Assembly (NCBI RefSeq): GCF_000259075.1 | Contig: NZ_AJKI01000056.1 | Span: forward strand, 1-64,000 | DNA: 64,000 nt | Direction of reading: 5' to 3' | DNA from: Marinilabilia salmonicolor JCM 21150 | Lineage (GTDB): Bacteria > Bacteroidota > Bacteroidia > Bacteroidales > Marinilabiliaceae | Shown here: piece by piece, positions 1 through 64,000 of the stretch | How the letters are laid out: each line of letters starts with the position of its first letter | Position numbering within the stretch: position 1 is the first letter of the stretch | Made by a program: the position numbers and the translations under genes | The notes under the pieces: model-generated | Told to the model about the DNA's origin: nothing | What the model saw: only the letters and a program-made list of their open reading frames with translations | Database searches by the model: none

Positions 1-34
1 AAAAGGGTTAAAACTGTTAAGTTCTAACCCTTCG

Positions 35-108
35 TAGCGAGAGGCGGGCTTGAACCGCCGACCTCATGATTATGAATCATGCGCTCTAACCAGCTGAGCT
101 ACCTCGCC
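35..108 (-). tRNA. tRNA with CAU anticodon, probably elongator tRNA-Met
   Basis: Read on the minus strand, a full cloverleaf forms. The acceptor stem is GGCGAGG with TCTCGCT, including two G-U pairs. The D arm is GCTC/GAGC, the anticodon stem CATGA/TCATG has loop TTCATAA (anticodon CAT), and the T arm is GGCGG/CCGCC. The discriminator is A and no CCA is encoded. The CAT anticodon could belong to elongator Met or to lysidine-modified Ile2; elongator Met is favoured, but the sequence alone does not settle it. Confidence 0.93.
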
Positions 109-127
109 ATTATTGTTTTCTTTTCTT

Positions 128-191
128 GGCTTTGTTCAGCTGACCTTCCCGATTTTAATCGGAACGCTTTAACCAGCTAAACTACCTCACC
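128..191 (-). pseudogene. decayed tRNA copy (relic of the adjacent CAU tRNA)
   Basis: On the minus strand the first 27 or so bases closely match the intact tRNA at 35-108. They include GGTGAGG for the 5' acceptor strand and the D-loop segment AGCTGGTTA. The anticodon arm has become a CCGAT/ATCGG hairpin, and no T arm or 3' acceptor strand can be drawn. It is best read as a tandem tRNA duplicate that has lost its 3' half. Not expected to be functional. Confidence 0.7.
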
Positions 192-334
192 ATTAATTCC
201 GCAAACCTTTTATTTCCGTTTTGCGGTTGCAAATGTAGGTGATTTGGTGATATTCTCCAATTTTAATGCCATAAAAAACAGCTTTTTTTTATCCACGAAC
301 CGCTAATACTCTCTATTATCGACAATTGAACACA

Positions 335-1294
335 CTATTTTCTCTTCCGCAATTCTCTCCACTGCTTAACCAGCGTTTCTTCTTCGGGCGAAAGATTATC
401 AGGCACTGTTACTTTTAAGCGTAGTAAAAGATCGCCAAAACCGCCTTCTTGTCTGGAAGCAGGCATTCCTTTCCCCTTCAGGCGGAAGGTACGTCCGGGC
501 TGTGTTCCTTTGGGGATGGTCACATTGACCACCCCTCCTGGTGTATTGACACGAACCTTACCGCCCAAAGCTGCGGTAAAGAAGTCAACAGGAACCTCTT
601 TTATTATATTGCGGCCATCTATTCTAAATTCTGTGTCGGACTGGATTTTAATTCTCAGATAAATATCCCCATTTTGACCACCACCTGGTCCGGGAGCTCC
701 TTTACCTTTAATCCTTAACTCCTGTCCCATATAAGCTCCGGGTTTTATATTAACCCTGAGTTTTCTCCCATCAACATTCAGAATACGGGTAGCTCCGTGA
801 TAAGCCTCGCTAACAGACAATTCCAGATCGGCTTTCAAATCCTGCCCTTTAGCAGCACGAGAACCTCCAAACCCGGTGGTTCCGGCTCCTCCCATTCCTC
901 CAAAAAACATATTGAAGAAATCGGAGAAACCACCCGAACTGCCAAACACGTCCCCCATATCACCTCCAAAAGAATAAGAACGGCCACTTCCGGGCTGCCC
1001 TCCAAACTGCGACCAGTCAAAACCTCCAAAACCTGAACCTTGTGCTCCACCGTACCCTGCATTCTCATATTGCTTCCAATTGGAGCCCAGCTGATCGTAC
1101 TTCTTACGTTTCTCAGGATCCTTCAGTACCTCATAAGCTTCATTTATTTCCTTAAATTTGTTCTCAGTTTCTTTATCATCAGGATTTTTATCGGGATGAT
1201 ATTTAACGGCAAGTTTTCGATAAGCCTTTTTAATCTCATCCTGAGTAGCATTTTTTGATACGCCTAATGTTTTATAGTAATTCTTATATTGCAT
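335..1294 (-). CDS. cbpA: J-domain co-chaperone, CbpA/DnaJ type without zinc finger
   Basis: 319 aa; CbpA proteins are about 300 aa. The N-terminal J domain (about residues 5-72) has the HPD motif at 33-35, which stimulates DnaK ATPase. A Gly/Phe-rich linker (about 78-150) follows, then two DnaJ C-terminal substrate-binding domains (about 150-310). The CxxCxGxG zinc repeats of full DnaJ are absent, so this is a class B J protein. It should work with the DnaK encoded in this window at 45-47 kb. It stands alone, between the tRNA region and a divergent histidine kinase. The symbol follows family architecture; DNA binding as in E. coli CbpA is not shown by the sequence. Confidence 0.9.
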
Positions 1295-1444
1295 TTTGGT
1301 ATGGTTTTTTCTTCAAACTATTGCAAAGTCTGAGCCAGTTTAAAGAAGAAACTCAACATCCGACAAAATGACCAAAAACACAGAAAACCAGACACCTGTG
1401 GTTGACAAAATGACATCAAAACCCGAGATTCAAAAGACAGAATT

Positions 1445-3922
1445 ATGCACCATAATTTCCCTGAAAAGAGCATCAACCGGAAAGTAACCACAGGCTTCTT
1501 TCTTTTTCTGATTATTGCTGTGCTGGCTTTCTTCATCAGCTATACAGGCATTATCCGTTATTTACACGAAAGCCAAAAGGAAGACCCTCTAAACAAACGC
1601 CTGATGGCCCTCAACGAACTGATGTTCCACCTTCAGGAAGCAGATGGTAAAGCCAGGAGTTATCGCATCAAAGGAATTAGAAAAGAGCAAAAAGCTTATC
1701 TCGGTTTACAGGACTCACTCCATCAAAGTCTGGAAAACCTGCGAAAACTGTTCGCCGACAGCTCCTATCTTGCTTATACAGATACTCTTGAAAACCTGAT
1801 AAACAAAAAACACCAAGAAACTCAAAACATCTTTGAATTAAGTGAAATCAACCGATATCGCCAACGTTATGGTGAAATTGTTCCATTACTGCCGGATAGC
1901 TTAAGCATTCAAATCGACAAAATTACCTGGTCGAGCGTACACGTTTCTGATTCTGTGGAGACAACAAATACCACACCTGACCAGAAAAGTTTTTTTGGAC
2001 GTATAGCCAGTTTCCTCTCAGGGAAAAAGAACGAACCTGATTCACCGCCGGCAAAGTCGGCCAACATAGCCCAAATCGTGGATTCATCAACCATCACCAG
2101 AACAATTGAAGGACCGGTTTTAAAAGAAGTAAAGCAACAATTACAAAAAATAGAAGAACAGGACAAACACTTTACCAGTCTCTTGTCCAGACGTGAACAA
2201 GGGCTAATCCTTCTGGAAAACCAGCTGACCGCTACCATCAGGACCTTTGTAAAAAAGTTGGAAGAACAAGCAATCAAAGAGTCTGAAAAACACCAGAAGC
2301 AACTGGAGAACTTAAAAACAGACATATTCTTAAAAGTCATCATATTAGGCTTATCGGGTCTTCTAATCATATTAAGTTTCATCATCCGGATTGGAAGTGA
2401 TTTAAAAAGAAGTCGCCGATACAAAGAAGAACTCATTGCCTCCCGGGAAAAAATTTCCTCCCTTATGAAAGTGAAAGAAAAATTTCTGGCCAATATGAGT
2501 CATGAAATCCGTACTCCCTTAACGGCTATCATTGGTTTCTCAGAACTCATACAGAGCGAAAGCGAGTCCGCCTCCATCATACACAATTCAGCTCTTCACC
2601 TCCTTTCACTGGTTAATGACATTCTGGATTATTCAACACTTCAGGAAGGAAAACTGCAATTACAAAAAGAGCAAATTATCTCAGGAAAATTGCTTCAGGA
2701 AACGTATCTGACATTAAAGCCCAAAGCTGACCAGAAGCATCTGGATTTCTCTTTCTCTGCAATCCCCGAAGATCTTGCATTTGTTGCTGACCGCACAAGA
2801 TTAAAGCAAATTCTCTTCAACCTGACGGGTAATGCCATAAAATTTACAGACAAGGGGAGGGTTCATCTGAGTTTCAACATCCGGAAAAACCAATTAATTT
2901 TTGAGGTGAGTGACACTGGCCCCGGCATTCCGGAGGAAAAGGCACCATATATTTTTGATGAATTCAAACAGTTTTCTCCTCAAAAAACTATCGAGAAAGG
3001 AACCGGTCTGGGACTTGCCATCAGCAAAAAGCTTACAGAAGCCATGGGAGGACAGATAAATGTGGTAAGTAAACCCGGCGAGGGAAGTACTTTTCAATTT
3101 TCAATTCCTCATCATGAAGAGAAAAGATCCACCAAACAAGGGAAACACCCTAAAAAAGAAGCACTTAGCCAAGAGAAAATCCTGATTGTGGATGATGACC
3201 CGCTCATTGAAAAACTCATAAAGGGATTTTTAGCAGAAAAGGCTCAGGTTACCGGTTTCAGGTCCGCGATTGAAGCTTTAAAGCATTTGGACGGAGAAAA
3301 ATTCTCACTTATTGTAACGGACCTGAGAATGCCGGGTCTTAATGGTATTGAGTTTATTAAAAAAGTTCGGGAAAATCACAACACTCCTATCCTGCTGCTA
3401 TCTGCAGCTGTAAATGAACATGCCTCCATAGAAGATTTGGCAAAAACAAACCAGGTTTTCATTCTGCCTAAACCATTCTCAAAAGAAGACCTGCTAAAAA
3501 GAGTTGCCCGAATTCAGGAAAAGGATGAGGAGAAGGTAAAGAAAAAAAATGCTTCACCTTCAATCGCTGTTGACAGGCAAAACTTCGACCTGTCCGGGAT
3601 AACCTCATTTACAGGAGATGACAAGGAGTTTCTGACCACCATAACCGAAACTTTTATTGCCGATACAAAAAAGAATCTTTCTGAATTATCAAAACTTATT
3701 TCCTCAAAAAAGCATGGAACCATAGCCGAACATGCTCATAAAATGCAAACAGGCTTCAGACAATTTGGCATATCAAAAGGATCTGTAATTCTCAAGGGCA
3801 TTGAAATCCTCGGGAAAAAACCAGGAAATACGCCCGAGTTAAAAAGAGGATTGAAACGTTTGAAAAAGCACTGGAACATTGTTGAAAAAGAGTTGTCGGA
3901 AGCAATATTTGAAAGAGATTAA
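1445..3922 (+). CDS. membrane hybrid histidine kinase with receiver and HPt domains
   Basis: 825 aa. Transmembrane helices at about 18-40 and 297-319 enclose a roughly 250-residue periplasmic, coiled-coil-rich sensor region without a recognisable domain. The cytoplasmic part has a HisKA domain with the H-box around His353 (NMSHEIRTPL), a HATPase with N, G1 (DTGPGIPEE) and G2 (GTGLGLAIS) boxes, and a receiver domain with phospho-acceptor Asp626 (VTDLRMPG). It ends in an HPt-like domain with AHKM at His765. This architecture supports an internal His-Asp-His relay. The stop codon overlaps the end of the convergent NtrC-type regulator by 4 bp. That regulator is the obvious candidate target, but the pairing is inferred from position only. 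Confidence 0.92.
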   Translation: MHHNFPEKSINRKVTTGFFLFLIIAVLAFFISYTGIIRYLHESQKEDPLNKRLMALNELMFHLQEADGKARSYRIKGIRKEQKAYLGLQDSLHQSLENLRKLFADSSYLAYTDTLENLINKKHQETQNIFELSEINRYRQRYGEIVPLLPDSLSIQIDKITWSSVHVSDSVETTNTTPDQKSFFGRIASFLSGKKNEPDSPPAKSANIAQIVDSSTITRTIEGPVLKEVKQQLQKIEEQDKHFTSLLSRREQGLILLENQLTATIRTFVKKLEEQAIKESEKHQKQLENLKTDIFLKVIILGLSGLLIILSFIIRIGSDLKRSRRYKEELIASREKISSLMKVKEKFLANMSHEIRTPLTAIIGFSELIQSESESASIIHNSALHLLSLVNDILDYSTLQEGKLQLQKEQIISGKLLQETYLTLKPKADQKHLDFSFSAIPEDLAFVADRTRLKQILFNLTGNAIKFTDKGRVHLSFNIRKNQLIFEVSDTGPGIPEEKAPYIFDEFKQFSPQKTIEKGTGLGLAISKKLTEAMGGQINVVSKPGEGSTFQFSIPHHEEKRSTKQGKHPKKEALSQEKILIVDDDPLIEKLIKGFLAEKAQVTGFRSAIEALKHLDGEKFSLIVTDLRMPGLNGIEFIKKVRENHNTPILLLSAAVNEHASIEDLAKTNQVFILPKPFSKEDLLKRVARIQEKDEEKVKKKNASPSIAVDRQNFDLSGITSFTGDDKEFLTTITETFIADTKKNLSELSKLISSKKHGTIAEHAHKMQTGFRQFGISKGSVILKGIEILGKKPGNTPELKRGLKRLKKHWNIVEKELSEAIFERD

Positions 3923-5235
3923 TACTCTATATTCAGTTTTTGCATTTTATTGTACAATGTTTTCCTGTCCATGCCCAGCAACCGGGCGGTTTCACTTTTA
4001 TTGTGACGGGTTTTTAAGAGTGCTTCTTCAATCAACTGCTTTTCAGTAGCATTGCGCGCATCAGATAAATTTAGTTTCTGATCTGTTTTTACAGAAGGTA
4101 TTTCCAACTCCGGAGGGATTGATGTTCTTTCCACATAATCGCCCTGCGTCAACAAAACCGACCGACGTACAACATTGCGCAACTCCCTTAAATTGCCTGG
4201 CCACTCGTAACGTCCGAAAACTCCAAGTACCGGTTCGGAAAACCCTTTAATTTCCTTTCCAAACTCCGCTGCAGCCTTCTCCAAAAAGAAATGTGAATAC
4301 TTCAAAAGATCAGCGCGCCTTGTGCGTAAAGGCGGCACCGAAATCTGAAATTCATTCAACCGGTGATAAAGATCTTCCCTGAATGTTCCGTTAAGCGAAC
4401 TGTTTCGCAAGTCATCATTGGTCGCGGCAACAATACGGGCTTCAATAGCAAATTCCGTATTGCTTCCAAGTCTTCGTGCCCGTCGTTCCTGAATTGCCCG
4501 AAGAAGCTTAACCTGCACTTCATAACTCAGGTTTCCGACTTCATCTAAAAAGATGGTCCCGTTGCCCACATTTTCAAAATGACCAACTTTATTATCCACA
4601 GCTCCGGTAAAGCTCCCTTTTATATGCCCAAAAAGCTCACTTGAGGCTATTTCGGGGGTCAGGGCCCCACAGTCAACAGCAACAAATGGTGCATCAGCAT
4701 GATTGCTCAACTCATGAATACGCCTGGCAACATACTCCTTACCTGTTCCGCTTTCTCCCTGGATTAGCACAGCCACTTCGGTGGGTGCTACCAGCCGGAG
4801 GTGCTCCTCCATGCGACGGGCTTCTTCTCCGTCGCCGGAAAGATAATCCGAATTGGAAGAAGAGCTCTTTTGGTTATTTTTAAGAGTATTGGTTACCACA
4901 TGCAACAACTCATCGGCGTTAACCGGCTTTGTTATATACTCGTAAGCCCCTTTCTTAATAGCATCTACAGCAACCCTTATTTCCGAATAGGCGGTAATCA
5001 ACACCACAGGAATATTTGAAGCAAGCAGTTTACTTTTTTCCAATACATCCATGCCTGTGCCATCTGGCAGGCGGTAATCCGTAAGAACCAAATCGAATGA
5101 CTCTCTATTAAGCAAGCCAACAGCTCCGGAAACATTTCCTGCCAGAACGGAGTCATGCCCCTTCTTTTTCAGAAAACCGCTGACCATCATGCCAAATGAT
5201 GTATCGTCGTCTACAATTAATATTTTTTTTTGCAT
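3919..5235 (-). CDS. NtrC-family sigma-54-dependent response regulator
   Basis: 438 aa, the usual length for the family. The N-terminal receiver has the acidic pocket DDD 9-11 and phospho-acceptor Asp53 (LTDYRLPDG). The AAA+ domain (about 140-370) has Walker A GESGTGKE, a sigma-54 contact loop reading GSFTGA (canonical GAFTGA, with one Ala-to-Ser change), and Walker B GTIFLDEV. The C-terminus is a Fis-type helix-turn-helix (NKSETARLLGMDRKTLYNKM). It should activate RpoN promoters as a phosphorylation-dependent oligomer. It is convergent with the hybrid kinase, its probable partner by proximity. Its targets are unknown. Confidence 0.94.
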   Translation of the reverse strand: MQKKILIVDDDTSFGMMVSGFLKKKGHDSVLAGNVSGAVGLLNRESFDLVLTDYRLPDGTGMDVLEKSKLLASNIPVVLITAYSEIRVAVDAIKKGAYEYITKPVNADELLHVVTNTLKNNQKSSSSNSDYLSGDGEEARRMEEHLRLVAPTEVAVLIQGESGTGKEYVARRIHELSNHADAPFVAVDCGALTPEIASSELFGHIKGSFTGAVDNKVGHFENVGNGTIFLDEVGNLSYEVQVKLLRAIQERRARRLGSNTEFAIEARIVAATNDDLRNSSLNGTFREDLYHRLNEFQISVPPLRTRRADLLKYSHFFLEKAAAEFGKEIKGFSEPVLGVFGRYEWPGNLRELRNVVRRSVLLTQGDYVERTSIPPELEIPSVKTDQKLNLSDARNATEKQLIEEALLKTRHNKSETARLLGMDRKTLYNKMQKLNIEY

Positions 5236-5305
5236 ACCCTGTAAAAGTTCATTTTACAGCTTTAAAGATAATGAATTTTACCCCGGCCTCCGAAAAATAC
5301 AACAA

Positions 5306-5336
5306 AAAGGCGCACCCGGAAATCCGGATACGCCCT
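5306..5336 (-). terminator. intrinsic terminator, minus strand
   Basis: The hairpin GGCG..CCGG / CCGG..CGCC is followed on the minus strand by TTTTTGTTG. It lies downstream of the PepSY-like gene; a repeat element at 5339-5512 sits between the gene and this hairpin. Confidence 0.6.
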
Positions 5337-5338
5337 AA

Positions 5339-5512
5339 CCTGCTTTATTCATGAATTGTTGTGATGAGATGTTCAAATTTCAGGAAATACAACCAACCGC
5401 AGACAAAATGGATGCAGGAAATAATAGATTATTTTCAAATCAATTTTGTTGAGGACGGCTGTATTTCGCAGGTAGTTGAACATCGTAATAAATAAATTAT
5501 GAATAAAGCAGG
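5339..5512. repeat. dispersed repeat, CCTGYTTTATTCAT family, short form
   Basis: 174 bp bounded by a perfect 14-bp inverted repeat, CCTGCTTTATTCAT at 5339-5352 and its complement at 5499-5512. The stretch 5385-5512 is clearly similar, in opposite orientation, to 8456-8590. Shared blocks include ACCGCAGACAAA, TTTTCAAATCAA, GAGGAC and TGTATTTCGC. No coding capacity is seen. It probably belongs to a non-autonomous mobile family; its mobiliser is not identified in the window. Confidence 0.75.
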
Positions 5513-5585
5513 CTAATTGCCAGAAAGGGGCCTGGTTTTTAAAATTCAATTAATTAACCGTGTTTTAAAGTGTCATAAAGTGAAT

Positions 5586-5903
5586 CTAAGCCTCAGGAAC
5601 ATAACTGTCCCCATTGCTGTTGTAAAGTCCGGTTTGATTAACATCATCGGAATTTTTCACAACAATCTTATAGATCTTCTCTCCGGACACTTCAGCAACT
5701 TGTGCTTTTTCCACTTCAGTTCCGGGAAACTCTTTTTTGGCAGCTTCGATTACTTCTGAGGGAACTTCGCTCACCTCAATATCGGTGAAGGTCAACTCCT
5801 GCTCAACAGCAGTTGTCACATTGTCCATAGCCATTGCAGAAACAAACGGAGTCACTGCCAAAAAAAACACACTCGTCAATACAAATAAAAATTTCCTTTT
5901 CAT
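5586..5903 (-). CDS. small exported protein, PepSY-like
   Basis: 105 aa when started at the ATG at 5903, which directly begins a typical signal peptide (MKRKFLFVLTSVFFLAV...VSA). An upstream in-frame ATG would only add 8 residues before it. The mature part has the pattern of one PepSY-like repeat: EVIEAAKKEFPGTEVEKAQ followed by GEKIYKIVVKNSD. It ends in Asp/Asn-rich residues. Small periplasmic proteins of this kind are common in Bacteroidota and are of unknown function. It is monocistronic. Confidence 0.75.
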   Translation of the reverse strand: MKRKFLFVLTSVFFLAVTPFVSAMAMDNVTTAVEQELTFTDIEVSEVPSEVIEAAKKEFPGTEVEKAQVAEVSGEKIYKIVVKNSDDVNQTGLYNSNGDSYVPEA

Positions 5904-6131
5904 AACTTTTACTTTTTGGTTAAACATTTAAAATTATACTTGTCTGTTGCCTTATGTATTGAAAAGAGTGTGCCACAATAAAAGCCCCGCGAACCGAGAT
6001 ACCATCAAATACAGTGACTACAAGAGCCTTACACGAACAACTCCATCAATCAATACCAAAACAAAATCTGACGCATTGAGGAACAATATCCACACACTGT
6101 GGAATTCTGCGACCTTCAATCTTAAAAAAAC

Positions 6132-6139
6132 TATATTTG
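6132..6139 (+). promoter_or_regulatory. -7 element of the phosphatase/kinase operon promoter
   Basis: TATATTTG matches the Bacteroidota -7 consensus TAnnTTTG exactly. It lies 18 bp before the chosen ATG at 6158, giving a leader of about 12-15 nt. No exact TTTG -33 box is seen at the right distance. Confidence 0.5.
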
Positions 6140-6157
6140 CAGAAAGACTCATTAATT

Positions 6158-6637
6158 ATGGAAAAAAAGAAAATACTATTCGTTTGCCTGGGGAATATTT
6201 GCCGATCCCCAAGTGCCGAAGCAGTTTTTAAAGGATTGATTGAAAAAGAAGGACTTCAGGAATATTTCATAGTAGATTCAGCGGGAATAACGGACTACCA
6301 CGCGGGAGGTCCGGCAGATGCAAGAATGCAACGGCATGCCACCAAAAGAGGGTATAATCTTACCAGCATAAGTCGTCCGGTTGATCCCATAACAGACTTC
6401 AGGGTATTTGATATGATTATCGGAATGGATAATCAGAATATACGAGACCTGGAACAACTGGCTGCAGGAACAAATGCTGCCACCAAAATATTTAAGATGA
6501 CAGACTTCTGCAACCACTGCCATTACGAGGAAGTTCCGGACCCTTATTACGGCGGTGATGAAGGATTTGAACTGGTTTTGGATCTTCTTGAATCTGCCTG
6601 CAGGGGCTTGCTTAATTTTTTGAAAAACCAGAAATAA
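6158..6637 (+). CDS. low-molecular-weight protein tyrosine phosphatase family protein
   Basis: 159 aa from the ATG at 6158. This start was chosen because the preceding seven in-frame codons overlap the promoter and the catalytic P-loop is normally at residues 8-18. The CX5RS loop is CLGNICRS at 10-17 (nucleophile Cys10, Arg16), and the general acid Asp128 lies in a DPYYGG motif. It hydrolyses phosphomonoesters: phosphotyrosine on proteins or, for some members, ribulosamine- or erythrulosamine-phosphate adducts on proteins. It is followed 8 nt later by a fructosamine-kinase family gene, which favours the deglycation role (inference). Confidence 0.93.
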   Translation: MEKKKILFVCLGNICRSPSAEAVFKGLIEKEGLQEYFIVDSAGITDYHAGGPADARMQRHATKRGYNLTSISRPVDPITDFRVFDMIIGMDNQNIRDLEQLAAGTNAATKIFKMTDFCNHCHYEEVPDPYYGGDEGFELVLDLLESACRGLLNFLKNQK

Positions 6638-6645
6638 ACCATGAT

Positions 6646-7503
6646 ATGAATAAGGACAAGCTAACAAAGATTCTTGGGGAAGAACCTGTAAGCATGTCCT
6701 CTGTCGGAGGAGGTTGCATCGCAGATTCGCAGGTTATTTCCACCCGGGCGGGACAAAAATATTTTCTCAAGCAGGGATTTAGCAACGGTTTGTTTGAGAA
6801 AGAAGCCCACGGCCTTGAGGAACTTGCACGCTCCAATGCCATCAGGGTTCCTAAGGTTATGTTTTCAGGTGAGGACTTCCTGATTCTTGAGCACATCGAA
6901 AGCGGAATAAAGAGAACCGATTTTTTCATGGAGTTTGGCCGTCGTCTGGCACTTGTTCATCAGCAATCAGCAAAGGGCTTTGGATTTTTTGAAGACAACT
7001 TCATCGGCTCCACTCCTCAAAAAAATATTGTCTCCGGAGAGGAAGAAAACAACTGGCCTCTATTCTACTGGAATAAGAGAATCCTCTACCAGTTTCGACT
7101 TGCTGAAAAAAACGGGTATGCCGATGCTACTCTTGCCTCACTGATTGCAAAGCTGGAATCTGTATTGGAGAAAATTCTGAAGGAGAGCGAGGAACCGCCT
7201 GCTCTTCTGCATGGTGACTTATGGGGAGGAAACTATATGATTGATGAAACAGGAAACCCCGTTTTGATTGATCCGGCAGTATATTATGGTCACAGAGAAG
7301 CTGATCTGGCAATGACAAAATTATTCGGAGGTTTTTCAGCAGATTTATATCGGGCGTATGAAGAAGCATACCCCCTAAAACCGGGGGCTTCAAAACGTGA
7401 ACCTGCTTATCTTTTATACCACGTATTGAACCACCTGAACCTGTTTGGCTCAAGTTATTACGGACAGGCCATTCAATTACTCCGACAATTAACGAAAGCT
7501 TGA
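6646..7503 (+). CDS. fructosamine/ketosamine 3-kinase family protein
   Basis: 285 aa, full length for the family. The aminoglycoside-phosphotransferase-like fold is shown by a Gly-rich N-terminal loop (SVGGGCIADS), an ATP lysine region (KYFLKQGF), the catalytic loop LLHGDLWGGN with His189/Asp191, and the metal-binding IDPAV. Family members phosphorylate sugar adducts on lysines so that they become unstable and fall off; bacterial members usually prefer ribulosamines and erythrulosamines. It is translated from the same operon as the upstream phosphatase (8-nt gap), matching a kinase-phosphatase repair pair. It ends 3 nt before the convergent next gene. Confidence 0.92.
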   Translation: MNKDKLTKILGEEPVSMSSVGGGCIADSQVISTRAGQKYFLKQGFSNGLFEKEAHGLEELARSNAIRVPKVMFSGEDFLILEHIESGIKRTDFFMEFGRRLALVHQQSAKGFGFFEDNFIGSTPQKNIVSGEEENNWPLFYWNKRILYQFRLAEKNGYADATLASLIAKLESVLEKILKESEEPPALLHGDLWGGNYMIDETGNPVLIDPAVYYGHREADLAMTKLFGGFSADLYRAYEEAYPLKPGASKREPAYLLYHVLNHLNLFGSSYYGQAIQLLRQLTKA

Positions 7504-7506
7504 AAT

Positions 7507-8226
7507 TTAAACAACAAAACCTCTGGATTCAGCCAAAATTACGATAGACTCTATAATTTCCTCATCTGGAAGGGTCGAGCAATTAAAGAAAATGTCGAAA
7601 TAATCAATATCAGGCCGTTCTTTCTCAAAATAATTGCGAAACATGGTTCTTCGATGATCCATTTCAATAGCTTCCTTACGGGCTTCCTGAATGGTCATCC
7701 CCTGCGTTTCTGCAACCCTTTCTGCACGCCATGTCAAAGGTGCCTGGATTTTTATGTGAAGTGAATTTGCAAAGTTCTTGGTAATTGCCTCGGCAGCACG
7801 CCCCACAATAACCACATTGCCTTGGGTAGAGGCATTAAAAATAAACTTTGCAATCGTATTTTTGATTTTTACATCACCAGGATAATACTCGTCAGAGAAG
7901 AAGAGCGCAAGATTTTCAAAAAAACCACGCTCCCTGTATTCAGATAAATCCTCCATCATGCCGGGAGAAAGCTTCAGTTCCCGGGCAGATTCTTCAATAA
8001 TCTCCTTACTAATCCATCTCCAGTCACGATTGTTTCCCTGAGCCCGGTTTTTTGCAGTGAGTGTTTCAGCCAATTGACGGGCAATTCGGCGTCCCGGACA
8101 GCCATACTCACGGGATATGGTAATTACCGGTCCCGGAGATTCAAAACTGGGTCCCTGGGCGGTTTTCTTCCGACCGGTGCGCTCCCGCATGTATTTTAAA
8201 AACAGATTATCCATAACATTTGTCAT
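7507..8226 (-). CDS. cytidylate kinase-like family protein
   Basis: 239 aa. The N-terminal ITISREYGCPGRRIARQLAE (about 35-54) is the P-loop-like signature of the cytidylate-kinase-like (AAK6-type) family seen in anaerobes. VVIVGRAAEAITKN and the Arg-rich segment HRRTMFRNYF fit the lid and nucleoside-binding part. The protein is related to Cmk but is not standard Cmk, and its substrate is uncertain. The start could be Met1 or Met5. It lies downstream of the small promoter-terminator unit at 8298-8386, which faces the same way and could act as an attenuator for it (inference). Confidence 0.85.
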   Translation of the reverse strand: MTNVMDNLFLKYMRERTGRKKTAQGPSFESPGPVITISREYGCPGRRIARQLAETLTAKNRAQGNNRDWRWISKEIIEESARELKLSPGMMEDLSEYRERGFFENLALFFSDEYYPGDVKIKNTIAKFIFNASTQGNVVIVGRAAEAITKNFANSLHIKIQAPLTWRAERVAETQGMTIQEARKEAIEMDHRRTMFRNYFEKERPDIDYFDIFFNCSTLPDEEIIESIVILAESRGFVV

Positions 8227-8297
8227 TTATCAGCCCTGTCAAACCAGGAAAACTGGTATCTGTTTTTAAATTTAAAGATTTTTCCCGAAAAAATAAA

Positions 8298-8386
8298 ATA
8301 AAAAAGGGCAGAATCCTCTGCCCTTTCCCTTTAAATCAGCATTTGCTAACCAAATCCAAGTCTATGAAAAAAATCTACAATGCAAA
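8298..8386 (-). ncRNA. candidate tiny RNA unit 1 (promoter plus terminator)
   Basis: Minus strand: -33 TTTG at 8383-8386, an 18-nt spacer, and TAGACTTG at 8357-8364 (one mismatch to TAnnTTTG). A transcript of about 50-55 nt would end in the stem AAAGGGCAGA/TCTGCCCTTT (8303-8326) followed by a long T tract. The T tract is present only in the minus-strand sense. On the plus strand the same block reads ATGAAAAAAATC..., like a gene start, but no real ORF follows. Units 2 and 3 below share the same layout. Confidence 0.55.
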
Positions 8387-8455
8387 TATCGGGTTTTTTT
8401 GTATTAACAACACTAAAACGGGTTTAAAGCTTGTTAAACTTTTGCTTTAATTCAA

Positions 8456-8726
8456 CCTGTTTTATTCATAAACAATCTATTCCAATGCTCAACTATCAGC
8501 GAAATACAAGTGTCCTCGCCAAATTTGATTTGAAAACAGCTCCCTATTTCCAGCTTTATATTTGTCTGCGGTTTCTTGTATTTACTGGTATCTAAGCATT
8601 TCATCAGTATAAAATTTATCTAAGTTATTGGTCTGATGGAACTCGCATGTAAGAGATTTATACATTGTCTTTTGTGGCATCTTTTGCCATGCTCGTTTCA
8701 TTACAAAGATTCATTAATAAAACAGG
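8456..8726. repeat. dispersed repeat, CCTGYTTTATTCAT family, long form
   Basis: 271 bp with ends CCTGTTTTATTCAT (8456-8469) and the imperfect complement ATTAATAAAACAGG. The left part (8456-8590) matches the element at 5339-5512 in inverse orientation. The right part (8601-8705) matches 41341-41445 in direct orientation. The element abuts the broken RAYT gene, whose first two thirds are missing, so it may have inserted there or arisen with the deletion. Confidence 0.72.
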
Positions 8727-8728
8727 CT

Positions 8729-8932
8729 AAACAGGTTGATCCAAAATTTTCCAAATTTTCCTGGCAAAGAGGGTATGGTATTTTTTCAGTAAATCCAAAA
8801 GAAGCTGATGTTGTAAAAAGGTATATTGAAAATCAGGATAAACATCATAAAAAAATGACTTTTAAAGATGAATTCCGCAAGTTCTTGAAAAATTACAATA
8901 TTGACTACGATGAGCGGTATATTTGGGATTAG
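8729..8932 (+). pseudogene. C-terminal remnant of a RAYT (IS200-like Y1) transposase
   Basis: About 65 codons remain. The segment FSWQRGYGIFSVNPKEADVV, then IENQDKHHKKMTFKDEFRKF, then the ending IDYDERYIWD is the hallmark C-terminus of REP-associated tyrosine transposases. The HUH motif and most of the catalytic domain are missing, since family members are about 150 aa or longer. In-frame codons upstream come from the repeat element and are not part of the transposase. Non-functional. Confidence 0.85.
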
Positions 8933-8940
8933 GTTGCTTT

Positions 8941-9215
8941 CGCCCCTTCAGGGCTCTACTTATATTCTTAGGTATTTATCATAGGTCGTTGCCCTATGCT
9001 GTTGCTTATAGGCCGTTGGCCTGTTGAAACATGGTTTCAGAATGGACATATTTTTAATCCCTCAAAAGGTTCAACAAACGCAAGGGAAATGCAATTTTTG
9101 AATTCATGAATCTCAACCCCACGATGAAAAACAGTTTTGTAACGGGTCATAGCATCCGCTCTGAAGGGGCACAAGCAATAGCCTGGGGCAACGCCCCAGG
9201 GAAATTGTAATAAAT
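8941..9215. repeat. REP-like 3' flank of the RAYT remnant
   Basis: Short inverted and direct motifs follow the transposase stop, including the near-repeat CATAGGTCGTTGCC / TATAGGCCGTTGGCC. The perfect hairpin CCTGGGGC-AAC-GCCCCAGG lies at 9182-9200. Such palindromes typically flank RAYT genes and are their mobilised substrate. No ORF is seen. Confidence 0.55.
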
Positions 9216-9216
9216 T

Positions 9217-9260
9217 CTCCCCCTCTCATTATTGGTCGCGACCAATAATGAGAGGGGGAG
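9217..9260. repeat. perfect 44-bp palindrome
   Basis: The left arm 9217-9238 (CTCCCCCTCTCATTATTGGT then CG) is the exact reverse complement of 9239-9260, with no spacer. No T tract follows on either strand, so it is not a standard intrinsic terminator. It lies 16 bp after the REP-like hairpin. Confidence 0.9.
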
Positions 9261-9362
9261 TGCGGGATACCTCAAAACCCTATTGATCTCAGGCTTTCAA
9301 CCTGTTTACACCTTACCTGTCTTATGTACAAACCAGGTTAACTGCGCATAAAAATACAGACA

Positions 9363-9458
9363 AAAAAAAAGGACAGTGAAAATAATTCCACCTGTCCTTT
9401 TCCCTTAAATCAGCTTTGTTAACCAAATCCAAATCTATGAAAAAAAATCTATTACAAA
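9363..9458 (-). ncRNA. candidate tiny RNA unit 2 (promoter plus terminator)
   Basis: Minus strand: TTTG at 9455-9458, a 17-nt spacer, and TAGATTTG at 9430-9437, an exact match to the Bacteroidota promoter. A transcript of about 60 nt would end in AAAAGGACAG/CTGTCCTTTT (9367-9401) plus nine T residues. The promoter block is nearly identical to unit 1, while the terminator stem has a different sequence but the same fold. Confidence 0.6.
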
Positions 9459-9508
9459 CTTAAGTCATAATTCATTTAAAAACCACCCAATCATAGTTAA
9501 ATGAAGTT

Positions 9509-9598
9509 AAAAAAACAACTGGAAAAGAAAGAAGTTTTCTTCTTTCTTTAATCCAGTCATTTTAAATCCAAGTTTTATGAAAAAATCCCTATTACAAA
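9509..9598 (-). ncRNA. candidate tiny RNA unit 3 (promoter plus terminator)
   Basis: Minus strand: TTTG at 9595-9598, 17 nt, then TAAAACTTG at 9569-9577 (a degenerate -7). The hairpin has an outer stem ACTGGA/TCCAGT (9518-9523, 9552-9557) and an inner stem of 11 bp (9524-9534, 9539-9549). It is followed on the minus strand by GTTTTTTT. It is the most diverged of the three units. Confidence 0.45.
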
Positions 9599-9701
9599 TA
9601 TGATCAATTGAGTGTAAAATGGACAACCTGAATGGTTAATTAAAGTTAATTATCGCTCTTTTGCTGAAAATTACACCATTTTGATTAATATTTCCACTCT
9701 G

Positions 9702-10061
9702 TTAATCAGACTCTTTCCCTGATTTTACAACTTTACGGGCAATCAAATAAAAAACAAGCAAAGAGACACCTCCGAAAAGGAAAATCATGGAAATATATGC
9801 CACCCACTCAGTTACAGATCCCGCCAAAGCCATCAAATCGCCAACAACAAACCCAATGGCCAGACCTACCAAAAAGATTCCGTATTTCAGAGAACTCAGT
9901 TTGGTTATTTTCTCTTCTTCTTTAAAAATAGATGCATCACGCCCGGAGGAGATTAATGCCATCCGTTCCATCCTTTTGTTGCGGTAATAAGTTACCAACA
10001 CAACAATTCCGAATATCATTCCAAAAAATGCTACCGGAACAACTATTTCTACACTACTCAT
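9702..10061 (-). CDS. DUF6249-type small membrane protein
   Basis: 119 aa. Three hydrophobic helices are visible at about 5-25, 60-81 and 85-112, with a basic cytoplasmic segment (YYRNKRMERMALISSGRD) after the first. This is the pattern of DUF6249 proteins that sit next to ECF sigma genes in Bacteroidota; their function is unknown. It is divergent from the sigma factor gene. Both promoters carry GTAACC-N16-CGTC, so this gene is very likely a direct target of that sigma factor. Confidence 0.82.
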   Translation of the reverse strand: MSSVEIVVPVAFFGMIFGIVVLVTYYRNKRMERMALISSGRDASIFKEEEKITKLSSLKYGIFLVGLAIGFVVGDLMALAGSVTEWVAYISMIFLFGGVSLLVFYLIARKVVKSGKESD

Positions 10062-10091
10062 AACGTTTATTTTTATTGGTTTTGTCCATTG

Positions 10092-10119
10092 GACGCCATC
10101 TCTTTTTGTTCGGTTACAA
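10092..10119 (-). promoter_or_regulatory. ECF-type promoter of the DUF6249 gene
   Basis: Minus strand: TTGTAACC (10112-10119), exactly 16 nt, then CGTC (10092-10095). This is the form of ECF promoters (-35 GNAAC, -10 CGTC). The predicted start is about 20-25 nt before the ATG at 10061. Confidence 0.75.
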
Positions 10120-10148
10120 ACTGGCCTGATTTTTTTTTTATTCGTAAC

Positions 10149-10176
10149 TTGTAACCATCTTTAAATGCGGGGCGTC
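10149..10176 (+). promoter_or_regulatory. ECF-type promoter of the sigma factor operon
   Basis: Plus strand: TTGTAACC (10149-10156), 16 nt, CGTC (10173-10176). It is identical in boxes and spacing to the divergent promoter. The start site would fall only about 5 nt before the ATG at 10188, implying an almost leaderless mRNA. Confidence 0.75.
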
Positions 10177-10187
10177 TTACCCTTACA

Positions 10188-10754
10188 ATGAAAACCGGAG
10201 AAGAAAAACAAATAATAAAAAAGATAAAGCAGGGCGACGTGGGTGCCTACTCGATACTAATCGACAAGTACCGTCACATGGTTTATACCCTGGCACTTCA
10301 GGTTTTAAAAAACGAACCGGATGCTGAAGAAGTTGCTCAGGATACATTTTTCAAAGCTTACAAAGCGCTGGATTCATTTGAAGGACGTTCGGCTTTTTCA
10401 ACCTGGATATACCGTATTGCTTACCGACAGGCCATTTCCAGATTGAGAAAAACAAAAAACAGAGAGGTGTCAATAAACGAAGCAACCTTTCACCCAGTGG
10501 AAAGTGAGACTCCCGGAGATATCCTGTGGGAAGGTGACAGAAGCAAATTTTTAAAAGAGGCCCTGAAAAAATTAAAGGGAGATGAAGCCACAATCCTGAC
10601 GCTCTTTTATTATGAAGATAAAAAGGTGGAGGAGATTGTGGAAATTACCGGATTATCGCCCTCCAATGTAAAAGTAAAACTTTTCAGAGGAAGACAAAAC
10701 CTTCATAAAATGTTGCAATCAATACTCCGAAACGAGGTTGATTCACTGATTTAA
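10188..10754 (+). CDS. ECF RNA polymerase sigma factor, RpoE-like
   Basis: 188 aa, standard for ECF factors. Region sigma2 (about 20-90) includes YRHMVYTLALQVLKNEPDAE and DTFFKAY; sigma4 (about 125-180) has the helix-turn-helix YYEDKKVEEIVEITGLSPSNVKVKL. It directs RNA polymerase to a small regulon. The two identical divergent promoters argue for autoregulation and for control of the DUF6249 gene. It is co-transcribed with the next gene, a likely anti-sigma factor, 12 nt downstream. The inducing signal is unknown. Confidence 0.93.
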   Translation: MKTGEEKQIIKKIKQGDVGAYSILIDKYRHMVYTLALQVLKNEPDAEEVAQDTFFKAYKALDSFEGRSAFSTWIYRIAYRQAISRLRKTKNREVSINEATFHPVESETPGDILWEGDRSKFLKEALKKLKGDEATILTLFYYEDKKVEEIVEITGLSPSNVKVKLFRGRQNLHKMLQSILRNEVDSLI

Positions 10755-10766
10755 AGGGAAAATATC

Positions 10767-11171
10767 ATGGAAAAACAAAAAGAAGAAATAGAAGACCGGA
10801 AAATAAGAGACCTTTTCAAAACGCAATTTCAACCTGATCACATTCCTTCAGACGATTTTAACCGGAGGGTAATGAACCAGGTAATGGCCGATTGGGTTTC
10901 ACAACCCCGTTTTTATACGCCCATTGTGGATAAGCAAAATCGTTGGTGGATCGTCCCGGCAGTATTGGTGCTTTTTGCCCTGGGTTTCATGTACGATGCA
11001 GGGCTTTTTACCGGCGAAAGCCATTTTCAATGGGTCGATAATTTTGGAGGTGCCTTTCAATCGCTCTATTCATGGGTCGAACCTGTTCATTTGCTGGTTT
11101 TGGGAGCTTCACTGGCGGTAGGGCTTCTGCTGGCAATAGATCAGCTTTTGCAGAAATTATCAAACATATAG
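10767..11171 (+). CDS. small membrane protein, probable anti-sigma factor
   Basis: 134 aa. The N-terminal cytoplasmic half is charged (about 1-55, with the conserved-looking IPSDDFNRRVMNQVM). Two hydrophobic helices follow at about 57-77 and 106-126. It has no HxxxCxxC zinc anti-sigma motif. Its position 12 nt after the ECF sigma gene and its topology support an anti-sigma role by context only. Confidence 0.7.
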   Translation: MEKQKEEIEDRKIRDLFKTQFQPDHIPSDDFNRRVMNQVMADWVSQPRFYTPIVDKQNRWWIVPAVLVLFALGFMYDAGLFTGESHFQWVDNFGGAFQSLYSWVEPVHLLVLGASLAVGLLLAIDQLLQKLSNI

Positions 11172-11278
11172 CCTGCTGGTTTTGACTTTACCAAACGTCA
11201 CTACATGGAATATGACTTTGGGCTGTCAAACTGTCTCCGGCTTTTTACCGGACACCAATGATAGAAAATCAGGATTAC

Positions 11279-12442
11279 TCAATACCCGAAATAACTGATT
11301 AAGACAAAAATTAAGTGAGCCACAATACCGGCCACCACTCCTCCCAGTGTATGTGCCAAAAGAGCTTTTGAGGTAAGTTCCCTATAGCCCAGCGTGTCAA
11401 GCATGGCTGTGTGCGTGCTCAAATAACCACTCCAACACATTCCCATGGCAGTAAAAACAGCAATCTCGTTACCCCCGGCAATACCCTGGGCCACAAATGC
11501 TTTCACCATCGACAAAGCAGCTCCCACCGCTCCGAGGGAAGTAACCGGAAAGGCAATCAGTTCCGGGTGCTCAAAGCCAAACAAAAATTCAAATACTCCG
11601 GAAAAATAACCCGCAAGCCGCGGTAGTAGCGGTACCCCCTCATAAGCAAGCCCCTGATAGCCAACAGATGGATCACTCACCGAAAAAGTAACAACCATAA
11701 TAAAAGTACTGATTACCAAAACTCCCGGTATAATGGATAATCCCAGGTCAACGCCTGACTTTCCTCCGTCAAGTACTGCATTCAAAAATCGTTGAAACAC
11801 CGGTCCTTTAGAATCGAATCTTACCTTCTCAATATTTCCATCTTTTCTTGATATTTCCTCATCTCCTTCAGGAAGACCTCTAAGAAGATACTGCATCATG
11901 CGTGTACTGACAATGGCACCGGCCACAGCTCCAACCAATCCAATCATGGCTCCCTTAAAGAAACCCAGGCTACTCATAAAAGCAAGCACAATAAGCCCCA
12001 TGCCAAAAGCCGTTCCAAAGTTTGTCAGGGAGAGCAGTTCCTTTTTCTTAAAAAACCTGTTAAAATGCTTATCGTTGGCAAGACTTATAATTGCCGGATT
12101 GTCTGAAAAAAAAGTCATCAATCCTGCCAGTGACGCAACTCCTGGAAGTTTAAACAACGGGCGCATGAGAGGTGCCAGCAACAACTCAAGCAATCGTACC
12201 ACACCAAATTCAATCATCAATTTCCCCAGCGCACCTGTCAGCACCGTTATCCCCAAAATAAACAACACAGTATTCATCAACAAATCGTGCGCTGTCCGCA
12301 TCAGGGTATTTAACAAATTGGCCATTCCCATTTCGCTGCCCAGATACCCGAAAAACAGCCCCGAAACTAACAGAAACACTACCGCTTCATATCGCCGCCG
12401 CTCCAAAAAACCACGCTCTCTGAGTTTACTAACAGCCCCCAT
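11279..12442 (-). CDS. nucleoside-recognition (Gate) domain membrane protein
   Basis: 387 aa from the ATG at 12442, chosen because the 23 upstream in-frame residues look like non-coding leader. It has about eight to ten hydrophobic segments. The two Gate-type halves include TFFSDNPAIISLANDKHF and FGFEHPELIAFPVTSLGAVG. The family includes SpmA/SpmB and nucleoside-transporter gating domains; the transported solute of this type is not known. It is divergent from mutS2 and stands alone. Confidence 0.78.
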   Translation of the reverse strand: MGAVSKLRERGFLERRRYEAVVFLLVSGLFFGYLGSEMGMANLLNTLMRTAHDLLMNTVLFILGITVLTGALGKLMIEFGVVRLLELLLAPLMRPLFKLPGVASLAGLMTFFSDNPAIISLANDKHFNRFFKKKELLSLTNFGTAFGMGLIVLAFMSSLGFFKGAMIGLVGAVAGAIVSTRMMQYLLRGLPEGDEEISRKDGNIEKVRFDSKGPVFQRFLNAVLDGGKSGVDLGLSIIPGVLVISTFIMVVTFSVSDPSVGYQGLAYEGVPLLPRLAGYFSGVFEFLFGFEHPELIAFPVTSLGAVGAALSMVKAFVAQGIAGGNEIAVFTAMGMCWSGYLSTHTAMLDTLGYRELTSKALLAHTLGGVVAGIVAHLIFVLISYFGY

Positions 12443-12606
12443 TTTTATCCATTTTTTAATAGTAAAAACACAATTGAATATCGGTGCTAATTTAGGAGGT
12501 GACAACTTCAAAAAAACAGACGATTCTCATTATTTCGAAGTCCTCTCACATGAATTATATCAGCATTTTAACAACCCGCAGTGCATGAACAGCCCGATCT
12601 TTTATT

Positions 12607-12614
12607 TAATTTTG
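12607..12614 (+). promoter_or_regulatory. -7 element of the mutS2 promoter
   Basis: TAATTTTG matches TAnnTTTG exactly and lies 18 bp before the proposed GTG start at 12632. It rules out the more upstream in-frame ATG at 12581, which would lie before the transcription start. Confidence 0.5.
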
Positions 12615-12631
12615 CAGCAAAAGAGACGATT

Positions 12632-15136
12632 GTGATATACCCGGATACATTTGAACAAAAATTAGCCTTCAATAAGATAGGAACTTTCATTACAGAAGGA
12701 TGCCTGAGTGAAATGGGACGCGAACGCGCAGAAAAGATGACTTTTTCGAATCACTATGAAAATGTCGTCACCTGGCTGAAGCAAACCCATGAAATGATGC
12801 ATATTTCGGATGACGGACAGGAGATGCCGGCTGGAAACTTCTTTGACGTGCGAGAACCACTTAAAAAATTAAGGGTGGAAGGACTGTTTCTGGAAGTCAG
12901 CGAACTTTTTGATCTACGGCGGGCCCTGGGCAGCGTTCGGGAAATATTAAGATTCATTCAATCGAAAGAAAAAGAGGATTTCCCGGCACTTTACACGCTT
13001 GCCGACCCCGTGATGGTTTACCCCGCCGTATTAGATAAAATCGATAACATCATTAACAAACACGGACAGGTACGAGACAATGCATCTCCGGAACTTCAAC
13101 GCATCCGAAGGGAAATCAAAAGCAAGCAGAGCAGTATATCGGGTAAAATGTCCGCCATACTAAAAAGGGCTCAACAGGAAGGAATTGTAGATCCGGAAGC
13201 CACCATTTCCATTCGTGACGGGCGTGCAGTCATCCCCGTTTTATCAGCCAACAAACGTAAAATTTCCGGCATTGTACAGGATGAATCGGCCACCGGTAAA
13301 ACCTCCTACATCGAACCCGCCGAGATTGTAGAAATTAACAACGAAATAAGGGAACTCAACTACGCCGAACGCCGGGAGCTGGTAAAAATACTTTCCGAAT
13401 TATCTCTCTTTCTTCGCCCCTACATGGAAGAAATGTTATATGCATTCAGGTTCCTGGGCATTATTGATTTCATCAGGGCAAAAGCCATGTTCGCAAAAAG
13501 GATAGAAGGAACGGTTCCAAAAGTTCACAAAAACACTGCCTTTATATGGGAAAAAGCCATGCACCCACTCCTTTTCCTTCAAAACAAAGCAGCAGGCAAG
13601 CCGGTGGTTCCTCTGAATATTGAGCTAAACGAAGAACAACGCATTTTACTTATATCCGGTCCCAATGCCGGAGGTAAGTCTGTGTGTCTTCAAACAGTAG
13701 GATTGCTTCAATATATGCTTCAATGCGGCTTGCCTGTTCCGGTAAGTGAAAATTCTCAAATGGGATTCTTCAACAGTATTTTTATGGATATCGGAGACGA
13801 ACAATCCATTGAGAATGACCTGAGTACCTACAGCTCCCATCTGCTGAACATGAAAAACTTCATCCGTCACTGTGATGAAAAGTCACTCCTTCTTATTGAT
13901 GAGTTTGGAACAGGAACTGAGCCAATGCTGGGAGGTGCCATAGCAGAAGCAGTACTGGAACAGCTCAACAAACAACAGGTTTACGGAGTCATCACCACCC
14001 ATTACACCAACCTGAAACATTTTGCCTCGGAAAATGCCGGCATCATCAATGGGGCCATGCTTTTTGACACCCATCTTATTCAACCACTTTTCAAGCTGGA
14101 AATGGGACAACCGGGAAGTTCGTTTGCTTTCGAGATTGCCAGAAAAACAGGTCTTCCGGAAAATATTCTGGAAAAAGCAAAAAACCGGCTGGGAGAAGAA
14201 CACATCAACTTCGACAAACATTTACGTGAAATCATTCGGGACAAAAGATATTGGGAAAAGAAACGGCAGTCGGTCCGCGACAGAGACAAACAACTGGAAA
14301 ATATCACCTCCAGATATGAACAGGATCTGGAAAAATTGAAAGCCGAACGCAACAAAATACTTGAATCCGCAAAAAAAGAGGCCAACGAGATACTGGCATC
14401 TGCTAACCGGGAAATTGAGAAAACCATCAGGGAAATCAGGGAAGCACAGGCAGAGAAAGAAAAAACAAAATCTCTTCGTAAAAACCTGAATGAATTTAAA
14501 GAACGGGTTGAACAATCGGGCGTTGATGAGGAGTTACAAAGAAAGCTGGACAAGAAAATAAGGAAAATTAAGGACCGACAGTCGGGAAAGAAAAAAAGAA
14601 AAGAGACAGATACTGAAACTCCTTTGGCAGAGGAGTCTCCCGAAAAAAAAGCAGACCCCAACAAGCCGCTTGAACCGGGTGATGCGGTGCTTCTTGAGGG
14701 ACAAAGTGTACCCGGGCAAATCATTGAAGTCAATGGGACGGATGCAGTGGTGGCCTTTGGACAACTTATTACCACCATTAAAGCCGTCAGACTAAAACGC
14801 ATCAGTAAAAACGAATATAAAAAATCACTCCGGCAAAACACAACTGGCAGCAGTTCCACTTATTCAGATCGATTGAGAGACAAAAAACTGTCCTTTAGTC
14901 CGGACATAGATGTGCGTGGTATGCGTGCAGAAGAAGCAGTGACGAAAGTTCTGAATCACCTGGACGAGGCATTACTTTGTGGTGCAGAAACAGTTAAGAT
15001 TCTCCATGGCAAAGGGAATGGGATATTGCGGCAATTAATTCGTCAACATATTGCAACCCTGCCATTTGTTTCACGTTATTATGATGAACATGTCCAATAC
15101 GGTGGAAGCGGAATTACCATCGTAGAAATTTCATAA
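12632..15136 (+). CDS. mutS2: endonuclease MutS2
   Basis: 834 aa from the GTG at 12632. This start places the family N-terminus (VIYPDTFEQKLAFNKI) at residue 1 and sits just after a -7 element. The order is a MutS lever/clamp core, an ATPase with Walker A GPNAGGKS (about 343-350) and Walker B LLLIDEFGTGTEP, and a long coiled coil (about 540-650). A Lys/Glu-rich linker and a KOW-like segment follow, then a C-terminal Smr nuclease domain with DVRGMR and LHGKGNG. MutS2 acts on branched recombination intermediates and, in some bacteria, on collided ribosomes; it is not the mismatch-repair MutS. Monocistronic. Confidence 0.95.
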   Translation: MIYPDTFEQKLAFNKIGTFITEGCLSEMGRERAEKMTFSNHYENVVTWLKQTHEMMHISDDGQEMPAGNFFDVREPLKKLRVEGLFLEVSELFDLRRALGSVREILRFIQSKEKEDFPALYTLADPVMVYPAVLDKIDNIINKHGQVRDNASPELQRIRREIKSKQSSISGKMSAILKRAQQEGIVDPEATISIRDGRAVIPVLSANKRKISGIVQDESATGKTSYIEPAEIVEINNEIRELNYAERRELVKILSELSLFLRPYMEEMLYAFRFLGIIDFIRAKAMFAKRIEGTVPKVHKNTAFIWEKAMHPLLFLQNKAAGKPVVPLNIELNEEQRILLISGPNAGGKSVCLQTVGLLQYMLQCGLPVPVSENSQMGFFNSIFMDIGDEQSIENDLSTYSSHLLNMKNFIRHCDEKSLLLIDEFGTGTEPMLGGAIAEAVLEQLNKQQVYGVITTHYTNLKHFASENAGIINGAMLFDTHLIQPLFKLEMGQPGSSFAFEIARKTGLPENILEKAKNRLGEEHINFDKHLREIIRDKRYWEKKRQSVRDRDKQLENITSRYEQDLEKLKAERNKILESAKKEANEILASANREIEKTIREIREAQAEKEKTKSLRKNLNEFKERVEQSGVDEELQRKLDKKIRKIKDRQSGKKKRKETDTETPLAEESPEKKADPNKPLEPGDAVLLEGQSVPGQIIEVNGTDAVVAFGQLITTIKAVRLKRISKNEYKKSLRQNTTGSSSTYSDRLRDKKLSFSPDIDVRGMRAEEAVTKVLNHLDEALLCGAETVKILHGKGNGILRQLIRQHIATLPFVSRYYDEHVQYGGSGITIVEIS

Positions 15137-15210
15137 GCCGGACTCATCGAAAAACAAAAATCTTTTTGTAACTTAACCTTTCAGCTACCATATTTATTAG
15201 ACCAAAACTT

Positions 15211-18200
15211 ATGTCTCTATTCCCGGACAACTCTTTTAAGAAACCACTCTTTTTAAGGCTCATGTGGTTCATATTGTTATTGTTTGTGGTTAAAACAGTA
15301 CAAGGAAATAATGCATCTGCCCCATCATACTATTTCGATAATCTAACACGACAGTATGGGCTCATCCAATCCAACATACGTGTAATAACTCCCGATAATA
15401 ATGGCTATATATGGATGGGATCTTCCGGAGGACTATATAAATGGGATGGTCTCATGATTTCCATTTATCAGAACGACAAAAAGGACAGTCTCTCTCTGAG
15501 TAATAACAATATAAGTGCATTGCAACCGGCTTCCGACAATTCCGGATTATGGATAGGAACCGTTTTCGGAGGACTCAATTTTTTCAATTTCAACACTGCC
15601 AAATTTCACTCCTGGCTTCCTGCAATATCCGAAAATGACGGACAACGCTTTTTAAACAACATTGTCAGCATCAGCGAAATAAACGACTCTATCTTACTGC
15701 TTGGAACCAGTCTTCAGGGGGTATTAAAAGTTCATCTCGGGAATCATAAAAAACCTGAATCATTTGAGCGCATCACAACCACAGAAGGAGATACAAACTT
15801 CTCTGCTTTTGGCTTCAAAAAAGTGGGTAACCTCACCTATGCAGGCACAACAAGGGGCCTTTTTATTTTTGATGAAAAAGGAGCACTGCTAAAGCGAATA
15901 CAATCTTTCGACGGCGGTTTTACCAAAGAAGAGTGGGTAAAAGACATCGTTCAACTATCTTCGGGAGAGATTATACTTGCCACTCATAATCATTTATGGA
16001 AATGGGATGAAAAAAACATGACATCTTCCCTCTTATCGCAAAACACTGACATTGAGCAAATCACCAGCATCACTGCAGATCACCAGGACAATATCTGGAT
16101 AGGAACCGTGAATAGCGGAATATTTAAAACCAATTCATCGGGAGAAAATGTTCGAAACTATATAGCCTCCGAAAAAGACGGTGCCTTAATAAACAATCAG
16201 ATTAATGATCTTGAATTTTACGGACATCAACCACTATTACTGGCTGGAACGCCATCCGGATTATCTTCCATCGATTTTCAAAAGCATATTTTCAGGGGGC
16301 ATGATATTCGTAAGCTATCCAATGCTCAAAACACCTCGGTGTTTTTTCTGATGAAAGATTCAAAGCATCGCACCTGGTTCTGGACCCTCGATGGTCTTTT
16401 CAGACAAAAAGGGCCGGATCAGAAATTTGAAAAAATGCTGGACACCGATCATGGAAAAAAGCAAAACATTATCATGGAGGGAGTTGAGCTCAACGGAAAA
16501 ATATTTCTTGCCTCCTCCGGTGGATTGCTTGAATCAAACTTAAACAGCAATGATTTTACATTGCACACCTTCTCCCATGACTCCGTCCCAAAAAATCGCT
16601 TAAATAATTTAAGCAGCATGGCAGTCAGCCCCGACCACAAAATCTGGTTAACTTCTCAGGCCGGAATAGTGACTTTCAACCCCGAAGATGGCACAAAATC
16701 CGTCTTCCCATTCCCATTAGAAACCTGGGGCACAGAATTCGTGCACGTAACCGATATGGTTTTCACCCACCAAAACACAAGATGCTGGATTGGCACCAGA
16801 AATGAATTCCTCATCCACTTTGACACCGAAACAAAAGAATTTCGGAAAGTTCCGGCAATTCTGAAAAATTCCGAAACCCGGCAACACTCACGCGGAAACT
16901 ATGTCCTTTCCATGACTGCCCAAAATGATACCTCCATCTGGCTGGCAACTTTCGGGAGCGGTCTTCTGCATCTCAATACCCAAACCCTTAATCTTAGTGA
17001 CGAATATGCCAACCAAACACTATCCACCAACACCTACGCAGTCTGTTCAGACAACGAAAATAATCTGTGGGTCTCCACTGATTACGGCATTACACGGTTG
17101 AATATTCAAACAAAAAATCTTCAGGAATTTGGGTTGGATGAAGGAACTTTTTGTCAGGAATTTAACGAACGGGCAGTACACGTAACTCCCGAAGGAGAGA
17201 TAATGATGGGAGGCATCAACGGGTTTGTTCAATTTGACCCGGAAAACATCAAACTAAATGATTATGTTCCTCCGGTATTTATCTCCAGTTACTATACCGG
17301 AATTCCCAACAGTTCGATTGGAGGACAAAGTGCTATTGATGTAGAAGAGATTACATCCGATATCATCGAAATTCCCTATGAACGCGACAATCTCTCCATT
17401 GGAGTATCAGTACTTAACTTCAGCCACCCTGAGAAGAACATGATTAGATGGAAACTGGAAGGATTTGATTCGGAATGGTCTGAAGCTCCTGCCACACACA
17501 TCATCTCTTACGCCAATCTTCCTCCGGGAAAATATCAGTTAAAAGTCAAGGGAGCAAACAATCACAATGTATGGAATGAAGAAGGAGACGCTCTTCAAAT
17601 CATTGTGAATGCTCCATTTTATCTCCAACCCTGGTTTGCATGGACTTTCGGACTATTTGTTTTACTGTTGATTCTGGGCATCTTCCTGATGCGCATGCGG
17701 CTTCTTAAGCGTCAGAAAATTATACTGGCCGGACTTGTACGTGAAAAAACACGAAATCTTCAGAAAGCAGTCACGGAACTTAGAGAAAGTCAGCGGAAAG
17801 TAATGCAACAAAACCAGGAGCTGGAAATACACCGACACGACTTAAAGGAACTGGTGGCCAGGCGTACAGCTGATTTAGAGAAAGCAAAAATTAAAGCGGA
17901 GGAATCAGATCGGTTGAAGACAGCTTTTCTTGCTAACCTGTCCCATGAAATCAGAACTCCGATGAATGCCATCGTAGGTTTTTCCACCCTCCTCAATAAC
18001 ATGGAGCTTTCCGATAATGACAAAGCTGAATTTCTGGCATTAATCCAGCAGTCGGGTGAAAATTTGTTGGCTTTGATCAATGACATCATCGACATCAGCA
18101 GAATAGAAACAGGTCAGATGAGTTTTCATCCCAAATTTGTAACATTAGGAACTTTCCTGAACAACATAATGAAGACTCTGGAATTCCAACCCAGAAAAAG

Positions 18201-18657
18201 CCCAGACTTACAATTGGTTCTCGACATCCCCGAATCTCTGAAAGAAGTAGCTGTCTTCACAGATGAACACAGGCTGCGTCAGGTAATCGTAAACCTCATG
18301 GGCAATGCTTTAAAATTCACCCCCGAAGGTTACATAAAGCTATCTGTTGGAAAATTCAGCGGTAAAGAACTAACCTCTTTTATTCCAAATCTGGAAATCG
18401 AGGACCCGCCGCACCGTGTGTTAATTTTCATGGTTGAAGATACAGGCATCGGAATTACAGAAGAGGAACAAAAAAATATTTTTCAACCATTCCGCAAAGC
18501 AGAAAATACCTCCGAATCAATATATGGAGGGATGGGACTTGGATTAAGTATTGTCAAAAGCATTCTGCCTGCACTGGGGGGTGACATCACTTTGCGATCC
18601 TACCCGGGACAGGGAACCACTTTTTATTTTTACATCCCCTATAACACAAGAGGTTAA
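15211..18657 (+). CDS. two-component sensor kinase with reg_prop and Y_Y_Y domains
   Basis: 1148 aa. The signal peptide is in residues 1-33. A periplasmic beta-propeller region of reg_prop repeats follows (recurring GYIWMGSSGGLYKWDG- and LWIGT-type motifs). A Y_Y_Y domain (about 720-800; RWKLEGFDSEWSEA) precedes one transmembrane helix at about 807-832 and a coiled coil. HisKA has His912 in NLSHEIRTPM, and the HATPase ends the protein. Most proteins with this sensor in Bacteroidota are hybrids ending in receiver plus AraC domains; this one stops after the kinase and has no receiver, so it needs a partner regulator encoded elsewhere. Stop is 1 nt from the convergent exporter gene. Confidence 0.92.
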   Translation: MSLFPDNSFKKPLFLRLMWFILLLFVVKTVQGNNASAPSYYFDNLTRQYGLIQSNIRVITPDNNGYIWMGSSGGLYKWDGLMISIYQNDKKDSLSLSNNNISALQPASDNSGLWIGTVFGGLNFFNFNTAKFHSWLPAISENDGQRFLNNIVSISEINDSILLLGTSLQGVLKVHLGNHKKPESFERITTTEGDTNFSAFGFKKVGNLTYAGTTRGLFIFDEKGALLKRIQSFDGGFTKEEWVKDIVQLSSGEIILATHNHLWKWDEKNMTSSLLSQNTDIEQITSITADHQDNIWIGTVNSGIFKTNSSGENVRNYIASEKDGALINNQINDLEFYGHQPLLLAGTPSGLSSIDFQKHIFRGHDIRKLSNAQNTSVFFLMKDSKHRTWFWTLDGLFRQKGPDQKFEKMLDTDHGKKQNIIMEGVELNGKIFLASSGGLLESNLNSNDFTLHTFSHDSVPKNRLNNLSSMAVSPDHKIWLTSQAGIVTFNPEDGTKSVFPFPLETWGTEFVHVTDMVFTHQNTRCWIGTRNEFLIHFDTETKEFRKVPAILKNSETRQHSRGNYVLSMTAQNDTSIWLATFGSGLLHLNTQTLNLSDEYANQTLSTNTYAVCSDNENNLWVSTDYGITRLNIQTKNLQEFGLDEGTFCQEFNERAVHVTPEGEIMMGGINGFVQFDPENIKLNDYVPPVFISSYYTGIPNSSIGGQSAIDVEEITSDIIEIPYERDNLSIGVSVLNFSHPEKNMIRWKLEGFDSEWSEAPATHIISYANLPPGKYQLKVKGANNHNVWNEEGDALQIIVNAPFYLQPWFAWTFGLFVLLLILGIFLMRMRLLKRQKIILAGLVREKTRNLQKAVTELRESQRKVMQQNQELEIHRHDLKELVARRTADLEKAKIKAEESDRLKTAFLANLSHEIRTPMNAIVGFSTLLNNMELSDNDKAEFLALIQQSGENLLALINDIIDISRIETGQMSFHPKFVTLGTFLNNIMKTLEFQPRKSPDLQLVLDIPESLKEVAVFTDEHRLRQVIVNLMGNALKFTPEGYIKLSVGKFSGKELTSFIPNLEIEDPPHRVLIFMVEDTGIGITEEEQKNIFQPFRKAENTSESIYGGMGLGLSIVKSILPALGGDITLRSYPGQGTTFYFYIPYNTRG

Positions 18658-18658
18658 C

Positions 18659-19576
18659 TCACACTTGCTTCTTTTGATTCTGAAAATTATACAGAACCAA
18701 AGATAAACCGATAAAAAGCATCCCGGATATTTGTAATACAGAGGGAGCCTCATCAGGAATAATGAGCCAACTAAAAAAAGCCCCGAAAACAGGAATAATA
18801 AACTTCCAGATGTTCAGATCAGAAACTTTCACCCCCGGTCGGTTCAGGAGGGTAAACCACAAAGAAAAAGCTGCGGCAGACAAGAAACTCAACCAAAAAA
18901 GGGATGCATAATATGGCCATTCGAAGGAAAAACCGCTAAAAGGCTGTTCAACCAATAAAGAGACCAGAAAAAGTGCGGCACCACCAATAATCAACTGAAC
19001 AGAGCTCAATCCTACCGGTGAGATATTCAAACTGCTTTGCTTACTAACCAACACATTCCCATATCCGGAAGCAACATTGGCCAATATCAGCATCCCGATT
19101 CCTGCCAACTGCCCAAACAGTGTATTGCCTGAGAAACTCAATCCCTTTTCCAGAGCCACCAGAACGATTCCGATTATTCCAATGGCAATGGTTCTGAACT
19201 TTCGCATGGTCAACAAATCATTCTTCATGGTTACATGTGCCACCAGAGCCGTAAAGAGCGGTTGCGAGCCGATAATAATGGCAGTTGTAGCTCCTTCCAC
19301 CAGATTAATCCCCTGGTAAAAAAGCGTGTACAACACAAAGGTTTGAAAAAAAGCAATCTTCAAAAATACCGGGAAGTGCTTCTTTAAATCCCTCCACAAT
19401 CTTTTCCACGATGCCACCAATGGCAAAATCATCAGACCCGAAAGAAAGAATCGGGTCCCCGCAAACTGCATCGGTGTGGTATATTCCAGCCCTATTTTGA
19501 TCCCCACAAATGCAGTTGACCATAGCAGACAGGCCAGGATGGCCAGAAAAGTGGTACTCTTTAATTTTGATAACAT
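18659..19576 (-). CDS. EamA-family (DMT superfamily) transporter
   Basis: 305 aa from the ATG at 19576, which begins the first membrane helix (LAILACLLWSTAFVGIKIGL). The 46 residues read through upstream are hydrophilic and atypical for the family. Ten hydrophobic helices form two EamA repeats (about 5-135 and 150-295). Such proteins export metabolites, often amino acids or purine derivatives; the substrate here cannot be read from sequence. It is divergent from the M6 protease and convergent with the sensor kinase. Confidence 0.88.
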   Translation of the reverse strand: MLSKLKSTTFLAILACLLWSTAFVGIKIGLEYTTPMQFAGTRFFLSGLMILPLVASWKRLWRDLKKHFPVFLKIAFFQTFVLYTLFYQGINLVEGATTAIIIGSQPLFTALVAHVTMKNDLLTMRKFRTIAIGIIGIVLVALEKGLSFSGNTLFGQLAGIGMLILANVASGYGNVLVSKQSSLNISPVGLSSVQLIIGGAALFLVSLLVEQPFSGFSFEWPYYASLFWLSFLSAAAFSLWFTLLNRPGVKVSDLNIWKFIIPVFGAFFSWLIIPDEAPSVLQISGMLFIGLSLVLYNFQNQKKQV

Positions 19577-19720
19577 TCGCTTTAATTTGTTTTGGAACCT
19601 TTTTTGCCCTAAATCGTTTACAAAGGTATATATTTGATGCTTTTTATAAGGTTCCACAAAATATCTGTTCTTCAACAAATAGTGGGAATGATTTTTTAAA
19701 CAGCTAAGAATCAAAAGAAC

Positions 19721-22700
19721 ATGGGGGCGATTTTTACCGGGAAAAAAACTTTCTTTTTAACACCAATACTGATAATTCTTCAATTATTCTTTATTTCATC
19801 TGGTGCCCTGGCTGTCGGGGCATTCCCTTATCCGCAGGAAATAACGCAACCCGATGGTTCGGTGCTTACCATCCGACAGCATGGCGATGAGTGGTATAAT
19901 TGGACAACCACCGCAGACGGATTTCATATTGTCAGAAATAAAGAAGGAATCTTTGAGTATGCAACACAATTAAAATCGGGTGAAATTACAGCCTCCGGAG
20001 TTAAAGCCTCCAATCCGGATAAGAGAACAACATCAGAAATCAACTTTCTCTCATCCACCCCCAAAAACTTAGGTATTTCCCGGGAAAAATATCTGGAAAA
20101 GAAATCCTCCAAATACTCCGGAGCGTTAAAAAGCTCTATAATGACCACCTACTTCCCTACCACAGGAAGCCCCAAGCTATTATTGATACTGGTCAACTTT
20201 TCTGACACTTCTCCCTCCTATCTGCAATCCTCTTTCGATGATTTCATGAACCTGCCGGGATACAATGGCACCGGAAGTTTTAAAGATTATTACGAGGAAG
20301 TCAGCGGGGGCGCTCTAAGTATCACCACCACAGTAACCGACTGGGTTACTGTGCCCGGGAACCATGACTATTACGGTCCGGAAACCAAATGGAGTGAATT
20401 TGCACTACATGCCATAAGGGCAGCAGCAAATCAGGGAGTTGATTTTTCACAGTTTGACAATGACGGAGACGGTGTTGTTGAAGGTATTGCCATCATGCAT
20501 CAGGGACCCGGACAAGAAGTAACAGGCAACGAAGATGATATCTGGTCACACTCTTACTCCTTTTCGTCAGCAGGAATAGGAACAACAGACCGGACATTTA
20601 ACGGTGTCATAGTGGACCAATACACGGTTCAGCCCGAACTAAAATCTCCGGACGGACAAATGAATACCATAGGGGTGATGTGTCATGAATTCGGACATAA
20701 CCTGGGACTTCCTGATTTTTACGACATCAACGAAGACACCGACGGACAATATGACGGGACCGGTCGCTGGGATATAATGGCCGGCGGAACCTACAACGGC
20801 TCCCCATACGGTTCCTCACCTGCCCATCACAATCCCTTTTCAAAAGCCGATTTGGGATGGGTAAATGTAACCGTTATCGAATCCCCCCAATCCATCTCCC
20901 TGGAACCGGTTATCTCCTCCAATGAGGTGTTGCGGATCAACAGCCCGGTAGAAAATGAATACCTGCTCATTGAAAATCGTCGGAAAACAGGCTTTGATTC
21001 ATACCTCTATTCAGAAGGAATGCTGGTTTATCATGCCGATGGCAACCTGATTGCTGACAGAAGATACTCAAACACCATCAATATAGATGAGCATCAGGGC
21101 TTTTATCCCATTGCTGCAAATCACATTATAAATGATGTCTCCTGTCCTTTTCCCGGAACAGCCAATGTTACAGAACTCACAGATACCAGCGATCCGTCCA
21201 TGACCACATGGAGCGGCGAAGGATTCAACCGAAGCATCACGGCAATTACTCAAGTCAGCGAAACCATACATTTTGATTTCATGTCCTTCCAGGATGGCTC
21301 TCCACTTACATTTTCTGCACAGGGGACAGATGAAAAGAGTATTTACCTGAGCTGGACTCCCGGCATACAGGACAATTCTGAGTTACCGGTTTTACTGGCA
21401 TGGAACACAGCCGACACCTTTGGAACACCGGTAGATGGCACCGCATACAACTCCGGCGATGCCATTGACGGAGGAGGAACAGTTCTTTATTACGGCAACT
21501 CGGTTCAGGAATTTATCCATGATAACCTGAATCCATCTACCACCTACCATTATGCCATCTGGACGGACAAAGGCAGTACCTATTCGCAAAGTCTGAGGAG
21601 CAGTGCCTCCACAAAGTCTGCTCCTGTTTCAACATTTCCCTGGCAGGACGATTTCGAAACCGGACTTCAGAACTGGAGACAGGAATTTATTTCCGGGACC
21701 AACAGTTGGGGCTCAACCACACTATCCGTAAAAGAAGTAACGGTACCAGCCTACTCCGGAAGTGTTTATGCTTCTTTTTTTCAGGGGACTTCCATCCCCA
21801 AAACAACCCGTCTCATATCTCCGGTTTTTAATCTGGAGCCCGGAGAAACTTACACCCTGAAGTTCAGACACCTGCAGCCGCTATGGGCACCGGATCAGGA
21901 CGAACTTAGAGTTCTTATCAGACCATTGAGTACAGGTATTTGGGAAGAACTGGTTCACTACACCGATGACATTGGAGAGTGGACAGCCCGTGCCTTGGAA
22001 CTCCCCTATTCCGAACCATGTGAAATTGCCTTTGAAGGAACCTCAAATTACGGTTACGGAATTGGAATCGACATGGTGGAAGTGATAAACAGCACAAGTT
22101 GCCAGGCAAAACCCGACATTGCCCCTGCGAACATCGAGACATCCAATATCACCAAAGTTTCTGCCGACCTCTCCTGGACAAGCGGAAATGGAGATGCCCT
22201 GCTTATACTTGCACGCAAAGACGCTGATATTGTTGACTTACCAGCCAATGGAACCATTTACAACCCAAGTGCAGCGTTCGGCGCCGGCGACAACATCGGA
22301 AACAACACTTATGTCCTTTACAACGGATCGGGAAATCAGGTCTCCCTTTCAGGACTGGAACACACCACAGATTATTATCTTCAGTTTTATGAATACAATG
22401 AAAATAATTTGTGTTATCAGCTCAATCCGGCAACTCATATTCTTTCCACGGAAGATGTCTTTTACGACATTACTTTTGAGGTTAATGATGATGCAGCCAA
22501 TGCACTGCCCAATGCCAAAGTAATATTTGAAGGAGACACCATTCTCACGGACGCAACCGGTAAAATCACCCGACAGGTAAAACACGATAATAAATTCACA
22601 CACGTGGATGTAATCGCAAATGGTTACCACGGAAAAGCAACCCGGTTTATTCCATCTTCGTCACAGACCATCACGTTGGAGTTGTTGCCTTTCAACCCCT

Positions 22701-24154
22701 TGGCCCCTGCATCCCTGACAGCAACGATTGACTATAAAACTGTCAATTTGCAATGGGAACCGGTCATTAATGAAAACTTTGAGAATTATCAGGATTTTTC
22801 TAACAGTATTACCGGATGGACTTTTGAAGATCGGGATCAGGCGCCTACCTATGGTATTTACACCCTTACCTGGCCCAATGAACAAAACCCCATGGCATAT
22901 ATGGTACTAGATGTCTATGATGAAAACCTGTTGCAGATGGAGTACAACATCTCTGCATGGTCGGGCAGTAAAGTACTTGCCGCGTTTGCCGCACAAGAAG
23001 TACAAAGCGATGACTGGCTGATATCTCCTCCGTTTAAAGTTAAGGAGGGAGATTTCTTCTCACTTGTTGCCAGAACACTGGCAAACTCATCAGATGGCTA
23101 CACATGGGGCAATGAGGTTATTGAAATCAAAATCAGACCTGTCGGCGAATCCACCTGGACATCTCTTTCCGGAACAGACTTTTCGGTACCGGTTTCCTGG
23201 ACCCGCTTTGAATACAGCCTTGCTGCCTACATCGGACAATCCGTTGAAATAGCTGTTCAAAACAAAGGAACAGATACATTCATATTACTCCTTGACGACA
23301 TTTTTGTAGGGCCCGAACAAGGTGCATTGAATACAGATCCAACGCCTGTCTTCCCTGCATCAGCCCAAATCAGTAAAACACCGAAGGCAAATGGCGGGAT
23401 CAGCCACAAAGATCATAAGGCCAACAGAACACAAAAATCAAACACAGAAACCAGTCCCGTGTTTTATTCAGGTAATATTGAATATGCTGTTTACAGAGAC
23501 AATGTTGAGATCGGACATCGAACCGGATTTGCCAATACCTCCTTCAGCGAGATGGTGGATGGCCTCTCAGACTATGAATATAAAGTAAAAGCTTTGTATC
23601 CATATACAGGCATGGAATCAGCGTTTTCAAATGTAATTTGGGCAGAAACCGGATATACAATCACATTTGAAGTAAAAGATGATGCCGGAGCGGCGATTGA
23701 CGGAGCTATCGTAAATTTCAATAATACATCAAAGACAACAGACGAAAACGGAAGAGTACTCTTTACTAAAGTCCCGCAAAGGACAGGTATGGAATACATA
23801 ATTTCAGCCCTGGAATTTAATGATTATCAAGATACAGTGAACACTACATCCAACAGTACAATTAACGTGACAATGGCGGTAGCCAGTTCAAGTATTCAAC
23901 AGAGGTCTGCAGAAAAGATTACCGTTTTCCCCAATCCGGTAAAATCAAAGGCCACTATTCAGCATCTTCCGAACACTGTTTTTAATGTAGCTCTTTTCGA
24001 TTTGACGGGAAAACAGGTTGATCAAAAACAAATTCGTGGAGGTGAACCGGCAGAGTGGGACTTCTCAACCTATAAATCGGGCATTTACATGATGATACTC
24101 CGATCCGAAACAGGAAACGTTCAACGTTTGAAAATCATCAAACAAAGAGAATAA
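19721..24154 (+). CDS. secreted M6-family metalloprotease with T9SS sorting domain
   Basis: 1477 aa. The signal peptide covers about 1-32. An M6 (immune inhibitor A-like) catalytic domain follows, with HEFGHNLGLPD starting at His322 (zinc ligands His322, His326; catalytic Glu323). Downstream are fibronectin-III-like domains, two jelly-roll (MAM/cleaved-adhesin-like) segments (around 640-790 and 1020-1180), and two carboxypeptidase-regulatory-like repeats (TFEVNDDAANALPNAKV, TFEVKDDAGAAIDGAIV). The last 75 residues are a type A T9SS sorting domain (ITVFPNPVKSK...GIYMMIL). It is probably exported to the surface or medium to degrade protein. A strong terminator follows immediately. Confidence 0.94.
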   Translation: MGAIFTGKKTFFLTPILIILQLFFISSGALAVGAFPYPQEITQPDGSVLTIRQHGDEWYNWTTTADGFHIVRNKEGIFEYATQLKSGEITASGVKASNPDKRTTSEINFLSSTPKNLGISREKYLEKKSSKYSGALKSSIMTTYFPTTGSPKLLLILVNFSDTSPSYLQSSFDDFMNLPGYNGTGSFKDYYEEVSGGALSITTTVTDWVTVPGNHDYYGPETKWSEFALHAIRAAANQGVDFSQFDNDGDGVVEGIAIMHQGPGQEVTGNEDDIWSHSYSFSSAGIGTTDRTFNGVIVDQYTVQPELKSPDGQMNTIGVMCHEFGHNLGLPDFYDINEDTDGQYDGTGRWDIMAGGTYNGSPYGSSPAHHNPFSKADLGWVNVTVIESPQSISLEPVISSNEVLRINSPVENEYLLIENRRKTGFDSYLYSEGMLVYHADGNLIADRRYSNTINIDEHQGFYPIAANHIINDVSCPFPGTANVTELTDTSDPSMTTWSGEGFNRSITAITQVSETIHFDFMSFQDGSPLTFSAQGTDEKSIYLSWTPGIQDNSELPVLLAWNTADTFGTPVDGTAYNSGDAIDGGGTVLYYGNSVQEFIHDNLNPSTTYHYAIWTDKGSTYSQSLRSSASTKSAPVSTFPWQDDFETGLQNWRQEFISGTNSWGSTTLSVKEVTVPAYSGSVYASFFQGTSIPKTTRLISPVFNLEPGETYTLKFRHLQPLWAPDQDELRVLIRPLSTGIWEELVHYTDDIGEWTARALELPYSEPCEIAFEGTSNYGYGIGIDMVEVINSTSCQAKPDIAPANIETSNITKVSADLSWTSGNGDALLILARKDADIVDLPANGTIYNPSAAFGAGDNIGNNTYVLYNGSGNQVSLSGLEHTTDYYLQFYEYNENNLCYQLNPATHILSTEDVFYDITFEVNDDAANALPNAKVIFEGDTILTDATGKITRQVKHDNKFTHVDVIANGYHGKATRFIPSSSQTITLELLPFNPLAPASLTATIDYKTVNLQWEPVINENFENYQDFSNSITGWTFEDRDQAPTYGIYTLTWPNEQNPMAYMVLDVYDENLLQMEYNISAWSGSKVLAAFAAQEVQSDDWLISPPFKVKEGDFFSLVARTLANSSDGYTWGNEVIEIKIRPVGESTWTSLSGTDFSVPVSWTRFEYSLAAYIGQSVEIAVQNKGTDTFILLLDDIFVGPEQGALNTDPTPVFPASAQISKTPKANGGISHKDHKANRTQKSNTETSPVFYSGNIEYAVYRDNVEIGHRTGFANTSFSEMVDGLSDYEYKVKALYPYTGMESAFSNVIWAETGYTITFEVKDDAGAAIDGAIVNFNNTSKTTDENGRVLFTKVPQRTGMEYIISALEFNDYQDTVNTTSNSTINVTMAVASSSIQQRSAEKITVFPNPVKSKATIQHLPNTVFNVALFDLTGKQVDQKQIRGGEPAEWDFSTYKSGIYMMILRSETGNVQRLKIIKQRE

Positions 24155-24186
24155 AAAAAGCCCCGCAGTTTTGCGGGGCTTTTTTT
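24153..24186. terminator. bidirectional intrinsic terminator
   Basis: A7-GCCCCGCA-GTTT-TGCGGGGC-T7. It serves the protease on the plus strand and the tRNA pair on the minus strand; the tRNA-Thr 3' end is only 1 nt away. Confidence 0.92.
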
Positions 24187-24187
24187 G

Positions 24188-24259
24188 AGCCAATGACGGG
24201 AGTTGAACCCGTGACCTCTTCCTTACCAAGGAAGCGCTCTACCACTGAGCTACATCGGC
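24188..24259 (-). tRNA. tRNA-Thr (GGU anticodon)
   Basis: The minus-strand cloverleaf has acceptor GCCGATG/CATTGGC, D arm GCTC/GAGC, anticodon stem CTTCC/GGAAG with loop TTGGTAA (anticodon GGT), and T arm ACGGG/CCCGT. The discriminator is T, and no CCA is encoded. It is probably transcribed with the tRNA-Gly just upstream on the same strand. Confidence 0.95.
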
Positions 24260-24341
24260 AACATCAATTATCAATTACTCTTTTTGATCGAAAAACGGAA
24301 CTTCCCGATCAATCGGGATAGACTTCTCGTCCCATTTTCTG

Positions 24342-24414
<73 letters not shown>

Positions 24415-24648
24415 ATTTTAATTCATATTTTTAACAACCTTCTGTCGGGCTTTCCCTGTCAGGCGGTGCAAAAGTATAAAAAAAATGTTTTCCGCAAAAT
24501 GGATTTACCATTAAAATTTACTCAAAAAAGAAAAAAACCATTGCAAACGTTTTTGCAACGGTTTTTCATTTATGGAGAGCAGAAATAAAATTCTTTTTTA
24601 AAATATTGGATATCCACAGCTTACCTCTCATCCCAACCCTGCGAATTG

Positions 24649-25803
24649 TTAACGCTTCAAAAAAAAGGAAGCATCTTCAAAAACTGAGTTAAAAGCATTT
24701 TCCACTTTCTCTTTGATAGAAAAATCATTAATTGGAAAAGGCATTTCATGCGAATACTTAAAATCAAAATCGGCCACAGAAACATTACTGCATTGTCCCC
24801 CACAGAAAGTATTAAATATGGCTTGTCCGGGAATTACCTTATCCAGAGAAAGCCCAAGTGCTTTAATCCTGTGTGCAAGTGATTTCAGCCTCCATTCGCG
24901 CTCCGAGCGCAGATAATTAAAAGAGACCATAGACCGGAAAACCTCCAAAACAGAGTTCCCAAAGGGCTTGAGTACATCAAATAATTTACCGGAGGACTTT
25001 CGGATCTCAAAACTCCTCACAAATTCAGACAATGATTCGTAAGCTTTATTGTCCAGAATATTCTTGGAGCGTCCGTCCATTTGATCAAAGGTCGAACCAC
25101 CGCAAAAAAGAAATGCCTTACTGGAAGAGAAAAGATTATCAGGATTAGACATCAACAAAATTTCAGTAACCAGGGCACCTATGGAATAAGAAAAAAAATC
25201 AACTTCGGTTCCTTCCGAAAACAACGGATGATTCCCGGCAGAAATCACTCCGGTAAGTTTCACAAGATCCTGAATGCTTTGCAACCCTGATGAGATAAAA
25301 ACCTCCGGAGTTTTGTCAAGCCTGCTGCTTAAAGCAACATTGGCAAATGAACTGTTTTGAATAGGCCCAAAAAAGGTTTTGCGTTGGCGAACAAACTCAC
25401 TCATCTTTCGTGGATAGGCCCATGCTTCGGGAGAACGATTCATGTGATTTGCCAAAGGAAACAAAATCACCGGGGCTCCGGTCCAATCTGCAAGTTTGTA
25501 AGCCCAGACAAGATACTTCCCCCATTTCCGCTCGTTCAGTCCGTGCAAAAGCACAATGGCATGGGCATCCTTCTTTTTATGAACCGGTTCAAAAACAGCA
25601 TATCTAAAGTAACGATTGCAACTATTACCAGACAAGAAATTACCCTCCAAATTGACACTGGAGGACTCATCAGCAGAAGAACCTTCATATTGCGATTCGA
25701 AAGGAAAAGTATGAAACACCACCCTATGATCCAACCTCCCAAAAGCGTGCCTGAGATCAAACTTATTCAATAGTGTTTCCTGCAATTCAAAAAGCAATTC
25801 CAT
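24649..25803 (-). CDS. DUF6051-like alpha/beta-hydrolase-fold protein
   Basis: 384 aa. It has features of an alpha/beta hydrolase: an oxyanion-type segment AIVLLHGLNERKWG at about 81-94 and a nucleophile-elbow-like FFSYSIGALV, with Ser in a degenerate G/S-x-S-x-G. A late Asp/His pair is not obvious. It resembles the DUF6051 proteins of Bacteroidota, which have no assigned function. No signal peptide is seen. It stands alone between the tRNA pair and the LytTR genes. Enzymatic activity is an inference from the fold. Confidence 0.7.
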   Translation of the reverse strand: MELLFELQETLLNKFDLRHAFGRLDHRVVFHTFPFESQYEGSSADESSSVNLEGNFLSGNSCNRYFRYAVFEPVHKKKDAHAIVLLHGLNERKWGKYLVWAYKLADWTGAPVILFPLANHMNRSPEAWAYPRKMSEFVRQRKTFFGPIQNSSFANVALSSRLDKTPEVFISSGLQSIQDLVKLTGVISAGNHPLFSEGTEVDFFSYSIGALVTEILLMSNPDNLFSSSKAFLFCGGSTFDQMDGRSKNILDNKAYESLSEFVRSFEIRKSSGKLFDVLKPFGNSVLEVFRSMVSFNYLRSEREWRLKSLAHRIKALGLSLDKVIPGQAIFNTFCGGQCSNVSVADFDFKYSHEMPFPINDFSIKEKVENAFNSVFEDASFFLKR

Positions 25804-26180
25804 AATTAAAAAGGTTGTTTTTCCACAATCATTTTCTGACTACAAATAAACATTAAAAAAAAATATCTTCTCCTTCAATGTAGCCACCAACAGCAGTTTG
25901 GGATAATTGACAATGTCGGTGGGGCGAATGCGAGACAAATGGGATAAATGAAAACACACAGAATTAAAAAACAAATCCTTGCCATAAAAAAAGGTTGGTA
26001 GAAAAAAGATCACTATTTTTGAATCACCAAAAAGGGCTGAAAAAATATTCTGAACAGATCAAAAACATGGATGCTTTTGAGGATCCAAAAATGCGGTTCA
26101 TGTAATCAATTGCATAAAGTCTGACAAATATCATTAATTTAGCCCTCCCGTTTTCATGTAAAACAATAAATATTAAACGG
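25804..26180. other. intergenic region upstream of the LytTR pair
   Basis: About 380 bp, AT-rich, without a convincing ORF, tRNA or terminator. The only promoter-like sequence is TAATTTAG near 26137, one mismatch from TAnnTTTG and about 35 bp before the LytTR membrane protein gene. Confidence 0.6.
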
Positions 26181-27026
26181 ATGCAAAGGAGGCCAAAGCG
26201 AATACCCGATTATTTTGTCACCAGAAAGAATACCATATTGCAGGTATTGTTTGCAACTCTTTTTGCATACATTTTCATCAACATATACCGACCATTTGGG
26301 TCAGGAGAATGGTACAACATCAGTTCTGCTGAGTTTATTTTTTATTCAGGACTACTGGTAATAGCGGGAATGCTTGTGGTTTTGCTGAGCAGGATATTCC
26401 TGATGTTCCTGATAAAAAAGAAAAATCCCGTTACCATTCGTTATTACATTCTGATGATTGCAGGAGAAATACTTCTGATGGCTGCCATGTATGCTTTCCT
26501 GGAAAAATTCACCATGCATGATCCGCGAAGTTTCGGTTTTCTTTTTTACCTGGCGCTTCAAAATACAGCTCTTATACTATTGATTCCTTATGTAATATCA
26601 TTGTTGTTTTTTGCCTGGAAAGAAAAGAGCATGAGCCTTAACAACCTTTTAAACCAGGTCAGGCACTCCTCCAATTTCATCTCATTTCATGATGACAAGG
26701 GAATCCTTCGAATCTCATTAAAACTTGAAGATTTACTTTATCTGGAGTCTTCCGACAATTATGTTTCCATAAAATATCTTCACAACAATCAACCTAAATC
26801 GGTTCTAATCCGGAATACGCTGAAGAATATTGAAAAGAAATTTGAAAATTCAACCCTGCTCAGATGTCATCGATCCTACATTGTTAACACCAAAAGGGTG
26901 AGCATGGTGAAGAAAGAGGGCACTGCAATGAAGCTATTAATTGAGAGTCCCAACAGTGAAAAGATACCGGTCTCAAGAGGATACCAAACCATGGTAAAAG
27001 ATTTCTTTGACCAAAAACACAAATAA
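26181..27026 (+). CDS. membrane-anchored LytTR DNA-binding protein
   Basis: 281 aa. Four hydrophobic helices are seen at about 16-36, 47-70, 84-104 and 115-140. A cytoplasmic linker and a LytTR DNA-binding domain (about 178-278) follow, with YLESSDNYVSIKYL and RCHRSYIVNTKRVSMVKKEG. There is neither a receiver nor a kinase domain, so it would bind DNA from the membrane. It is separated by 18 nt from the LytTR response regulator, so the two probably form an operon and may recognise the same site. No sensor kinase gene is adjacent. Confidence 0.88.
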   Translation: MQRRPKRIPDYFVTRKNTILQVLFATLFAYIFINIYRPFGSGEWYNISSAEFIFYSGLLVIAGMLVVLLSRIFLMFLIKKKNPVTIRYYILMIAGEILLMAAMYAFLEKFTMHDPRSFGFLFYLALQNTALILLIPYVISLLFFAWKEKSMSLNNLLNQVRHSSNFISFHDDKGILRISLKLEDLLYLESSDNYVSIKYLHNNQPKSVLIRNTLKNIEKKFENSTLLRCHRSYIVNTKRVSMVKKEGTAMKLLIESPNSEKIPVSRGYQTMVKDFFDQKHK

Positions 27027-27044
27027 CCTGAAACCTGAAAACAA

Positions 27045-27785
27045 ATGTACAAAGTTGTAATTGTTGATGATGAACCCGGTGCATTAGCCGTTTTAAGCAA
27101 AATGGTAAATGATTTTTTTAATTTTGAAGTCATCGGGAAATTTTCTTCCCCTGAAAATCTGGTCGATGAACTGGCCATATTAAGACCGGACATTCTTTTT
27201 CTGGACATTCACCTGGGCACAAGATCGGGAGTGGATATCGCCAAAGAATTATACAAAAACCGTTGTACTACCCAGATTGTTTTTGTATCCGCCTATGACC
27301 AATATGCCCTTAAAGCGTTTGAATACAACATTATTGATTACATTCTAAAGCCCGTAAGCCCTGATCGTTTACAAAAATGCATAGAAAAAATTGAAAAAAC
27401 GTTTGCTTCACGGAGCAATGAGCAACCATTAACGGAAAACATCAGCGCTCAAAAAGAGCATCAACTCATCCGATTCAATACACAATCCGGATTTTTACTG
27501 GTAAACCCAAAGGATATTGTTTTTTTAGAAGCCGATCATGTTTATACCAAAATTGTAATGGAAAAAGAGAGCGACCATTACGTAGCTCAGAACATAGGAA
27601 AAATTCTGGCTACCATCAATTCAGAAGACTTTGTCAGAATTTCCCGTTCGCATGTGATTAATACTACCTTTTTGAGAGAAGTCAACCGCACCCAGAAAAA
27701 ATGCATCATGTACAACGGTGCTTCAGAGGTGGGATTAAGCATCTCCAAATCGGGGATGAAAGTATTGGAAGAATACTTTGGGTAA
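27045..27785 (+). CDS. LytTR-family response regulator
   Basis: 246 aa. The receiver domain (1-120) has DDE at 8-10 and phospho-acceptor Asp54 (LFLDIHLGTRSG). The LytTR DNA-binding domain (about 140-245) has FLEADHVYTKIVM and RISRSHVINTTFLREVNR. LytTR regulators bind pairs of 9-bp repeats about 21 bp apart. Such a pair lies only 24 bp after this gene's stop (27809-27842), upstream of two RNA candidates. The gene is second in the LytTR operon, and its cognate kinase is not in the window. Confidence 0.93.
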   Translation: MYKVVIVDDEPGALAVLSKMVNDFFNFEVIGKFSSPENLVDELAILRPDILFLDIHLGTRSGVDIAKELYKNRCTTQIVFVSAYDQYALKAFEYNIIDYILKPVSPDRLQKCIEKIEKTFASRSNEQPLTENISAQKEHQLIRFNTQSGFLLVNPKDIVFLEADHVYTKIVMEKESDHYVAQNIGKILATINSEDFVRISRSHVINTTFLREVNRTQKKCIMYNGASEVGLSISKSGMKVLEEYFG

Positions 27786-27808
27786 AATTCATTCGTTGTG
27801 CCAAACCT

Positions 27809-27842
27809 GCCATTCAGAAAAAGAACCACGCCATTCAGAAAA
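27809..27842 (+). promoter_or_regulatory. LytTR-type operator (direct repeat, 21-bp period)
   Basis: GCCATTCAGAAAA occurs at 27809-27821 and again, exactly, at 27830-27842. GCCATTCA-N13-GCCATTCA resembles the E. coli BtsR/YehT LytTR consensus ACC(G/A)CT(C/T)A-N13-ACC(G/A)CTCA. The second copy ends about 40 bp upstream of a possible -7 element (CATCTTTG, 27881-27888). Confidence 0.6.
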
Positions 27843-27893
27843 CCACTGATTTTTGGCTTTTTTTACTCAAAATAATCTGTCATCTTTGACTCC

Positions 27894-28020
27894 TGTAATG
27901 CAAGAACCCAGCCCTTGAATCCGGACAACCTGCTCATTTCTTTTCTTTCAGAATCCCAATGGGGATTATGGGGGACATGGTCTTAAAGGGAAAGCAGCAA
28001 GTGTTGTCCGGATTTTCTAA
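27894..28020 (+). ncRNA. candidate structured RNA A, downstream of the LytTR site
   Basis: There is no ORF. A 12-bp perfect closing stem, AATCCGGACAAC (27918-27929) with GTTGTCCGGATT (28003-28014), encloses CTGCT/AGCAG (27930-27934, 27993-27997). Inside that lies a pyrimidine/purine stem TTTCTTT/AAAGGGA and an apical hairpin AATCCC-AATG-GGGATT (27952-27967). The closing stem is followed by TTTTCT, which could end transcription. The possible -7 CATCTTTG (27881-27888) places the 5' end near 27894; its -33 box is poor, as expected for an activated promoter. Existence as an RNA is inferred from structure. Confidence 0.5.
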
Positions 28021-28116
28021 TAAACAGTTATTCAGCATACAATTGAATCTGTTCCAATGGCAATAAGCATTATCAGGCTTGATGACTGATAAAAACTATA
28101 AATGGATTTGCAGCAC

Positions 28117-28222
28117 CGCAAGCCCAACCCTAAAAAAAACCGGGTAGTCTTTTGTTTCTTTCTTCTATGTATGTAATGGGGTATAAACATCTTAGCACTA
28201 ACAAAAGCAGCCCGGTTTTTCT
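28117..28222 (+). ncRNA. candidate structured RNA B, tandem to RNA A
   Basis: The closing stem AAAAACCGGG (28135-28144) pairs with CCCGGTTTTT (28211-28220). After a small internal loop, a second stem CTTTTGTT (28149-28156) pairs with AACAAAAG (28200-28207). The T-rich run after the closing stem resembles a terminator. The promoter would be TTG (28079-28081), 21 nt, TGGATTTG (28103-28110). The layout repeats that of RNA A, and both loops contain a pyrimidine run followed by AATGGGG. Confidence 0.45.
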
Positions 28223-28429
28223 TTTCAGATTCATGTAAAGATTCTTACCATATTTTTTCATAAATCAGGCTTAGTTGCCCAGAACCTCTTTTTTCAGATG
28301 CGCATCATTGTGATGATTCGTTTATAAACTCATTCCATTTCTCCCCTGCAAATCTGCCTATTTCCCCCACTCTGGTTACCAAAAAAGCAGAGTACACAAA
28401 AAAGCGAACATTTTCTCTTTCTCAATCCT

Positions 28430-28437
28430 TACCTTTG
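28430..28437 (+). promoter_or_regulatory. -7 element upstream of the ATP-grasp gene
   Basis: TACCTTTG fits TAnnTTTG and lies 26 bp before the ATG at 28464. A matching -33 TTTG is not evident. Confidence 0.45.
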
Positions 28438-28463
28438 CAGTTCAATTCATCAATAGCAAATGT

Positions 28464-29474
28464 ATGGCAGACATTCACAAAACAGGATACAATTTTCAGC
28501 CACTGAAAGGATATGAGCATTTTGAGGCCACAACACAAATTATTCTGAAAGAAATAATTGCCCGCAACCTCCCTTTTGAGATTCTGGATGCCCAAAACAA
28601 CCTCATCGCAGTCAAGCATAACAACAAAGAATACATCATTCACGAAGGCACCATTTCGGATGCCAACAGCCTCATTGCCTATTGGATTTCCAATGACAAA
28701 TGGATGACCAAACAATTTCTGCAAAGGAAGGGGATCAGTCATGCCAAAGGATTCCTTCTCCAATCGGAAGCTGCGTTAAAAAATATAAACGATCTTAAGT
28801 TTCCGTTGGTGGTAAAACCTATGGATACCGACCACGGCATTGCTGTAAGCACCAACCTTGGTAACATTAAAGAAATTCAGAAAGCAGTAAAAAATGCGTT
28901 CAAATACTCAAAAAAAGTAATTATTGAAGAGTATCACCCTGGTCAGGAATACAGATTTCTGGTCATCGATGAGCAGGTACGTGCTATTGCATTCAGGGAA
29001 CCGGCCAACATCACAGGAAACGGAAAAGATACCATTGACAGTCTGATTAAAACAAAAAACCAAAACCGTGGAGATGACTACACCCACCCGCTTCTAAAAA
29101 TAAAAACCGATGAAGAGGTTTTGCGCCACCTTGAAAAACAACATTTATCTTTGCAGTCAGTTCCGGGAAATGGTCAAAAAATATTTCTGAGAAATAACTC
29201 GAACCTGAGTACAGGAGGAGACAGCATTGATGTCACCGACGACTTGCCGGATTTATACAAAGAAGTGGCCATTGAAGCAGCCCAGGCGGCAGGACTCAAA
29301 ATTGCAGGCATCGACATAATCATAAAAAATCCACAGGCAGCCCCTTCCCCACAGAATTACATTGTGGTGGAACTCAATGCCCCGGCAATGCTCTCCATGC
29401 ATGACTTTCCTTACATCGGAAAAAATCGCCAGGTGGAAAAATATGTATTGGATGTCATTTTTAGCTCTAAATAG
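28464..29474 (+). CDS. ATP-grasp ligase, related to the GshF C-terminal domain
   Basis: 336 aa. The ATP-grasp signatures are FPLVVKPMDTDHGIAVSTN (about 112-130), KVIIEEYHPGQEYRFLVID, and the C-terminal metal/phosphate loop AGIDIIIKNP...YIVVELNAPAML. This resembles the glutathione-synthetase half of bifunctional GshF and cyanophycin-synthetase ATP-grasp domains. The next gene encodes glutamate-cysteine ligase, so glutathione synthetase activity (gamma-Glu-Cys + Gly + ATP) is the best inference. A related dipeptide ligase cannot be excluded. The TAG stop uses the first two bases of a MITE; the pre-insertion sequence would have given TAA at the same position. Confidence 0.82.
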   Translation: MADIHKTGYNFQPLKGYEHFEATTQIILKEIIARNLPFEILDAQNNLIAVKHNNKEYIIHEGTISDANSLIAYWISNDKWMTKQFLQRKGISHAKGFLLQSEAALKNINDLKFPLVVKPMDTDHGIAVSTNLGNIKEIQKAVKNAFKYSKKVIIEEYHPGQEYRFLVIDEQVRAIAFREPANITGNGKDTIDSLIKTKNQNRGDDYTHPLLKIKTDEEVLRHLEKQHLSLQSVPGNGQKIFLRNNSNLSTGGDSIDVTDDLPDLYKEVAIEAAQAAGLKIAGIDIIIKNPQAAPSPQNYIVVELNAPAMLSMHDFPYIGKNRQVEKYVLDVIFSSK

Positions 29475-29669
29475 TGCCCGTCTATAAAGTCGGGAAAATT
29501 TGCAAAAAGTCATGTGTCTGGTCAGAAAGTGCCAATTGCAAGGCTTGCGACCGCATGCCGCCTAAAGCTTTAGCGGTGGCGCAAGCCGCAAAAAACGGAG
29601 TTTACTTGGGTAAATGAGTATTTTGGCGGCAAGCGTAACGACGCAAATGGTACTTTATGGACAGACACT
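29473..29669. mobile_element. MITE family A, copy 1
   Basis: 197 bp with terminal inverted repeats AGTGCCCGTCTATAAA / TTTATGGACAGACACT, flanked by AAAT duplications (29469-29472, 29670-29673). It contains an internal near-palindrome around CCTAAAGCTTTAGCGG. No ORF. It lies between the two glutathione genes. Confidence 0.88.
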
Positions 29670-29687
29670 AAATAAACCAATAATTGA

Positions 29688-31049
29688 ATGACAACAATAA
29701 GCGATACCATTATTTTGAATAAACACCAACTCACAGACTATCTGGCACAGGGAAGCAAGAGTCCTGATCAATGGGGGATTGGTACCGAACATGAGAAATT
29801 TCTTTATCGGAAAGACAGTCGTCAACGACTGGGCCACAACACAACCCCGGGAATAAGTCAGGTGATGCAACTGATGGCCAAAGAAGGCTGGACAACCATC
29901 CGGGAAGCCAACAATATCATAGGACTGGAAAAAGACGGGGCTTCTATTACTATTGAACCCGGGGGGCAGTTTGAATTATCAGGGAAAAATTTTCACAACA
30001 TTCATCAAACCTATTGTGAAACCCGCAAACACTTTGAGGATCTGAGCAAGATATGCCAGGAAACAGGTGCTGTAACGCTGGCCCTGGGCTTCGACCCCTT
30101 ATGCTCCAGAAAAGAAATGCAATGGATGCCTAAGGAGCGTTACCGGATTATGAAAGAGTACATGCCCTCCAAAGGTGGATTGGGACTTGATATGATGACA
30201 CGAACAGCCACGATTCAGGTCAACCTCGATTACCAAAATGAACAGGACATGATCCGAAAAATGCGTGTAGGTCAGGCATTGCAGAGCACCGCCACCGCTC
30301 TTTTTGCCAATTCCCCGTTTACAGAAGGCCGCCCAAACGGATATTTGAGTTACCGTGCTCAGGTATGGGAAGATACCGACCCGGATCGATGTGGCTTTCT
30401 ACCTTTCATTTTTGATCAGGATTTTGGTTTTGAACGGTGGGTGGACTACCTGCTGGATGTGCCTATGTATTTTATTCTAAGAGACGGTCAGTACATCGAC
30501 AGTGAAAAGATGACTTTTCGCGCCTTTATGGCAGGAAAACACAAGTTAAGGCCAACCATGGAAGATTGGGAAACACATATCTCCACGGTCTTTCCGGATA
30601 TCAGGTTAAAAAGATTCATCGAGATGCGGGGTGCCGATGCCAGCTGTGTTTCACACATTGCGGCACTTTCTGCCTTTTGGGTCGGACTCCTTTACGATGA
30701 GGATGCCCTCAATGAAAGCTACGAAATCATAAGGCAATGGGATATTGAAACGCTTCGGGAAATGAGATCCGGGGTCCCCAAGCAAGGGCTAAACGCATCA
30801 GCAAAAAACCTGAAAATAAGAGATATTGCACTTCAAATGCTTAGAATATCTGAAACAGGACTCTCACGCCGGTCAAAAAAGCTGGGAATAGAAGATGAAG
30901 GACAATACCTTGTCCCCATCATGGAAATTGCAGAGTCGGGTGTTACTCAGGCCGAAAGACATCTTCAAAAATACAAGACCGAATGGAATGGTGACCTAAG
31001 CCGGCTGATGCAATGCTGGCCACAGGCAGAACCGACTCAAGGAAAGTAA
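29688..31049 (+). CDS. gshA: glutamate-cysteine ligase, plant/alphaproteobacterial type
   Basis: 453 aa, the usual length of this class (about 450). Characteristic stretches are the N-terminal WGIGTEHEKFLYR, the substrate-site IEPGGQFELSG, MTRTATIQVNLDY, and FIEMRGADAS near the C-terminal third. It joins L-Glu and L-Cys using ATP, the first and rate-limiting step of glutathione synthesis. This type differs from the gamma-proteobacterial GshA and from GshF. With the preceding ATP-grasp protein it would complete glutathione synthesis, which is uncommon in anaerobic Bacteroidota. The symbol is by function, not by orthology to E. coli gshA. Confidence 0.92.
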   Translation: MTTISDTIILNKHQLTDYLAQGSKSPDQWGIGTEHEKFLYRKDSRQRLGHNTTPGISQVMQLMAKEGWTTIREANNIIGLEKDGASITIEPGGQFELSGKNFHNIHQTYCETRKHFEDLSKICQETGAVTLALGFDPLCSRKEMQWMPKERYRIMKEYMPSKGGLGLDMMTRTATIQVNLDYQNEQDMIRKMRVGQALQSTATALFANSPFTEGRPNGYLSYRAQVWEDTDPDRCGFLPFIFDQDFGFERWVDYLLDVPMYFILRDGQYIDSEKMTFRAFMAGKHKLRPTMEDWETHISTVFPDIRLKRFIEMRGADASCVSHIAALSAFWVGLLYDEDALNESYEIIRQWDIETLREMRSGVPKQGLNASAKNLKIRDIALQMLRISETGLSRRSKKLGIEDEGQYLVPIMEIAESGVTQAERHLQKYKTEWNGDLSRLMQCWPQAEPTQGK

Positions 31050-31085
31050 GCAGAACCATTGCCAAAAATCAATAAGCAACATTGT

Positions 31086-32825
31086 ATGCGCTCGAAATTA
31101 CTATTTCTGATTAAATACATGCACCGTTTCAGATGGTGGTACACAGGAGGGTTCATTTTCCTGGGACTGACCATCTGGACGTCGGTAACCATTCCTGAGT
31201 TTATTCAAAAAAGCATTGACATCATCTCAGATGGAGAGCCTGCCAGCAGGGATAGCTTCTACCACTATGTATTGATTATTCTGGGTCTGGCATTGGTTTT
31301 GATATTGGTCCGCACCCTTTCCAGGATTCTGTTCTTTGTCCCCGGAAGGCTGATTGAGAAGCAACTAAAAGGAAAAATGTTTCGGAAACTCTCTTCATTT
31401 GGCAAAGATTATTACGACCAAAATAGCACCGGCTCCATCATTTCCCGTATCAACAATGATATCAACGGAGTCCGGATGATAACAGGGTTTGGACTTTTAC
31501 AAACCGGTAATATCATTTTCTCCTTATCGCTGACCCCCTATAAAATGTGGAATTTGTCACCTGCCCTCACCCTCTATTGTGTGATCCCGATGGTGCTGGT
31601 TTTCATTATCGTACGCGTGGGGATGGTTATAATGGTAAAAAACACCCACAGGCGAATGGATGCCCTGCAAAAACTTTCAGGCAAAACCATCTCCTTCCTG
31701 TCGGGCAACAGTGTTATTAAAAGCTACAACATCCATCGATGGGCTGAAGATAAGGTTGAAAAAGAGAATGTGTCGTTGTTCAAATACACCATGCGCATTA
31801 CATGGATTCGGTCCTTCATTATTCCGTTACTGGGCAACCTGGAACAGATTCTTAAAATTGTGGTTCTGTTCGTGGGCGGTTTGTATGTCATCGAAGGCAA
31901 ATTCACCCTTGGTCAACTCACCGAATACATCGCCTATTCAGCCCTCCTGACACAACCTGTCATGGGTTTGGGCTGGGTCCTTACCGTATTCCAGCAGGGA
32001 TTTGTAGGGATTTCCAGTCTTCAGACCATCATGGACCGCACAGGAACCGATGACAACAAAAAACCGTTACCTGCAGAACACCAAAAAAACCTGTTCCAAA
32101 AAAGCATCACCTTCAAAAACCTCACTTACACTTATCACAATGGTGAGCATCCCACACTCAAAAACATTTCGTTTAGCATTAAACCAGGACAGGTAGTTGG
32201 CATAACCGGAAAAGTAGGAGCAGGCAAAACCACCCTTGTCAATCTTATTAACGGCTATCTCCGCCCAAGCCCGGGCCAGCTCTTTTTTGATGAGATGGAT
32301 GCCGCGAATCTGCATGCCGAAGACATCCGCACTGTGGCAAAAACTGTAACACAGGAAGTCTTTCTTTTCTCAGACAGCATCCGAAACAACATCACTTTCG
32401 GTGCAAAAAAAGCCAACCACACCAACCTCTTTGAGGATGTAATTTTTAAGAGTGCTTTTGCGGATGAACTGGCCCGCTTTCCCAAACAAGAAGAAACCCT
32501 GGTCGGAGAAAAAGGAATTATGCTTTCCGGAGGCCAAAAACAGCGCATCAGCCTCGCCCGCTCCCTCTATACTCCCAGTAAACTGCTTATCCTCGATGAT
32601 GTATTCTCCGCTGTAGATACCGATACAGAACGTTTTTTAATAAAACAGATTTTTGAACAGCATCCTGCAGAAAGTTTACTGGTGGTATCGAACCGGACCA
32701 GTGTACTGGAAAAAACAGACTTCACCATTGTGCTGGAAGAGGGCCGGATTGAAGCCATGGGAACACATAAAGAACTGATCAAAAAATCGAATTTTTACCG
32801 GGAAACCTGGGAGTTGCAGAAATGA
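31086..32825 (+). CDS. heterodimeric ABC exporter, subunit 1 (degenerate catalytic site)
   Basis: 579 aa from the ATG at 31086; a TTG nine codons upstream is the alternative. Six transmembrane helices (about 10-300) precede a nucleotide-binding domain with Walker A GKVGAGKTT, signature LSGGQ and Walker B LLILDDV. In Walker B, Asp replaces the catalytic Glu. This is the degenerate-site half of a heterodimeric exporter of the BmrC/D or TM287/288 kind. It begins 36 nt after the glutamate-cysteine ligase stop and runs into subunit 2, so it may share that operon. The substrate is unknown; thiol export is only suggested by context. Confidence 0.92.
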   Translation: MRSKLLFLIKYMHRFRWWYTGGFIFLGLTIWTSVTIPEFIQKSIDIISDGEPASRDSFYHYVLIILGLALVLILVRTLSRILFFVPGRLIEKQLKGKMFRKLSSFGKDYYDQNSTGSIISRINNDINGVRMITGFGLLQTGNIIFSLSLTPYKMWNLSPALTLYCVIPMVLVFIIVRVGMVIMVKNTHRRMDALQKLSGKTISFLSGNSVIKSYNIHRWAEDKVEKENVSLFKYTMRITWIRSFIIPLLGNLEQILKIVVLFVGGLYVIEGKFTLGQLTEYIAYSALLTQPVMGLGWVLTVFQQGFVGISSLQTIMDRTGTDDNKKPLPAEHQKNLFQKSITFKNLTYTYHNGEHPTLKNISFSIKPGQVVGITGKVGAGKTTLVNLINGYLRPSPGQLFFDEMDAANLHAEDIRTVAKTVTQEVFLFSDSIRNNITFGAKKANHTNLFEDVIFKSAFADELARFPKQEETLVGEKGIMLSGGQKQRISLARSLYTPSKLLILDDVFSAVDTDTERFLIKQIFEQHPAESLLVVSNRTSVLEKTDFTIVLEEGRIEAMGTHKELIKKSNFYRETWELQK

Positions 32826-32867
32826 GAGATCGAGGAATAAGGGTTGAGTAAAATAGAAAATTGTACT

Positions 32868-34634
32868 ATGGCCAAATTATTATCAAATAAAGACTGGAGC
32901 CTGATCAAAAAATTCGGACGTTATTTTGTTCCACATAAAAAATGGCTCATTGTCAGCTTATCATCCATCCCTGTCACCACGACAGCAAGTATTTTGTTTT
33001 TATGGTTGGTAGAACGCATTATCGACGACTATATCGTTCCCGGTGACATCACAGGACTGAAGACTTTTGCGATGCTGCTTGCCGGAGTTTTGTTGCTAAA
33101 CCTTCTTTTTGACGGCTTGTACAGCTACACCTTTTCTAAAGCAGGCGGACTGGCCATTGTGGATATGCGACGTGAATTGTTTGGCAAAGCCATCCGGTTC
33201 CCCATGCGTTACTACGACAAACACCCCATCGGGGTTACCCTCAGCCGGCTTACCAGCGATATGGAATCTATCAGTGAATCCTTTGCAGCAGGAATTCTGG
33301 GACTTTTATCAGAAAGCATTAAAACAACCGCCCTGATTGGTTACCTGTTTTACCTCAACTGGCGTTTAACGTTGGTTTTACTAATAGTAGTGCCATTAAT
33401 TGTTCTGGTAATGCGATATCTGCGAAGAAAAATAAGAGCAGCCTTCGATGAATCGCGCACAAGTCTGGCCAAATCAGCCGCTTATCTTCAGGAATCGCTG
33501 AACGGAATGAAAACCATTCAGCTTTACAATGCGGAGAATGAAGCTTGGGACAAATACAACAACCTCAACCAAACTTATTGCAATGCCCAGAATCGCTCCA
33601 ATGTTTACGATTCGGCATTGTACTCCATTGTGGAAGGCATCACCTCGGTGGCCACAGCAATGGTGTTGTTTTACGGCGCCATTCAGGTGTGGGACTACGG
33701 CTACACTATGGGAGTCCTGGTGGTTTTCATTACCACTCTTGGGCGTTTGTTCATTCCTGTACGACAGTTTGCCCAGCAAATATCAACTATTCAGAGGGCC
33801 CTTTCGGCGTTAGACCACATCAGTCACCTTTTTGAACAGGAAACAGAAGAGGATGGTAAGGAAACAGGAAAAGAAGCACCCTCTGAACTAAAGGAAATAC
33901 GTTTTGAGAATGTTTCATTCCGCTACACTGAAGATGCTCCCGATGTACTAAAGAACATCTCATTTACCCTCCGGAAAGGCGACCGAATTGCGCTGGTTGG
34001 CACTACCGGATCAGGTAAGTCCACCATTATCCGACTGCTAACCAAGACTTATACCGGGTACCGCGGGTCCATCAAAATAAACGGTAAAGAGCTGAAAGAT
34101 ATTCCCCTGGCAGAAATCAGGAATATGATGTCGCTGATGCAACAGGACATCTTTATGTTCAACGACTCCATCCGGTTCAACATCGCTCTGGGCCGTGAAT
34201 ACCTGACAGAAGAAGACATCCGGAAAGCAGCCTCTTTTGTTTATGCTGATCACTTTATCAATCAGTTACCCGGAAAAATGGAGTATGTCATTCAGGACAA
34301 TGGCGACAACCTTTCCAAAGGGCAGGGCCAGCTCATCTCATTTGCCCGTGCCATCAGTGGAAACAATGAACTCATCATTCTGGATGAGGCTACCAGTGCG
34401 GTTGACTCTCTGACAGAAAACTACATCCAGAAAGCCATAGAAAATATTTTCTCCTCACGCACGGTCATTGCCGTAGCACACCGGCTAAGTACCATCAAGC
34501 ACAGTGATCAGATTCTGGTTCTGGAACAAGGCCAAATCATTGAACGCGGCAACCACGATGAACTTGTCAGTCAGGGAGGTAAATATGCCGGACTGGTAAA
34601 AACATGGGAGGAGAAGAAATCAGATGCATCTTAA
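32868..34634 (+). CDS. heterodimeric ABC exporter, subunit 2 (catalytic site)
   Basis: 588 aa from the ATG at 32868, eight codons after an in-frame TTG that is less likely. It has a six-helix exporter domain. The nucleotide-binding domain has Walker A GTTGSGKST, signature LSKGQ (degenerate) and Walker B LIILDEATS with the catalytic Glu. Combined with subunit 1, one composite site has consensus LSGGQ plus Glu, and the other has LSKGQ plus Asp. This is the classic asymmetric pair, so the two proteins almost certainly form one transporter. The gap to subunit 1 is 42 nt. Confidence 0.93.
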   Translation: MAKLLSNKDWSLIKKFGRYFVPHKKWLIVSLSSIPVTTTASILFLWLVERIIDDYIVPGDITGLKTFAMLLAGVLLLNLLFDGLYSYTFSKAGGLAIVDMRRELFGKAIRFPMRYYDKHPIGVTLSRLTSDMESISESFAAGILGLLSESIKTTALIGYLFYLNWRLTLVLLIVVPLIVLVMRYLRRKIRAAFDESRTSLAKSAAYLQESLNGMKTIQLYNAENEAWDKYNNLNQTYCNAQNRSNVYDSALYSIVEGITSVATAMVLFYGAIQVWDYGYTMGVLVVFITTLGRLFIPVRQFAQQISTIQRALSALDHISHLFEQETEEDGKETGKEAPSELKEIRFENVSFRYTEDAPDVLKNISFTLRKGDRIALVGTTGSGKSTIIRLLTKTYTGYRGSIKINGKELKDIPLAEIRNMMSLMQQDIFMFNDSIRFNIALGREYLTEEDIRKAASFVYADHFINQLPGKMEYVIQDNGDNLSKGQGQLISFARAISGNNELIILDEATSAVDSLTENYIQKAIENIFSSRTVIAVAHRLSTIKHSDQILVLEQGQIIERGNHDELVSQGGKYAGLVKTWEEKKSDAS

Positions 34635-34712
34635 GCGGAATAGACCCACTCCAATTTTTTTTTATGGATAATTCCACTATATTGTAACCAGAAAACCAAA
34701 ATTATATTTACG

Positions 34713-35102
34713 ATGGCAGACAATTTAGAAAAAATTGAGCTTGAGTACATTCTCAACACCTCGCCGGCAATTCTTTTCAACCGGCTGGCCACCCCCAGTG
34801 GCCTTTCAGAGTGGTTTGCCGACAATGTAAATGTAAAAGGAAAAATTTTTACATTTATATGGGAAGGAAGTGAACAACAAGCCGAACAAACCCTGCGCAA
34901 AGAAAACAAAATGGTCAGGTATCAGTGGTTGGATGAAGGGATGGAAGACATCTGGTTTGAATTCGACATCAATGTGGATGAACTTACCGGAGATGTGGCG
35001 CTGATTATCACCGACAATGTGGAGCCCGAAGATAAAGAAGACACCATTGAGCTTTGGGATCAACAAGTAGATGTTTTGAAACACGGACTGGGTTCATCCT
35101 GA
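34713..35102 (+). CDS. START-like domain protein
   Basis: 129 aa. The sequence fits the small SRPBCC/START-like fold found as a single-domain protein across Bacteroidota: LNTSPAILFNRLATPSGLSEWFADNV, an amphipathic central sheet, and a C-terminal helix LWDQQVDVLKHGLG. It has no catalytic motif and no signal peptide, and its function is unknown. The likely original terminator (35612-35651) is now about 500 bp away because two MITEs inserted in the 3' region. Confidence 0.78.
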   Translation: MADNLEKIELEYILNTSPAILFNRLATPSGLSEWFADNVNVKGKIFTFIWEGSEQQAEQTLRKENKMVRYQWLDEGMEDIWFEFDINVDELTGDVALIITDNVEPEDKEDTIELWDQQVDVLKHGLGSS

Positions 35103-35167
35103 CTTAACAACTTATCGAACAACAACATAAAAGAGGAGCATTACGACTTTTACCTCTGTTATTAAGT

Positions 35168-35309
35168 AGTATTTGTCTATACAGCATTGTTGCTCAAAAT
35201 CTAAATCCTCAAACACATTAGCATTCTGCAGTTTAGACTTCTCACACGCCTTGAATTTGAACTTTCTATTTCAAACACGCGAAAAACGCTTAGTTTATGG
35301 ACCGCTTCT
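35168..35309. mobile_element. MITE family B, copy 1
   Basis: 142 bp, starting AGTATTTGTCTATA and ending ATAAACTAAGC-type sequence read inward, flanked by AAGT on both sides. It is the most diverged of the three family B copies. It directly abuts family A copy 2, sharing the middle AAGT. Confidence 0.85.
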
Positions 35310-35313
35310 AAGT

Positions 35314-35477
35314 AGTGCCTTTCCATAAACTAAGCAATGTTTGTTTTTAGTCATGTGTCTGGTCAGAAAGTGCCAGTTGCAAGCCTTGCGAAGCCGCCAA
35401 AAACGGAGTTTACTTGGGTAAATAAGTATTTTGGCGGCAAGCATAACGAAGCAAATGGTACTTTATGGACAGACTCT
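35314..35477. mobile_element. MITE family A, copy 2 (internally shortened)
   Basis: 164 bp, ends AGTGCCTTTCCATAAA / TTTATGGACAGACTCT, flanked by AAGT. Compared with copies 1 and 3 it lacks about 33 bp of the internal near-palindrome. Confidence 0.88.
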
Positions 35478-35611
35478 AAGTAGTTTTCCTGATTGTGTTT
35501 GATAAACCCAACCTGTTCTTCAACGATTTGGAAGAATCTCTGAGAATAGAAGACTTGTATTCAAATTATCTACAAAGCAGGCTGAAAAATACTACTTGTT
35601 TCATTAACTTT

Positions 35612-35651
35612 GCATTCAAAATGTGGTACATATTTTGAATGCTTTTTTTTT
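35612..35651 (+). terminator. intrinsic terminator upstream of the LptF/G gene
   Basis: An 11-bp stem, GCATTCAAAAT / ATTTTGAATGC, has a short loop and is followed by nine T residues. It probably closes the START-protein transcript. A TAACTTTG box overlaps its base (35605-35612). Confidence 0.8.
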
Positions 35652-35730
35652 GCTTTTACATTTGGGGAGGGCTAAAAATTATTTATCCCAACCCGTTACA
35701 AGTATTCAAAAAGTACACAAGTAAACACAG

Positions 35731-37218
35731 ATGAAGAAAGTCCACCTGTTTATTCTCAAAAGTTATCTCGGCCCGTTGCTGATGACTTTTTTTATTTCCA
35801 TGTTTATACTGGTCATGCAGTTTCTATGGCGGTACGTAGATGATTTGGTGGGAAAAGGACTGGAATGGCATGTATTGTCGGAGCTATTGTTTTATGCTTC
35901 TCTTCAGGTGGTACCCATGGCGCTTCCGTTGGCCATCCTATTGGCATCGTTGATGACTTTTGGAAACCTTGGAGAGAATTATGAGCTGACAGCTCTCAAA
36001 TCAGCAGGCATCTCCTTACCCAGGATTATGCTCCCACTGATTATCCTTACTTTCCTGACATCGTTTGGAGCATATAAATTCTCCAACAATGTTTTACCGG
36101 TTGCCAACCTGAAACTGGTATCTATTCTTCACGGAATCAAAGAGACCCGCCTGGAGCTGGACATCAAAGAAAATGTATTCTATCAGGGAGTTGATGACTT
36201 CAGCATTAAAGTGAAGAAAAAAGACCCTTCGAAAAATATGCTTTACGATGTTATGATCTACGACCATCGGGATCGTTACGCCCGTAACAGCAATGTTACA
36301 CTTGCCGACTCCGGAAAACTCCTCATGTCGGACGACAAAAAATTTCTGAAACTGATTCTTTACAATGGAGTACGATACGATGAAAAAGTAGGACTCGAAA
36401 AAAACAGTCGCAAGAAACAGGACCATCTGTTCCGGACCGACGATTTTGAAACCCAGACCGCCATTATTCCATTGAAAGGTTTCGACTTCTCCAAGACAGA
36501 CGAGAACCTCTTCAAGCACAGTGACCGCATGAAAACACTGGACCAGATCAACCACGATCTGGATTCCATAAACGGAGAAAAAGATAAGTTTGTAAATAAT
36601 CTGGAATCACGTTCCCGCTCCTTCTACTTCTCCAAAGTCAGGCATAAAACACGTAAAACATCCACCAATCCGGGCAATAATCGGGATTTTTCGGAAATAG
36701 ACTCCACAGCAGCAATAAATATTGACAGTGTCTTTCAAGAACTTAGCAACAGCCGGCAACAAATGGTATATGATATGGCATTGCGTCAGGCCAGAAATAC
36801 CAAAAGCACGATTGATGAACGCATGAAATTTATCGAACGCCAGGACACCAACTTACGCAGACACAAAATGGAGATGCACCGAAAGTTCACCCTGCCTTTT
36901 GCCTGTTTGATATTTTTCTTTATCGGAGCCCCGCTGGGAGCCATCATTCGTAAAGGAGGGCTCGGAATGCCGGTGGTAATATCTGTTCTTTTCTTTGTCG
37001 CTTATTACATTATCGATACCATGGGAGCCAAACTGGCCCGCGAAGGAGTGTGGCTGGTATATCAGGGAATGTGGCTTTCATCGGCCATACTGCTGCCACT
37101 GGGCGTATTTTTGACCTATAAATCAGCCACCGATTCAGCCATTATGAATTCTGATGCCTACGTAATTTTCTTTCAGAAATTCCTGGCCAGGTTTAAACGA
37201 AAAAAGAAATGGGATTAG
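35731..37218 (+). CDS. LptF/LptG family permease (YjgP/YjgQ)
   Basis: 495 aa. Transmembrane helices lie at about 12-35, 50-85 and 98-120, and four more near 385-470, with a large periplasmic domain in between. The fold and the N-terminal YLGPLLMTFFISMFILVMQFLW match the inner-membrane permease of the LPS transporter that moves LPS towards LptC/LptA with LptB. Bacteroidota LptF/G proteins are longer than the E. coli ones, and the periplasmic part here is extended by a charged segment (about 265-370). Whether it is LptF or LptG cannot be told; the partner is not adjacent. Confidence 0.88.
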   Translation: MKKVHLFILKSYLGPLLMTFFISMFILVMQFLWRYVDDLVGKGLEWHVLSELLFYASLQVVPMALPLAILLASLMTFGNLGENYELTALKSAGISLPRIMLPLIILTFLTSFGAYKFSNNVLPVANLKLVSILHGIKETRLELDIKENVFYQGVDDFSIKVKKKDPSKNMLYDVMIYDHRDRYARNSNVTLADSGKLLMSDDKKFLKLILYNGVRYDEKVGLEKNSRKKQDHLFRTDDFETQTAIIPLKGFDFSKTDENLFKHSDRMKTLDQINHDLDSINGEKDKFVNNLESRSRSFYFSKVRHKTRKTSTNPGNNRDFSEIDSTAAINIDSVFQELSNSRQQMVYDMALRQARNTKSTIDERMKFIERQDTNLRRHKMEMHRKFTLPFACLIFFFIGAPLGAIIRKGGLGMPVVISVLFFVAYYIIDTMGAKLAREGVWLVYQGMWLSSAILLPLGVFLTYKSATDSAIMNSDAYVIFFQKFLARFKRKKKWD

Positions 37219-37284
37219 TTCCGGAATAAAAATATCTCTTAGCTTTTTTTACACTTCATTATCTGGGTTAAATGACATCCGGCA

Positions 37285-37314
37285 TTGTGGCTGATAATTA
37301 TTTGTGTAATTTTG
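37285..37314 (+). promoter_or_regulatory. ribBA promoter
   Basis: ATTG with TTG at 37285-37287, a 19-nt spacer, and TAATTTTG at 37307-37314 (exact TAnnTTTG). The ATG lies 29 bp downstream. No FMN riboswitch is seen in the short leader. Confidence 0.65.
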
Positions 37315-37343
37315 TAATCTTTAAATGACAATTATTCAAAGCC

Positions 37344-38606
37344 ATGGGCAACACTTCCGAAATTCAACTAAATACAATCGATGAAGCCATAGAAGCATTC
37401 CGCAAAGGGGAACTGGTTATTGTGGTGGATGATGAGGACCGCGAAAACGAAGGAGATTTCATAACCTCTGCCGAACTAATAACACCCGAAAAGGTAAACT
37501 TCATGGCCAAGCATGGTCGTGGCCTTATCTGTGCACCCTTGCTGGAAGAGCGTTGTGATGAACTGGAACTGGAGTTAATGGTAGGAAAGAATACTTCACT
37601 TCACGCCACCCCGTTTACAGTTTCTGTTGATTTATTGGGAAACGGATGCACTACAGGCATCTCTGCTACCGACAGAGCAAAAACAATAAAAGCACTGAGC
37701 GATCCTGCCACCAAACCGGAAGATTTGGGCAGACCGGGGCATATTTTTCCGCTCAAAGCAAAGGAAAAAGGAGTGCTTCGACGGTCAGGACATACCGAAG
37801 CGGCTGTTGATCTGGCAAGATTAGCAGAACTCTCCCCTTCAGGAGTGCTGGTAGAAATAATGAATGATGACGGTTCCATGGCACGGCTTCCACAATTAAT
37901 GGAAATTGCCAAAAAATTTGATCTGAAAATCATCACCATAAAAGATCTGATAACTTATCGCCTTCAAAAAGAAAGTCTGATAGTAAAAGGAGTGGAAGTT
38001 CATTTACCCACAGCTCACGGAGACTTCCAATTCATCCCCTTCAAACAAAAGTCCAACGGATTGGAGCACATGGCCCTGATTAAAGGCACCTGGGATGAAG
38101 ATGAGCCCATTTTGGTGAGAGTTCACTCTTCGTGCGCCACCGGTGACATCTTCGGATCCTTGAGGTGTGAATGTGGTGAACAACTCCAAAAAGCTATGGA
38201 AACCATAGAAAAAGAAGGTAAAGGAGTTATTGTATATATGAATCAGGAGGGCCGGGGCATTGGACTGATGAATAAAATAAAAGCCTACAAACTTCAGGAA
38301 GAGGGACGCGATACGGTGGATGCCAATACCGACCTTGGATTTGAAGCCGACGAACGCGATTATGGCGTTGGAGCACAAATACTCAGGGAACTTGGAGTAA
38401 AAAAAATGCGTCTGATGACCAACAATCCCATCAAACGCATAGGACTGGAAGGGTACGGACTGACCATTGTAGAAAACATACCCATTGAAGTGGAACCCAA
38501 CCCCTACAACGAGTTCTATATGCATACAAAGAAAGAGCGAATGGGACATAACCTCAAATTTTTCAAATACATGGATCATCCGGCTAATTTTAAAAAGAAG
38601 AAGTAA
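37344..38606 (+). CDS. ribBA: bifunctional 3,4-dihydroxy-2-butanone-4-phosphate synthase / GTP cyclohydrolase II
   Basis: 420 aa. The N-terminal RibB domain (about 1-205) has [11 protein letters not shown] and the [13 protein letters not shown] segment. The C-terminal RibA domain (about 210-405) has the zinc motif [15 protein letters not shown] (three Cys) and the GTP-site [12 protein letters not shown]. It supplies both precursors of riboflavin from ribulose 5-phosphate and GTP. It is expressed alone from its own promoter. Confidence 0.97.
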
Positions 38607-38744
38607 TTTATAGCAATCAATTGATAGTCAGTAGCGAATAGTAAATTGAAAGAAAGATTCTTAGGAAATTCTAATCCGGAGAATGAGAAGAGGCTCAATG
38701 AATGGCTGATTACTTACACAAGATCATCCCTCAAAATATTATAC

Positions 38745-38771
38745 AATGCCGGCTTTAGCCGGCATTTTTTT
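38745..38771 (+). terminator. intrinsic terminator before fmt
   Basis: AATGCCGGC-TTTA-GCCGGCATT followed by a T tract. It ends transcription from ribBA or from the unexplained stretch 38607-38744 before fmt begins. Confidence 0.85.
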
Positions 38772-38812
38772 ATCCCACTTTTTAAGCCCGGGAAGAGCCG
38801 CGATATTTTTCG

Positions 38813-38820
38813 TACTTTTG
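38813..38820 (+). promoter_or_regulatory. -7 element of the fmt promoter
   Basis: TACTTTTG fits TAnnTTTG exactly and lies 18 bp before the ATG at 38838. It supports that start over the longer in-frame reading, which would run through the terminator at 38745. Confidence 0.55.
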
Positions 38821-38837
38821 TTCAAAACACAGAACCT

Positions 38838-39785
38838 ATGCAGAATTTAAGAATCGTATTCATGGGAACTCCGGACTTTGCAACGGAGAGTCTTAAAGCA
38901 TTGCTGAATGCCGGAGCCAATATTGCAGGTGTCATCACAGCACCCGACAAACCAGCAGGCAGAGGAAGGAAATTAAAACCTTCACCGGTAAAAGATTTTG
39001 CTGTAGAAAACGGATTAACTGTTCTGCAACCAGAAAAACTTAAAGATCCAGGATTTCTGGAAGAGTTGAAGTCATTGCAAGCCGACCTGCAGGTTGTCGT
39101 TGCCTTCAGAATGTTGCCTGAGGTCGTCTGGAATATGCCCCCCAAAGGCACTTTTAACCTTCATGCTTCCCTCCTGCCTGCATACAGGGGAGCTGCACCA
39201 ATCAACTGGGCAGTGATCAATGGAGAAAAGAAAACCGGAGTGACCACTTTCTTTCTAAAGCATGAAATAGATACAGGGGACATTATTTTTCAGGAAGAAG
39301 TTTCCATTTCAAAAAATGACAATGCCGGAACAGTTCACGATAAGTTAATGGAGGTTGGCGCCCGACTGGTTGTTAAAACAGTGGAAGCTGTAGCTTCGGA
39401 CAATATAAAACCGGTCCCCCAGCCACAAAAAGAATTAAAACCGGCACCAAAAATATTCAAAGAAGATTGTCGCATTGACTGGAATACCGAAAGTGAAAAG
39501 ATTCATAATCTGATAAGAGGACTCAGCCCTTACCCGGCAGCATGGACAGACATGATATTGCCTGATGGCACTATAACATCAGTTAAAATTTTTGAAACAG
39601 AAGAAAACGACTCCGACGGATTAAAAGCCGGAGAAATATACAGCGATAACAAGAAACTCATTCTGGCAGGAACGACCAATGGAGCTTTAAAAATCCATGA
39701 ACTCCAGGTAGCAGGAAAAAAACGAATGAAAACTGAAGATTTTCTCAGAGGTCATAAATTGGAAGCCGGAGCAAGATTTGAATAA
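38838..39785 (+). CDS. fmt: methionyl-tRNA formyltransferase
   Basis: 315 aa from the ATG at 38838. The N-terminal formyltransferase domain has LRIVFMGTPDFA and the catalytic NLHASLLPAYRGAAPINWA (Asn-His pair), followed by HEIDTGDI. The C-terminal tRNA-binding domain (about 205-310) includes IRGLSPYPAAWT. It transfers a formyl group from 10-formyl-THF to initiator Met-tRNA. Usually paired with def in other bacteria; here it stands alone. Confidence 0.96.
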   Translation: MQNLRIVFMGTPDFATESLKALLNAGANIAGVITAPDKPAGRGRKLKPSPVKDFAVENGLTVLQPEKLKDPGFLEELKSLQADLQVVVAFRMLPEVVWNMPPKGTFNLHASLLPAYRGAAPINWAVINGEKKTGVTTFFLKHEIDTGDIIFQEEVSISKNDNAGTVHDKLMEVGARLVVKTVEAVASDNIKPVPQPQKELKPAPKIFKEDCRIDWNTESEKIHNLIRGLSPYPAAWTDMILPDGTITSVKIFETEENDSDGLKAGEIYSDNKKLILAGTTNGALKIHELQVAGKKRMKTEDFLRGHKLEAGARFE

Positions 39786-39787
39786 AA

Positions 39788-39822
39788 GAATTGGGGCAGA
39801 GAAATTTCTCTACCCCAATTTT
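39788..39822. terminator. bidirectional intrinsic terminator between fmt and the PAS gene
   Basis: Long hairpin AATTGGGGCAGAGAAA / TTTCTCTACCCCAATT followed by TTCTTT. It sits between the two convergent genes. Confidence 0.8.
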
Positions 39823-39824
39823 CT

Positions 39825-40238
39825 TTATTCTTCATCATGGTAAACAAAAGTTACTTTATGGCCCTTGCCCTGATTATTAAAAATATTGTTGAAAAAAGCC
39901 GCTGCAGCCTGAATTTTAATAGTCTCCCCACGTTTATTTACCACATCCCAGTATCTGACAATCTCATACTCATTTTTGATAAACATATCATGAGCCGTTT
40001 GTAACTTCTCATGCATTTCAGTGGGGACAACCGAAGTAAAGTGTTTTCCCTGGAGTTCTCCCGGTTCATAACCGTAAATCTCATTGTACCGTGGGTTCAC
40101 ATGCGTATAATAGCCCTTATCATCCGTTACGCAAATCCCAAGAACGTCCTCTGAGTCAATAATTTCTCGTGCATTCTGCGGATTCTCGGCAATCTCTGCT
40201 TTAATCTCTTTGGTTCGGTGAATGTTGATTCGTCCCAT
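39825..40238 (-). CDS. stand-alone PAS domain protein
   Basis: 137 aa. A single PAS fold (about 28-130) is visible: GICVTDDKGYYTHVNPRYNEIYGYEPGELQGKHF followed by the core helix and sheet. No kinase, GGDEF or HTH domain is attached. There are no Cys pairs or His typical of FeS or heme PAS domains, so the ligand is unknown. It probably acts as a sensory or adaptor protein by protein interaction (inference). Confidence 0.82.
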   Translation of the reverse strand: MGRINIHRTKEIKAEIAENPQNAREIIDSEDVLGICVTDDKGYYTHVNPRYNEIYGYEPGELQGKHFTSVVPTEMHEKLQTAHDMFIKNEYEIVRYWDVVNKRGETIKIQAAAAFFNNIFNNQGKGHKVTFVYHDEE

Positions 40239-40333
40239 ATTCTAATTTCATTTAAAGGTTATCTATTTATATATTTAGATAACCATTTGGGAGTAGATTT
40301 GTTCAATAAATCACAATATTTGCTCTACAAAAG

Positions 40334-41266
40334 CTATCGCAATTTAATCCTGTCCCCCGGTCGTGGTTCTTTCCCCTCGGGCATTCCATTAATTTTATAG
40401 AGACTTTTCATTTTGACTCCATAAATTTGAGAAATCTCAAACATGGTTTCATTTTCACGTACCAGATGTGATTTATGATTGGGATGCCCATTCTTTCTTT
40501 TAGGCTGAATGTAGAGATACTTATAATCAGTCACCTTTCCGCGTTCGGCACCCAAATCATTATATCGTGGCAACTCCCAGTCTCTGAGCCCAAACTCTTC
40601 GGCAATTCCGGAAAACGTATCGGAAGGTTTAACGTTCACGTACTTCACCCCGTTGTTGAAGTGTACCTCATGCCTGGAAAAGGGGTCAATCTCATGAGTT
40701 CCTGCCGAAGTTCCTCTTTCAGCAGTTCTTCTCCAGGTTGTCTGACTGCCACCCTCCTCATCAAACAAATACAACTGATATTTTTCAATAAGATCAATAA
40801 GTCGCTTGGCATAATTGGGATCAGTGGCATAACCTGCTTTCTTCAAGCCTTTGGACCAACCTTTATAATCGGTTGCGTCTAATTCAAAAAGAGATGCATA
40901 CCGTGAGCGCCCGGTCAGAAATTTTGCATGATCAGCATAAGAATCATAAACAGAGTTGTATTTCCTGAAACATTCATTTCTTCTGTCATCGTGGTGATAA
41001 ACTTTCTCGCCGGTCCACTCATGGCACTTAATCCCAAAATGGTTATTGGCTTCCACAGCAAGCCGGCTGTTGCCATTGCCCGATTCGAGCATCCCCTGTG
41101 CCAGGGTAATACTAGCCGGAACGCCGGTTCGTGTCATATTCATTACAGCCCATTCATTATATTTCTCGATATAGTCCTGAGGTGAGAGACGGGAAGAAGA
41201 TTGTCCGGACAAACCAGAAAAAAAGAATAAGAATAATAAGCAACTCAAAAATACTCTTAACGACAT
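40334..41266 (-). CDS. secreted N-acetylglucosaminidase with two LysM domains
   Basis: 310 aa from the ATG at 41266, which starts a clear signal peptide (MSLRVFLSCLLFLFFFSGLSG). The FlgJ/glucosaminidase domain (about 35-175) has the catalytic Glu in LAQGMLESGNGNS and the NNHFGIKCHEWTG motif. Two LysM repeats follow (about 205-250 and 263-308; SDTFSGIAEEFGL, NETMFEISQIYGV). It cleaves the glycan strand of peptidoglycan during cell-wall turnover. Monocistronic. Confidence 0.93.
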   Translation of the reverse strand: MSLRVFLSCLLFLFFFSGLSGQSSSRLSPQDYIEKYNEWAVMNMTRTGVPASITLAQGMLESGNGNSRLAVEANNHFGIKCHEWTGEKVYHHDDRRNECFRKYNSVYDSYADHAKFLTGRSRYASLFELDATDYKGWSKGLKKAGYATDPNYAKRLIDLIEKYQLYLFDEEGGSQTTWRRTAERGTSAGTHEIDPFSRHEVHFNNGVKYVNVKPSDTFSGIAEEFGLRDWELPRYNDLGAERGKVTDYKYLYIQPKRKNGHPNHKSHLVRENETMFEISQIYGVKMKSLYKINGMPEGKEPRPGDRIKLR

Positions 41267-41340
41267 GATCAATAAATTTCGTAAACCCTTGAAAGGACTA
41301 TTGTTTCCAAAAAAATAATAGCAACAAATATATAAAAACA

Positions 41341-41445
41341 TTCATCAGTATAAAATTAGTCTAAGTTATTGGCCCGACAGCACTCGCATGTAAAGATTTT
41401 ATACATTGCTGTTTATAGCATCCCTTCCATGCTCGTTTCATCCAT
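41341..41445. repeat. fragment related to the long CCTGYTTTATTCAT element
   Basis: Shares 105 bp with 8601-8705 in the same orientation, including TCAGTATAAAAT, TAAGTTATTGG, CTCGCATGTAA and CCATGCTCGTTTCAT. The rest of the element is missing or diverged; a TTTCATGAATAAAA end-like motif follows near 41490. The remainder, 41446-41747, holds nothing else recognisable. Confidence 0.75.
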
Positions 41446-41747
41446 ACAAAATATGTTTTTAAGGTGTCATCCACACTTCTTGAAGTAGTTTCATGAATAA
41501 AAAAGACAAGAAATGCCTTAAATCAGTTTTGTCTCCTGAACCATCGTGATAAACTTTTGGGGGACGCATTATTATAATGAACCATTTTTAAGAGAGGGAG
41601 AGGGGAACTCTTAATTCTTTTACATTGGTGTCCGGCATAGCATTGCTTTTCCCCTTTCATATTCAATCCCATTGCCGGGCACAAATTATTATGAAAAACA
41701 TCTCTTGGTGTGTTGGGCAAAAACTACTACTTTTAAGAAAAAACTTT

Positions 41748-42236
41748 ATGTCTTTAAAAACACCTCAAAGCTTTAATTTCCCATTCGAAGAGTTTGAATC
41801 ATCCTCCGCACTTAACATCCGGGAAAAAGAACTTGTAGAGAAGGCAGAAGAAATAGCCAAAGATGCTTACGCAGTATATTCAAATTTCAGTGTTGGTGCG
41901 GCAGTACTTCTTGAAAACGGCATAATTGTCACAGGAAGTAACCAGGAAAATGCTGCGTATCCATCAGGACTATGTGCCGAAAGAGTCGCATTGTTTTATG
42001 CATCTTCGCAATATCCTGACACGGCCGTTAAAGCCATCGCAGTAACAGCATTGCGCAACAAACAACCACTTGACGAGCCTGTCCCTCCGTGTGGCAGCTG
42101 CCGCCAGGTTTTTGTGGAATGGGAGAAACGATTCAAACAACCATTCGTTGTTCTGATGGCAGGAAAGAAAAAAATCATCAGAATTGAAAAGGCAAGCTGG
42201 CTGTTACCGTTTAATTTTCAGTCGGACTTTCTTTAA
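41748..42236 (+). CDS. cdd: cytidine deaminase
   Basis: 162 aa from the ATG at 41748; longer in-frame readings run into sequence without coding character. It is a zinc-dependent homotetrameric-type deaminase. The catalytic motif is CAERVAL (Cys ligand and proton-shuttle Glu), the second pair of zinc ligands is PCGSCRQV, and the substrate loop is GSNQENAAYPSG. It converts cytidine and deoxycytidine to uridine forms for pyrimidine salvage. Convergent with xseB, 9 nt apart. Confidence 0.95.
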   Translation: MSLKTPQSFNFPFEEFESSSALNIREKELVEKAEEIAKDAYAVYSNFSVGAAVLLENGIIVTGSNQENAAYPSGLCAERVALFYASSQYPDTAVKAIAVTALRNKQPLDEPVPPCGSCRQVFVEWEKRFKQPFVVLMAGKKKIIRIEKASWLLPFNFQSDFL

Positions 42237-42245
42237 TCCGGTGTT

Positions 42246-42446
42246 CTATTCCTCCATCTCTTTGAGGACTTTCTCCACCTCCTCTTCTGTGTTTTTTAAT
42301 TTATTGCGACAAAAGCGCACCAATTCGGATACCCGTTTAACTTTTTCTGACAATTCATCAACATCAAGTTCTTCATTTTCCATTTTTTCGAGAATTTCTT
42401 CAATCTCGGAAAGTGCCTGATTATAAGTCAGTTTTTTCTGTGCCAT
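42246..42446 (-). CDS. xseB: exodeoxyribonuclease VII small subunit
   Basis: 66 aa from the second Met (MAQKKLTYNQ); the other in-frame ATG is two codons earlier. It is an all-helical XseB with LTYNQALSEIEEILEKMENEELDVDELSEKV as the family core. It pairs in multiple copies with XseA to make ExoVII, which degrades single-stranded DNA from both ends. It follows xseA in one operon with a gap of about 15 nt. Confidence 0.95.
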   Translation of the reverse strand: MAQKKLTYNQALSEIEEILEKMENEELDVDELSEKVKRVSELVRFCRNKLKNTEEEVEKVLKEMEE

Positions 42447-42461
42447 TATCAATTGTATTAA

Positions 42462-43850
42462 TTACTTTTTGTTCAGTCTTACCTTCTCCACTTTTCCGGT
42501 CAATTCCCCATCGTAAAACCTCGTATTAACCGTATCTCCGGGATTCATTTCCGCCGCACTTTTTACCAGTTTTCCACCGGCATAAGTCAGGGAATACCCT
42601 TTCTTCAATAATTTTTCCGGATCGTTAAGTCTGGAAGCATTCTCCAGATAATTAATTCTTTTTTCTTCAGCAGCAAACCTCCGTCCGGGCAAAGAAAGCA
42701 GACTCTGTTGATAATGATGCAACGCAATTCTTTGCTGTTTTACCATTTGTCCTCCGTAATCAAAGATCTTTTCCTTCAACCGGGCCAGCAGATTGTTCTC
42801 AATTCCTATCCTCCGGGACGCCATCACCGGCAATTTCCCTACCAACCGCTCCAATGTATTGGTTCGCCGCTGCAGGTCCATTTTCACATTAGGAACATAA
42901 GAGGCAGCAATATGCTCAGCCCGCTGCTTTTCAGCCTGAATTAAATCTCTGGCCACTTCTGCTACCTGCAGTGCCTTATCATCCACCACAGCCAGAAATT
43001 CTCCGGCCTTTTCAATGAGAAACGCTGCAACGGCCGTCGGTGTCTTCAATGACGTATTGGCCACCAGATCGGCCACCGATTCATCTCTTTCATGACCGAT
43101 ACCGGTAAGCACAGGCAATGGAAACTGGGCTATATGATAAGCCACCCAGTAACTGTCAAAACACAACAGGTCAATGGTTGCCCCTCCCCCTCTGATGAGC
43201 ACTACTGCATCGAAAAAATCAATGTAATTAAAAATCCGGTCAAAAGCTTCCGCAATAGATTGCTCGGCACGTTCTCCCTGCATCACTGCAGGAAACAGGT
43301 GATGATAAAACTTTATCCCGTAAGGGTTACTCTCCAGCTGATTAATAAAATCACCATACCCGGCTGCTGTAGGAGAAGAAATAATGGCAATTTTCTGGAT
43401 GACTGCGGGAAGTTCCAGGTCCTTATTCATCTCCAAAACACCTTCCTCTTCGAGGCGCATCAACACTTCTCTCCTTTTTCGGGCAAGATCTCCCATTGTG
43501 TAAGAAGGATCTATGTCTGTGATGATCAGACTTAACCCAAAAACCTCCTGAAACTGAACCGTCACCTTCACAAGAACTTTGAGTCCACTACTTAACACCT
43601 GACCGGTAGAGGATTCAAAATAAGCCTTAAGCATACGGTAATTCCGGGCCCAAATCATAGCACGCGAACGTGCCACCAATTGATCACCGGCATCATCTTT
43701 CTCAATTAAATCGAGGTAACAATGGCCGGTACGATTGACTCTCAATTCGCCAATCTCGGCCTTTACCCAGATTGAATGCATCATGGCATCATCGAGAACA
43801 CCCTTGATTTTCTGATTTAACTGAAATAAAGTGATGGCTTCCTGGCCCAT
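42462..43850 (-). CDS. xseA: exodeoxyribonuclease VII large subunit
   Basis: 462 aa. The N-terminal OB-fold (about 1-110) has IWVKAEIGELRVNRTGHCYLDL. The catalytic domain has VVLIRGGGATIDLLCFD and the family signature GIGHERDESVADLVA, and a long coiled coil holds XseB. It degrades single-stranded DNA processively without needing a metal. Operon order is MORN-type gene, xseA, xseB, with a 12-nt gap upstream. Confidence 0.96.
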   Translation of the reverse strand: MGQEAITLFQLNQKIKGVLDDAMMHSIWVKAEIGELRVNRTGHCYLDLIEKDDAGDQLVARSRAMIWARNYRMLKAYFESSTGQVLSSGLKVLVKVTVQFQEVFGLSLIITDIDPSYTMGDLARKRREVLMRLEEEGVLEMNKDLELPAVIQKIAIISSPTAAGYGDFINQLESNPYGIKFYHHLFPAVMQGERAEQSIAEAFDRIFNYIDFFDAVVLIRGGGATIDLLCFDSYWVAYHIAQFPLPVLTGIGHERDESVADLVANTSLKTPTAVAAFLIEKAGEFLAVVDDKALQVAEVARDLIQAEKQRAEHIAASYVPNVKMDLQRRTNTLERLVGKLPVMASRRIGIENNLLARLKEKIFDYGGQMVKQQRIALHHYQQSLLSLPGRRFAAEEKRINYLENASRLNDPEKLLKKGYSLTYAGGKLVKSAAEMNPGDTVNTRFYDGELTGKVEKVRLNKK

Positions 43851-43862
43851 ACTCTTTTTTTC

Positions 43863-44711
43863 TTAGCGCATATACTCTTCCGGATTACCCATAAAATTCT
43901 CCGGATCTTTCAATTTTTTCCGATTCTCCTCATAACGCTGAAACTCTTTCATTTCCTTCTCTGTCAGGAGATGTTCATTTTGAACAATTCCCTCTTCGTA
44001 GAGCAATGTAAAACTCTTTCTCCCCAACGCATCATAAAAGACCCAGGTACTGTCGCGCAGATTATTTTTATAAAAACCATCAATCTCTTTCTGTCCATTT
44101 TCAAAATAGACGGAGTATGGTCCGTGCAAATCGCCATTGTTGTAACTAATCTTTACACGAAGTCTACCATCGGGATAATAACGCTTCTCTGTTCCCTGTT
44201 TCTCTCCCTTCTCATAGGTCACTTCAGCGGCAAGTTCTCCGGAATCGAAATAGATTTCGGATTTTCCGGCTTTTTCATCAAACTGAAATTCTTCTTTGGC
44301 TTTCAGGTTGCCCTCCATATCGTAGAAATGCCATACACTATCCTTTTGCATATTAAGGTAAAATCCTTCGCCCAGCAGATTTCCGCCTTCAGAGTAGAAT
44401 TTCCCTTTTCCCCGATTGGTGTTTTCATCAAACACAATCTCCACATACTTATTCCCATTCTTGTAGTACCTGATCAACGTATCCACCGGTTGGTCATCAA
44501 CAAAGCGGGCTTTGTACGCCGGGGTACCATTGGGATGATAGCGCATCCAGTTGCCCTGCCGCCGTCCTTTTTCATCACGAAGGTTTTCATATTTCTGTTC
44601 TCTCTCTTCCTTTGTCTGAACGGCCTCCGGTTTCTCAAAAAGTCCTACCTGAGCATGAACTGACTGAAACATCAGCAGTATAAAAGAAGCTATTAATAAT
44701 TGACGAATCAT
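43863..44711 (-). CDS. exported MORN/YwqK-type repeat protein
   Basis: 282 aa. The signal peptide (about 1-20; LLIASFILLMFQSVHA) is followed by at least seven repeats of the YwqK-like form NG-x-Y/F-x-E/K (YYKNGNKYVEIVFDE, YPDGRLRVKISYNNGDLHG, YFENGQKEIDGFYKNN). Such repeats are common in secreted Bacteroidota proteins. The automated name YwqK antitoxin for this family should not be taken as function. It probably leads the xseAB operon. Role unknown. Confidence 0.82.
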   Translation of the reverse strand: MIRQLLIASFILLMFQSVHAQVGLFEKPEAVQTKEEREQKYENLRDEKGRRQGNWMRYHPNGTPAYKARFVDDQPVDTLIRYYKNGNKYVEIVFDENTNRGKGKFYSEGGNLLGEGFYLNMQKDSVWHFYDMEGNLKAKEEFQFDEKAGKSEIYFDSGELAAEVTYEKGEKQGTEKRYYPDGRLRVKISYNNGDLHGPYSVYFENGQKEIDGFYKNNLRDSTWVFYDALGRKSFTLLYEEGIVQNEHLLTEKEMKEFQRYEENRKKLKDPENFMGNPEEYMR

Positions 44712-45034
44712 ATCCTTGTTTTTCTAATCCAATTACAATTATTGTGCAAATGAAGTCTTGCTGACACAAAAGTATTAATTGTTCCTGAATAAAAAACTAA
44801 AAAAGAGCTTGGAGCTTAGGGCATAGGGGTTGGAGCTTGGAGCTTGGGGCAGTGTTTATGAGGGTTGAGAATTGAGAGTTGAGTTCCTTTTTTCACTGAG
44901 GCTGGATTTTTGGCATGACAATATATTCTTCCATTTATAGGTGGAGTAAATTACTGTTTGATTTTCCCATTTCATGATGGTCCGGCCCGGCCGGAGGACA
45001 GTTTAGCAGCAATGGCGTTGCAATGAATGGGAAC
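44712..45034. other. intergenic region with short tandem repeats
   Basis: No gene is seen. Imperfect tandem repeats of GGAGCTTGGAGCTTGGGG type (about 44808-44851) and of GTTGAGA/ATTGAGA type (about 44862-44884) are present, as often found in Bacteroidota spacers. Confidence 0.6.
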
Positions 45035-45067
45035 AAAAAAAGGCTGCCCAACGGACAGCCTTTTTTT
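45035..45067 (-). terminator. intrinsic terminator of dnaK
   Basis: AAAAAAAGGCTG / CAGCCTTTTTTT with a 9-nt loop, 42 bp after the dnaK stop. It is symmetrical enough to act in both directions. Confidence 0.9.
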
Positions 45068-45108
45068 GATTAAAACAGCTCTCAAAAACATTGAGATATA
45101 TGTGGGGA

Positions 45109-47028
45109 TTATTTGACTTCTTCAAAGTCAACGTCGGTCACCTCATCATCGTCACCGCCTTTTTTACCTGACTGATCACCACCTGGCTGTTGTTCACCGC
45201 CGGGCTGCTGACCACCCTGAGCTTCCTGACTGGCATTGTACATCTCCTGCGATGCAGCCTGGAAAACAGTATTCAGTTCCTCGGTAGCCTTATCAATGGC
45301 AGCAACATCCTGACTCTTATGAGCTTCTTTCAGTTTGGCCAAAGCATCTTCAATAGGCTTTTTCTTTTCGGCAGGAATCTTATCTCCAAACTCTTTCATT
45401 TGCTTTTCAGTCTGGAAAATCAAACTGTCAGCAGCATTGAGTTTGTCAATTTTCTCCTTGGCCTGCTTATCTGTTTCAGCATTGGCATCAGCCTCTTCCT
45501 TCATACGCTTGATTTCGTCCTCCGACAATCCTGAAGAAGCTTCAATACGGATGCTTTGTTCTTTCCCTGTCGCCTTATCTTTAGCACGAACATGCAGGAT
45601 ACCGTTGGCATCGATATCAAAAGTCACTTCAACCTGAGGCGTACCGCGAGGTGCTGGTGGAATACCATCTAAGTGGAAACGGCCAATGGTCTTGTTGTCT
45701 TTAGCCATGGGGCGCTCACCCTGCAATACGTGAATCTCTACAGACGGCTGGTTATCAGCAGCTGTGGTAAAGGTTTCTGACTTTTTAGTCGGAATGGTTG
45801 TGTTAGACTCAATCAATTTGGTCATCACACCACCCATCGTCTCGATACCCAGTGACAGCGGAGTCACGTCAAGCAGCAACACGTCTTTTACCTCACCGGT
45901 AAGAACACCACCCTGAATAGCTGCACCAACAGCAACTACCTCGTCGGGGTTCACACCTTTGGAAGCCTTCTTACCAAAAAAGTCCTCAACAACCTTCTGA
46001 ATAGCAGGGATACGGGTAGAACCACCCACCAAAATCACCTCATCCACGTCGGAAGCAGTCATTCCGGCATCTTTCAATGCCATTTTACAAGGCTCCAGAG
46101 TACGTTGTACAAGGTTTTCAGTCAGCTGATCAAACTTTGAACGTGACAAAGTTTTCACAAGGTGCTTGGGTACACCATCTACCGGCATAATATATGGCAG
46201 GTTGATTTCTGTGCTACCTGAACTTGACAGCTCAATTTTGGCCTTTTCTGCAGCATCTTTCAGGCGCTGAAGTGCCATAGGATCTTTTCTCAGATCCACA
46301 CCTTCGTCACTCTGGAACTCATCAGCCAGCCAGTTCATAATTACATCGTCGAAGTCGTCACCACCCAGGTGGGTATCACCATTGGTAGATTTCACTTCAA
46401 AAACGCCATCACCCAACTCAAGAATACTGATATCGAAAGTACCACCACCAAGGTCGAAAACGGCCACTTTCATGTCCTGACCTTTTTTGTCAAGTCCGTA
46501 AGCCAACGAAGCGGCAGTAGGCTCGTTGATGATACGGCGAACTTTCAGTCCGGCAATTTCACCAGCCTCTTTGGTTGCCTGCCGCTGCGAGTCATTAAAG
46601 TAGGCAGGAACCGTAACCACAGCCTCTGTAACCTCCTGTCCCAGGTAATCTTCAGCAGTTTTCTTCATTTTCTGAAGCACCATTGCCGAAATTTCCTGAG
46701 GGGTATATTGACGGTCATCAATCTGTACGCGGGGAGTATTGTTCTCGCCCTTTACTACCTTGTAAGAAACTCTCTTTACTTCATTGGGGATATCATCATA
46801 CAGATCGCCCATGAAGCGCTTAATAGAATATATTGTTTTCTCGGGGTTGGTGATGGCCTGACGTTTAGCCGGATCACCTACCTTACGTTCACCATTCTCG
46901 ACAAATGCAACAATCGACGGTGTGGTACGCTTACCTTCACTGTTGGGTATTACAACAGCCTCGTTACCTTCCATCACTGAAACACATGAGTTGGTTGTAC
47001 CTAAGTCAATTCCAATTATTTTTCCCAT
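45109..47028 (-). CDS. dnaK: Hsp70 chaperone DnaK
   Basis: 639 aa, full length. The N-terminal ATPase domain has [15 protein letters not shown], the phosphate-2 loop [16 protein letters not shown], and [14 protein letters not shown]. The substrate-binding beta domain and helical lid follow. The disordered Gly/Gln-rich tail ends in [14 protein letters not shown], close to the canonical co-chaperone motif. It folds and remodels proteins with J proteins and GrpE. Neither dnaJ nor grpE is next to it; the J protein at the left edge of the window is a possible partner. Monocistronic, with terminators on both sides. Confidence 0.98.
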
Positions 47029-47146
47029 TGTGTAATTTATTTTTTCGTTCTAAATATTTTCAAAATCTGCATCTTCTAAATCAAAGCCTGTGCCAATCCA
47101 CTTTCATCGGAAAAAGATGTAATTCTGACACAACAGGATACAAAAA

Positions 47147-47174
47147 CACCCGAATCGTGTCATAATTCGGGTGA
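47147..47174 (-). terminator. hairpin upstream of dnaK, terminator-like on the minus strand
   Basis: CACCCGAAT / ATTCGGGTG with a 9-nt loop, followed on the minus strand by TTTTTG. It separates dnaK from transcription coming from the hydrogenase gene. Confidence 0.7.
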
Positions 47175-47279
47175 CAAATCGGCAGAGTAATGAAATACGT
47201 GAGACCTGTATTTCATCAACAAAACAATTATTTTTTATGGACTGCAACCTCCACATTGGGCCACACTCAATTCAATCAA

Positions 47280-47490
47280 TATAAATCACTCCCCCCTTTT
47301 AGTTCTTCATTAATTAATGTTCTTTTTGGCATTGCCCCAAAAAGGAACCCAAAAAGACTAGTCCGCTTAAACCTATCAGCCCTCGAAAGCCAAAATTTCC
47401 GGCCATTGCACAAGGCCTTATAAGTCGCCCATTTTGGTTTTCCGCCAACCGCCGGCCCGGAAAGCGGACAGGCCAACGCTCCTTTTAAAT
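47280..47490. other. spacer with repeat-like sequence between dnaK and the hydrogenase
   Basis: It contains GTTCTTTTTGGCATTGCC / CCAAAAAGGAACCCAAAAAG and GC-rich inverted bits (CCGCCAACCGCCGGCCCGG). This kind of text recurs between genes in Bacteroidota, but only one copy is in the window, so family membership is from memory of the pattern. It has no convincing gene; a minus-strand reading of 66 codons is probably accidental. Confidence 0.35.
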
Positions 47491-47604
47491 AGAAAAAGAT
47501 CTTCAGGCCTAAAAAATCCCAATTAACAGCAAGTTGCTAATTTATTTTAATCAGAAAAAACTTACTCTAACCTAATTAAAGAAGTTGATATAGTACAGAT
47601 ATCC

Positions 47605-49044
47605 CTACTCATACAGTGAATCAAGCGATTCATTGAACTGTTTTTTACCCTTTCGGTCGTCAGCAATAGAACAGGGGCCGGAAAGACAGCCGCCCTCGCA
47701 AGCCATCACCTCAATGAAATTCCCGGGAGCTTTTCCGCGGGCATACGCTTTCAGCATATTCAGAGATTTTTTATCCAGCCCGTTAATCACCACCTCTTTA
47801 ATATAAACATCCTCACCTGCCTTTTTCACTGCGTTGGTTACCCCATTGCTCATTGCAAATCCACGGGCTTCACGCGGCACTTTCACCAGTTCGGCTTCTT
47901 CAGGCATTTTTCTCACATCGATGCCCATACCTTCGAATATGGCATCCAGCTCTTCAAAGGTCAGCACATAGTCTACCAGTCCTGAGTCTTTAGCTTCCTT
48001 GCGCTTAGCAACACATGGTCCAATAAATACTGTTTTAGAATCAGGGAACCGCTCTTTGGCCAAACGGGCTGAGAAAATCATCGGTGATGGTGTTTCACTC
48101 ACCAGCTTTTTCATGGCAGGAATGTGTTTGTTGACTGCCTCCACATAACTGGGACAACAGGAGGTGGTCATCAATGAACACCCCTCTTCCAGACGCCCAC
48201 GAAACTCAGCAGCTTCCTCACGAGCCGTTATGTCGGCACCTTCTGCCACTTCTGCCACATGGGCAAAACCAACTTCTTTGATGGCATTTATAACCTGACC
48301 GGGTTTTACCCCATACTGACCATGCAGGGCCGGAGCTACCATGGCAGTCAAGTTGCCCCCCTCTTTTATGGTCTTCAGCACATCTACCACCTGAGAAATT
48401 TCGAATATGGAGCCAAAAGGACACGCATTGATACATCTGCCACACAGGATGCATTTATCCTCATCAATCTCTTCCACTCCCTGCTCATTCTTTTTGATAG
48501 CTCCTACCGGACAGGCTTCCTCACACGGAACGGGGACATATATAATGGCATGATAGGGACAGGCTTTATGGCAGATTCCACAACTGATACAATCTTCTTC
48601 CACAATTTGCGCTTTTCCGGCAGCATTTATAATAATGGCATCTTTGGGACAATTCATCTGACAGGAACGGGCCACACACCCGCGACAGAGATTACTTACA
48701 ACATAATTGACCTTCACACAACCTGTACAGGCCTCATCCACCACTGTCAATGTGTTGCTATTGCTTGCCTCCTTGCGCTGAAGTGCAACACCGGCATACT
48801 CCGAAAGAGGAGTCAGCTCATCATTTTCATCATCGGGACTAAAGCCCAGCAAAGGCATAGTTTTATATTTGATGACTGCCCGTTCTTTGTGGACGCAGCA
48901 TCTTCGCTGAGCACCTTTCTCTTTGGGAGCCATCTCCAGGGGGATGCGGTCAATCTTTTCGATTAGCTGATCTTCTTTCATTAGCCGGGTGAGTCGCGCA
49001 AGAATCTCACGACGAATCACCATGGTGTTTTGGATGTAGGCCAT
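47605..49044 (-). CDS. [FeFe] hydrogenase, monomeric group-B-like
   Basis: 479 aa. Several [4Fe-4S] sites in the N-terminal half are shown by CRGCVARSCQMNCP, CISCGICHKACP and CILCGRCINACP. The H-cluster domain carries all three motifs: L1 TSCCPSY (Cys296 and Cys297), L2 FIGPCVAKRKEA, and L3 EVMACEGGCLSGPC. The proton-relay Cys and the cluster ligands are thus present. L1 has Tyr where group A enzymes have Trp, as in group B proteins of anaerobic Bacteroidota. It would make or oxidise H2 with ferredoxin, though the physiological role of group B is not settled. No HydE, HydF or HydG maturase gene is nearby. Confidence 0.9.
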   Translation of the reverse strand: MAYIQNTMVIRREILARLTRLMKEDQLIEKIDRIPLEMAPKEKGAQRRCCVHKERAVIKYKTMPLLGFSPDDENDELTPLSEYAGVALQRKEASNSNTLTVVDEACTGCVKVNYVVSNLCRGCVARSCQMNCPKDAIIINAAGKAQIVEEDCISCGICHKACPYHAIIYVPVPCEEACPVGAIKKNEQGVEEIDEDKCILCGRCINACPFGSIFEISQVVDVLKTIKEGGNLTAMVAPALHGQYGVKPGQVINAIKEVGFAHVAEVAEGADITAREEAAEFRGRLEEGCSLMTTSCCPSYVEAVNKHIPAMKKLVSETPSPMIFSARLAKERFPDSKTVFIGPCVAKRKEAKDSGLVDYVLTFEELDAIFEGMGIDVRKMPEEAELVKVPREARGFAMSNGVTNAVKKAGEDVYIKEVVINGLDKKSLNMLKAYARGKAPGNFIEVMACEGGCLSGPCSIADDRKGKKQFNESLDSLYE

Positions 49045-49179
49045 AAATACTTAAGGAGTTTTTCTGGTTAACTAACTTGGCCGCAAAAGTAGAGATTAAT
49101 AAAGAAAAGGTTCTGTAATTGCTGTTAAAAAAGAAAAATTTCTTTAATTCCTTACTCACATAGAAACAGCATTCTAATT

Positions 49180-49377
49180 AGTGCCTGTCCATAAACTAAG
49201 CACAATTAGTTTTTAGTCCTGTTTCTAGTCAGAAAGTGCCAATTGCTAGGCTTGTGACCGCGTGCCGCCTAAAGCTTTAGCGGTGGCGCAAGCCACCAAA
49301 AACAGAGTTTACTAATCGTAAATGAGTATTTTGGCGGCAAGCGTAACGACGCAAGTGGTGCTTTATGGACAGAAACT
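49180..49377. mobile_element. MITE family A, copy 3
   Basis: 198 bp, ends AGTGCCTGTCCATAAA / TTTATGGACAGAAACT, flanked by AATT duplications (49076-type flank is not shared; duplications at 49176-49179 and 49378-49381). It keeps the internal CCTAAAGCTTTAGCGG near-palindrome of copy 1. It lies in the divergent spacer between the hydrogenase and the outer-membrane protein gene. Confidence 0.88.
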
Positions 49378-49588
49378 AATTACTTTCCCGAATTGTAACA
49401 TTGAAAATCAAACAAGTTAAAAACCCTCCTGTAAAAAAACTTTAACACCAGTTCTACCAAACACTCACAGACCATACAAAACCAGTCACAACAGAAGCCC
49501 AATTGCAAATACAAGAATATTTTATAATCTTTGGAAACATTAAGCTCCTGCTTTAATTAAAATCATAACAACACCTTAACCCAAACCA

Positions 49589-51964
49589 ATGCAAAGAAAC
49601 TTTTTCCTGTTTTTCATCTGTTTTGTCCCACTCCTATCTTTCAGCCAGACTTATTCTATTTATGGAAGTATCACAGACGCTGACCAACAACCATTGTCTG
49701 GCGTTTTAATTTCTGCATCAAATGAGGATAGTGTGCTATTGGCATACACCATCTCTACTAATGATGGTGAATATCAATTATCTATAAAAAGCCCTTCTTC
49801 ATCAGGAGGAATAACACTTCACACCTCTCATGTTGCGTATTCAGATACCTCTCTCGCTCTCACCCTATCAGAAGAATCTCAAACTAAAAATCTGGTATTG
49901 AAGCAGGAACAATATGTCATTGATGATGTAGAGGTCACTGCCGGAAGACTCCCGTTACGTATGGAAGATGGAAAAATCATAGCGAATATTTCCAAAATCC
50001 CCGGCTTCCAATCTACCGATATTCAAAAAATCCTGAACAGACTCCCAGGAGTCACGGCCAATAGCAGGCAGGGGATTTCATTCAATGGTCAAAAAGCAAG
50101 TATCTACATCGATGGCAGAAAGCAGAACATGAATGATGAACAGGTTTTAAACTTTCTGAAATCTCTTCCGTCCGATGCAATCCGGAATATTGTCATAAAT
50201 TCACTGGACCTTGCAGGTTATGATGCATCAACAGGAGTTGTTATCGACATCCAGACAAAAACCAGAAATATTGATGGGTATTATGCCAGCATTGCCGGAA
50301 ATATTAAGCGTTTCGACAATAAAGAGACAGAGGAAGGAATGCAGGGATTTTACATATTTCAAAAAAACAACTTTGTTTTCAACACCAGCCTCTCATACGC
50401 CGATACATATAAATATTCTACTTCAGAAGACAGTACTCTATATAAGAACGGAAACAAAACCCGGTTATTCAACTCCTTTGAGTCACGCTCAAACATTTTC
50501 ACAACAACGACCAACCTTAACTGGCAACTTAAAAACAATACCTTAAATGCCAACTTTTTTGTTTATTATGAAAAAGGAAATAAAAACAGTGAAACACCTA
50601 CAAGTACATACCTTCCCGAAGAGAATCATTATACAGAGATAAGCAAGGGAAATCTGCATGATGATTTGTGGTCAGCGCATCTTGAATACCGGACAAATGA
50701 CTCGTTGCCATTTTCCACAAAGCTTTCCTATGGAATCATCTACGGTGGATTGCGTTCTTCGTCCTCTTTCGATCAATTCGGCGAAACGAATGATCTAACC
50801 TCTTTTGAAAGTGATTACTCCATGGTGGGACACCGACATACCTTCAGAGCTGATATTAAATATAATCCTGAAGGAAAAACAACGTTTGATGCAGGTCTCG
50901 TTGCAAAATCGGGCAAATTAGACGACATGGTCACTTATACACCCCAAGGTCAACAATCGTTTCCCATTGATAACGGTGATTTCACCGGAAGAGAGGCCAT
51001 TCTGGGAAGTCATTTCAGAGTAAAATACTCCTTTTCAGAAAAATGGAGCGCCAAGGTAGGAGTTCGGGCAGAATTCAGCAATAATGAATTCATCCTAAGG
51101 GAGGACGACAGAACAATTGATGTAAACTACAGGAATTGGTTTCCCCATATTACCACAACTTATAACGGAGAAAACTATCAAACATCCTTTGGATTGGTAT
51201 CAGGAATTTCATATCCCGATTATGAAAAAATATTACCGGCCAAACGGTATGTCAATGAATTTTTGCAATCCACAGGAACCGTTGATGTGAAACCCATCAA
51301 AATATACCGGTTTGGTTGGAATCAGATATTTCATCAATATTTCTACATTTTTAGCCATTACCAGCTTAATAAAGACATATTTGGAACAATTACCTTTAAT
51401 TTGGAAGACGAATTGACCGAATACCGCTACATCAATTACGCAGATCAACACAATATTGCAGCAAGTATCGGCATTCCTTTTGAATTTTTTGATAAAACCT
51501 TAAGCGGAAAAATTGAACCCCGATTCACCTATCATTGGTACTCAAAAAGTCAAAATGATTTTAATATTCTCAAAAACAGAAACGGATCTTTTTCCAACAA
51601 GGTTCAGGTCTCTCTGCAATATGAATTCCATGATCGGTTTTCTATTTATGCATGGGGACAATTAATTGGAAAAAGAAAGCATCCGCAATATACCATAGAT
51701 AAGAAAGAAACGCTGGATTTAGGGATATTTTATACAGGCCTGAAAAATAAAAACCTAACTATTTCGCTGGATATTGAAAACATCTTCGACACCGATGATG
51801 AGATAAAGCACCTTTATTATGGAGGGACAACAAAGCACATTCGCTTTTCTCCTGAATCCAGAAATTTTAAACTATCTGTATTGTACAAATTTTCAGGAGG
51901 TATGAAAGTAGAAGATAAAGCTAAAGGTAATATGGGGGATGTAAGTCGTTTTTCAAAAGAGTAA
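49589..51964 (+). CDS. outer-membrane beta-barrel family protein (TonB-receptor-like)
   Basis: 791 aa. The signal peptide covers 1-19. A carboxypeptidase-D regulatory-like domain (about 22-110; YGSITDADQQPLSGVLI) and a plug-like domain (about 115-210; ILNRLPGVTANSRQGISFNG, YIDGRKQ) follow. A C-terminal barrel of the OMP_b-brl_3 type takes up the rest. It lacks a clear TonB box. Its substrate is unknown and no SusD-like lipoprotein is adjacent. The protein ends in a short hydrophilic tail beyond the last strand (KDKAKGN-like), which is unusual for barrels ending in an aromatic residue. Confidence 0.87.
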   Translation: MQRNFFLFFICFVPLLSFSQTYSIYGSITDADQQPLSGVLISASNEDSVLLAYTISTNDGEYQLSIKSPSSSGGITLHTSHVAYSDTSLALTLSEESQTKNLVLKQEQYVIDDVEVTAGRLPLRMEDGKIIANISKIPGFQSTDIQKILNRLPGVTANSRQGISFNGQKASIYIDGRKQNMNDEQVLNFLKSLPSDAIRNIVINSLDLAGYDASTGVVIDIQTKTRNIDGYYASIAGNIKRFDNKETEEGMQGFYIFQKNNFVFNTSLSYADTYKYSTSEDSTLYKNGNKTRLFNSFESRSNIFTTTTNLNWQLKNNTLNANFFVYYEKGNKNSETPTSTYLPEENHYTEISKGNLHDDLWSAHLEYRTNDSLPFSTKLSYGIIYGGLRSSSSFDQFGETNDLTSFESDYSMVGHRHTFRADIKYNPEGKTTFDAGLVAKSGKLDDMVTYTPQGQQSFPIDNGDFTGREAILGSHFRVKYSFSEKWSAKVGVRAEFSNNEFILREDDRTIDVNYRNWFPHITTTYNGENYQTSFGLVSGISYPDYEKILPAKRYVNEFLQSTGTVDVKPIKIYRFGWNQIFHQYFYIFSHYQLNKDIFGTITFNLEDELTEYRYINYADQHNIAASIGIPFEFFDKTLSGKIEPRFTYHWYSKSQNDFNILKNRNGSFSNKVQVSLQYEFHDRFSIYAWGQLIGKRKHPQYTIDKKETLDLGIFYTGLKNKNLTISLDIENIFDTDDEIKHLYYGGTTKHIRFSPESRNFKLSVLYKFSGGMKVEDKAKGNMGDVSRFSKE

Positions 51965-51977
51965 AAACCGAAGAAAT

Positions 51978-52589
51978 TCATTCTGTATATCCTGATGAAG
52001 AAATTTCGAAACCGCCCCTCTGCCTCACCCACTCAAACAAACAGACACTGGCTGCATGTGAAACATTCATCGACTTCACCATTCCATGCATGGGGATATG
52101 AATATTCTGCTGATTAGGAAAATTTACCCCTAAAGGAATTCCGGAACGCTCACTCCCCACCATTAAAGCCATTTTGGCAGGCAGCTTTACTGAAAACAGA
52201 TTAGAAGAACCGGGGGAGGTTTCGAGAGCGAAAAATGTATAATCTGCAGGAACCAGCTGCTCCACCTCATCTGGTAAACAATAATGCCAGTCAATATTTT
52301 TAGCTGCCTGACCTGCCACATATTTCATTTTGGAAGTTTTAAAGGTCACTTCCTCTTCATTCTTTACAAACAAAACCAACCGACAACCCACATTGGCAGC
52401 CAGTCGAAGCAGGTGTCCGGCATTCTCAGGAGTCTGAAGATGCCACGCAATGAGTATGGGAGCCGTATCTTCGGAGAAAGGTTTGTAGTGATTGTCTGCA
52501 AAAAATTTGTTCGCCTGGTACAAGAGTTTTGTGTTTTGTGTTTTGTGTTCGGGGTTCGGGGTTTTGTGTTCTGAGTTAGGCATCTTCAT
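51978..52589 (-). CDS. TrmH-family (SPOUT) RNA methyltransferase
   Basis: 203 aa from the ATG at 52589; an ATG two codons later is equally possible, and longer readings are unlikely. The SPOUT motifs are the N-terminal NAGHLLRLAANVGC, MALMVGSERSGIP (motif 2), and IPMHGMVKSMNVSHAASVCLFEW (motif 3, the SAM-binding knot). It methylates a ribose in tRNA or rRNA; which one cannot be told. The first 16 or so residues (EHKTPNPEHKTQN) come from a simple DNA repeat and are probably recently acquired or not translated. Confidence 0.87.
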   Translation of the reverse strand: MKMPNSEHKTPNPEHKTQNTKLLYQANKFFADNHYKPFSEDTAPILIAWHLQTPENAGHLLRLAANVGCRLVLFVKNEEEVTFKTSKMKYVAGQAAKNIDWHYCLPDEVEQLVPADYTFFALETSPGSSNLFSVKLPAKMALMVGSERSGIPLGVNFPNQQNIHIPMHGMVKSMNVSHAASVCLFEWVRQRGGFEISSSGYTE

Positions 52590-52710
52590 CCAATGAATAA
52601 TAATTATCACGCGTGATTGGCAGGAATATTTTAACTTTCGAGGTGGCAAAATCCATCCGTTTGAGATGTAAATAACCTGTCTCGAAAGCATTTGCCAGAC
52701 TGTCTCTTAA

Positions 52711-54126
52711 TTAAAACCCGGAACTCTCAATTCCCAACCCCAGCTCCTGCCCTTTCTTAAGCATAAACGCCCGGGCTTCTTCATAATCGTTGTGAATCTC
52801 CCCTTCCAGGATGGCTTCCTTAATGGCAGCTTTAATTTCCCCTACGGTCTGACAAGGTGGCAGATTAAAAGTTTCCATAATCTCTTCACCTGAAACCGGT
52901 GGCTGGAAGTTTCTTACACGATCCTTTTCTTCAATCTCTTTCAGTTTCCGGCGCACAATCTTAAAATTCCGGAGGAATTTACGCACTTTCACTTCGTTCT
53001 TGGAAGTAATATCGGCCTCACAAAGTGTCATCAGACTGTCTATATCGTCACCAGCTTCAAATAAAAGGCGACGCACGGCCGAATCGGTCACTTCATCTTC
53101 GCTCAGAACGATTGGACGCATGTGGAGCTCCACCATCTTCTGAACAAACTTCATTTTTTCGTTCTGTGGCAGCCGCAGTCGTTTAAAAATTTTTGGAACC
53201 ATTTTCATCCCCACAAAATTGTGCGCATGAAAAGTCCAGCCAAGTTTTGGATCAAACCGCTTGGTGCGGGGCTTGGCAATATCGTGCAGCAATGCTGCCC
53301 AGCGGAGCCATAAATCATCGGAATAGGGAACCAGCTGATCCAGGACTTCGAGAGTGTGATAAAAATTGTCTTTATGCCCAACTCCTTTCACTTTCTCCAC
53401 CCCTTTCAAATCCTGAAGTTCGGGCAGGATAACGGGGAGCAGTCCTGTTTTCTCCAAAAGTTTAAATCCGAGAGAGGGCCGGTCAGACATCATTATTTTG
53501 TTGAGCTCCTCGGCCACCCGCTCCATTGATATTATTTTGAGACGATCTTTTTGAGCCAAAATCCCTTCATACGTCTTATCTTCGATGCGGAAACCCAACT
53601 GAGTAGCAAACCGGATGGCACGGAGTATCCTCAGCGGATCATCAGAAAAAGTGACCATTGGATCCAGCGGTGTACAAATAATTCCCTCTTCCAGGTCTTT
53701 CAGCCCTCCAAAAGGATCCACCAGTTCTCCAAAACTCTTCTCATTCAAAGAGAGCGCCAAAGCGTTGATGGTAAAATCACGGCGATTCTGATCGTCTTCC
53801 AGTGTTCCGTCTTCCACAATGGGTTTGCGGCTGTTGCGCTGATACGACTCCCTGCGTGCTCCGACAAACTCAATGTCCATGCCTTTGTACTTAAACATGG
53901 CAGTTCCGAAATTCTTAAACACGCTCACCTTTAAACCACCCAGTTCCCTTGCCACCTCATTGGCAAGATCAATACCGCTGCCTACCACAACCACATCAAT
54001 ATCCGTTGTCGGACGCTTTAAAATAAGATCCCTGACAAAACCGCCAATGACATACGCCTCATTGTCATTCCTGTCAGCAACCCTGGAAATAGTTTTAAAA
54101 ACCGGTGATTCTAAGTGTTTCTTCAT
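52711..54126 (-). CDS. cca: CCA-adding tRNA nucleotidyltransferase with HD domain
   Basis: 471 aa. The N-terminal class II nucleotidyltransferase head has [20 protein letters not shown] (metal Asp pair in DID) and [11 protein letters not shown]. The RNA-binding neck/body follows. A C-terminal HD domain (about 250-390; [16 protein letters not shown]) may be a phosphohydrolase. It adds or repairs the 3' CCA end of tRNAs, which matters here because the three tRNA genes of the window do not encode CCA. Confidence 0.94.
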
Positions 54127-54538
54127 AAGCCTTCAAATCCCCGTAAAGGGTATTGTAAGATTAAAATTAATTTAATAAGAAGTTGAAAACACTCAAACAA
54201 CTTAGTAACTTGAATGTTTATCAATTAAAGGTTCTTAAAAACTTTGACCCCACTCCGAAAGTTCTAATGTCTGAGTACGCCCAACCTGAAAATTTCAAAA
54301 TTGCAGGTGCAGTTAAGAACGTGACAAAATTACAATTTATATCCCAATAAGACTAAGGGATGACAAAGGGATTGTGCCGAAATAACCTGACGCTTTAATC
54401 TTGTTCTTTTGCCCTAAAACTTCCTTGAAAAGACATTAAATAGCCCGCTATTCGCAGTATTTTCAAGTTGTTTAAGAACAAAATCACATCGTTTAAAACT
54501 GTCAACTTATTTCATTACAACCTCCAGACTCTTTTTTT
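54127..54538. other. intergenic region between cca and trxA
   Basis: About 410 bp without a convincing gene. A 25-codon reading beginning at 54267 has no ribosome site or family signature. The sequence is AT-rich with no strong hairpin. Confidence 0.5.
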
Positions 54539-54580
54539 TTGGCACGGGGATTGTATGGATGTATTTACAAATTTAGATAT

Positions 54581-54611
54581 TTTGAATTTATCGAGAGAAT
54601 TATTAATTTTG
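54581..54611 (+). promoter_or_regulatory. trxA promoter (Bacteroidota housekeeping type)
   Basis: TTTG at 54581-54584, 19 nt, TAATTTTG at 54604-54611: both boxes match the consensus exactly. The ATG is 26 bp downstream. Confidence 0.8.
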
Positions 54612-54636
54612 TACCAATATTTAAAGCACAAGAATT

Positions 54637-54996
54637 ATGGTTGAATTTTTGACAAAAGAGACGTTTAAAGAGAAAGTTTTTGATTTCGAAAACAATAAAG
54701 ACTGGAAATTCGAAGGTGAAAAGCCTTGTCTTATAGACTTTTATGCCGACTGGTGTCAGCCATGTAAAATGGTAGCACCTATTTTGGAAGAACTTTCAGA
54801 AGAGTACGACGGGAAAGTGGATATTTATAAGATTGATACTGAAGCTCAGCAAGAGCTTGCCGGAATGTTCGGGATTCAGAGTATTCCTTCATTGCTTTTC
54901 GTTCCAACCGAAGGACAGCCCCAGATGGCACAAGGCGCATTGCCAAAAGACACTTTTGAGCGTGCTATTAAAGATGTATTGAAAGTAGAAAAGTAA
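54637..54996 (+). CDS. trxA: cytoplasmic thioredoxin with CQPC active site
   Basis: 119 aa, slightly longer than usual (about 105). The active site FYADWCQPCKMVAP has CQPC instead of CGPC; the second-position change can shift redox potential. The cis-proline is in IQSIPSLLFV. There is no signal peptide. It shares the N-terminal pattern FD-F/Y-ENN-x-x-W with the exported thioredoxin 67 nt downstream, pointing to a tandem duplication. It reduces protein disulfides in the cytoplasm. Confidence 0.94.
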   Translation: MVEFLTKETFKEKVFDFENNKDWKFEGEKPCLIDFYADWCQPCKMVAPILEELSEEYDGKVDIYKIDTEAQQELAGMFGIQSIPSLLFVPTEGQPQMAQGALPKDTFERAIKDVLKVEK

Positions 54997-55012
54997 TTTT
55001 CGGCTTTCTTAC

Positions 55013-55039
55013 CTGTTTTATTCATGAATATAACAGGTT
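55013..55039. repeat. solo palindrome with CCTGYTTTATTCAT ends
   Basis: CCTGTTTTATTCAT runs straight into ATGAATATAACAGG, two end sequences of the dispersed repeat joined without the interior. It lies between the two thioredoxin genes and could also act as a weak hairpin. Confidence 0.55.
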
Positions 55040-55063
55040 TAAAAAAACAGGAGATTTTCAGAC

Positions 55064-55528
55064 ATGAGGAAAAAAGTATCAGTATTTCTTTTTTCGGCAA
55101 TATTGTTTTTTGCCGGAATTCAAAAGATGAATGCCACAGAGCCGGCAGAGGGAAAAACTTCAGAAAGTGGAGTTATTACATTAGACAAAGCAGCCTTCGT
55201 GGCTCAGGTGTTCGATTATGAAAATAACAACAACTGGGATTACAAGGGGGACATGCCTGCCATATTAGACTTTTATGCAGACTGGTGCGGTCCCTGTCGT
55301 AAACTATCCCCGCTTCTGGAAGAAATTCAGGGCGAATATTCAGGAAAACTGCAGGTTTACAAGATAGATACTGAAAAATCGAAGGAGCTGGCTGCCGCTT
55401 TTGGCATTCGCAGTCTTCCTACCATCGTTTTTATTCCCATGAATGAAGAACCAAGAGCTGTACTGGGCTACGTACCGAAAGAACAGCTCACCAAAATGAT
55501 TACTGATATTTTAAAAGTATCACAATAA
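55064..55528 (+). CDS. exported thioredoxin-fold protein, CGPC active site
   Basis: 154 aa. The signal peptide (about 1-24; VSVFLFSAILFFAGIQKMNA) is followed by a thioredoxin domain with FYADWCGPCRKLSP and the cis-proline loop IRSLPTIVFI. Its probable location is the periplasm, where it could reduce or isomerise disulfides. Its mature part parallels the upstream thioredoxin almost end to end, so one gene was copied and given a signal peptide. It is likely co-transcribed with trxA and closed by the terminator that follows. Confidence 0.92.
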   Translation: MRKKVSVFLFSAILFFAGIQKMNATEPAEGKTSESGVITLDKAAFVAQVFDYENNNNWDYKGDMPAILDFYADWCGPCRKLSPLLEEIQGEYSGKLQVYKIDTEKSKELAAAFGIRSLPTIVFIPMNEEPRAVLGYVPKEQLTKMITDILKVSQ

Positions 55529-55562
55529 TTTTATTCCTGATTTGATTATTATTTGTCGAAAC

Positions 55563-55597
55563 AAAAGCCGGTGCTGTAAAGTGCCGGCTTTTTTTAT
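55563..55597 (+). terminator. intrinsic terminator of the thioredoxin operon
   Basis: AAAGCCGG / CCGGCTTT stem followed by seven T residues, 35 bp after the stop. Confidence 0.88.
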
Positions 55598-55719
55598 TGT
55601 ATAAAGTGGATGTACGAATGCAAAAGTCAGGATAAAATATTAAATTTAATACCGGAAAAAGTTTTCGGAAGAAAAACGAAAATTTTTCTCCGCAATTTTC
55701 AACCTCACACTTTTTACAA

Positions 55720-56223
55720 ATGGAAGAAAACCCAAACAAATCCGCCAATTACGCGCTCTTAGAGGAACGACTGAAGCGACTTGACCAGAAAAGCTTTGAC
55801 TGGTCGGCGTGGAAAAAAGGCACCTTGCTGGTACTTGAAAAAGTGTTCGGAAAAGAGAGTTTATATGTAAAAGAGCTGGAAAACACCGACTATCACTACA
55901 ACAGCTGGTCACTTCGTGATACTGCAGGAAGTGAAGATCCGGTGAAAGCAAGCGTGCGGGAACTTCTAAACATTTGTCTTACAGACGCTGAACACAGCAA
56001 GGAGACCAATCAGATACCTCCCAAAGACGCAAAACCAGAACAATTAAATGAAATCATTAACCAGTTTCTGGATCATGCCACATTGACAGACATTGAAAAA
56101 ATTGCAAATAGTGAAGTCCCTGCAATGGCACAAGAGGAACAGATTCAGAAAATTATTTCGGAGAAAATTCCTAAGTATCAAACTGCTCTCCTGGCAAAAA
56201 TCCTGAAACAATTTATCAAATAA
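55720..56223 (+). CDS. hypothetical protein, helical
   Basis: 167 aa. I do not recognise a family. It is soluble, with no signal peptide. The first half has WSAWKKGTLLVLEKVFGKES and NTDYHYNSWSLRDTAG, and the second half is predicted helical with many Glu, Lys and Gln residues, ending in LLAKILKQFIK. The layout (short N-terminal helices, then a tandem helical tail) resembles abortive-infection-adjacent or DNA-binding helper proteins, but this is weak. Convergent with argS. Confidence 0.55.
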   Translation: MEENPNKSANYALLEERLKRLDQKSFDWSAWKKGTLLVLEKVFGKESLYVKELENTDYHYNSWSLRDTAGSEDPVKASVRELLNICLTDAEHSKETNQIPPKDAKPEQLNEIINQFLDHATLTDIEKIANSEVPAMAQEEQIQKIISEKIPKYQTALLAKILKQFIK

Positions 56224-56361
56224 TTGAAGGATAAACAATCCGAAAGGATGAACAACGAATTGAAGATAATGTAAGGAGCAGAAATAAAAGAGAAAAAAGA
56301 AATTTCGAAAAGCAAAAAGATTGCTCCCCTGCTTCAATGTCTTGCAGGAGAGCAGTAATAA

Positions 56362-58155
56362 TTACATTCTTTCCGGTACATCAATACCCATGAGCCACAT
56401 AGCCTGTCTTATGGTTTGTCCCACCGCATAACTCAATGTGAGACGCAATGACCGCTTGGCTGCATCTTCCTCAAAAACGATGGGCGATTCGTGGTAAAAC
56501 TGGTTAAACTCTTTGGCCAGATCGTAAACATAGTTGGCGACAATGGCAGGACTGTAGGATTCTCCTGCATCGTTAACCACGTTGGGGAAATTCCCAATCA
56601 GCTTAATCAGACCGGACTCTTTCTCAGTCAATGCCATATCAGCATCCACTTTTAAAGAAGTATCGATGCCCTTCTCTCCCGCTTTGCGGAAAACAGACTG
56701 AACCCGTGCATAGGTATATTGTATAAAAGGCCCTGTATTGCCATTAAAATCAATCGATTCGCGTGGATCAAAGGTCATATTCTTTTTGGGATCTACTTTC
56801 AGAATAAAGTATTTGAGCGCAGCCAAAGCAATGGTACGATAGATCCGCTCTGCCTCCTCATCGGTGTATCCATCCAATTTGCCCAGCTCTTTGGACATCT
56901 CCCTGGCAGTATCAATCATTCCGGCTACCAGATCATCGGCATCCACAACAGTTCCTTCACGCGATTTCATTTTGCCCTCGGGCAGCTCAACCATTCCATA
57001 GCTAAAATGCACCAGATCTTTTCCCCACTCAAAACCGAGACGGTCCAGCAGGATAGAAAGTACTTTGAAGTGGTAGTCCTGTTCATTTCCCACTACATAG
57101 ACCATCTTGTCGATTTTGTAATCTTCAAAACGCATTTTGGCCGTTCCGATGTCCTGGGTCATGTAAACAGAAGTACCGTCAGAACGAAGCAGAATCTTCT
57201 CATCCAGTCCGTTTTCAGATAAATCGGCCCAGACACTATTGTCGTCGCGCCGGTAAAACAAACCTTTCTCCAGCCCCTGCAGGACCATATCGCGACCAAC
57301 AGTATAAGTCTGAGACTCATAATATATTTTGTCAAAATCAACACCGAGGGCTTTGTAAGTCTCATCAAACCCAGCGTAAACCCAGTCATTCATGTTTTTC
57401 CAAAGGGTGACAACTTCTTCGTCACCCGCTTCCCAGGCAAGCAACATTTCACGTGCCTGCTGCATCAGCTTCGATTCCTTCTCAGCTTCTTCTTTGGAGA
57501 GACCATCTTCCTGCAATGCTTTGAGTTCCTTCTTTAACTCCTGGTCAAATTTTACATAAAAATCTCCCACCAGGTGATCGCCTTTTTTCCCGGTTGACTC
57601 AGGTGTTTGTCCTTCTCCCCACTTCTTCCAGGCAAGCATCGACTTGCAGATGTGGATTCCCCGGTCATTCACGATGTTGGTTTTCACTACTTTTTTACCA
57701 GTCGCCGCTCCGATGCGGGAAAGAGAATATCCGAGCAGGTTATTCCGAATATGCCCCAGGTGGAGCGGTTTATTGGTATTGGGTGATGAATATTCAATCA
57801 TCATCAATGGACTCTCTTCATCGGATCGGTTAAAACCGAAATTTTCATCACCCACCACCTGCTCAAGAATATTAAGCCAGTAGGAGTGAGACAGTGACAA
57901 ATTCAGAAACCCTTTGATTACCTCAAAAGAGGAAATTGAAGAGAGCTCTTTTTTCAGGAATTCTCCGATATCGTTGGCAGTATCTTCGGGTTTTTTGCGT
58001 GAAATGCGCAAAAGAGGAAAGACCACCACTGTAAAATCTCCGTTCTGATCTTTACGTGTAAGTTCCAGAGGCACATTATTGGCGTCAAATTCGGCCCCGT
58101 ACAATTCGTTTATGGCCCGGGCTACGGCCTCCCTGATCTGCTGTTCGATTCCCAT
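56362..58155 (-). CDS. argS: arginyl-tRNA synthetase
   Basis: 597 aa. The N-terminal Add1 domain (about 1-100) precedes the class I Rossmann core, with SSPNTNKPLHLGHIRNN (HIGH motif as HLGH) and the KMSKS-equivalent MKSREGT. The C-terminal DALR anticodon-binding domain (about 470-597) has FIQYTYARVQSV and FNQFYHESP. It charges tRNA-Arg. A family B MITE lies only 39 bp upstream of the start, inside the region where the promoter would be expected. Confidence 0.97.
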   Translation of the reverse strand: MGIEQQIREAVARAINELYGAEFDANNVPLELTRKDQNGDFTVVVFPLLRISRKKPEDTANDIGEFLKKELSSISSFEVIKGFLNLSLSHSYWLNILEQVVGDENFGFNRSDEESPLMMIEYSSPNTNKPLHLGHIRNNLLGYSLSRIGAATGKKVVKTNIVNDRGIHICKSMLAWKKWGEGQTPESTGKKGDHLVGDFYVKFDQELKKELKALQEDGLSKEEAEKESKLMQQAREMLLAWEAGDEEVVTLWKNMNDWVYAGFDETYKALGVDFDKIYYESQTYTVGRDMVLQGLEKGLFYRRDDNSVWADLSENGLDEKILLRSDGTSVYMTQDIGTAKMRFEDYKIDKMVYVVGNEQDYHFKVLSILLDRLGFEWGKDLVHFSYGMVELPEGKMKSREGTVVDADDLVAGMIDTAREMSKELGKLDGYTDEEAERIYRTIALAALKYFILKVDPKKNMTFDPRESIDFNGNTGPFIQYTYARVQSVFRKAGEKGIDTSLKVDADMALTEKESGLIKLIGNFPNVVNDAGESYSPAIVANYVYDLAKEFNQFYHESPIVFEEDAAKRSLRLTLSYAVGQTIRQAMWLMGIDVPERM

Positions 58156-58194
58156 TATGATGAATTATTTTATTTGTTCCGGTTTTGATTATTT

Positions 58195-58348
58195 AGTGTT
58201 TGTCTATAAAGTCCAATTTCTGCGTTGTTGCTCAAAATCTAAATCCTCAAATACATTAGTATTCTGCGGTTTAGACTTTTCACACGCCTTGAATTTGAAC
58301 TTTCTATTTCAAACACGTGAAAAACGCTTGGTTTATAGACAGACACTA
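58195..58348. mobile_element. MITE family B, copy 2
   Basis: 154 bp, ends AGTGTTTGTCTATAAA / TTTATAGACAGACACT, flanked by ATTT duplications. It differs from copy 3 at only about seven positions. No ORF. Confidence 0.9.
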
Positions 58349-58476
58349 TTTTAACTGACTTTCAGCTAATGCTTACAGCCAAAAAAGTGAGTGCAAAGAT
58401 AACAAAACGCAAAGAATGATGAAAGGAGCATGGAACAGGAATCACAATAAAATAATAATAAGTTATTGCATGCGAA

Positions 58477-58677
58477 TTAGTCGGAAGTTATTTCACTCTT
58501 ATACAGGATGCAAAAAAGAAAAACATACAAAACACTGGCAAGATAGAAAGAAGAATAATAAAGTCTGCTAATACAAGAATTCCACCTCCGATTATCAGCC
58601 AACAAATGCGCATCTGAGAAAATCTCTTTTGATTTTGCTATCCGATAGTTAATGTAGTCTTCTTTAGTTCCGGTCAT
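58477..58677 (-). pseudogene. truncated HEPN-domain protein (toxin partner of the MNT gene)
   Basis: 66 aa, about half of a normal HEPN protein (about 125-135). The N-terminal helices are recognisable: AKSKEIFSDAHLLADNRRWNSCISRLYYSSFY. The second half, which carries the catalytic R-x4-6-H RNase motif, is missing. Its start overlaps the stop of the MNT gene by ATGA, the usual operon layout of MNT-HEPN modules. As it stands it should have no RNase activity. Confidence 0.75.
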
Positions 58678-58997
58678 GTCAGCAGAACACCCTCTTTTTT
58701 AACATTATTGTAGACAGGAGTCATCGAAAATTTGGACTCCCATTCATTCTTCGAATAAACAAAAATTGAAATAGGTTCACCTATTTCTAACTCCAACTCA
58801 AACAATTCTTCTCTGTATTCTTTCTCCGTTTCCCGACCTATCTTCAACCCGTTCAACAAAATCAAAATATCCCAGTCTGAATCTGCAGTTGCCTGTCCTC
58901 TGACATGAGAACCAAACAACACCACCTGAGCATCAGGATTTTTTGTCAAAATCCGCTGCTTTATCAGATTTGCAATATGTTGATCTTTGGAATTCAT
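58674..58997 (-). CDS. MNT-type minimal nucleotidyltransferase (antitoxin-like)
   Basis: 107 aa. The nucleotidyltransferase motif is GSHVRGQATADSDWDILIL, with G-S and the D-x-D pair of the metal site. In MNT-HEPN systems the MNT protein neutralises the HEPN RNase, in some systems by AMPylating it. Its partner here is truncated, so this is probably a leftover antitoxin. The module lies between two near-identical family B MITEs, each with its own target duplication. Confidence 0.87.
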   Translation of the reverse strand: MNSKDQHIANLIKQRILTKNPDAQVVLFGSHVRGQATADSDWDILILLNGLKIGRETEKEYREELFELELEIGEPISIFVYSKNEWESKFSMTPVYNNVKKEGVLLT

Positions 58998-59101
58998 ATT
59001 CTAAAGATACAAAATAAATTTTCACCAAACCCCGCTGTACTTAATTTGATCCGGGAGGAGACACCCGCATTCTCCAGTGCACCATACGCCCAGCCCTATC
59101 T

Positions 59102-59254
59102 AGTGTTTGTCTATAAAGTCCAACTTCTGCGTTGTTGCTCAAAATCTAAATCCTCAAATACATTAGTATTCTGCGGTTTAGATTTTTCACACGCCTTGAA
59201 TTTGAACTTTCTAGCTCAAACACGTGAAAAACGCTTAGTTTATGGACAGAAACT
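59102..59254. mobile_element. MITE family B, copy 3
   Basis: 153 bp, ends AGTGTTTGTCTATAAA / TTTATGGACAGAAACT, flanked by ATCT duplications (59098-59101, 59255-59258). Same orientation as copy 2, on the other side of the MNT/HEPN genes. Confidence 0.9.
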
Positions 59255-59418
59255 ATCTAATACAGGTAAGCAAACTAATGTACTATAGTCTTTGATAATA
59301 AAGCACCAAACACAAGGCTTTCGAAGTTTTTGAATTTAAGGAGTTTACTTTTTGATAAATGACTGATTCAAAAATGAGAATAACGCAGTAGTTGGTGTTT
59401 TATAGCAAATACTATCTC

Positions 59419-61311
59419 TTACTCCAAATAAGTATAACCATACAAACCTGACCGGTAATTGGACAAGAATTCTTTTCCTTCTTCCGCTGAGATTACGCCT
59501 TTCTTAACCGAAGACGTCACCCAGGTTTCCACTGCACGTACCATTTTCTTAGGACTGTACTGCACGTATTCCAATACCTCGGCAACCGTTTCCCCATCAA
59601 TAATCTGGTCAATGTTGTAGCCATTTTCATTTACGGAAACATGCACTGCATTGGTGTCTCCAAAAAGATTGTGCATATCACCCAAAATTTCCTGATAGGC
59701 CCCAACAAGAAACACACCGATGTAGTAAGATTCTCCCCTCTTCAACTTATGTACCGGCAGGTAGTAAGAGAAATTGCGTGTAGATATAAAGTTATCAATC
59801 TTTCCGTCGGAGTCGCAGGTAGCATCCTGCAAGGTAGCCACGCGCTCGGGTTTCTCGTTCAGACGGTGTATGGGCATCACCGGAAATATCTGATCGATGG
59901 CCCAACTGTCGGGCAACGACTGAAACAGCGAAAAATTACAAAAATATTTGTCCGCCAGAAGCTTACGAAGATTCCAAAGTTCATCAGGAATATGCTTCAG
60001 TTTTGAGGCCATACTCTGTACTTCGCGGGCCACGGACCAAAAAAGCCGCTCTACCTGGGCACGTGTACGCAGATCAATCAAACCAAAGCTAAAACGGTCC
60101 AACGCTTCCTCTCTGATTTGCTGGGCATCATGCCATGTTTCAAGCATACGTGGCTGATTCAGCGTATCCCAAAGGGCATACATATCCTTCACCAACTCAT
60201 GGTCATCTTCCTGAACCTCTTCCTCTTCATCCCACTGAGGTACCGAGGTCGATTCGAGTGCTTCAAAAATCAGCACAGAATGATGCGCTGTGAGCGAACG
60301 TCCTGACTCTGTAATAATATTGGGATGTGGTATTTCGTGCCGGTTGCTGGCTTCCACCATGGTATAAACGGCATCGTTCACATATTCCTGAATGCTGTAA
60401 TTGATACTGCTTTCGCTGTTGGCGGAGCGTGTCCCGTCATAATCGACTCCCAGTCCACCTCCGATATCCACAAACTCCACGCTGAATCCCAGCTTATAGA
60501 GTTCCACATAAAACTGAGCCGCCTCTTTGAGGGCACTCTTAATGCGGCGGATTTTGTTGACCTGACTGCCAATATGAAAATGAACCAGACGCAGACAATC
60601 TTTCATCTTTTGTTCTTCCAGATAATCGAGTGCTTCAATTAGTTCACTGGAAGTAAGTCCGAACTTGCTCACATCACCTCCGGAATCTTCCCACTTACCA
60701 CTACCAGTACTGGCAAGTTTAATACGTATTCCTATATTGGGTCTAACCTTTAACTGCCGGGCAATGCGGATGATCATCCTCAATTCATGCAGCTTTTCAA
60801 CCACAAGAAAAATTCTCCGCCCCATTTTCTGGGCGAGCAGAGCGAGTTCTATATACGCTTCATCCTTATATCCATTACACACGATCAGGGAGTCGCTGTC
60901 GGTATTGGTAGCAATAACAGCATGCAATTCGGGTTTTGAGCCTGCCTCCAGACCGATATTAACCTTCTTTCCATGCCCTACAATCTCTTCCACCACCGGA
61001 CGCATCTGATTTACCTTGATGGGGTAGATGATAAAATTTTGTCCCTTAAATTCATACTCATTACGAGCCTTTGTGAAACAACTCTGCATTGTTTCAATAC
61101 GACTGTCCAGTATATCCGGAAAACGAACAAGCATGGGAGCTTCCACGTCTCTCAGCGTCAGTTCATCCACCAGTTCTTTTAAATCAACCTCAACTCCCTC
61201 GCCCCGAGGTGTTGCAACAACATTTCCTTTCTCATTTACAGAAAAATAGTTGATTCCCCAGCCACTGATGTTATACAGTTCGACAGAATCTTCGGTACGC
61301 CATTTTCTCAT
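59419..61311 (-). CDS. speA: biosynthetic arginine decarboxylase
   Basis: 630 aa from the ATG at 61311, the typical SpeA start (MRKWRTEDSVELYNISGWG). It has a PLP-dependent fold III barrel with the Schiff-base Lys99 in IIYPIKVNQ, the glycine-rich phosphate loop VDIGGGLGVDYDG, and the C-terminal Greek-key domain (ITESGRSLTAHH, GAYQEILGD). It converts arginine to agmatine for polyamine synthesis. It is monocistronic; no agmatine-processing gene is in the window. Confidence 0.96.
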   Translation of the reverse strand: MRKWRTEDSVELYNISGWGINYFSVNEKGNVVATPRGEGVEVDLKELVDELTLRDVEAPMLVRFPDILDSRIETMQSCFTKARNEYEFKGQNFIIYPIKVNQMRPVVEEIVGHGKKVNIGLEAGSKPELHAVIATNTDSDSLIVCNGYKDEAYIELALLAQKMGRRIFLVVEKLHELRMIIRIARQLKVRPNIGIRIKLASTGSGKWEDSGGDVSKFGLTSSELIEALDYLEEQKMKDCLRLVHFHIGSQVNKIRRIKSALKEAAQFYVELYKLGFSVEFVDIGGGLGVDYDGTRSANSESSINYSIQEYVNDAVYTMVEASNRHEIPHPNIITESGRSLTAHHSVLIFEALESTSVPQWDEEEEVQEDDHELVKDMYALWDTLNQPRMLETWHDAQQIREEALDRFSFGLIDLRTRAQVERLFWSVAREVQSMASKLKHIPDELWNLRKLLADKYFCNFSLFQSLPDSWAIDQIFPVMPIHRLNEKPERVATLQDATCDSDGKIDNFISTRNFSYYLPVHKLKRGESYYIGVFLVGAYQEILGDMHNLFGDTNAVHVSVNENGYNIDQIIDGETVAEVLEYVQYSPKKMVRAVETWVTSSVKKGVISAEEGKEFLSNYRSGLYGYTYLE

Positions 61312-61475
61312 TTCGACAGCGATATAGATTTTTATTGTTAATAATTGGAGCCCCCTAAATCCCCCCAAGGGGGACTAAAAAGGCTAAGATTAAAGATTAG
61401 AGAATCATATAGCCTTAATAACCTGTACTTTAACAAAAAAACAACTTTTTGCATGCAAACAACTAACCTATTAAA

Positions 61476-63230
61476 TTAAAACGAATAGCCCGCGCCCACT
61501 CTAAAGTTGATACCCTGCATGGGGTAACCGGACCACTGATAATACTTGGCTGCAAATATATTCTGAATTCTGGCAAAAAAATGCATTCTTTTATTTAATT
61601 GATAATTTCCACCCAAATTAAAATCAGGAACCGATTTAAGCATCTTCACTCCGTTGACTTCATTTGGATTGTATGCTTTTCGATCACCATACAGATTAAA
61701 AGCAGCATCCAGCCTCAACTCTTCGTTAAACTGGTATCCGGCCCGCAAGCCAATTTCCATTTCCGGTTTGTGCCAGGCCTGAGCCAAAACATCCATCTCC
61801 CAGCCATAGTAAGCCCCTTTGAGCACAATGTCAAGTTCACGGACGGGGCGTACCAGCAACTCACCACTTAGTGTAAGTAACGTAACATCGTCGTAAGCCA
61901 CATCAAACAGATTGCTCATCCCATAATTGGAGGTCGCATTCTGACCAAAAAATCTGTTCACATAAAAATGCTCATTTTCAATAAATTCATAATCCAGACG
62001 AGCAGTAAAAGAGGTGGCACTGCTGAAGTTACCTTTCACACCGGCAAATCCCCGGATATTGGAATGAGCAGTCTCCACCAGAACATCAGGTGACAGGTAA
62101 GGATTTTCTTCCATCATGTCGCGATAAAACCCCGGACGAACTTCTCCGGTCATTCCGAGAAAAGTTGAAACAATTCCTTCTGCAATGGTCAGGTCTCCCA
62201 AAACATGAGGTGAAAGAAAAAACTCTTCCGTTCCTGAGAATTCTCCTGTTACATTCACACCAACTTCCACACTTAGCTTCTCCCCGGGGATAACCATTTT
62301 GGGATTGAGCGTTACATAAATCTGCTCCCTTTCCTCAAAAGTCAGAAGTGCAGGCATCTCATTCTCTCCCTTTGGTGCATTCACCTGGTTATAGCTGACA
62401 TCGCCATCCATATGCAAAGCCAGTCCACCAAATGGCAGCTTAACATTGCCCCATAAAGAAAAACGATTTTCACCAACCCCTGTATAATTATCAAAAGCTC
62501 CGTAGTCAAGTCCAAGATGATAACGGGTATCGTCCACATCCGATTGTTGTCCGAGTAAGCCCAGATGCACATCAAAGGCAGTCTGTCGCTGCTTCCTGTC
62601 AGGAATAAGGGCACTACCCCGAGTCAGACTTCCGTCTTCGGTTTCATAAAAAACCGTTGAGCCTTCTGCGGCATCAATGGTGTGAAGCCCATAATATTCA
62701 TAAGCCCGGCGGTTAAAATCCATATCGAACTCAAGTGTTTTATCATCAAAGAAGTGACGCAGATAGAGTCCTCCATTGGTTTTATGCAAAGGGGCATCCG
62801 ATGAAGTTCCATCTTCCAGTTCAATATCGCCCCAAGACGATTCCTGCCCCAGCGCCAATGCAAAAGCAAATTTCTCGTTGCGGGTAATATTGTAAAAGAT
62901 ATCACCAAACAAGGTTTCATAATTCCCCATACCGGCACGAACATAGGAGGGATAGAGTTCACCTTTGCGCTGACCAGCCAGCCTTGCAGCACTTAAAGAC
63001 TCCACCTGTGGAGTCCCTGACAATGGTTGACCCACCACCCGGTAGTTGAACTGCGGATTTATTTCCAGCGTATCTTCCCTGTCAGGCATACTATTGATTT
63101 TCATAGCATCCGACACCGTGGGATCAAACTCACGCACAACTCTTACGTCCTGACTCAAAGGCTCCTGTGCATTAATACCAACAGCTATAAAAAATATTGC
63201 AAACAGGGTAAAAATATTGATGGTCTTCAT
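61476..63230 (-). CDS. outer-membrane beta-barrel protein
   Basis: 584 aa from the ATG at 63230, which begins a signal peptide (KTINIFTLFAIFFIAVGINA). A short N-terminal mature segment (VVREFDPTVSDAMKINSMPD) precedes a large barrel of alternating strands, ending in an aromatic residue (FRVGAGYSF). There is no plug domain and no TonB box. In Bacteroidota, barrels with this N-terminal segment usually follow a TPR protein, exactly as here (24-nt gap to the upstream TPR gene). Export or surface assembly is plausible; specific function unknown. Confidence 0.8.
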   Translation of the reverse strand: MKTINIFTLFAIFFIAVGINAQEPLSQDVRVVREFDPTVSDAMKINSMPDREDTLEINPQFNYRVVGQPLSGTPQVESLSAARLAGQRKGELYPSYVRAGMGNYETLFGDIFYNITRNEKFAFALALGQESSWGDIELEDGTSSDAPLHKTNGGLYLRHFFDDKTLEFDMDFNRRAYEYYGLHTIDAAEGSTVFYETEDGSLTRGSALIPDRKQRQTAFDVHLGLLGQQSDVDDTRYHLGLDYGAFDNYTGVGENRFSLWGNVKLPFGGLALHMDGDVSYNQVNAPKGENEMPALLTFEEREQIYVTLNPKMVIPGEKLSVEVGVNVTGEFSGTEEFFLSPHVLGDLTIAEGIVSTFLGMTGEVRPGFYRDMMEENPYLSPDVLVETAHSNIRGFAGVKGNFSSATSFTARLDYEFIENEHFYVNRFFGQNATSNYGMSNLFDVAYDDVTLLTLSGELLVRPVRELDIVLKGAYYGWEMDVLAQAWHKPEMEIGLRAGYQFNEELRLDAAFNLYGDRKAYNPNEVNGVKMLKSVPDFNLGGNYQLNKRMHFFARIQNIFAAKYYQWSGYPMQGINFRVGAGYSF

Positions 63231-63281
63231 AAGTTCTTTGCTAATATTCCTGATCAATTAATCATTATTGCTTTACCAAAG

Positions 63282-64000
63282 TTATTCTGATTGTGCCTTT
63301 TCAAGTTCTTTCAGCCGCTTATTGGCACGATCGCGAATATCATCGTCCGTTTCCTTATAGTTTTCCAGCAAACTTTCTATGTACTGACGGGCCTGAAACA
63401 ATTCACCGCGTTTCTCATAAATATCTGCAAGCAGCAGGAAGCAACGGGCAATCCAGTATTGATGAGGCGTTCCCACATTCACAAAATCAAAAATTTCTTC
63501 CTCCGACTTATCAATATTATTGCGTTGAAACAAGATATCCGCCACCCGGTAACGGGCTTCAGCCCCTTCGGGTGAACTGGGATTGACTTTTAATTTCTGA
63601 AACTCCTCAAAAGCCAGATCTTTCTCTCCCAGTTCTGTATGCGCTTTAGCTTTTAAATAACGAGCCTCCCTAGCCACTTCAGGCGATGTTTTGGCATCTG
63701 CAAGCACTCGTTCTGCCAACCGGGTAACATACCCCGGACGATCGCCAAGTTTTCCAAGACAACGCATCTGGCCAATTAAAGCTTCACGACGACTCTCCTC
63801 TTTCTCTGCTTCCAGCTCAAGCCGCTCATAATATCCCAAAGCATCCTCGAATCGTTCCTGATGATAGCTTATTCGTGCCACGCCAATCAGGGCGTCTTCC
63901 ATGAAAATATTACCCGGGCGGGAAGCCACAAATTCAAATGACTGACGGGCATTTTCATAATCTTCATTACGGAACTGACAATCGGCTTTGTAGAAATGAG
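63282..64000 (-). CDS. tetratricopeptide-repeat protein (cut by window edge)
   Basis: At least 238 codons; the reading frame stays open to the right edge, so the start is outside the window. It is built of TPR helices with the recurring pattern Y-x-x-A-x-x-x-Y/F-E/D (DALGYYERLELEAEK, DLAFEEFQKLKVNP, QYWIARCFLLLADIYEKRGELFQARQYIES). It ends in a Lys/Glu-rich helix. It pairs with the outer-membrane barrel gene downstream in one operon, so a periplasmic or outer-membrane-associated scaffold role is likely (inference). Confidence 0.85.
   Translation of the reverse strand, partial: HFYKADCQFRNEDYENARQSFEFVASRPGNIFMEDALIGVARISYHQERFEDALGYYERLELEAEKEESRREALIGQMRCLGKLGDRPGYVTRLAERVLADAKTSPEVAREARYLKAKAHTELGEKDLAFEEFQKLKVNPSSPEGAEARYRVADILFQRNNIDKSEEEIFDFVNVGTPHQYWIARCFLLLADIYEKRGELFQARQYIESLLENYKETDDDIRDRANKRLKELEKAQSE

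Follow-up and report, generated by a model that had tools for sequence, protein, structure and literature searches.

A probable LytTR-controlled small-RNA unit behind a LytTR gene pair in Marinilabilia

What is controlled by an exact direct repeat that lies just behind a LytTR response regulator gene and in front of a non-coding stretch? The question was raised by a sequence-only reading of 64,000 nucleotides of Marinilabilia salmonicolor JCM 21150, in which a LytTR-type operator was proposed to precede a structured RNA. The whole of these 64,000 nucleotides is called the window here, and all coordinates refer to its forward (+) strand. From the sequence comparisons described below, we regard the stretch as probably a LytTR-controlled small-RNA unit, i.e. 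a LytTR-activated pair of regulatory RNAs, named RNA1 and RNA2. The boxes of the operator, their spacing, a promoter-like box and the structure of RNA1 are conserved, and RNA2 is similar to RNA1.

Two LytTR genes are arranged head to tail upstream of the repeat. The first (26181-27026) encodes a membrane-type LytTR protein of 281 amino acids, with an N-terminal half that is hydrophobic (segments judged by eye) and a C-terminal LytTR domain (Pfam LytTR 2.3e-18, residues 179-275). Homologs 68-96% identical to it were found in all seven of the named relatives' loci that were searched, the one in Thermophagus being 68% identical. The second gene (27045-27785) encodes a LytTR response regulator of 246 amino acids, consisting of a receiver and a LytTR domain (Pfam Response_reg 3.4e-19, LytTR 8.7e-12), and 89% identical to that of Marinilabilia salmonicolor MSL42, the closest named relative in the comparison. 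The alignment of response regulator orthologs has 8 rows. The immediate neighbours of the unit are a DUF6051 gene and an ATP-grasp gene; neither a histidine kinase nor a peptide gene was found among the immediate neighbours, the upstream search covering peptides of 70 amino acids or more.

The repeat itself was found as had been described, two identical 13-bp copies of GCCATTCAGAAAA at 27809-27821 and 27830-27842 with a start-to-start distance of 21 bp, and 23 bases separate it from the end of the response regulator reading frame (27785). The copies contain box 2 (27812-27820) and box 3 (27833-27841), both reading ATTCAGAAA. When the pair ATTCAGAAA-N12-ATTCAGAAA was sought with up to two mismatches, this was the single match in the window, while 100 shuffles gave a mean of 0.04 matches, with at least one match in 4 of the shuffles. 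Genome-wide, GCCATTCA-N13-GCCATTCA has exactly one exact copy, the next best matches carrying two mismatches. Among the matches listed at up to three mismatches, the genome of the window has at least 60 ATTCAGAAA pairs against at least 9 for a reversed control, an excess to which we give no evidential weight because codon composition may explain it. A null made of random stretches was set aside for the box search, as it contains true sites.

While the two-box repeat stands as first described, a third, degenerate box had been overlooked, together with the whole of RNA2 (28114-28221). Box 1, reading ATTCGTTGT, lies at 27791-27799, 21 bp upstream of box 2, and the cores of the three boxes are thus found at 27793, 27814 and 27835. 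Nine promoters were compared, seven located before RNA1 and two before RNA2 of Anaerophaga. Box 1 has TTCG in 8/9 promoters and TCG in all nine, box 2 is identical in eight with the ninth reading TTTCAGAAA, and box 3 has TCAGAAA throughout. The mean majority fraction over these nine promoters is 0.96 for boxes 2 and 3, 0.79 for box 1 and 0.64 for the spacers. Matched against itself, the operator scores 8.33 out of 9 at a shift of 21 bp and at most 4.0 at all other shifts from 10 to 33. Direct repeats of about 9 bp, gaps of about 12 bp and a period of 21 bp agree with the format of LytTR operators, for which the excerpted text of PMC6193735 gives 9-bp boxes and a usual gap of 12 bp. The three boxes, the 21-bp period and the fixed distance to the promoter-like box support the view that the repeat behaves like a LytTR operator.

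A -7-like box, CATCTTTG, was confirmed at 27881-27888. In the part of PMC9723704 that deals with it, the Bacteroidota -7 consensus is TAnnTTTG, and the box before RNA1 deviates from it at the first base; this deviation is found in 9/9 promoters. The box was sought with the pattern [CT]A..TTTGA at 40-75 bp downstream, a range of 35 bp, so the evidence lies not in the mere presence of a match but in the constant distance of 48 bp from the start of box 3 to the start of the -7-like box, which holds in all nine promoters, both Anaerophaga RNA2 promoters included. The DNA between box 3 and the -7-like box is variable in sequence except for a T-run. Used as a promoter, which this constancy suggests, the box would place the start of transcription near 27895 and the centre of box 3 at about -58. 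A built-in sigma-70 and terminator scan, which covers neither Bacteroidota promoters nor large-loop hairpins, returned one promoter at chance level and 0 terminators.

RNA1 is a structured RNA candidate with a terminator-like end at approximately 27895-28017, delineated by its fold, by pair counts and by relatives in six other genomes. The two arms of its 12-bp closing stem (27918-27929 and 28003-28014, the latter followed by a T-rich tail) are 100% complementary, in agreement with the stem proposed earlier. The segment 27897-28022 folds with a z-score of -3.29, and 0 of 200 shuffles folded equally well. In the RNA1 alignment, built from seven genomes, 97.1% of the cells are paired and 5 pairs show double-sided changes; in both Anaerophaga the closing stem AATCCGGAC/GTCCGGATT is replaced by AATTCGGGC/GCCCGAATT, which amounts to two double-sided changes. 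The percentage paired, the number of double-sided-change cells and the covariation score were each reached by 0/500 shuffles, the number of pairs with a double-sided change by 26/500 and the number of further pair types by 385/500, and the pairing measures were lower in all slid controls. The homology and covariance-model check suggested by the sequence-only reading has thus turned up a conserved structure with compensatory changes. We judge the support for structure conservation to be good but not overwhelming, given the small sample and the closeness of the two Anaerophaga; few independent lineages stand behind the comparison, namely five Marinilabilia and two closely related Anaerophaga.

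On the loop side RNA1 carries the conserved motif GACATGGTCTTAAAGGGAA (27974-27992), the core of which, ACATGGTCTTAAAGG, is present in 6/7 RNA1 rows and also in RNA2 of Anaerophaga (2/2). RNA1 of M. rubra is without the loop motif, and AACATGGTCTTAA, a shortened form, is located in a hairpin further downstream, which is matched weakly (E 0.058) by R1, a model made from RNA1 alone with RNA2 excluded.

RNA1 is apparently non-coding, with no conserved protein frame. Gaps of 1 and 2 nucleotides inside its alignment argue against coding, and the ATG reading frames of the window that start within RNA1 encode 6-35 amino acids, the longer ones continuing beyond the stem and the T-rich tail. A coding explanation was dropped on account of the frame-breaking gaps and the lack of a peptide in common. 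One candidate, the 6-codon reading frame ATGCAAGAACCCAGCCCTTGA at 27898, is absent from Marinilabilia UBA5340 (G002) and from Anaerophaga. Scanning the whole window against Rfam gave only three tRNAs at gathering score and assigned no family (6S, tmRNA or others) to the RNA stretch. For 27780-28300 the best Rfam match had E = 0.33, far below the gathering score, and at E values up to 10 there were eight matches, all far below theirs.

The second structured RNA candidate, RNA2 (28114-28221), lies about 100 nucleotides downstream of RNA1 and consists of a long hairpin with a 43-nucleotide loop and a T-rich end, recognized by pair counts, by R1 and by R2, the model of RNA2. It is preceded by a -7-like box, TGGATTTG, at 28103-28110, and GGATTTGC is found there in all four Marinilabilia rows that have RNA2. 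In Marinilabilia the box search gave no LytTR boxes immediately upstream of RNA2, which there also lacks the full loop motif. RNA2 of Anaerophaga is preceded by a separate set of three boxes and by a promoter-like box, which again starts 48 bp after the start of box 3. In the RNA2 stem 92.2% of the cells are paired (0/500 shuffles); the covariation score and the number of double-change cells were each reached by 4/500 shuffles, the pairs with a double change by 16/500 and the pair types by 348/500.

R1 finds RNA2 in both Anaerophaga (E 2.8e-6 and 5.8e-6) and in G002 (E 3.8e-4), the best unrelated match in 71 genomes having E 0.022, and at genome scale RNA2 was recovered in 3/6 of the genomes that hold it. 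The match of R1 to RNA2 of the window (E 0.0025 over 124 kb of loci) is not strong alone in view of the reverse-strand control, in which R1 gave E 0.0074-0.11 on the reverse strand of these hairpins and R2 gave E 4.1e-4 to 0.047 on that of RNA2. Conversely, R2 recovers RNA1 in 4/7 genomes (E 3.5e-4 to 0.09), a test that adds little because the reverse-strand matches and an unrelated one in G023 (E 0.0022) are equally good. The weak R2 matches also include G080 and a second place in G016; the five that were checked (G023, G021, G005, G074 and G072) had no three-box site upstream. RNA2 is a probable paralog of RNA1, because R1 matches it in Anaerophaga and G002 and because the two have a motif, a 5' end and an operator layout in common.

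How widely the unit occurs was examined at the level of the DNA, the regulator and the RNA model. A DNA search of 61 genomes gave matches in 8, own genome included; a match in G046 was dropped, as it covered 32 bases outside RNA1 at E 0.003, and the remaining seven supplied the RNA1 alignment and R1. Relatives of the response regulator (E at or below 1e-40) were present in 10 of 71 family genomes, eight of them having orthologs of at least 56% identity and the other two only relatives near 40%. The boxes and RNA1 adjoin the LytTR pair in 7/8 ortholog genomes, five Marinilabilia and two Anaerophaga, which supports the proposal of a LytTR-type operator before a structured RNA; a repeat missing wherever the LytTR operon is conserved, which would have spoken against the proposal, was not what we found. 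In the eighth genome, Thermophagus xiamenensis, the response regulator, the membrane protein and the same downstream gene are kept, and both boxes and RNA are absent from the approximately 210 bp between the regulator stop and the next gene.

With stricter filters, R1 gave no match better than E 0.02 in the 71 family genomes outside the seven training genomes. The seven strong matches are the training sequences themselves, so this search shows absence elsewhere and RNA2 rather than new copies of RNA1. Weak matches in seven genomes of the family (E 0.02-0.44) were rejected, having by eye no boxes or RNA features in common with the unit. Among 295 genomes sampled from the order, likewise with stricter filters, a strong match was obtained only in the own genome, and three others gave E 0.04-0.07.

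RNA1 might instead be no more than the end of the LytTR operon, its terminator or 3' UTR, with the boxes put to some other use such as autoregulation, since it is the first strong hairpin past the response regulator gene and its stem is followed by a T-rich tail. We find this improbable. Between the gene and RNA1 there is a conserved promoter-like box, always at the same distance from the boxes; a second operator-RNA unit follows in Anaerophaga; and a plain terminator needs neither the conserved loop motif nor the conserved 5' end. Furthermore, the regulator gene and the boxes of Anaerophaga str. Valhall are about 500 bp apart, yet boxes, spacing and RNA are intact there.

The identity of the binding protein can also be questioned while the RNA is accepted as real: the boxes might be bound by a regulator encoded elsewhere, the adjacency of the LytTR genes being incidental. 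The adjacent proteins are putative binders, and further box sets exist, including three-box sites before a 31-amino-acid peptide in Thermophagus and Anaerophaga. Nevertheless, 9-bp boxes with 12-bp gaps are the usual format of LytTR operators in the excerpted text of PMC6193735, the unit adjoins the regulator in seven of the eight ortholog genomes, and R1, run with stricter filters, matched nothing strongly in the 64 remaining genomes of the family or the 294 remaining ones of the order, which makes an outside regulator unlikely in our view.

The further box sites are observations in their own right. Another three-box site, with a 21-bp period, is present in Thermophagus and in both Anaerophaga; it overlaps a terminator-like hairpin and precedes a 31-amino-acid membrane peptide of the form MSxKRxSxxLPERFLAxQ... 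Because three-box sites also precede this peptide, the RNAs may be one branch of a small regulon that is served by such boxes. Of the 10 genomes with a match to the peptide, the other 7 (some with E up to 0.08) showed no convincing box set, about 200 bp upstream being covered in G002. Relatives of the peptide in other genera are preceded by a GCAACC-N16-CGTCTA-like pair, which we take to be of the ECF type. The exact box pair is also found at a second intergenic site in two genomes, G000 and G004; about 150 bases behind it are conserved and hold no long reading frame, and transposase-like reading frames (by eye) come next in G004. M. rubra has, away from the LytTR operon, three boxes in a row that form two overlapping exact pairs, upstream of a gene that is presumably DsrE-like.

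The ATP-grasp gene (28464-29474; Pfam RimK and ATP-grasp_6), which is followed by a glutamate-cysteine ligase gene (Pfam GCS2), is probably a neighbour outside the LytTR/RNA unit. By direct reading of the sequence it has a separate -7-like box, TACCTTTG, at 28430-28437, ending 26 bp upstream of its start, with boxes of the same kind in relatives. That the RNAs are a cis-acting leader or attenuator of these two genes is very unlikely: the ATP-grasp gene is indeed next in 8/8 regulator-ortholog genomes, but RNA1 and RNA2 both have a hairpin and a T-rich tail of their own at the end, the gene has the box just described, and Thermophagus keeps regulator and ATP-grasp gene with no RNA between them. 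Behind the ATP-grasp gene, 29475-29680 is a repeat-like element of about 200 bp whose ends are similar to AGTGYCYGTCYATAAAG and CTTTATGGACAGACACTA. Similar pieces are present on both sides of RNA1 in Anaerophaga, on the upstream side in the interval behind the regulator gene, which suggests a small mobile element.

For the LytTR-controlled small-RNA unit that we prefer, we infer which protein binds, that it activates and does not repress, that the RNAs are transcribed and that they pair with mRNAs, and the following course of events is proposed. The response regulator from the neighbouring operon, perhaps together with the membrane LytTR protein, would bind the three boxes, which would lie two helical turns apart on one face of the helix. 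Once bound, it would activate the promoter with the non-consensus -7 box, and an RNA1 of about 123 nucleotides would be made, ending in its own terminator-like stem. In Anaerophaga RNA2 would be made from a separate operator laid out in the same way, and in Marinilabilia from the -7-like box alone or by read-through. Both RNAs would accumulate, and their action is most likely in trans: the exposed 5' end, AACCCARC in RNA1, and the loop motif ACATGGTCTTAAAGG would pair with mRNAs.

In the search for targets, 8 genomes yielded 34 sites that match the motif or its complement, and the reversed pattern likewise had 34; with no enrichment of such sites, no target is established. In 2/8 genomes an acyl-CoA synthetase gene has the complement of the motif at its start codon. 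A short lipoprotein gene is present in 4/8 genomes and has AAGACCAT near its start in all four; in G004 it contains an internal stop codon. Its duplex ranked 5/77, 6/16, 1/19 and 1/10, a weak ranking because the background holds loci fetched with the same pattern, and the lipoprotein gene itself. It is doubtful whether one may go further and suppose a lineage-specific Bacteroidota version of agr-RNAIII, in which the membrane LytTR protein and a response regulator that has no kinase gene next to it jointly switch on two redundant tandem sRNAs, with their common loop CAUGGUCUUAAA as an anti-start-codon seed on the AUG regions of envelope and lipid genes.

The unit had been put forward as a new type of circuit, which is too strong because AgrA-RNAIII and VirR-VR-RNA precede it (PMC4227749, PMC2838878, as far as the excerpts go). 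According to the excerpted text of PMC4227749, AgrA in the agr system of Staphylococcus aureus is a LytTR response regulator beside its own operon that activates RNAIII from direct repeats, and its promoter-proximal repeats are centred near -60, which the centre of box 3 at about -58 resembles. Here a LytTR response regulator adjoins an RNA candidate with operator-like boxes, and its activation of that RNA is predicted. In contrast to agr, there are three boxes with a promoter box of the Bacteroidota type, and two short RNAs in tandem that have no conserved reading frame; the partner is a membrane LytTR protein, and the immediate neighbours include neither a histidine kinase nor a peptide gene. 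The comparison of the RNAs for homology was made through Rfam.

VirR of Clostridium perfringens is another LytTR-type protein. The excerpt of PMC2838878 describes its binding, dependent on phase, to two direct-repeat boxes just upstream of the promoter, and one of its targets is a regulatory RNA, both of which resemble the situation here. The VR-RNA gene is not placed beside virR in that excerpt of PMC2838878, whereas here the RNA adjoins the regulator. The VirR system also belongs to another phylum, and the stretch analysed here has no Rfam match. In Vibrio, the Qrr RNAs are several related sRNAs under one signal-responsive regulator; tandem related RNAs and a single regulator are common to both cases, while the regulator family, the promoter type and the RNA sequences differ, and the likeness is an analogy only.

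Within Bacteroidota, transmembrane LytTR regulators in LRS-like operons are reported for Bacteroides, with repeats of the form TATCTTTG and 11-bp gaps (PMC6193735, excerpted text). LytTR regulatory systems as described in that excerpt share with our unit a membrane component together with a LytTR regulator, and repeats with 12-bp gaps before a promoter; their repeats precede the operon, whereas ours follow it, and the membrane protein of S. mutans is an inhibitor, whereas here the membrane protein itself has a LytTR domain (PMC6193735). A LytTR-controlled small RNA in Bacteroidota was not described among the matches listed from open-licence PMC text. What is new here is the RNA pair with its two members in tandem, a three-box operator whose spacing is fixed, and the phylum. 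The unit looks like a Bacteroidota counterpart of the Gram-positive circuits in which a LytTR regulator activates a regulatory RNA. If so, the logic of agr and VirR would recur in another phylum with a membrane LytTR partner, and the unit, compact and exactly spaced from the three boxes through the promoter to the RNA, would allow a direct test with one reporter.
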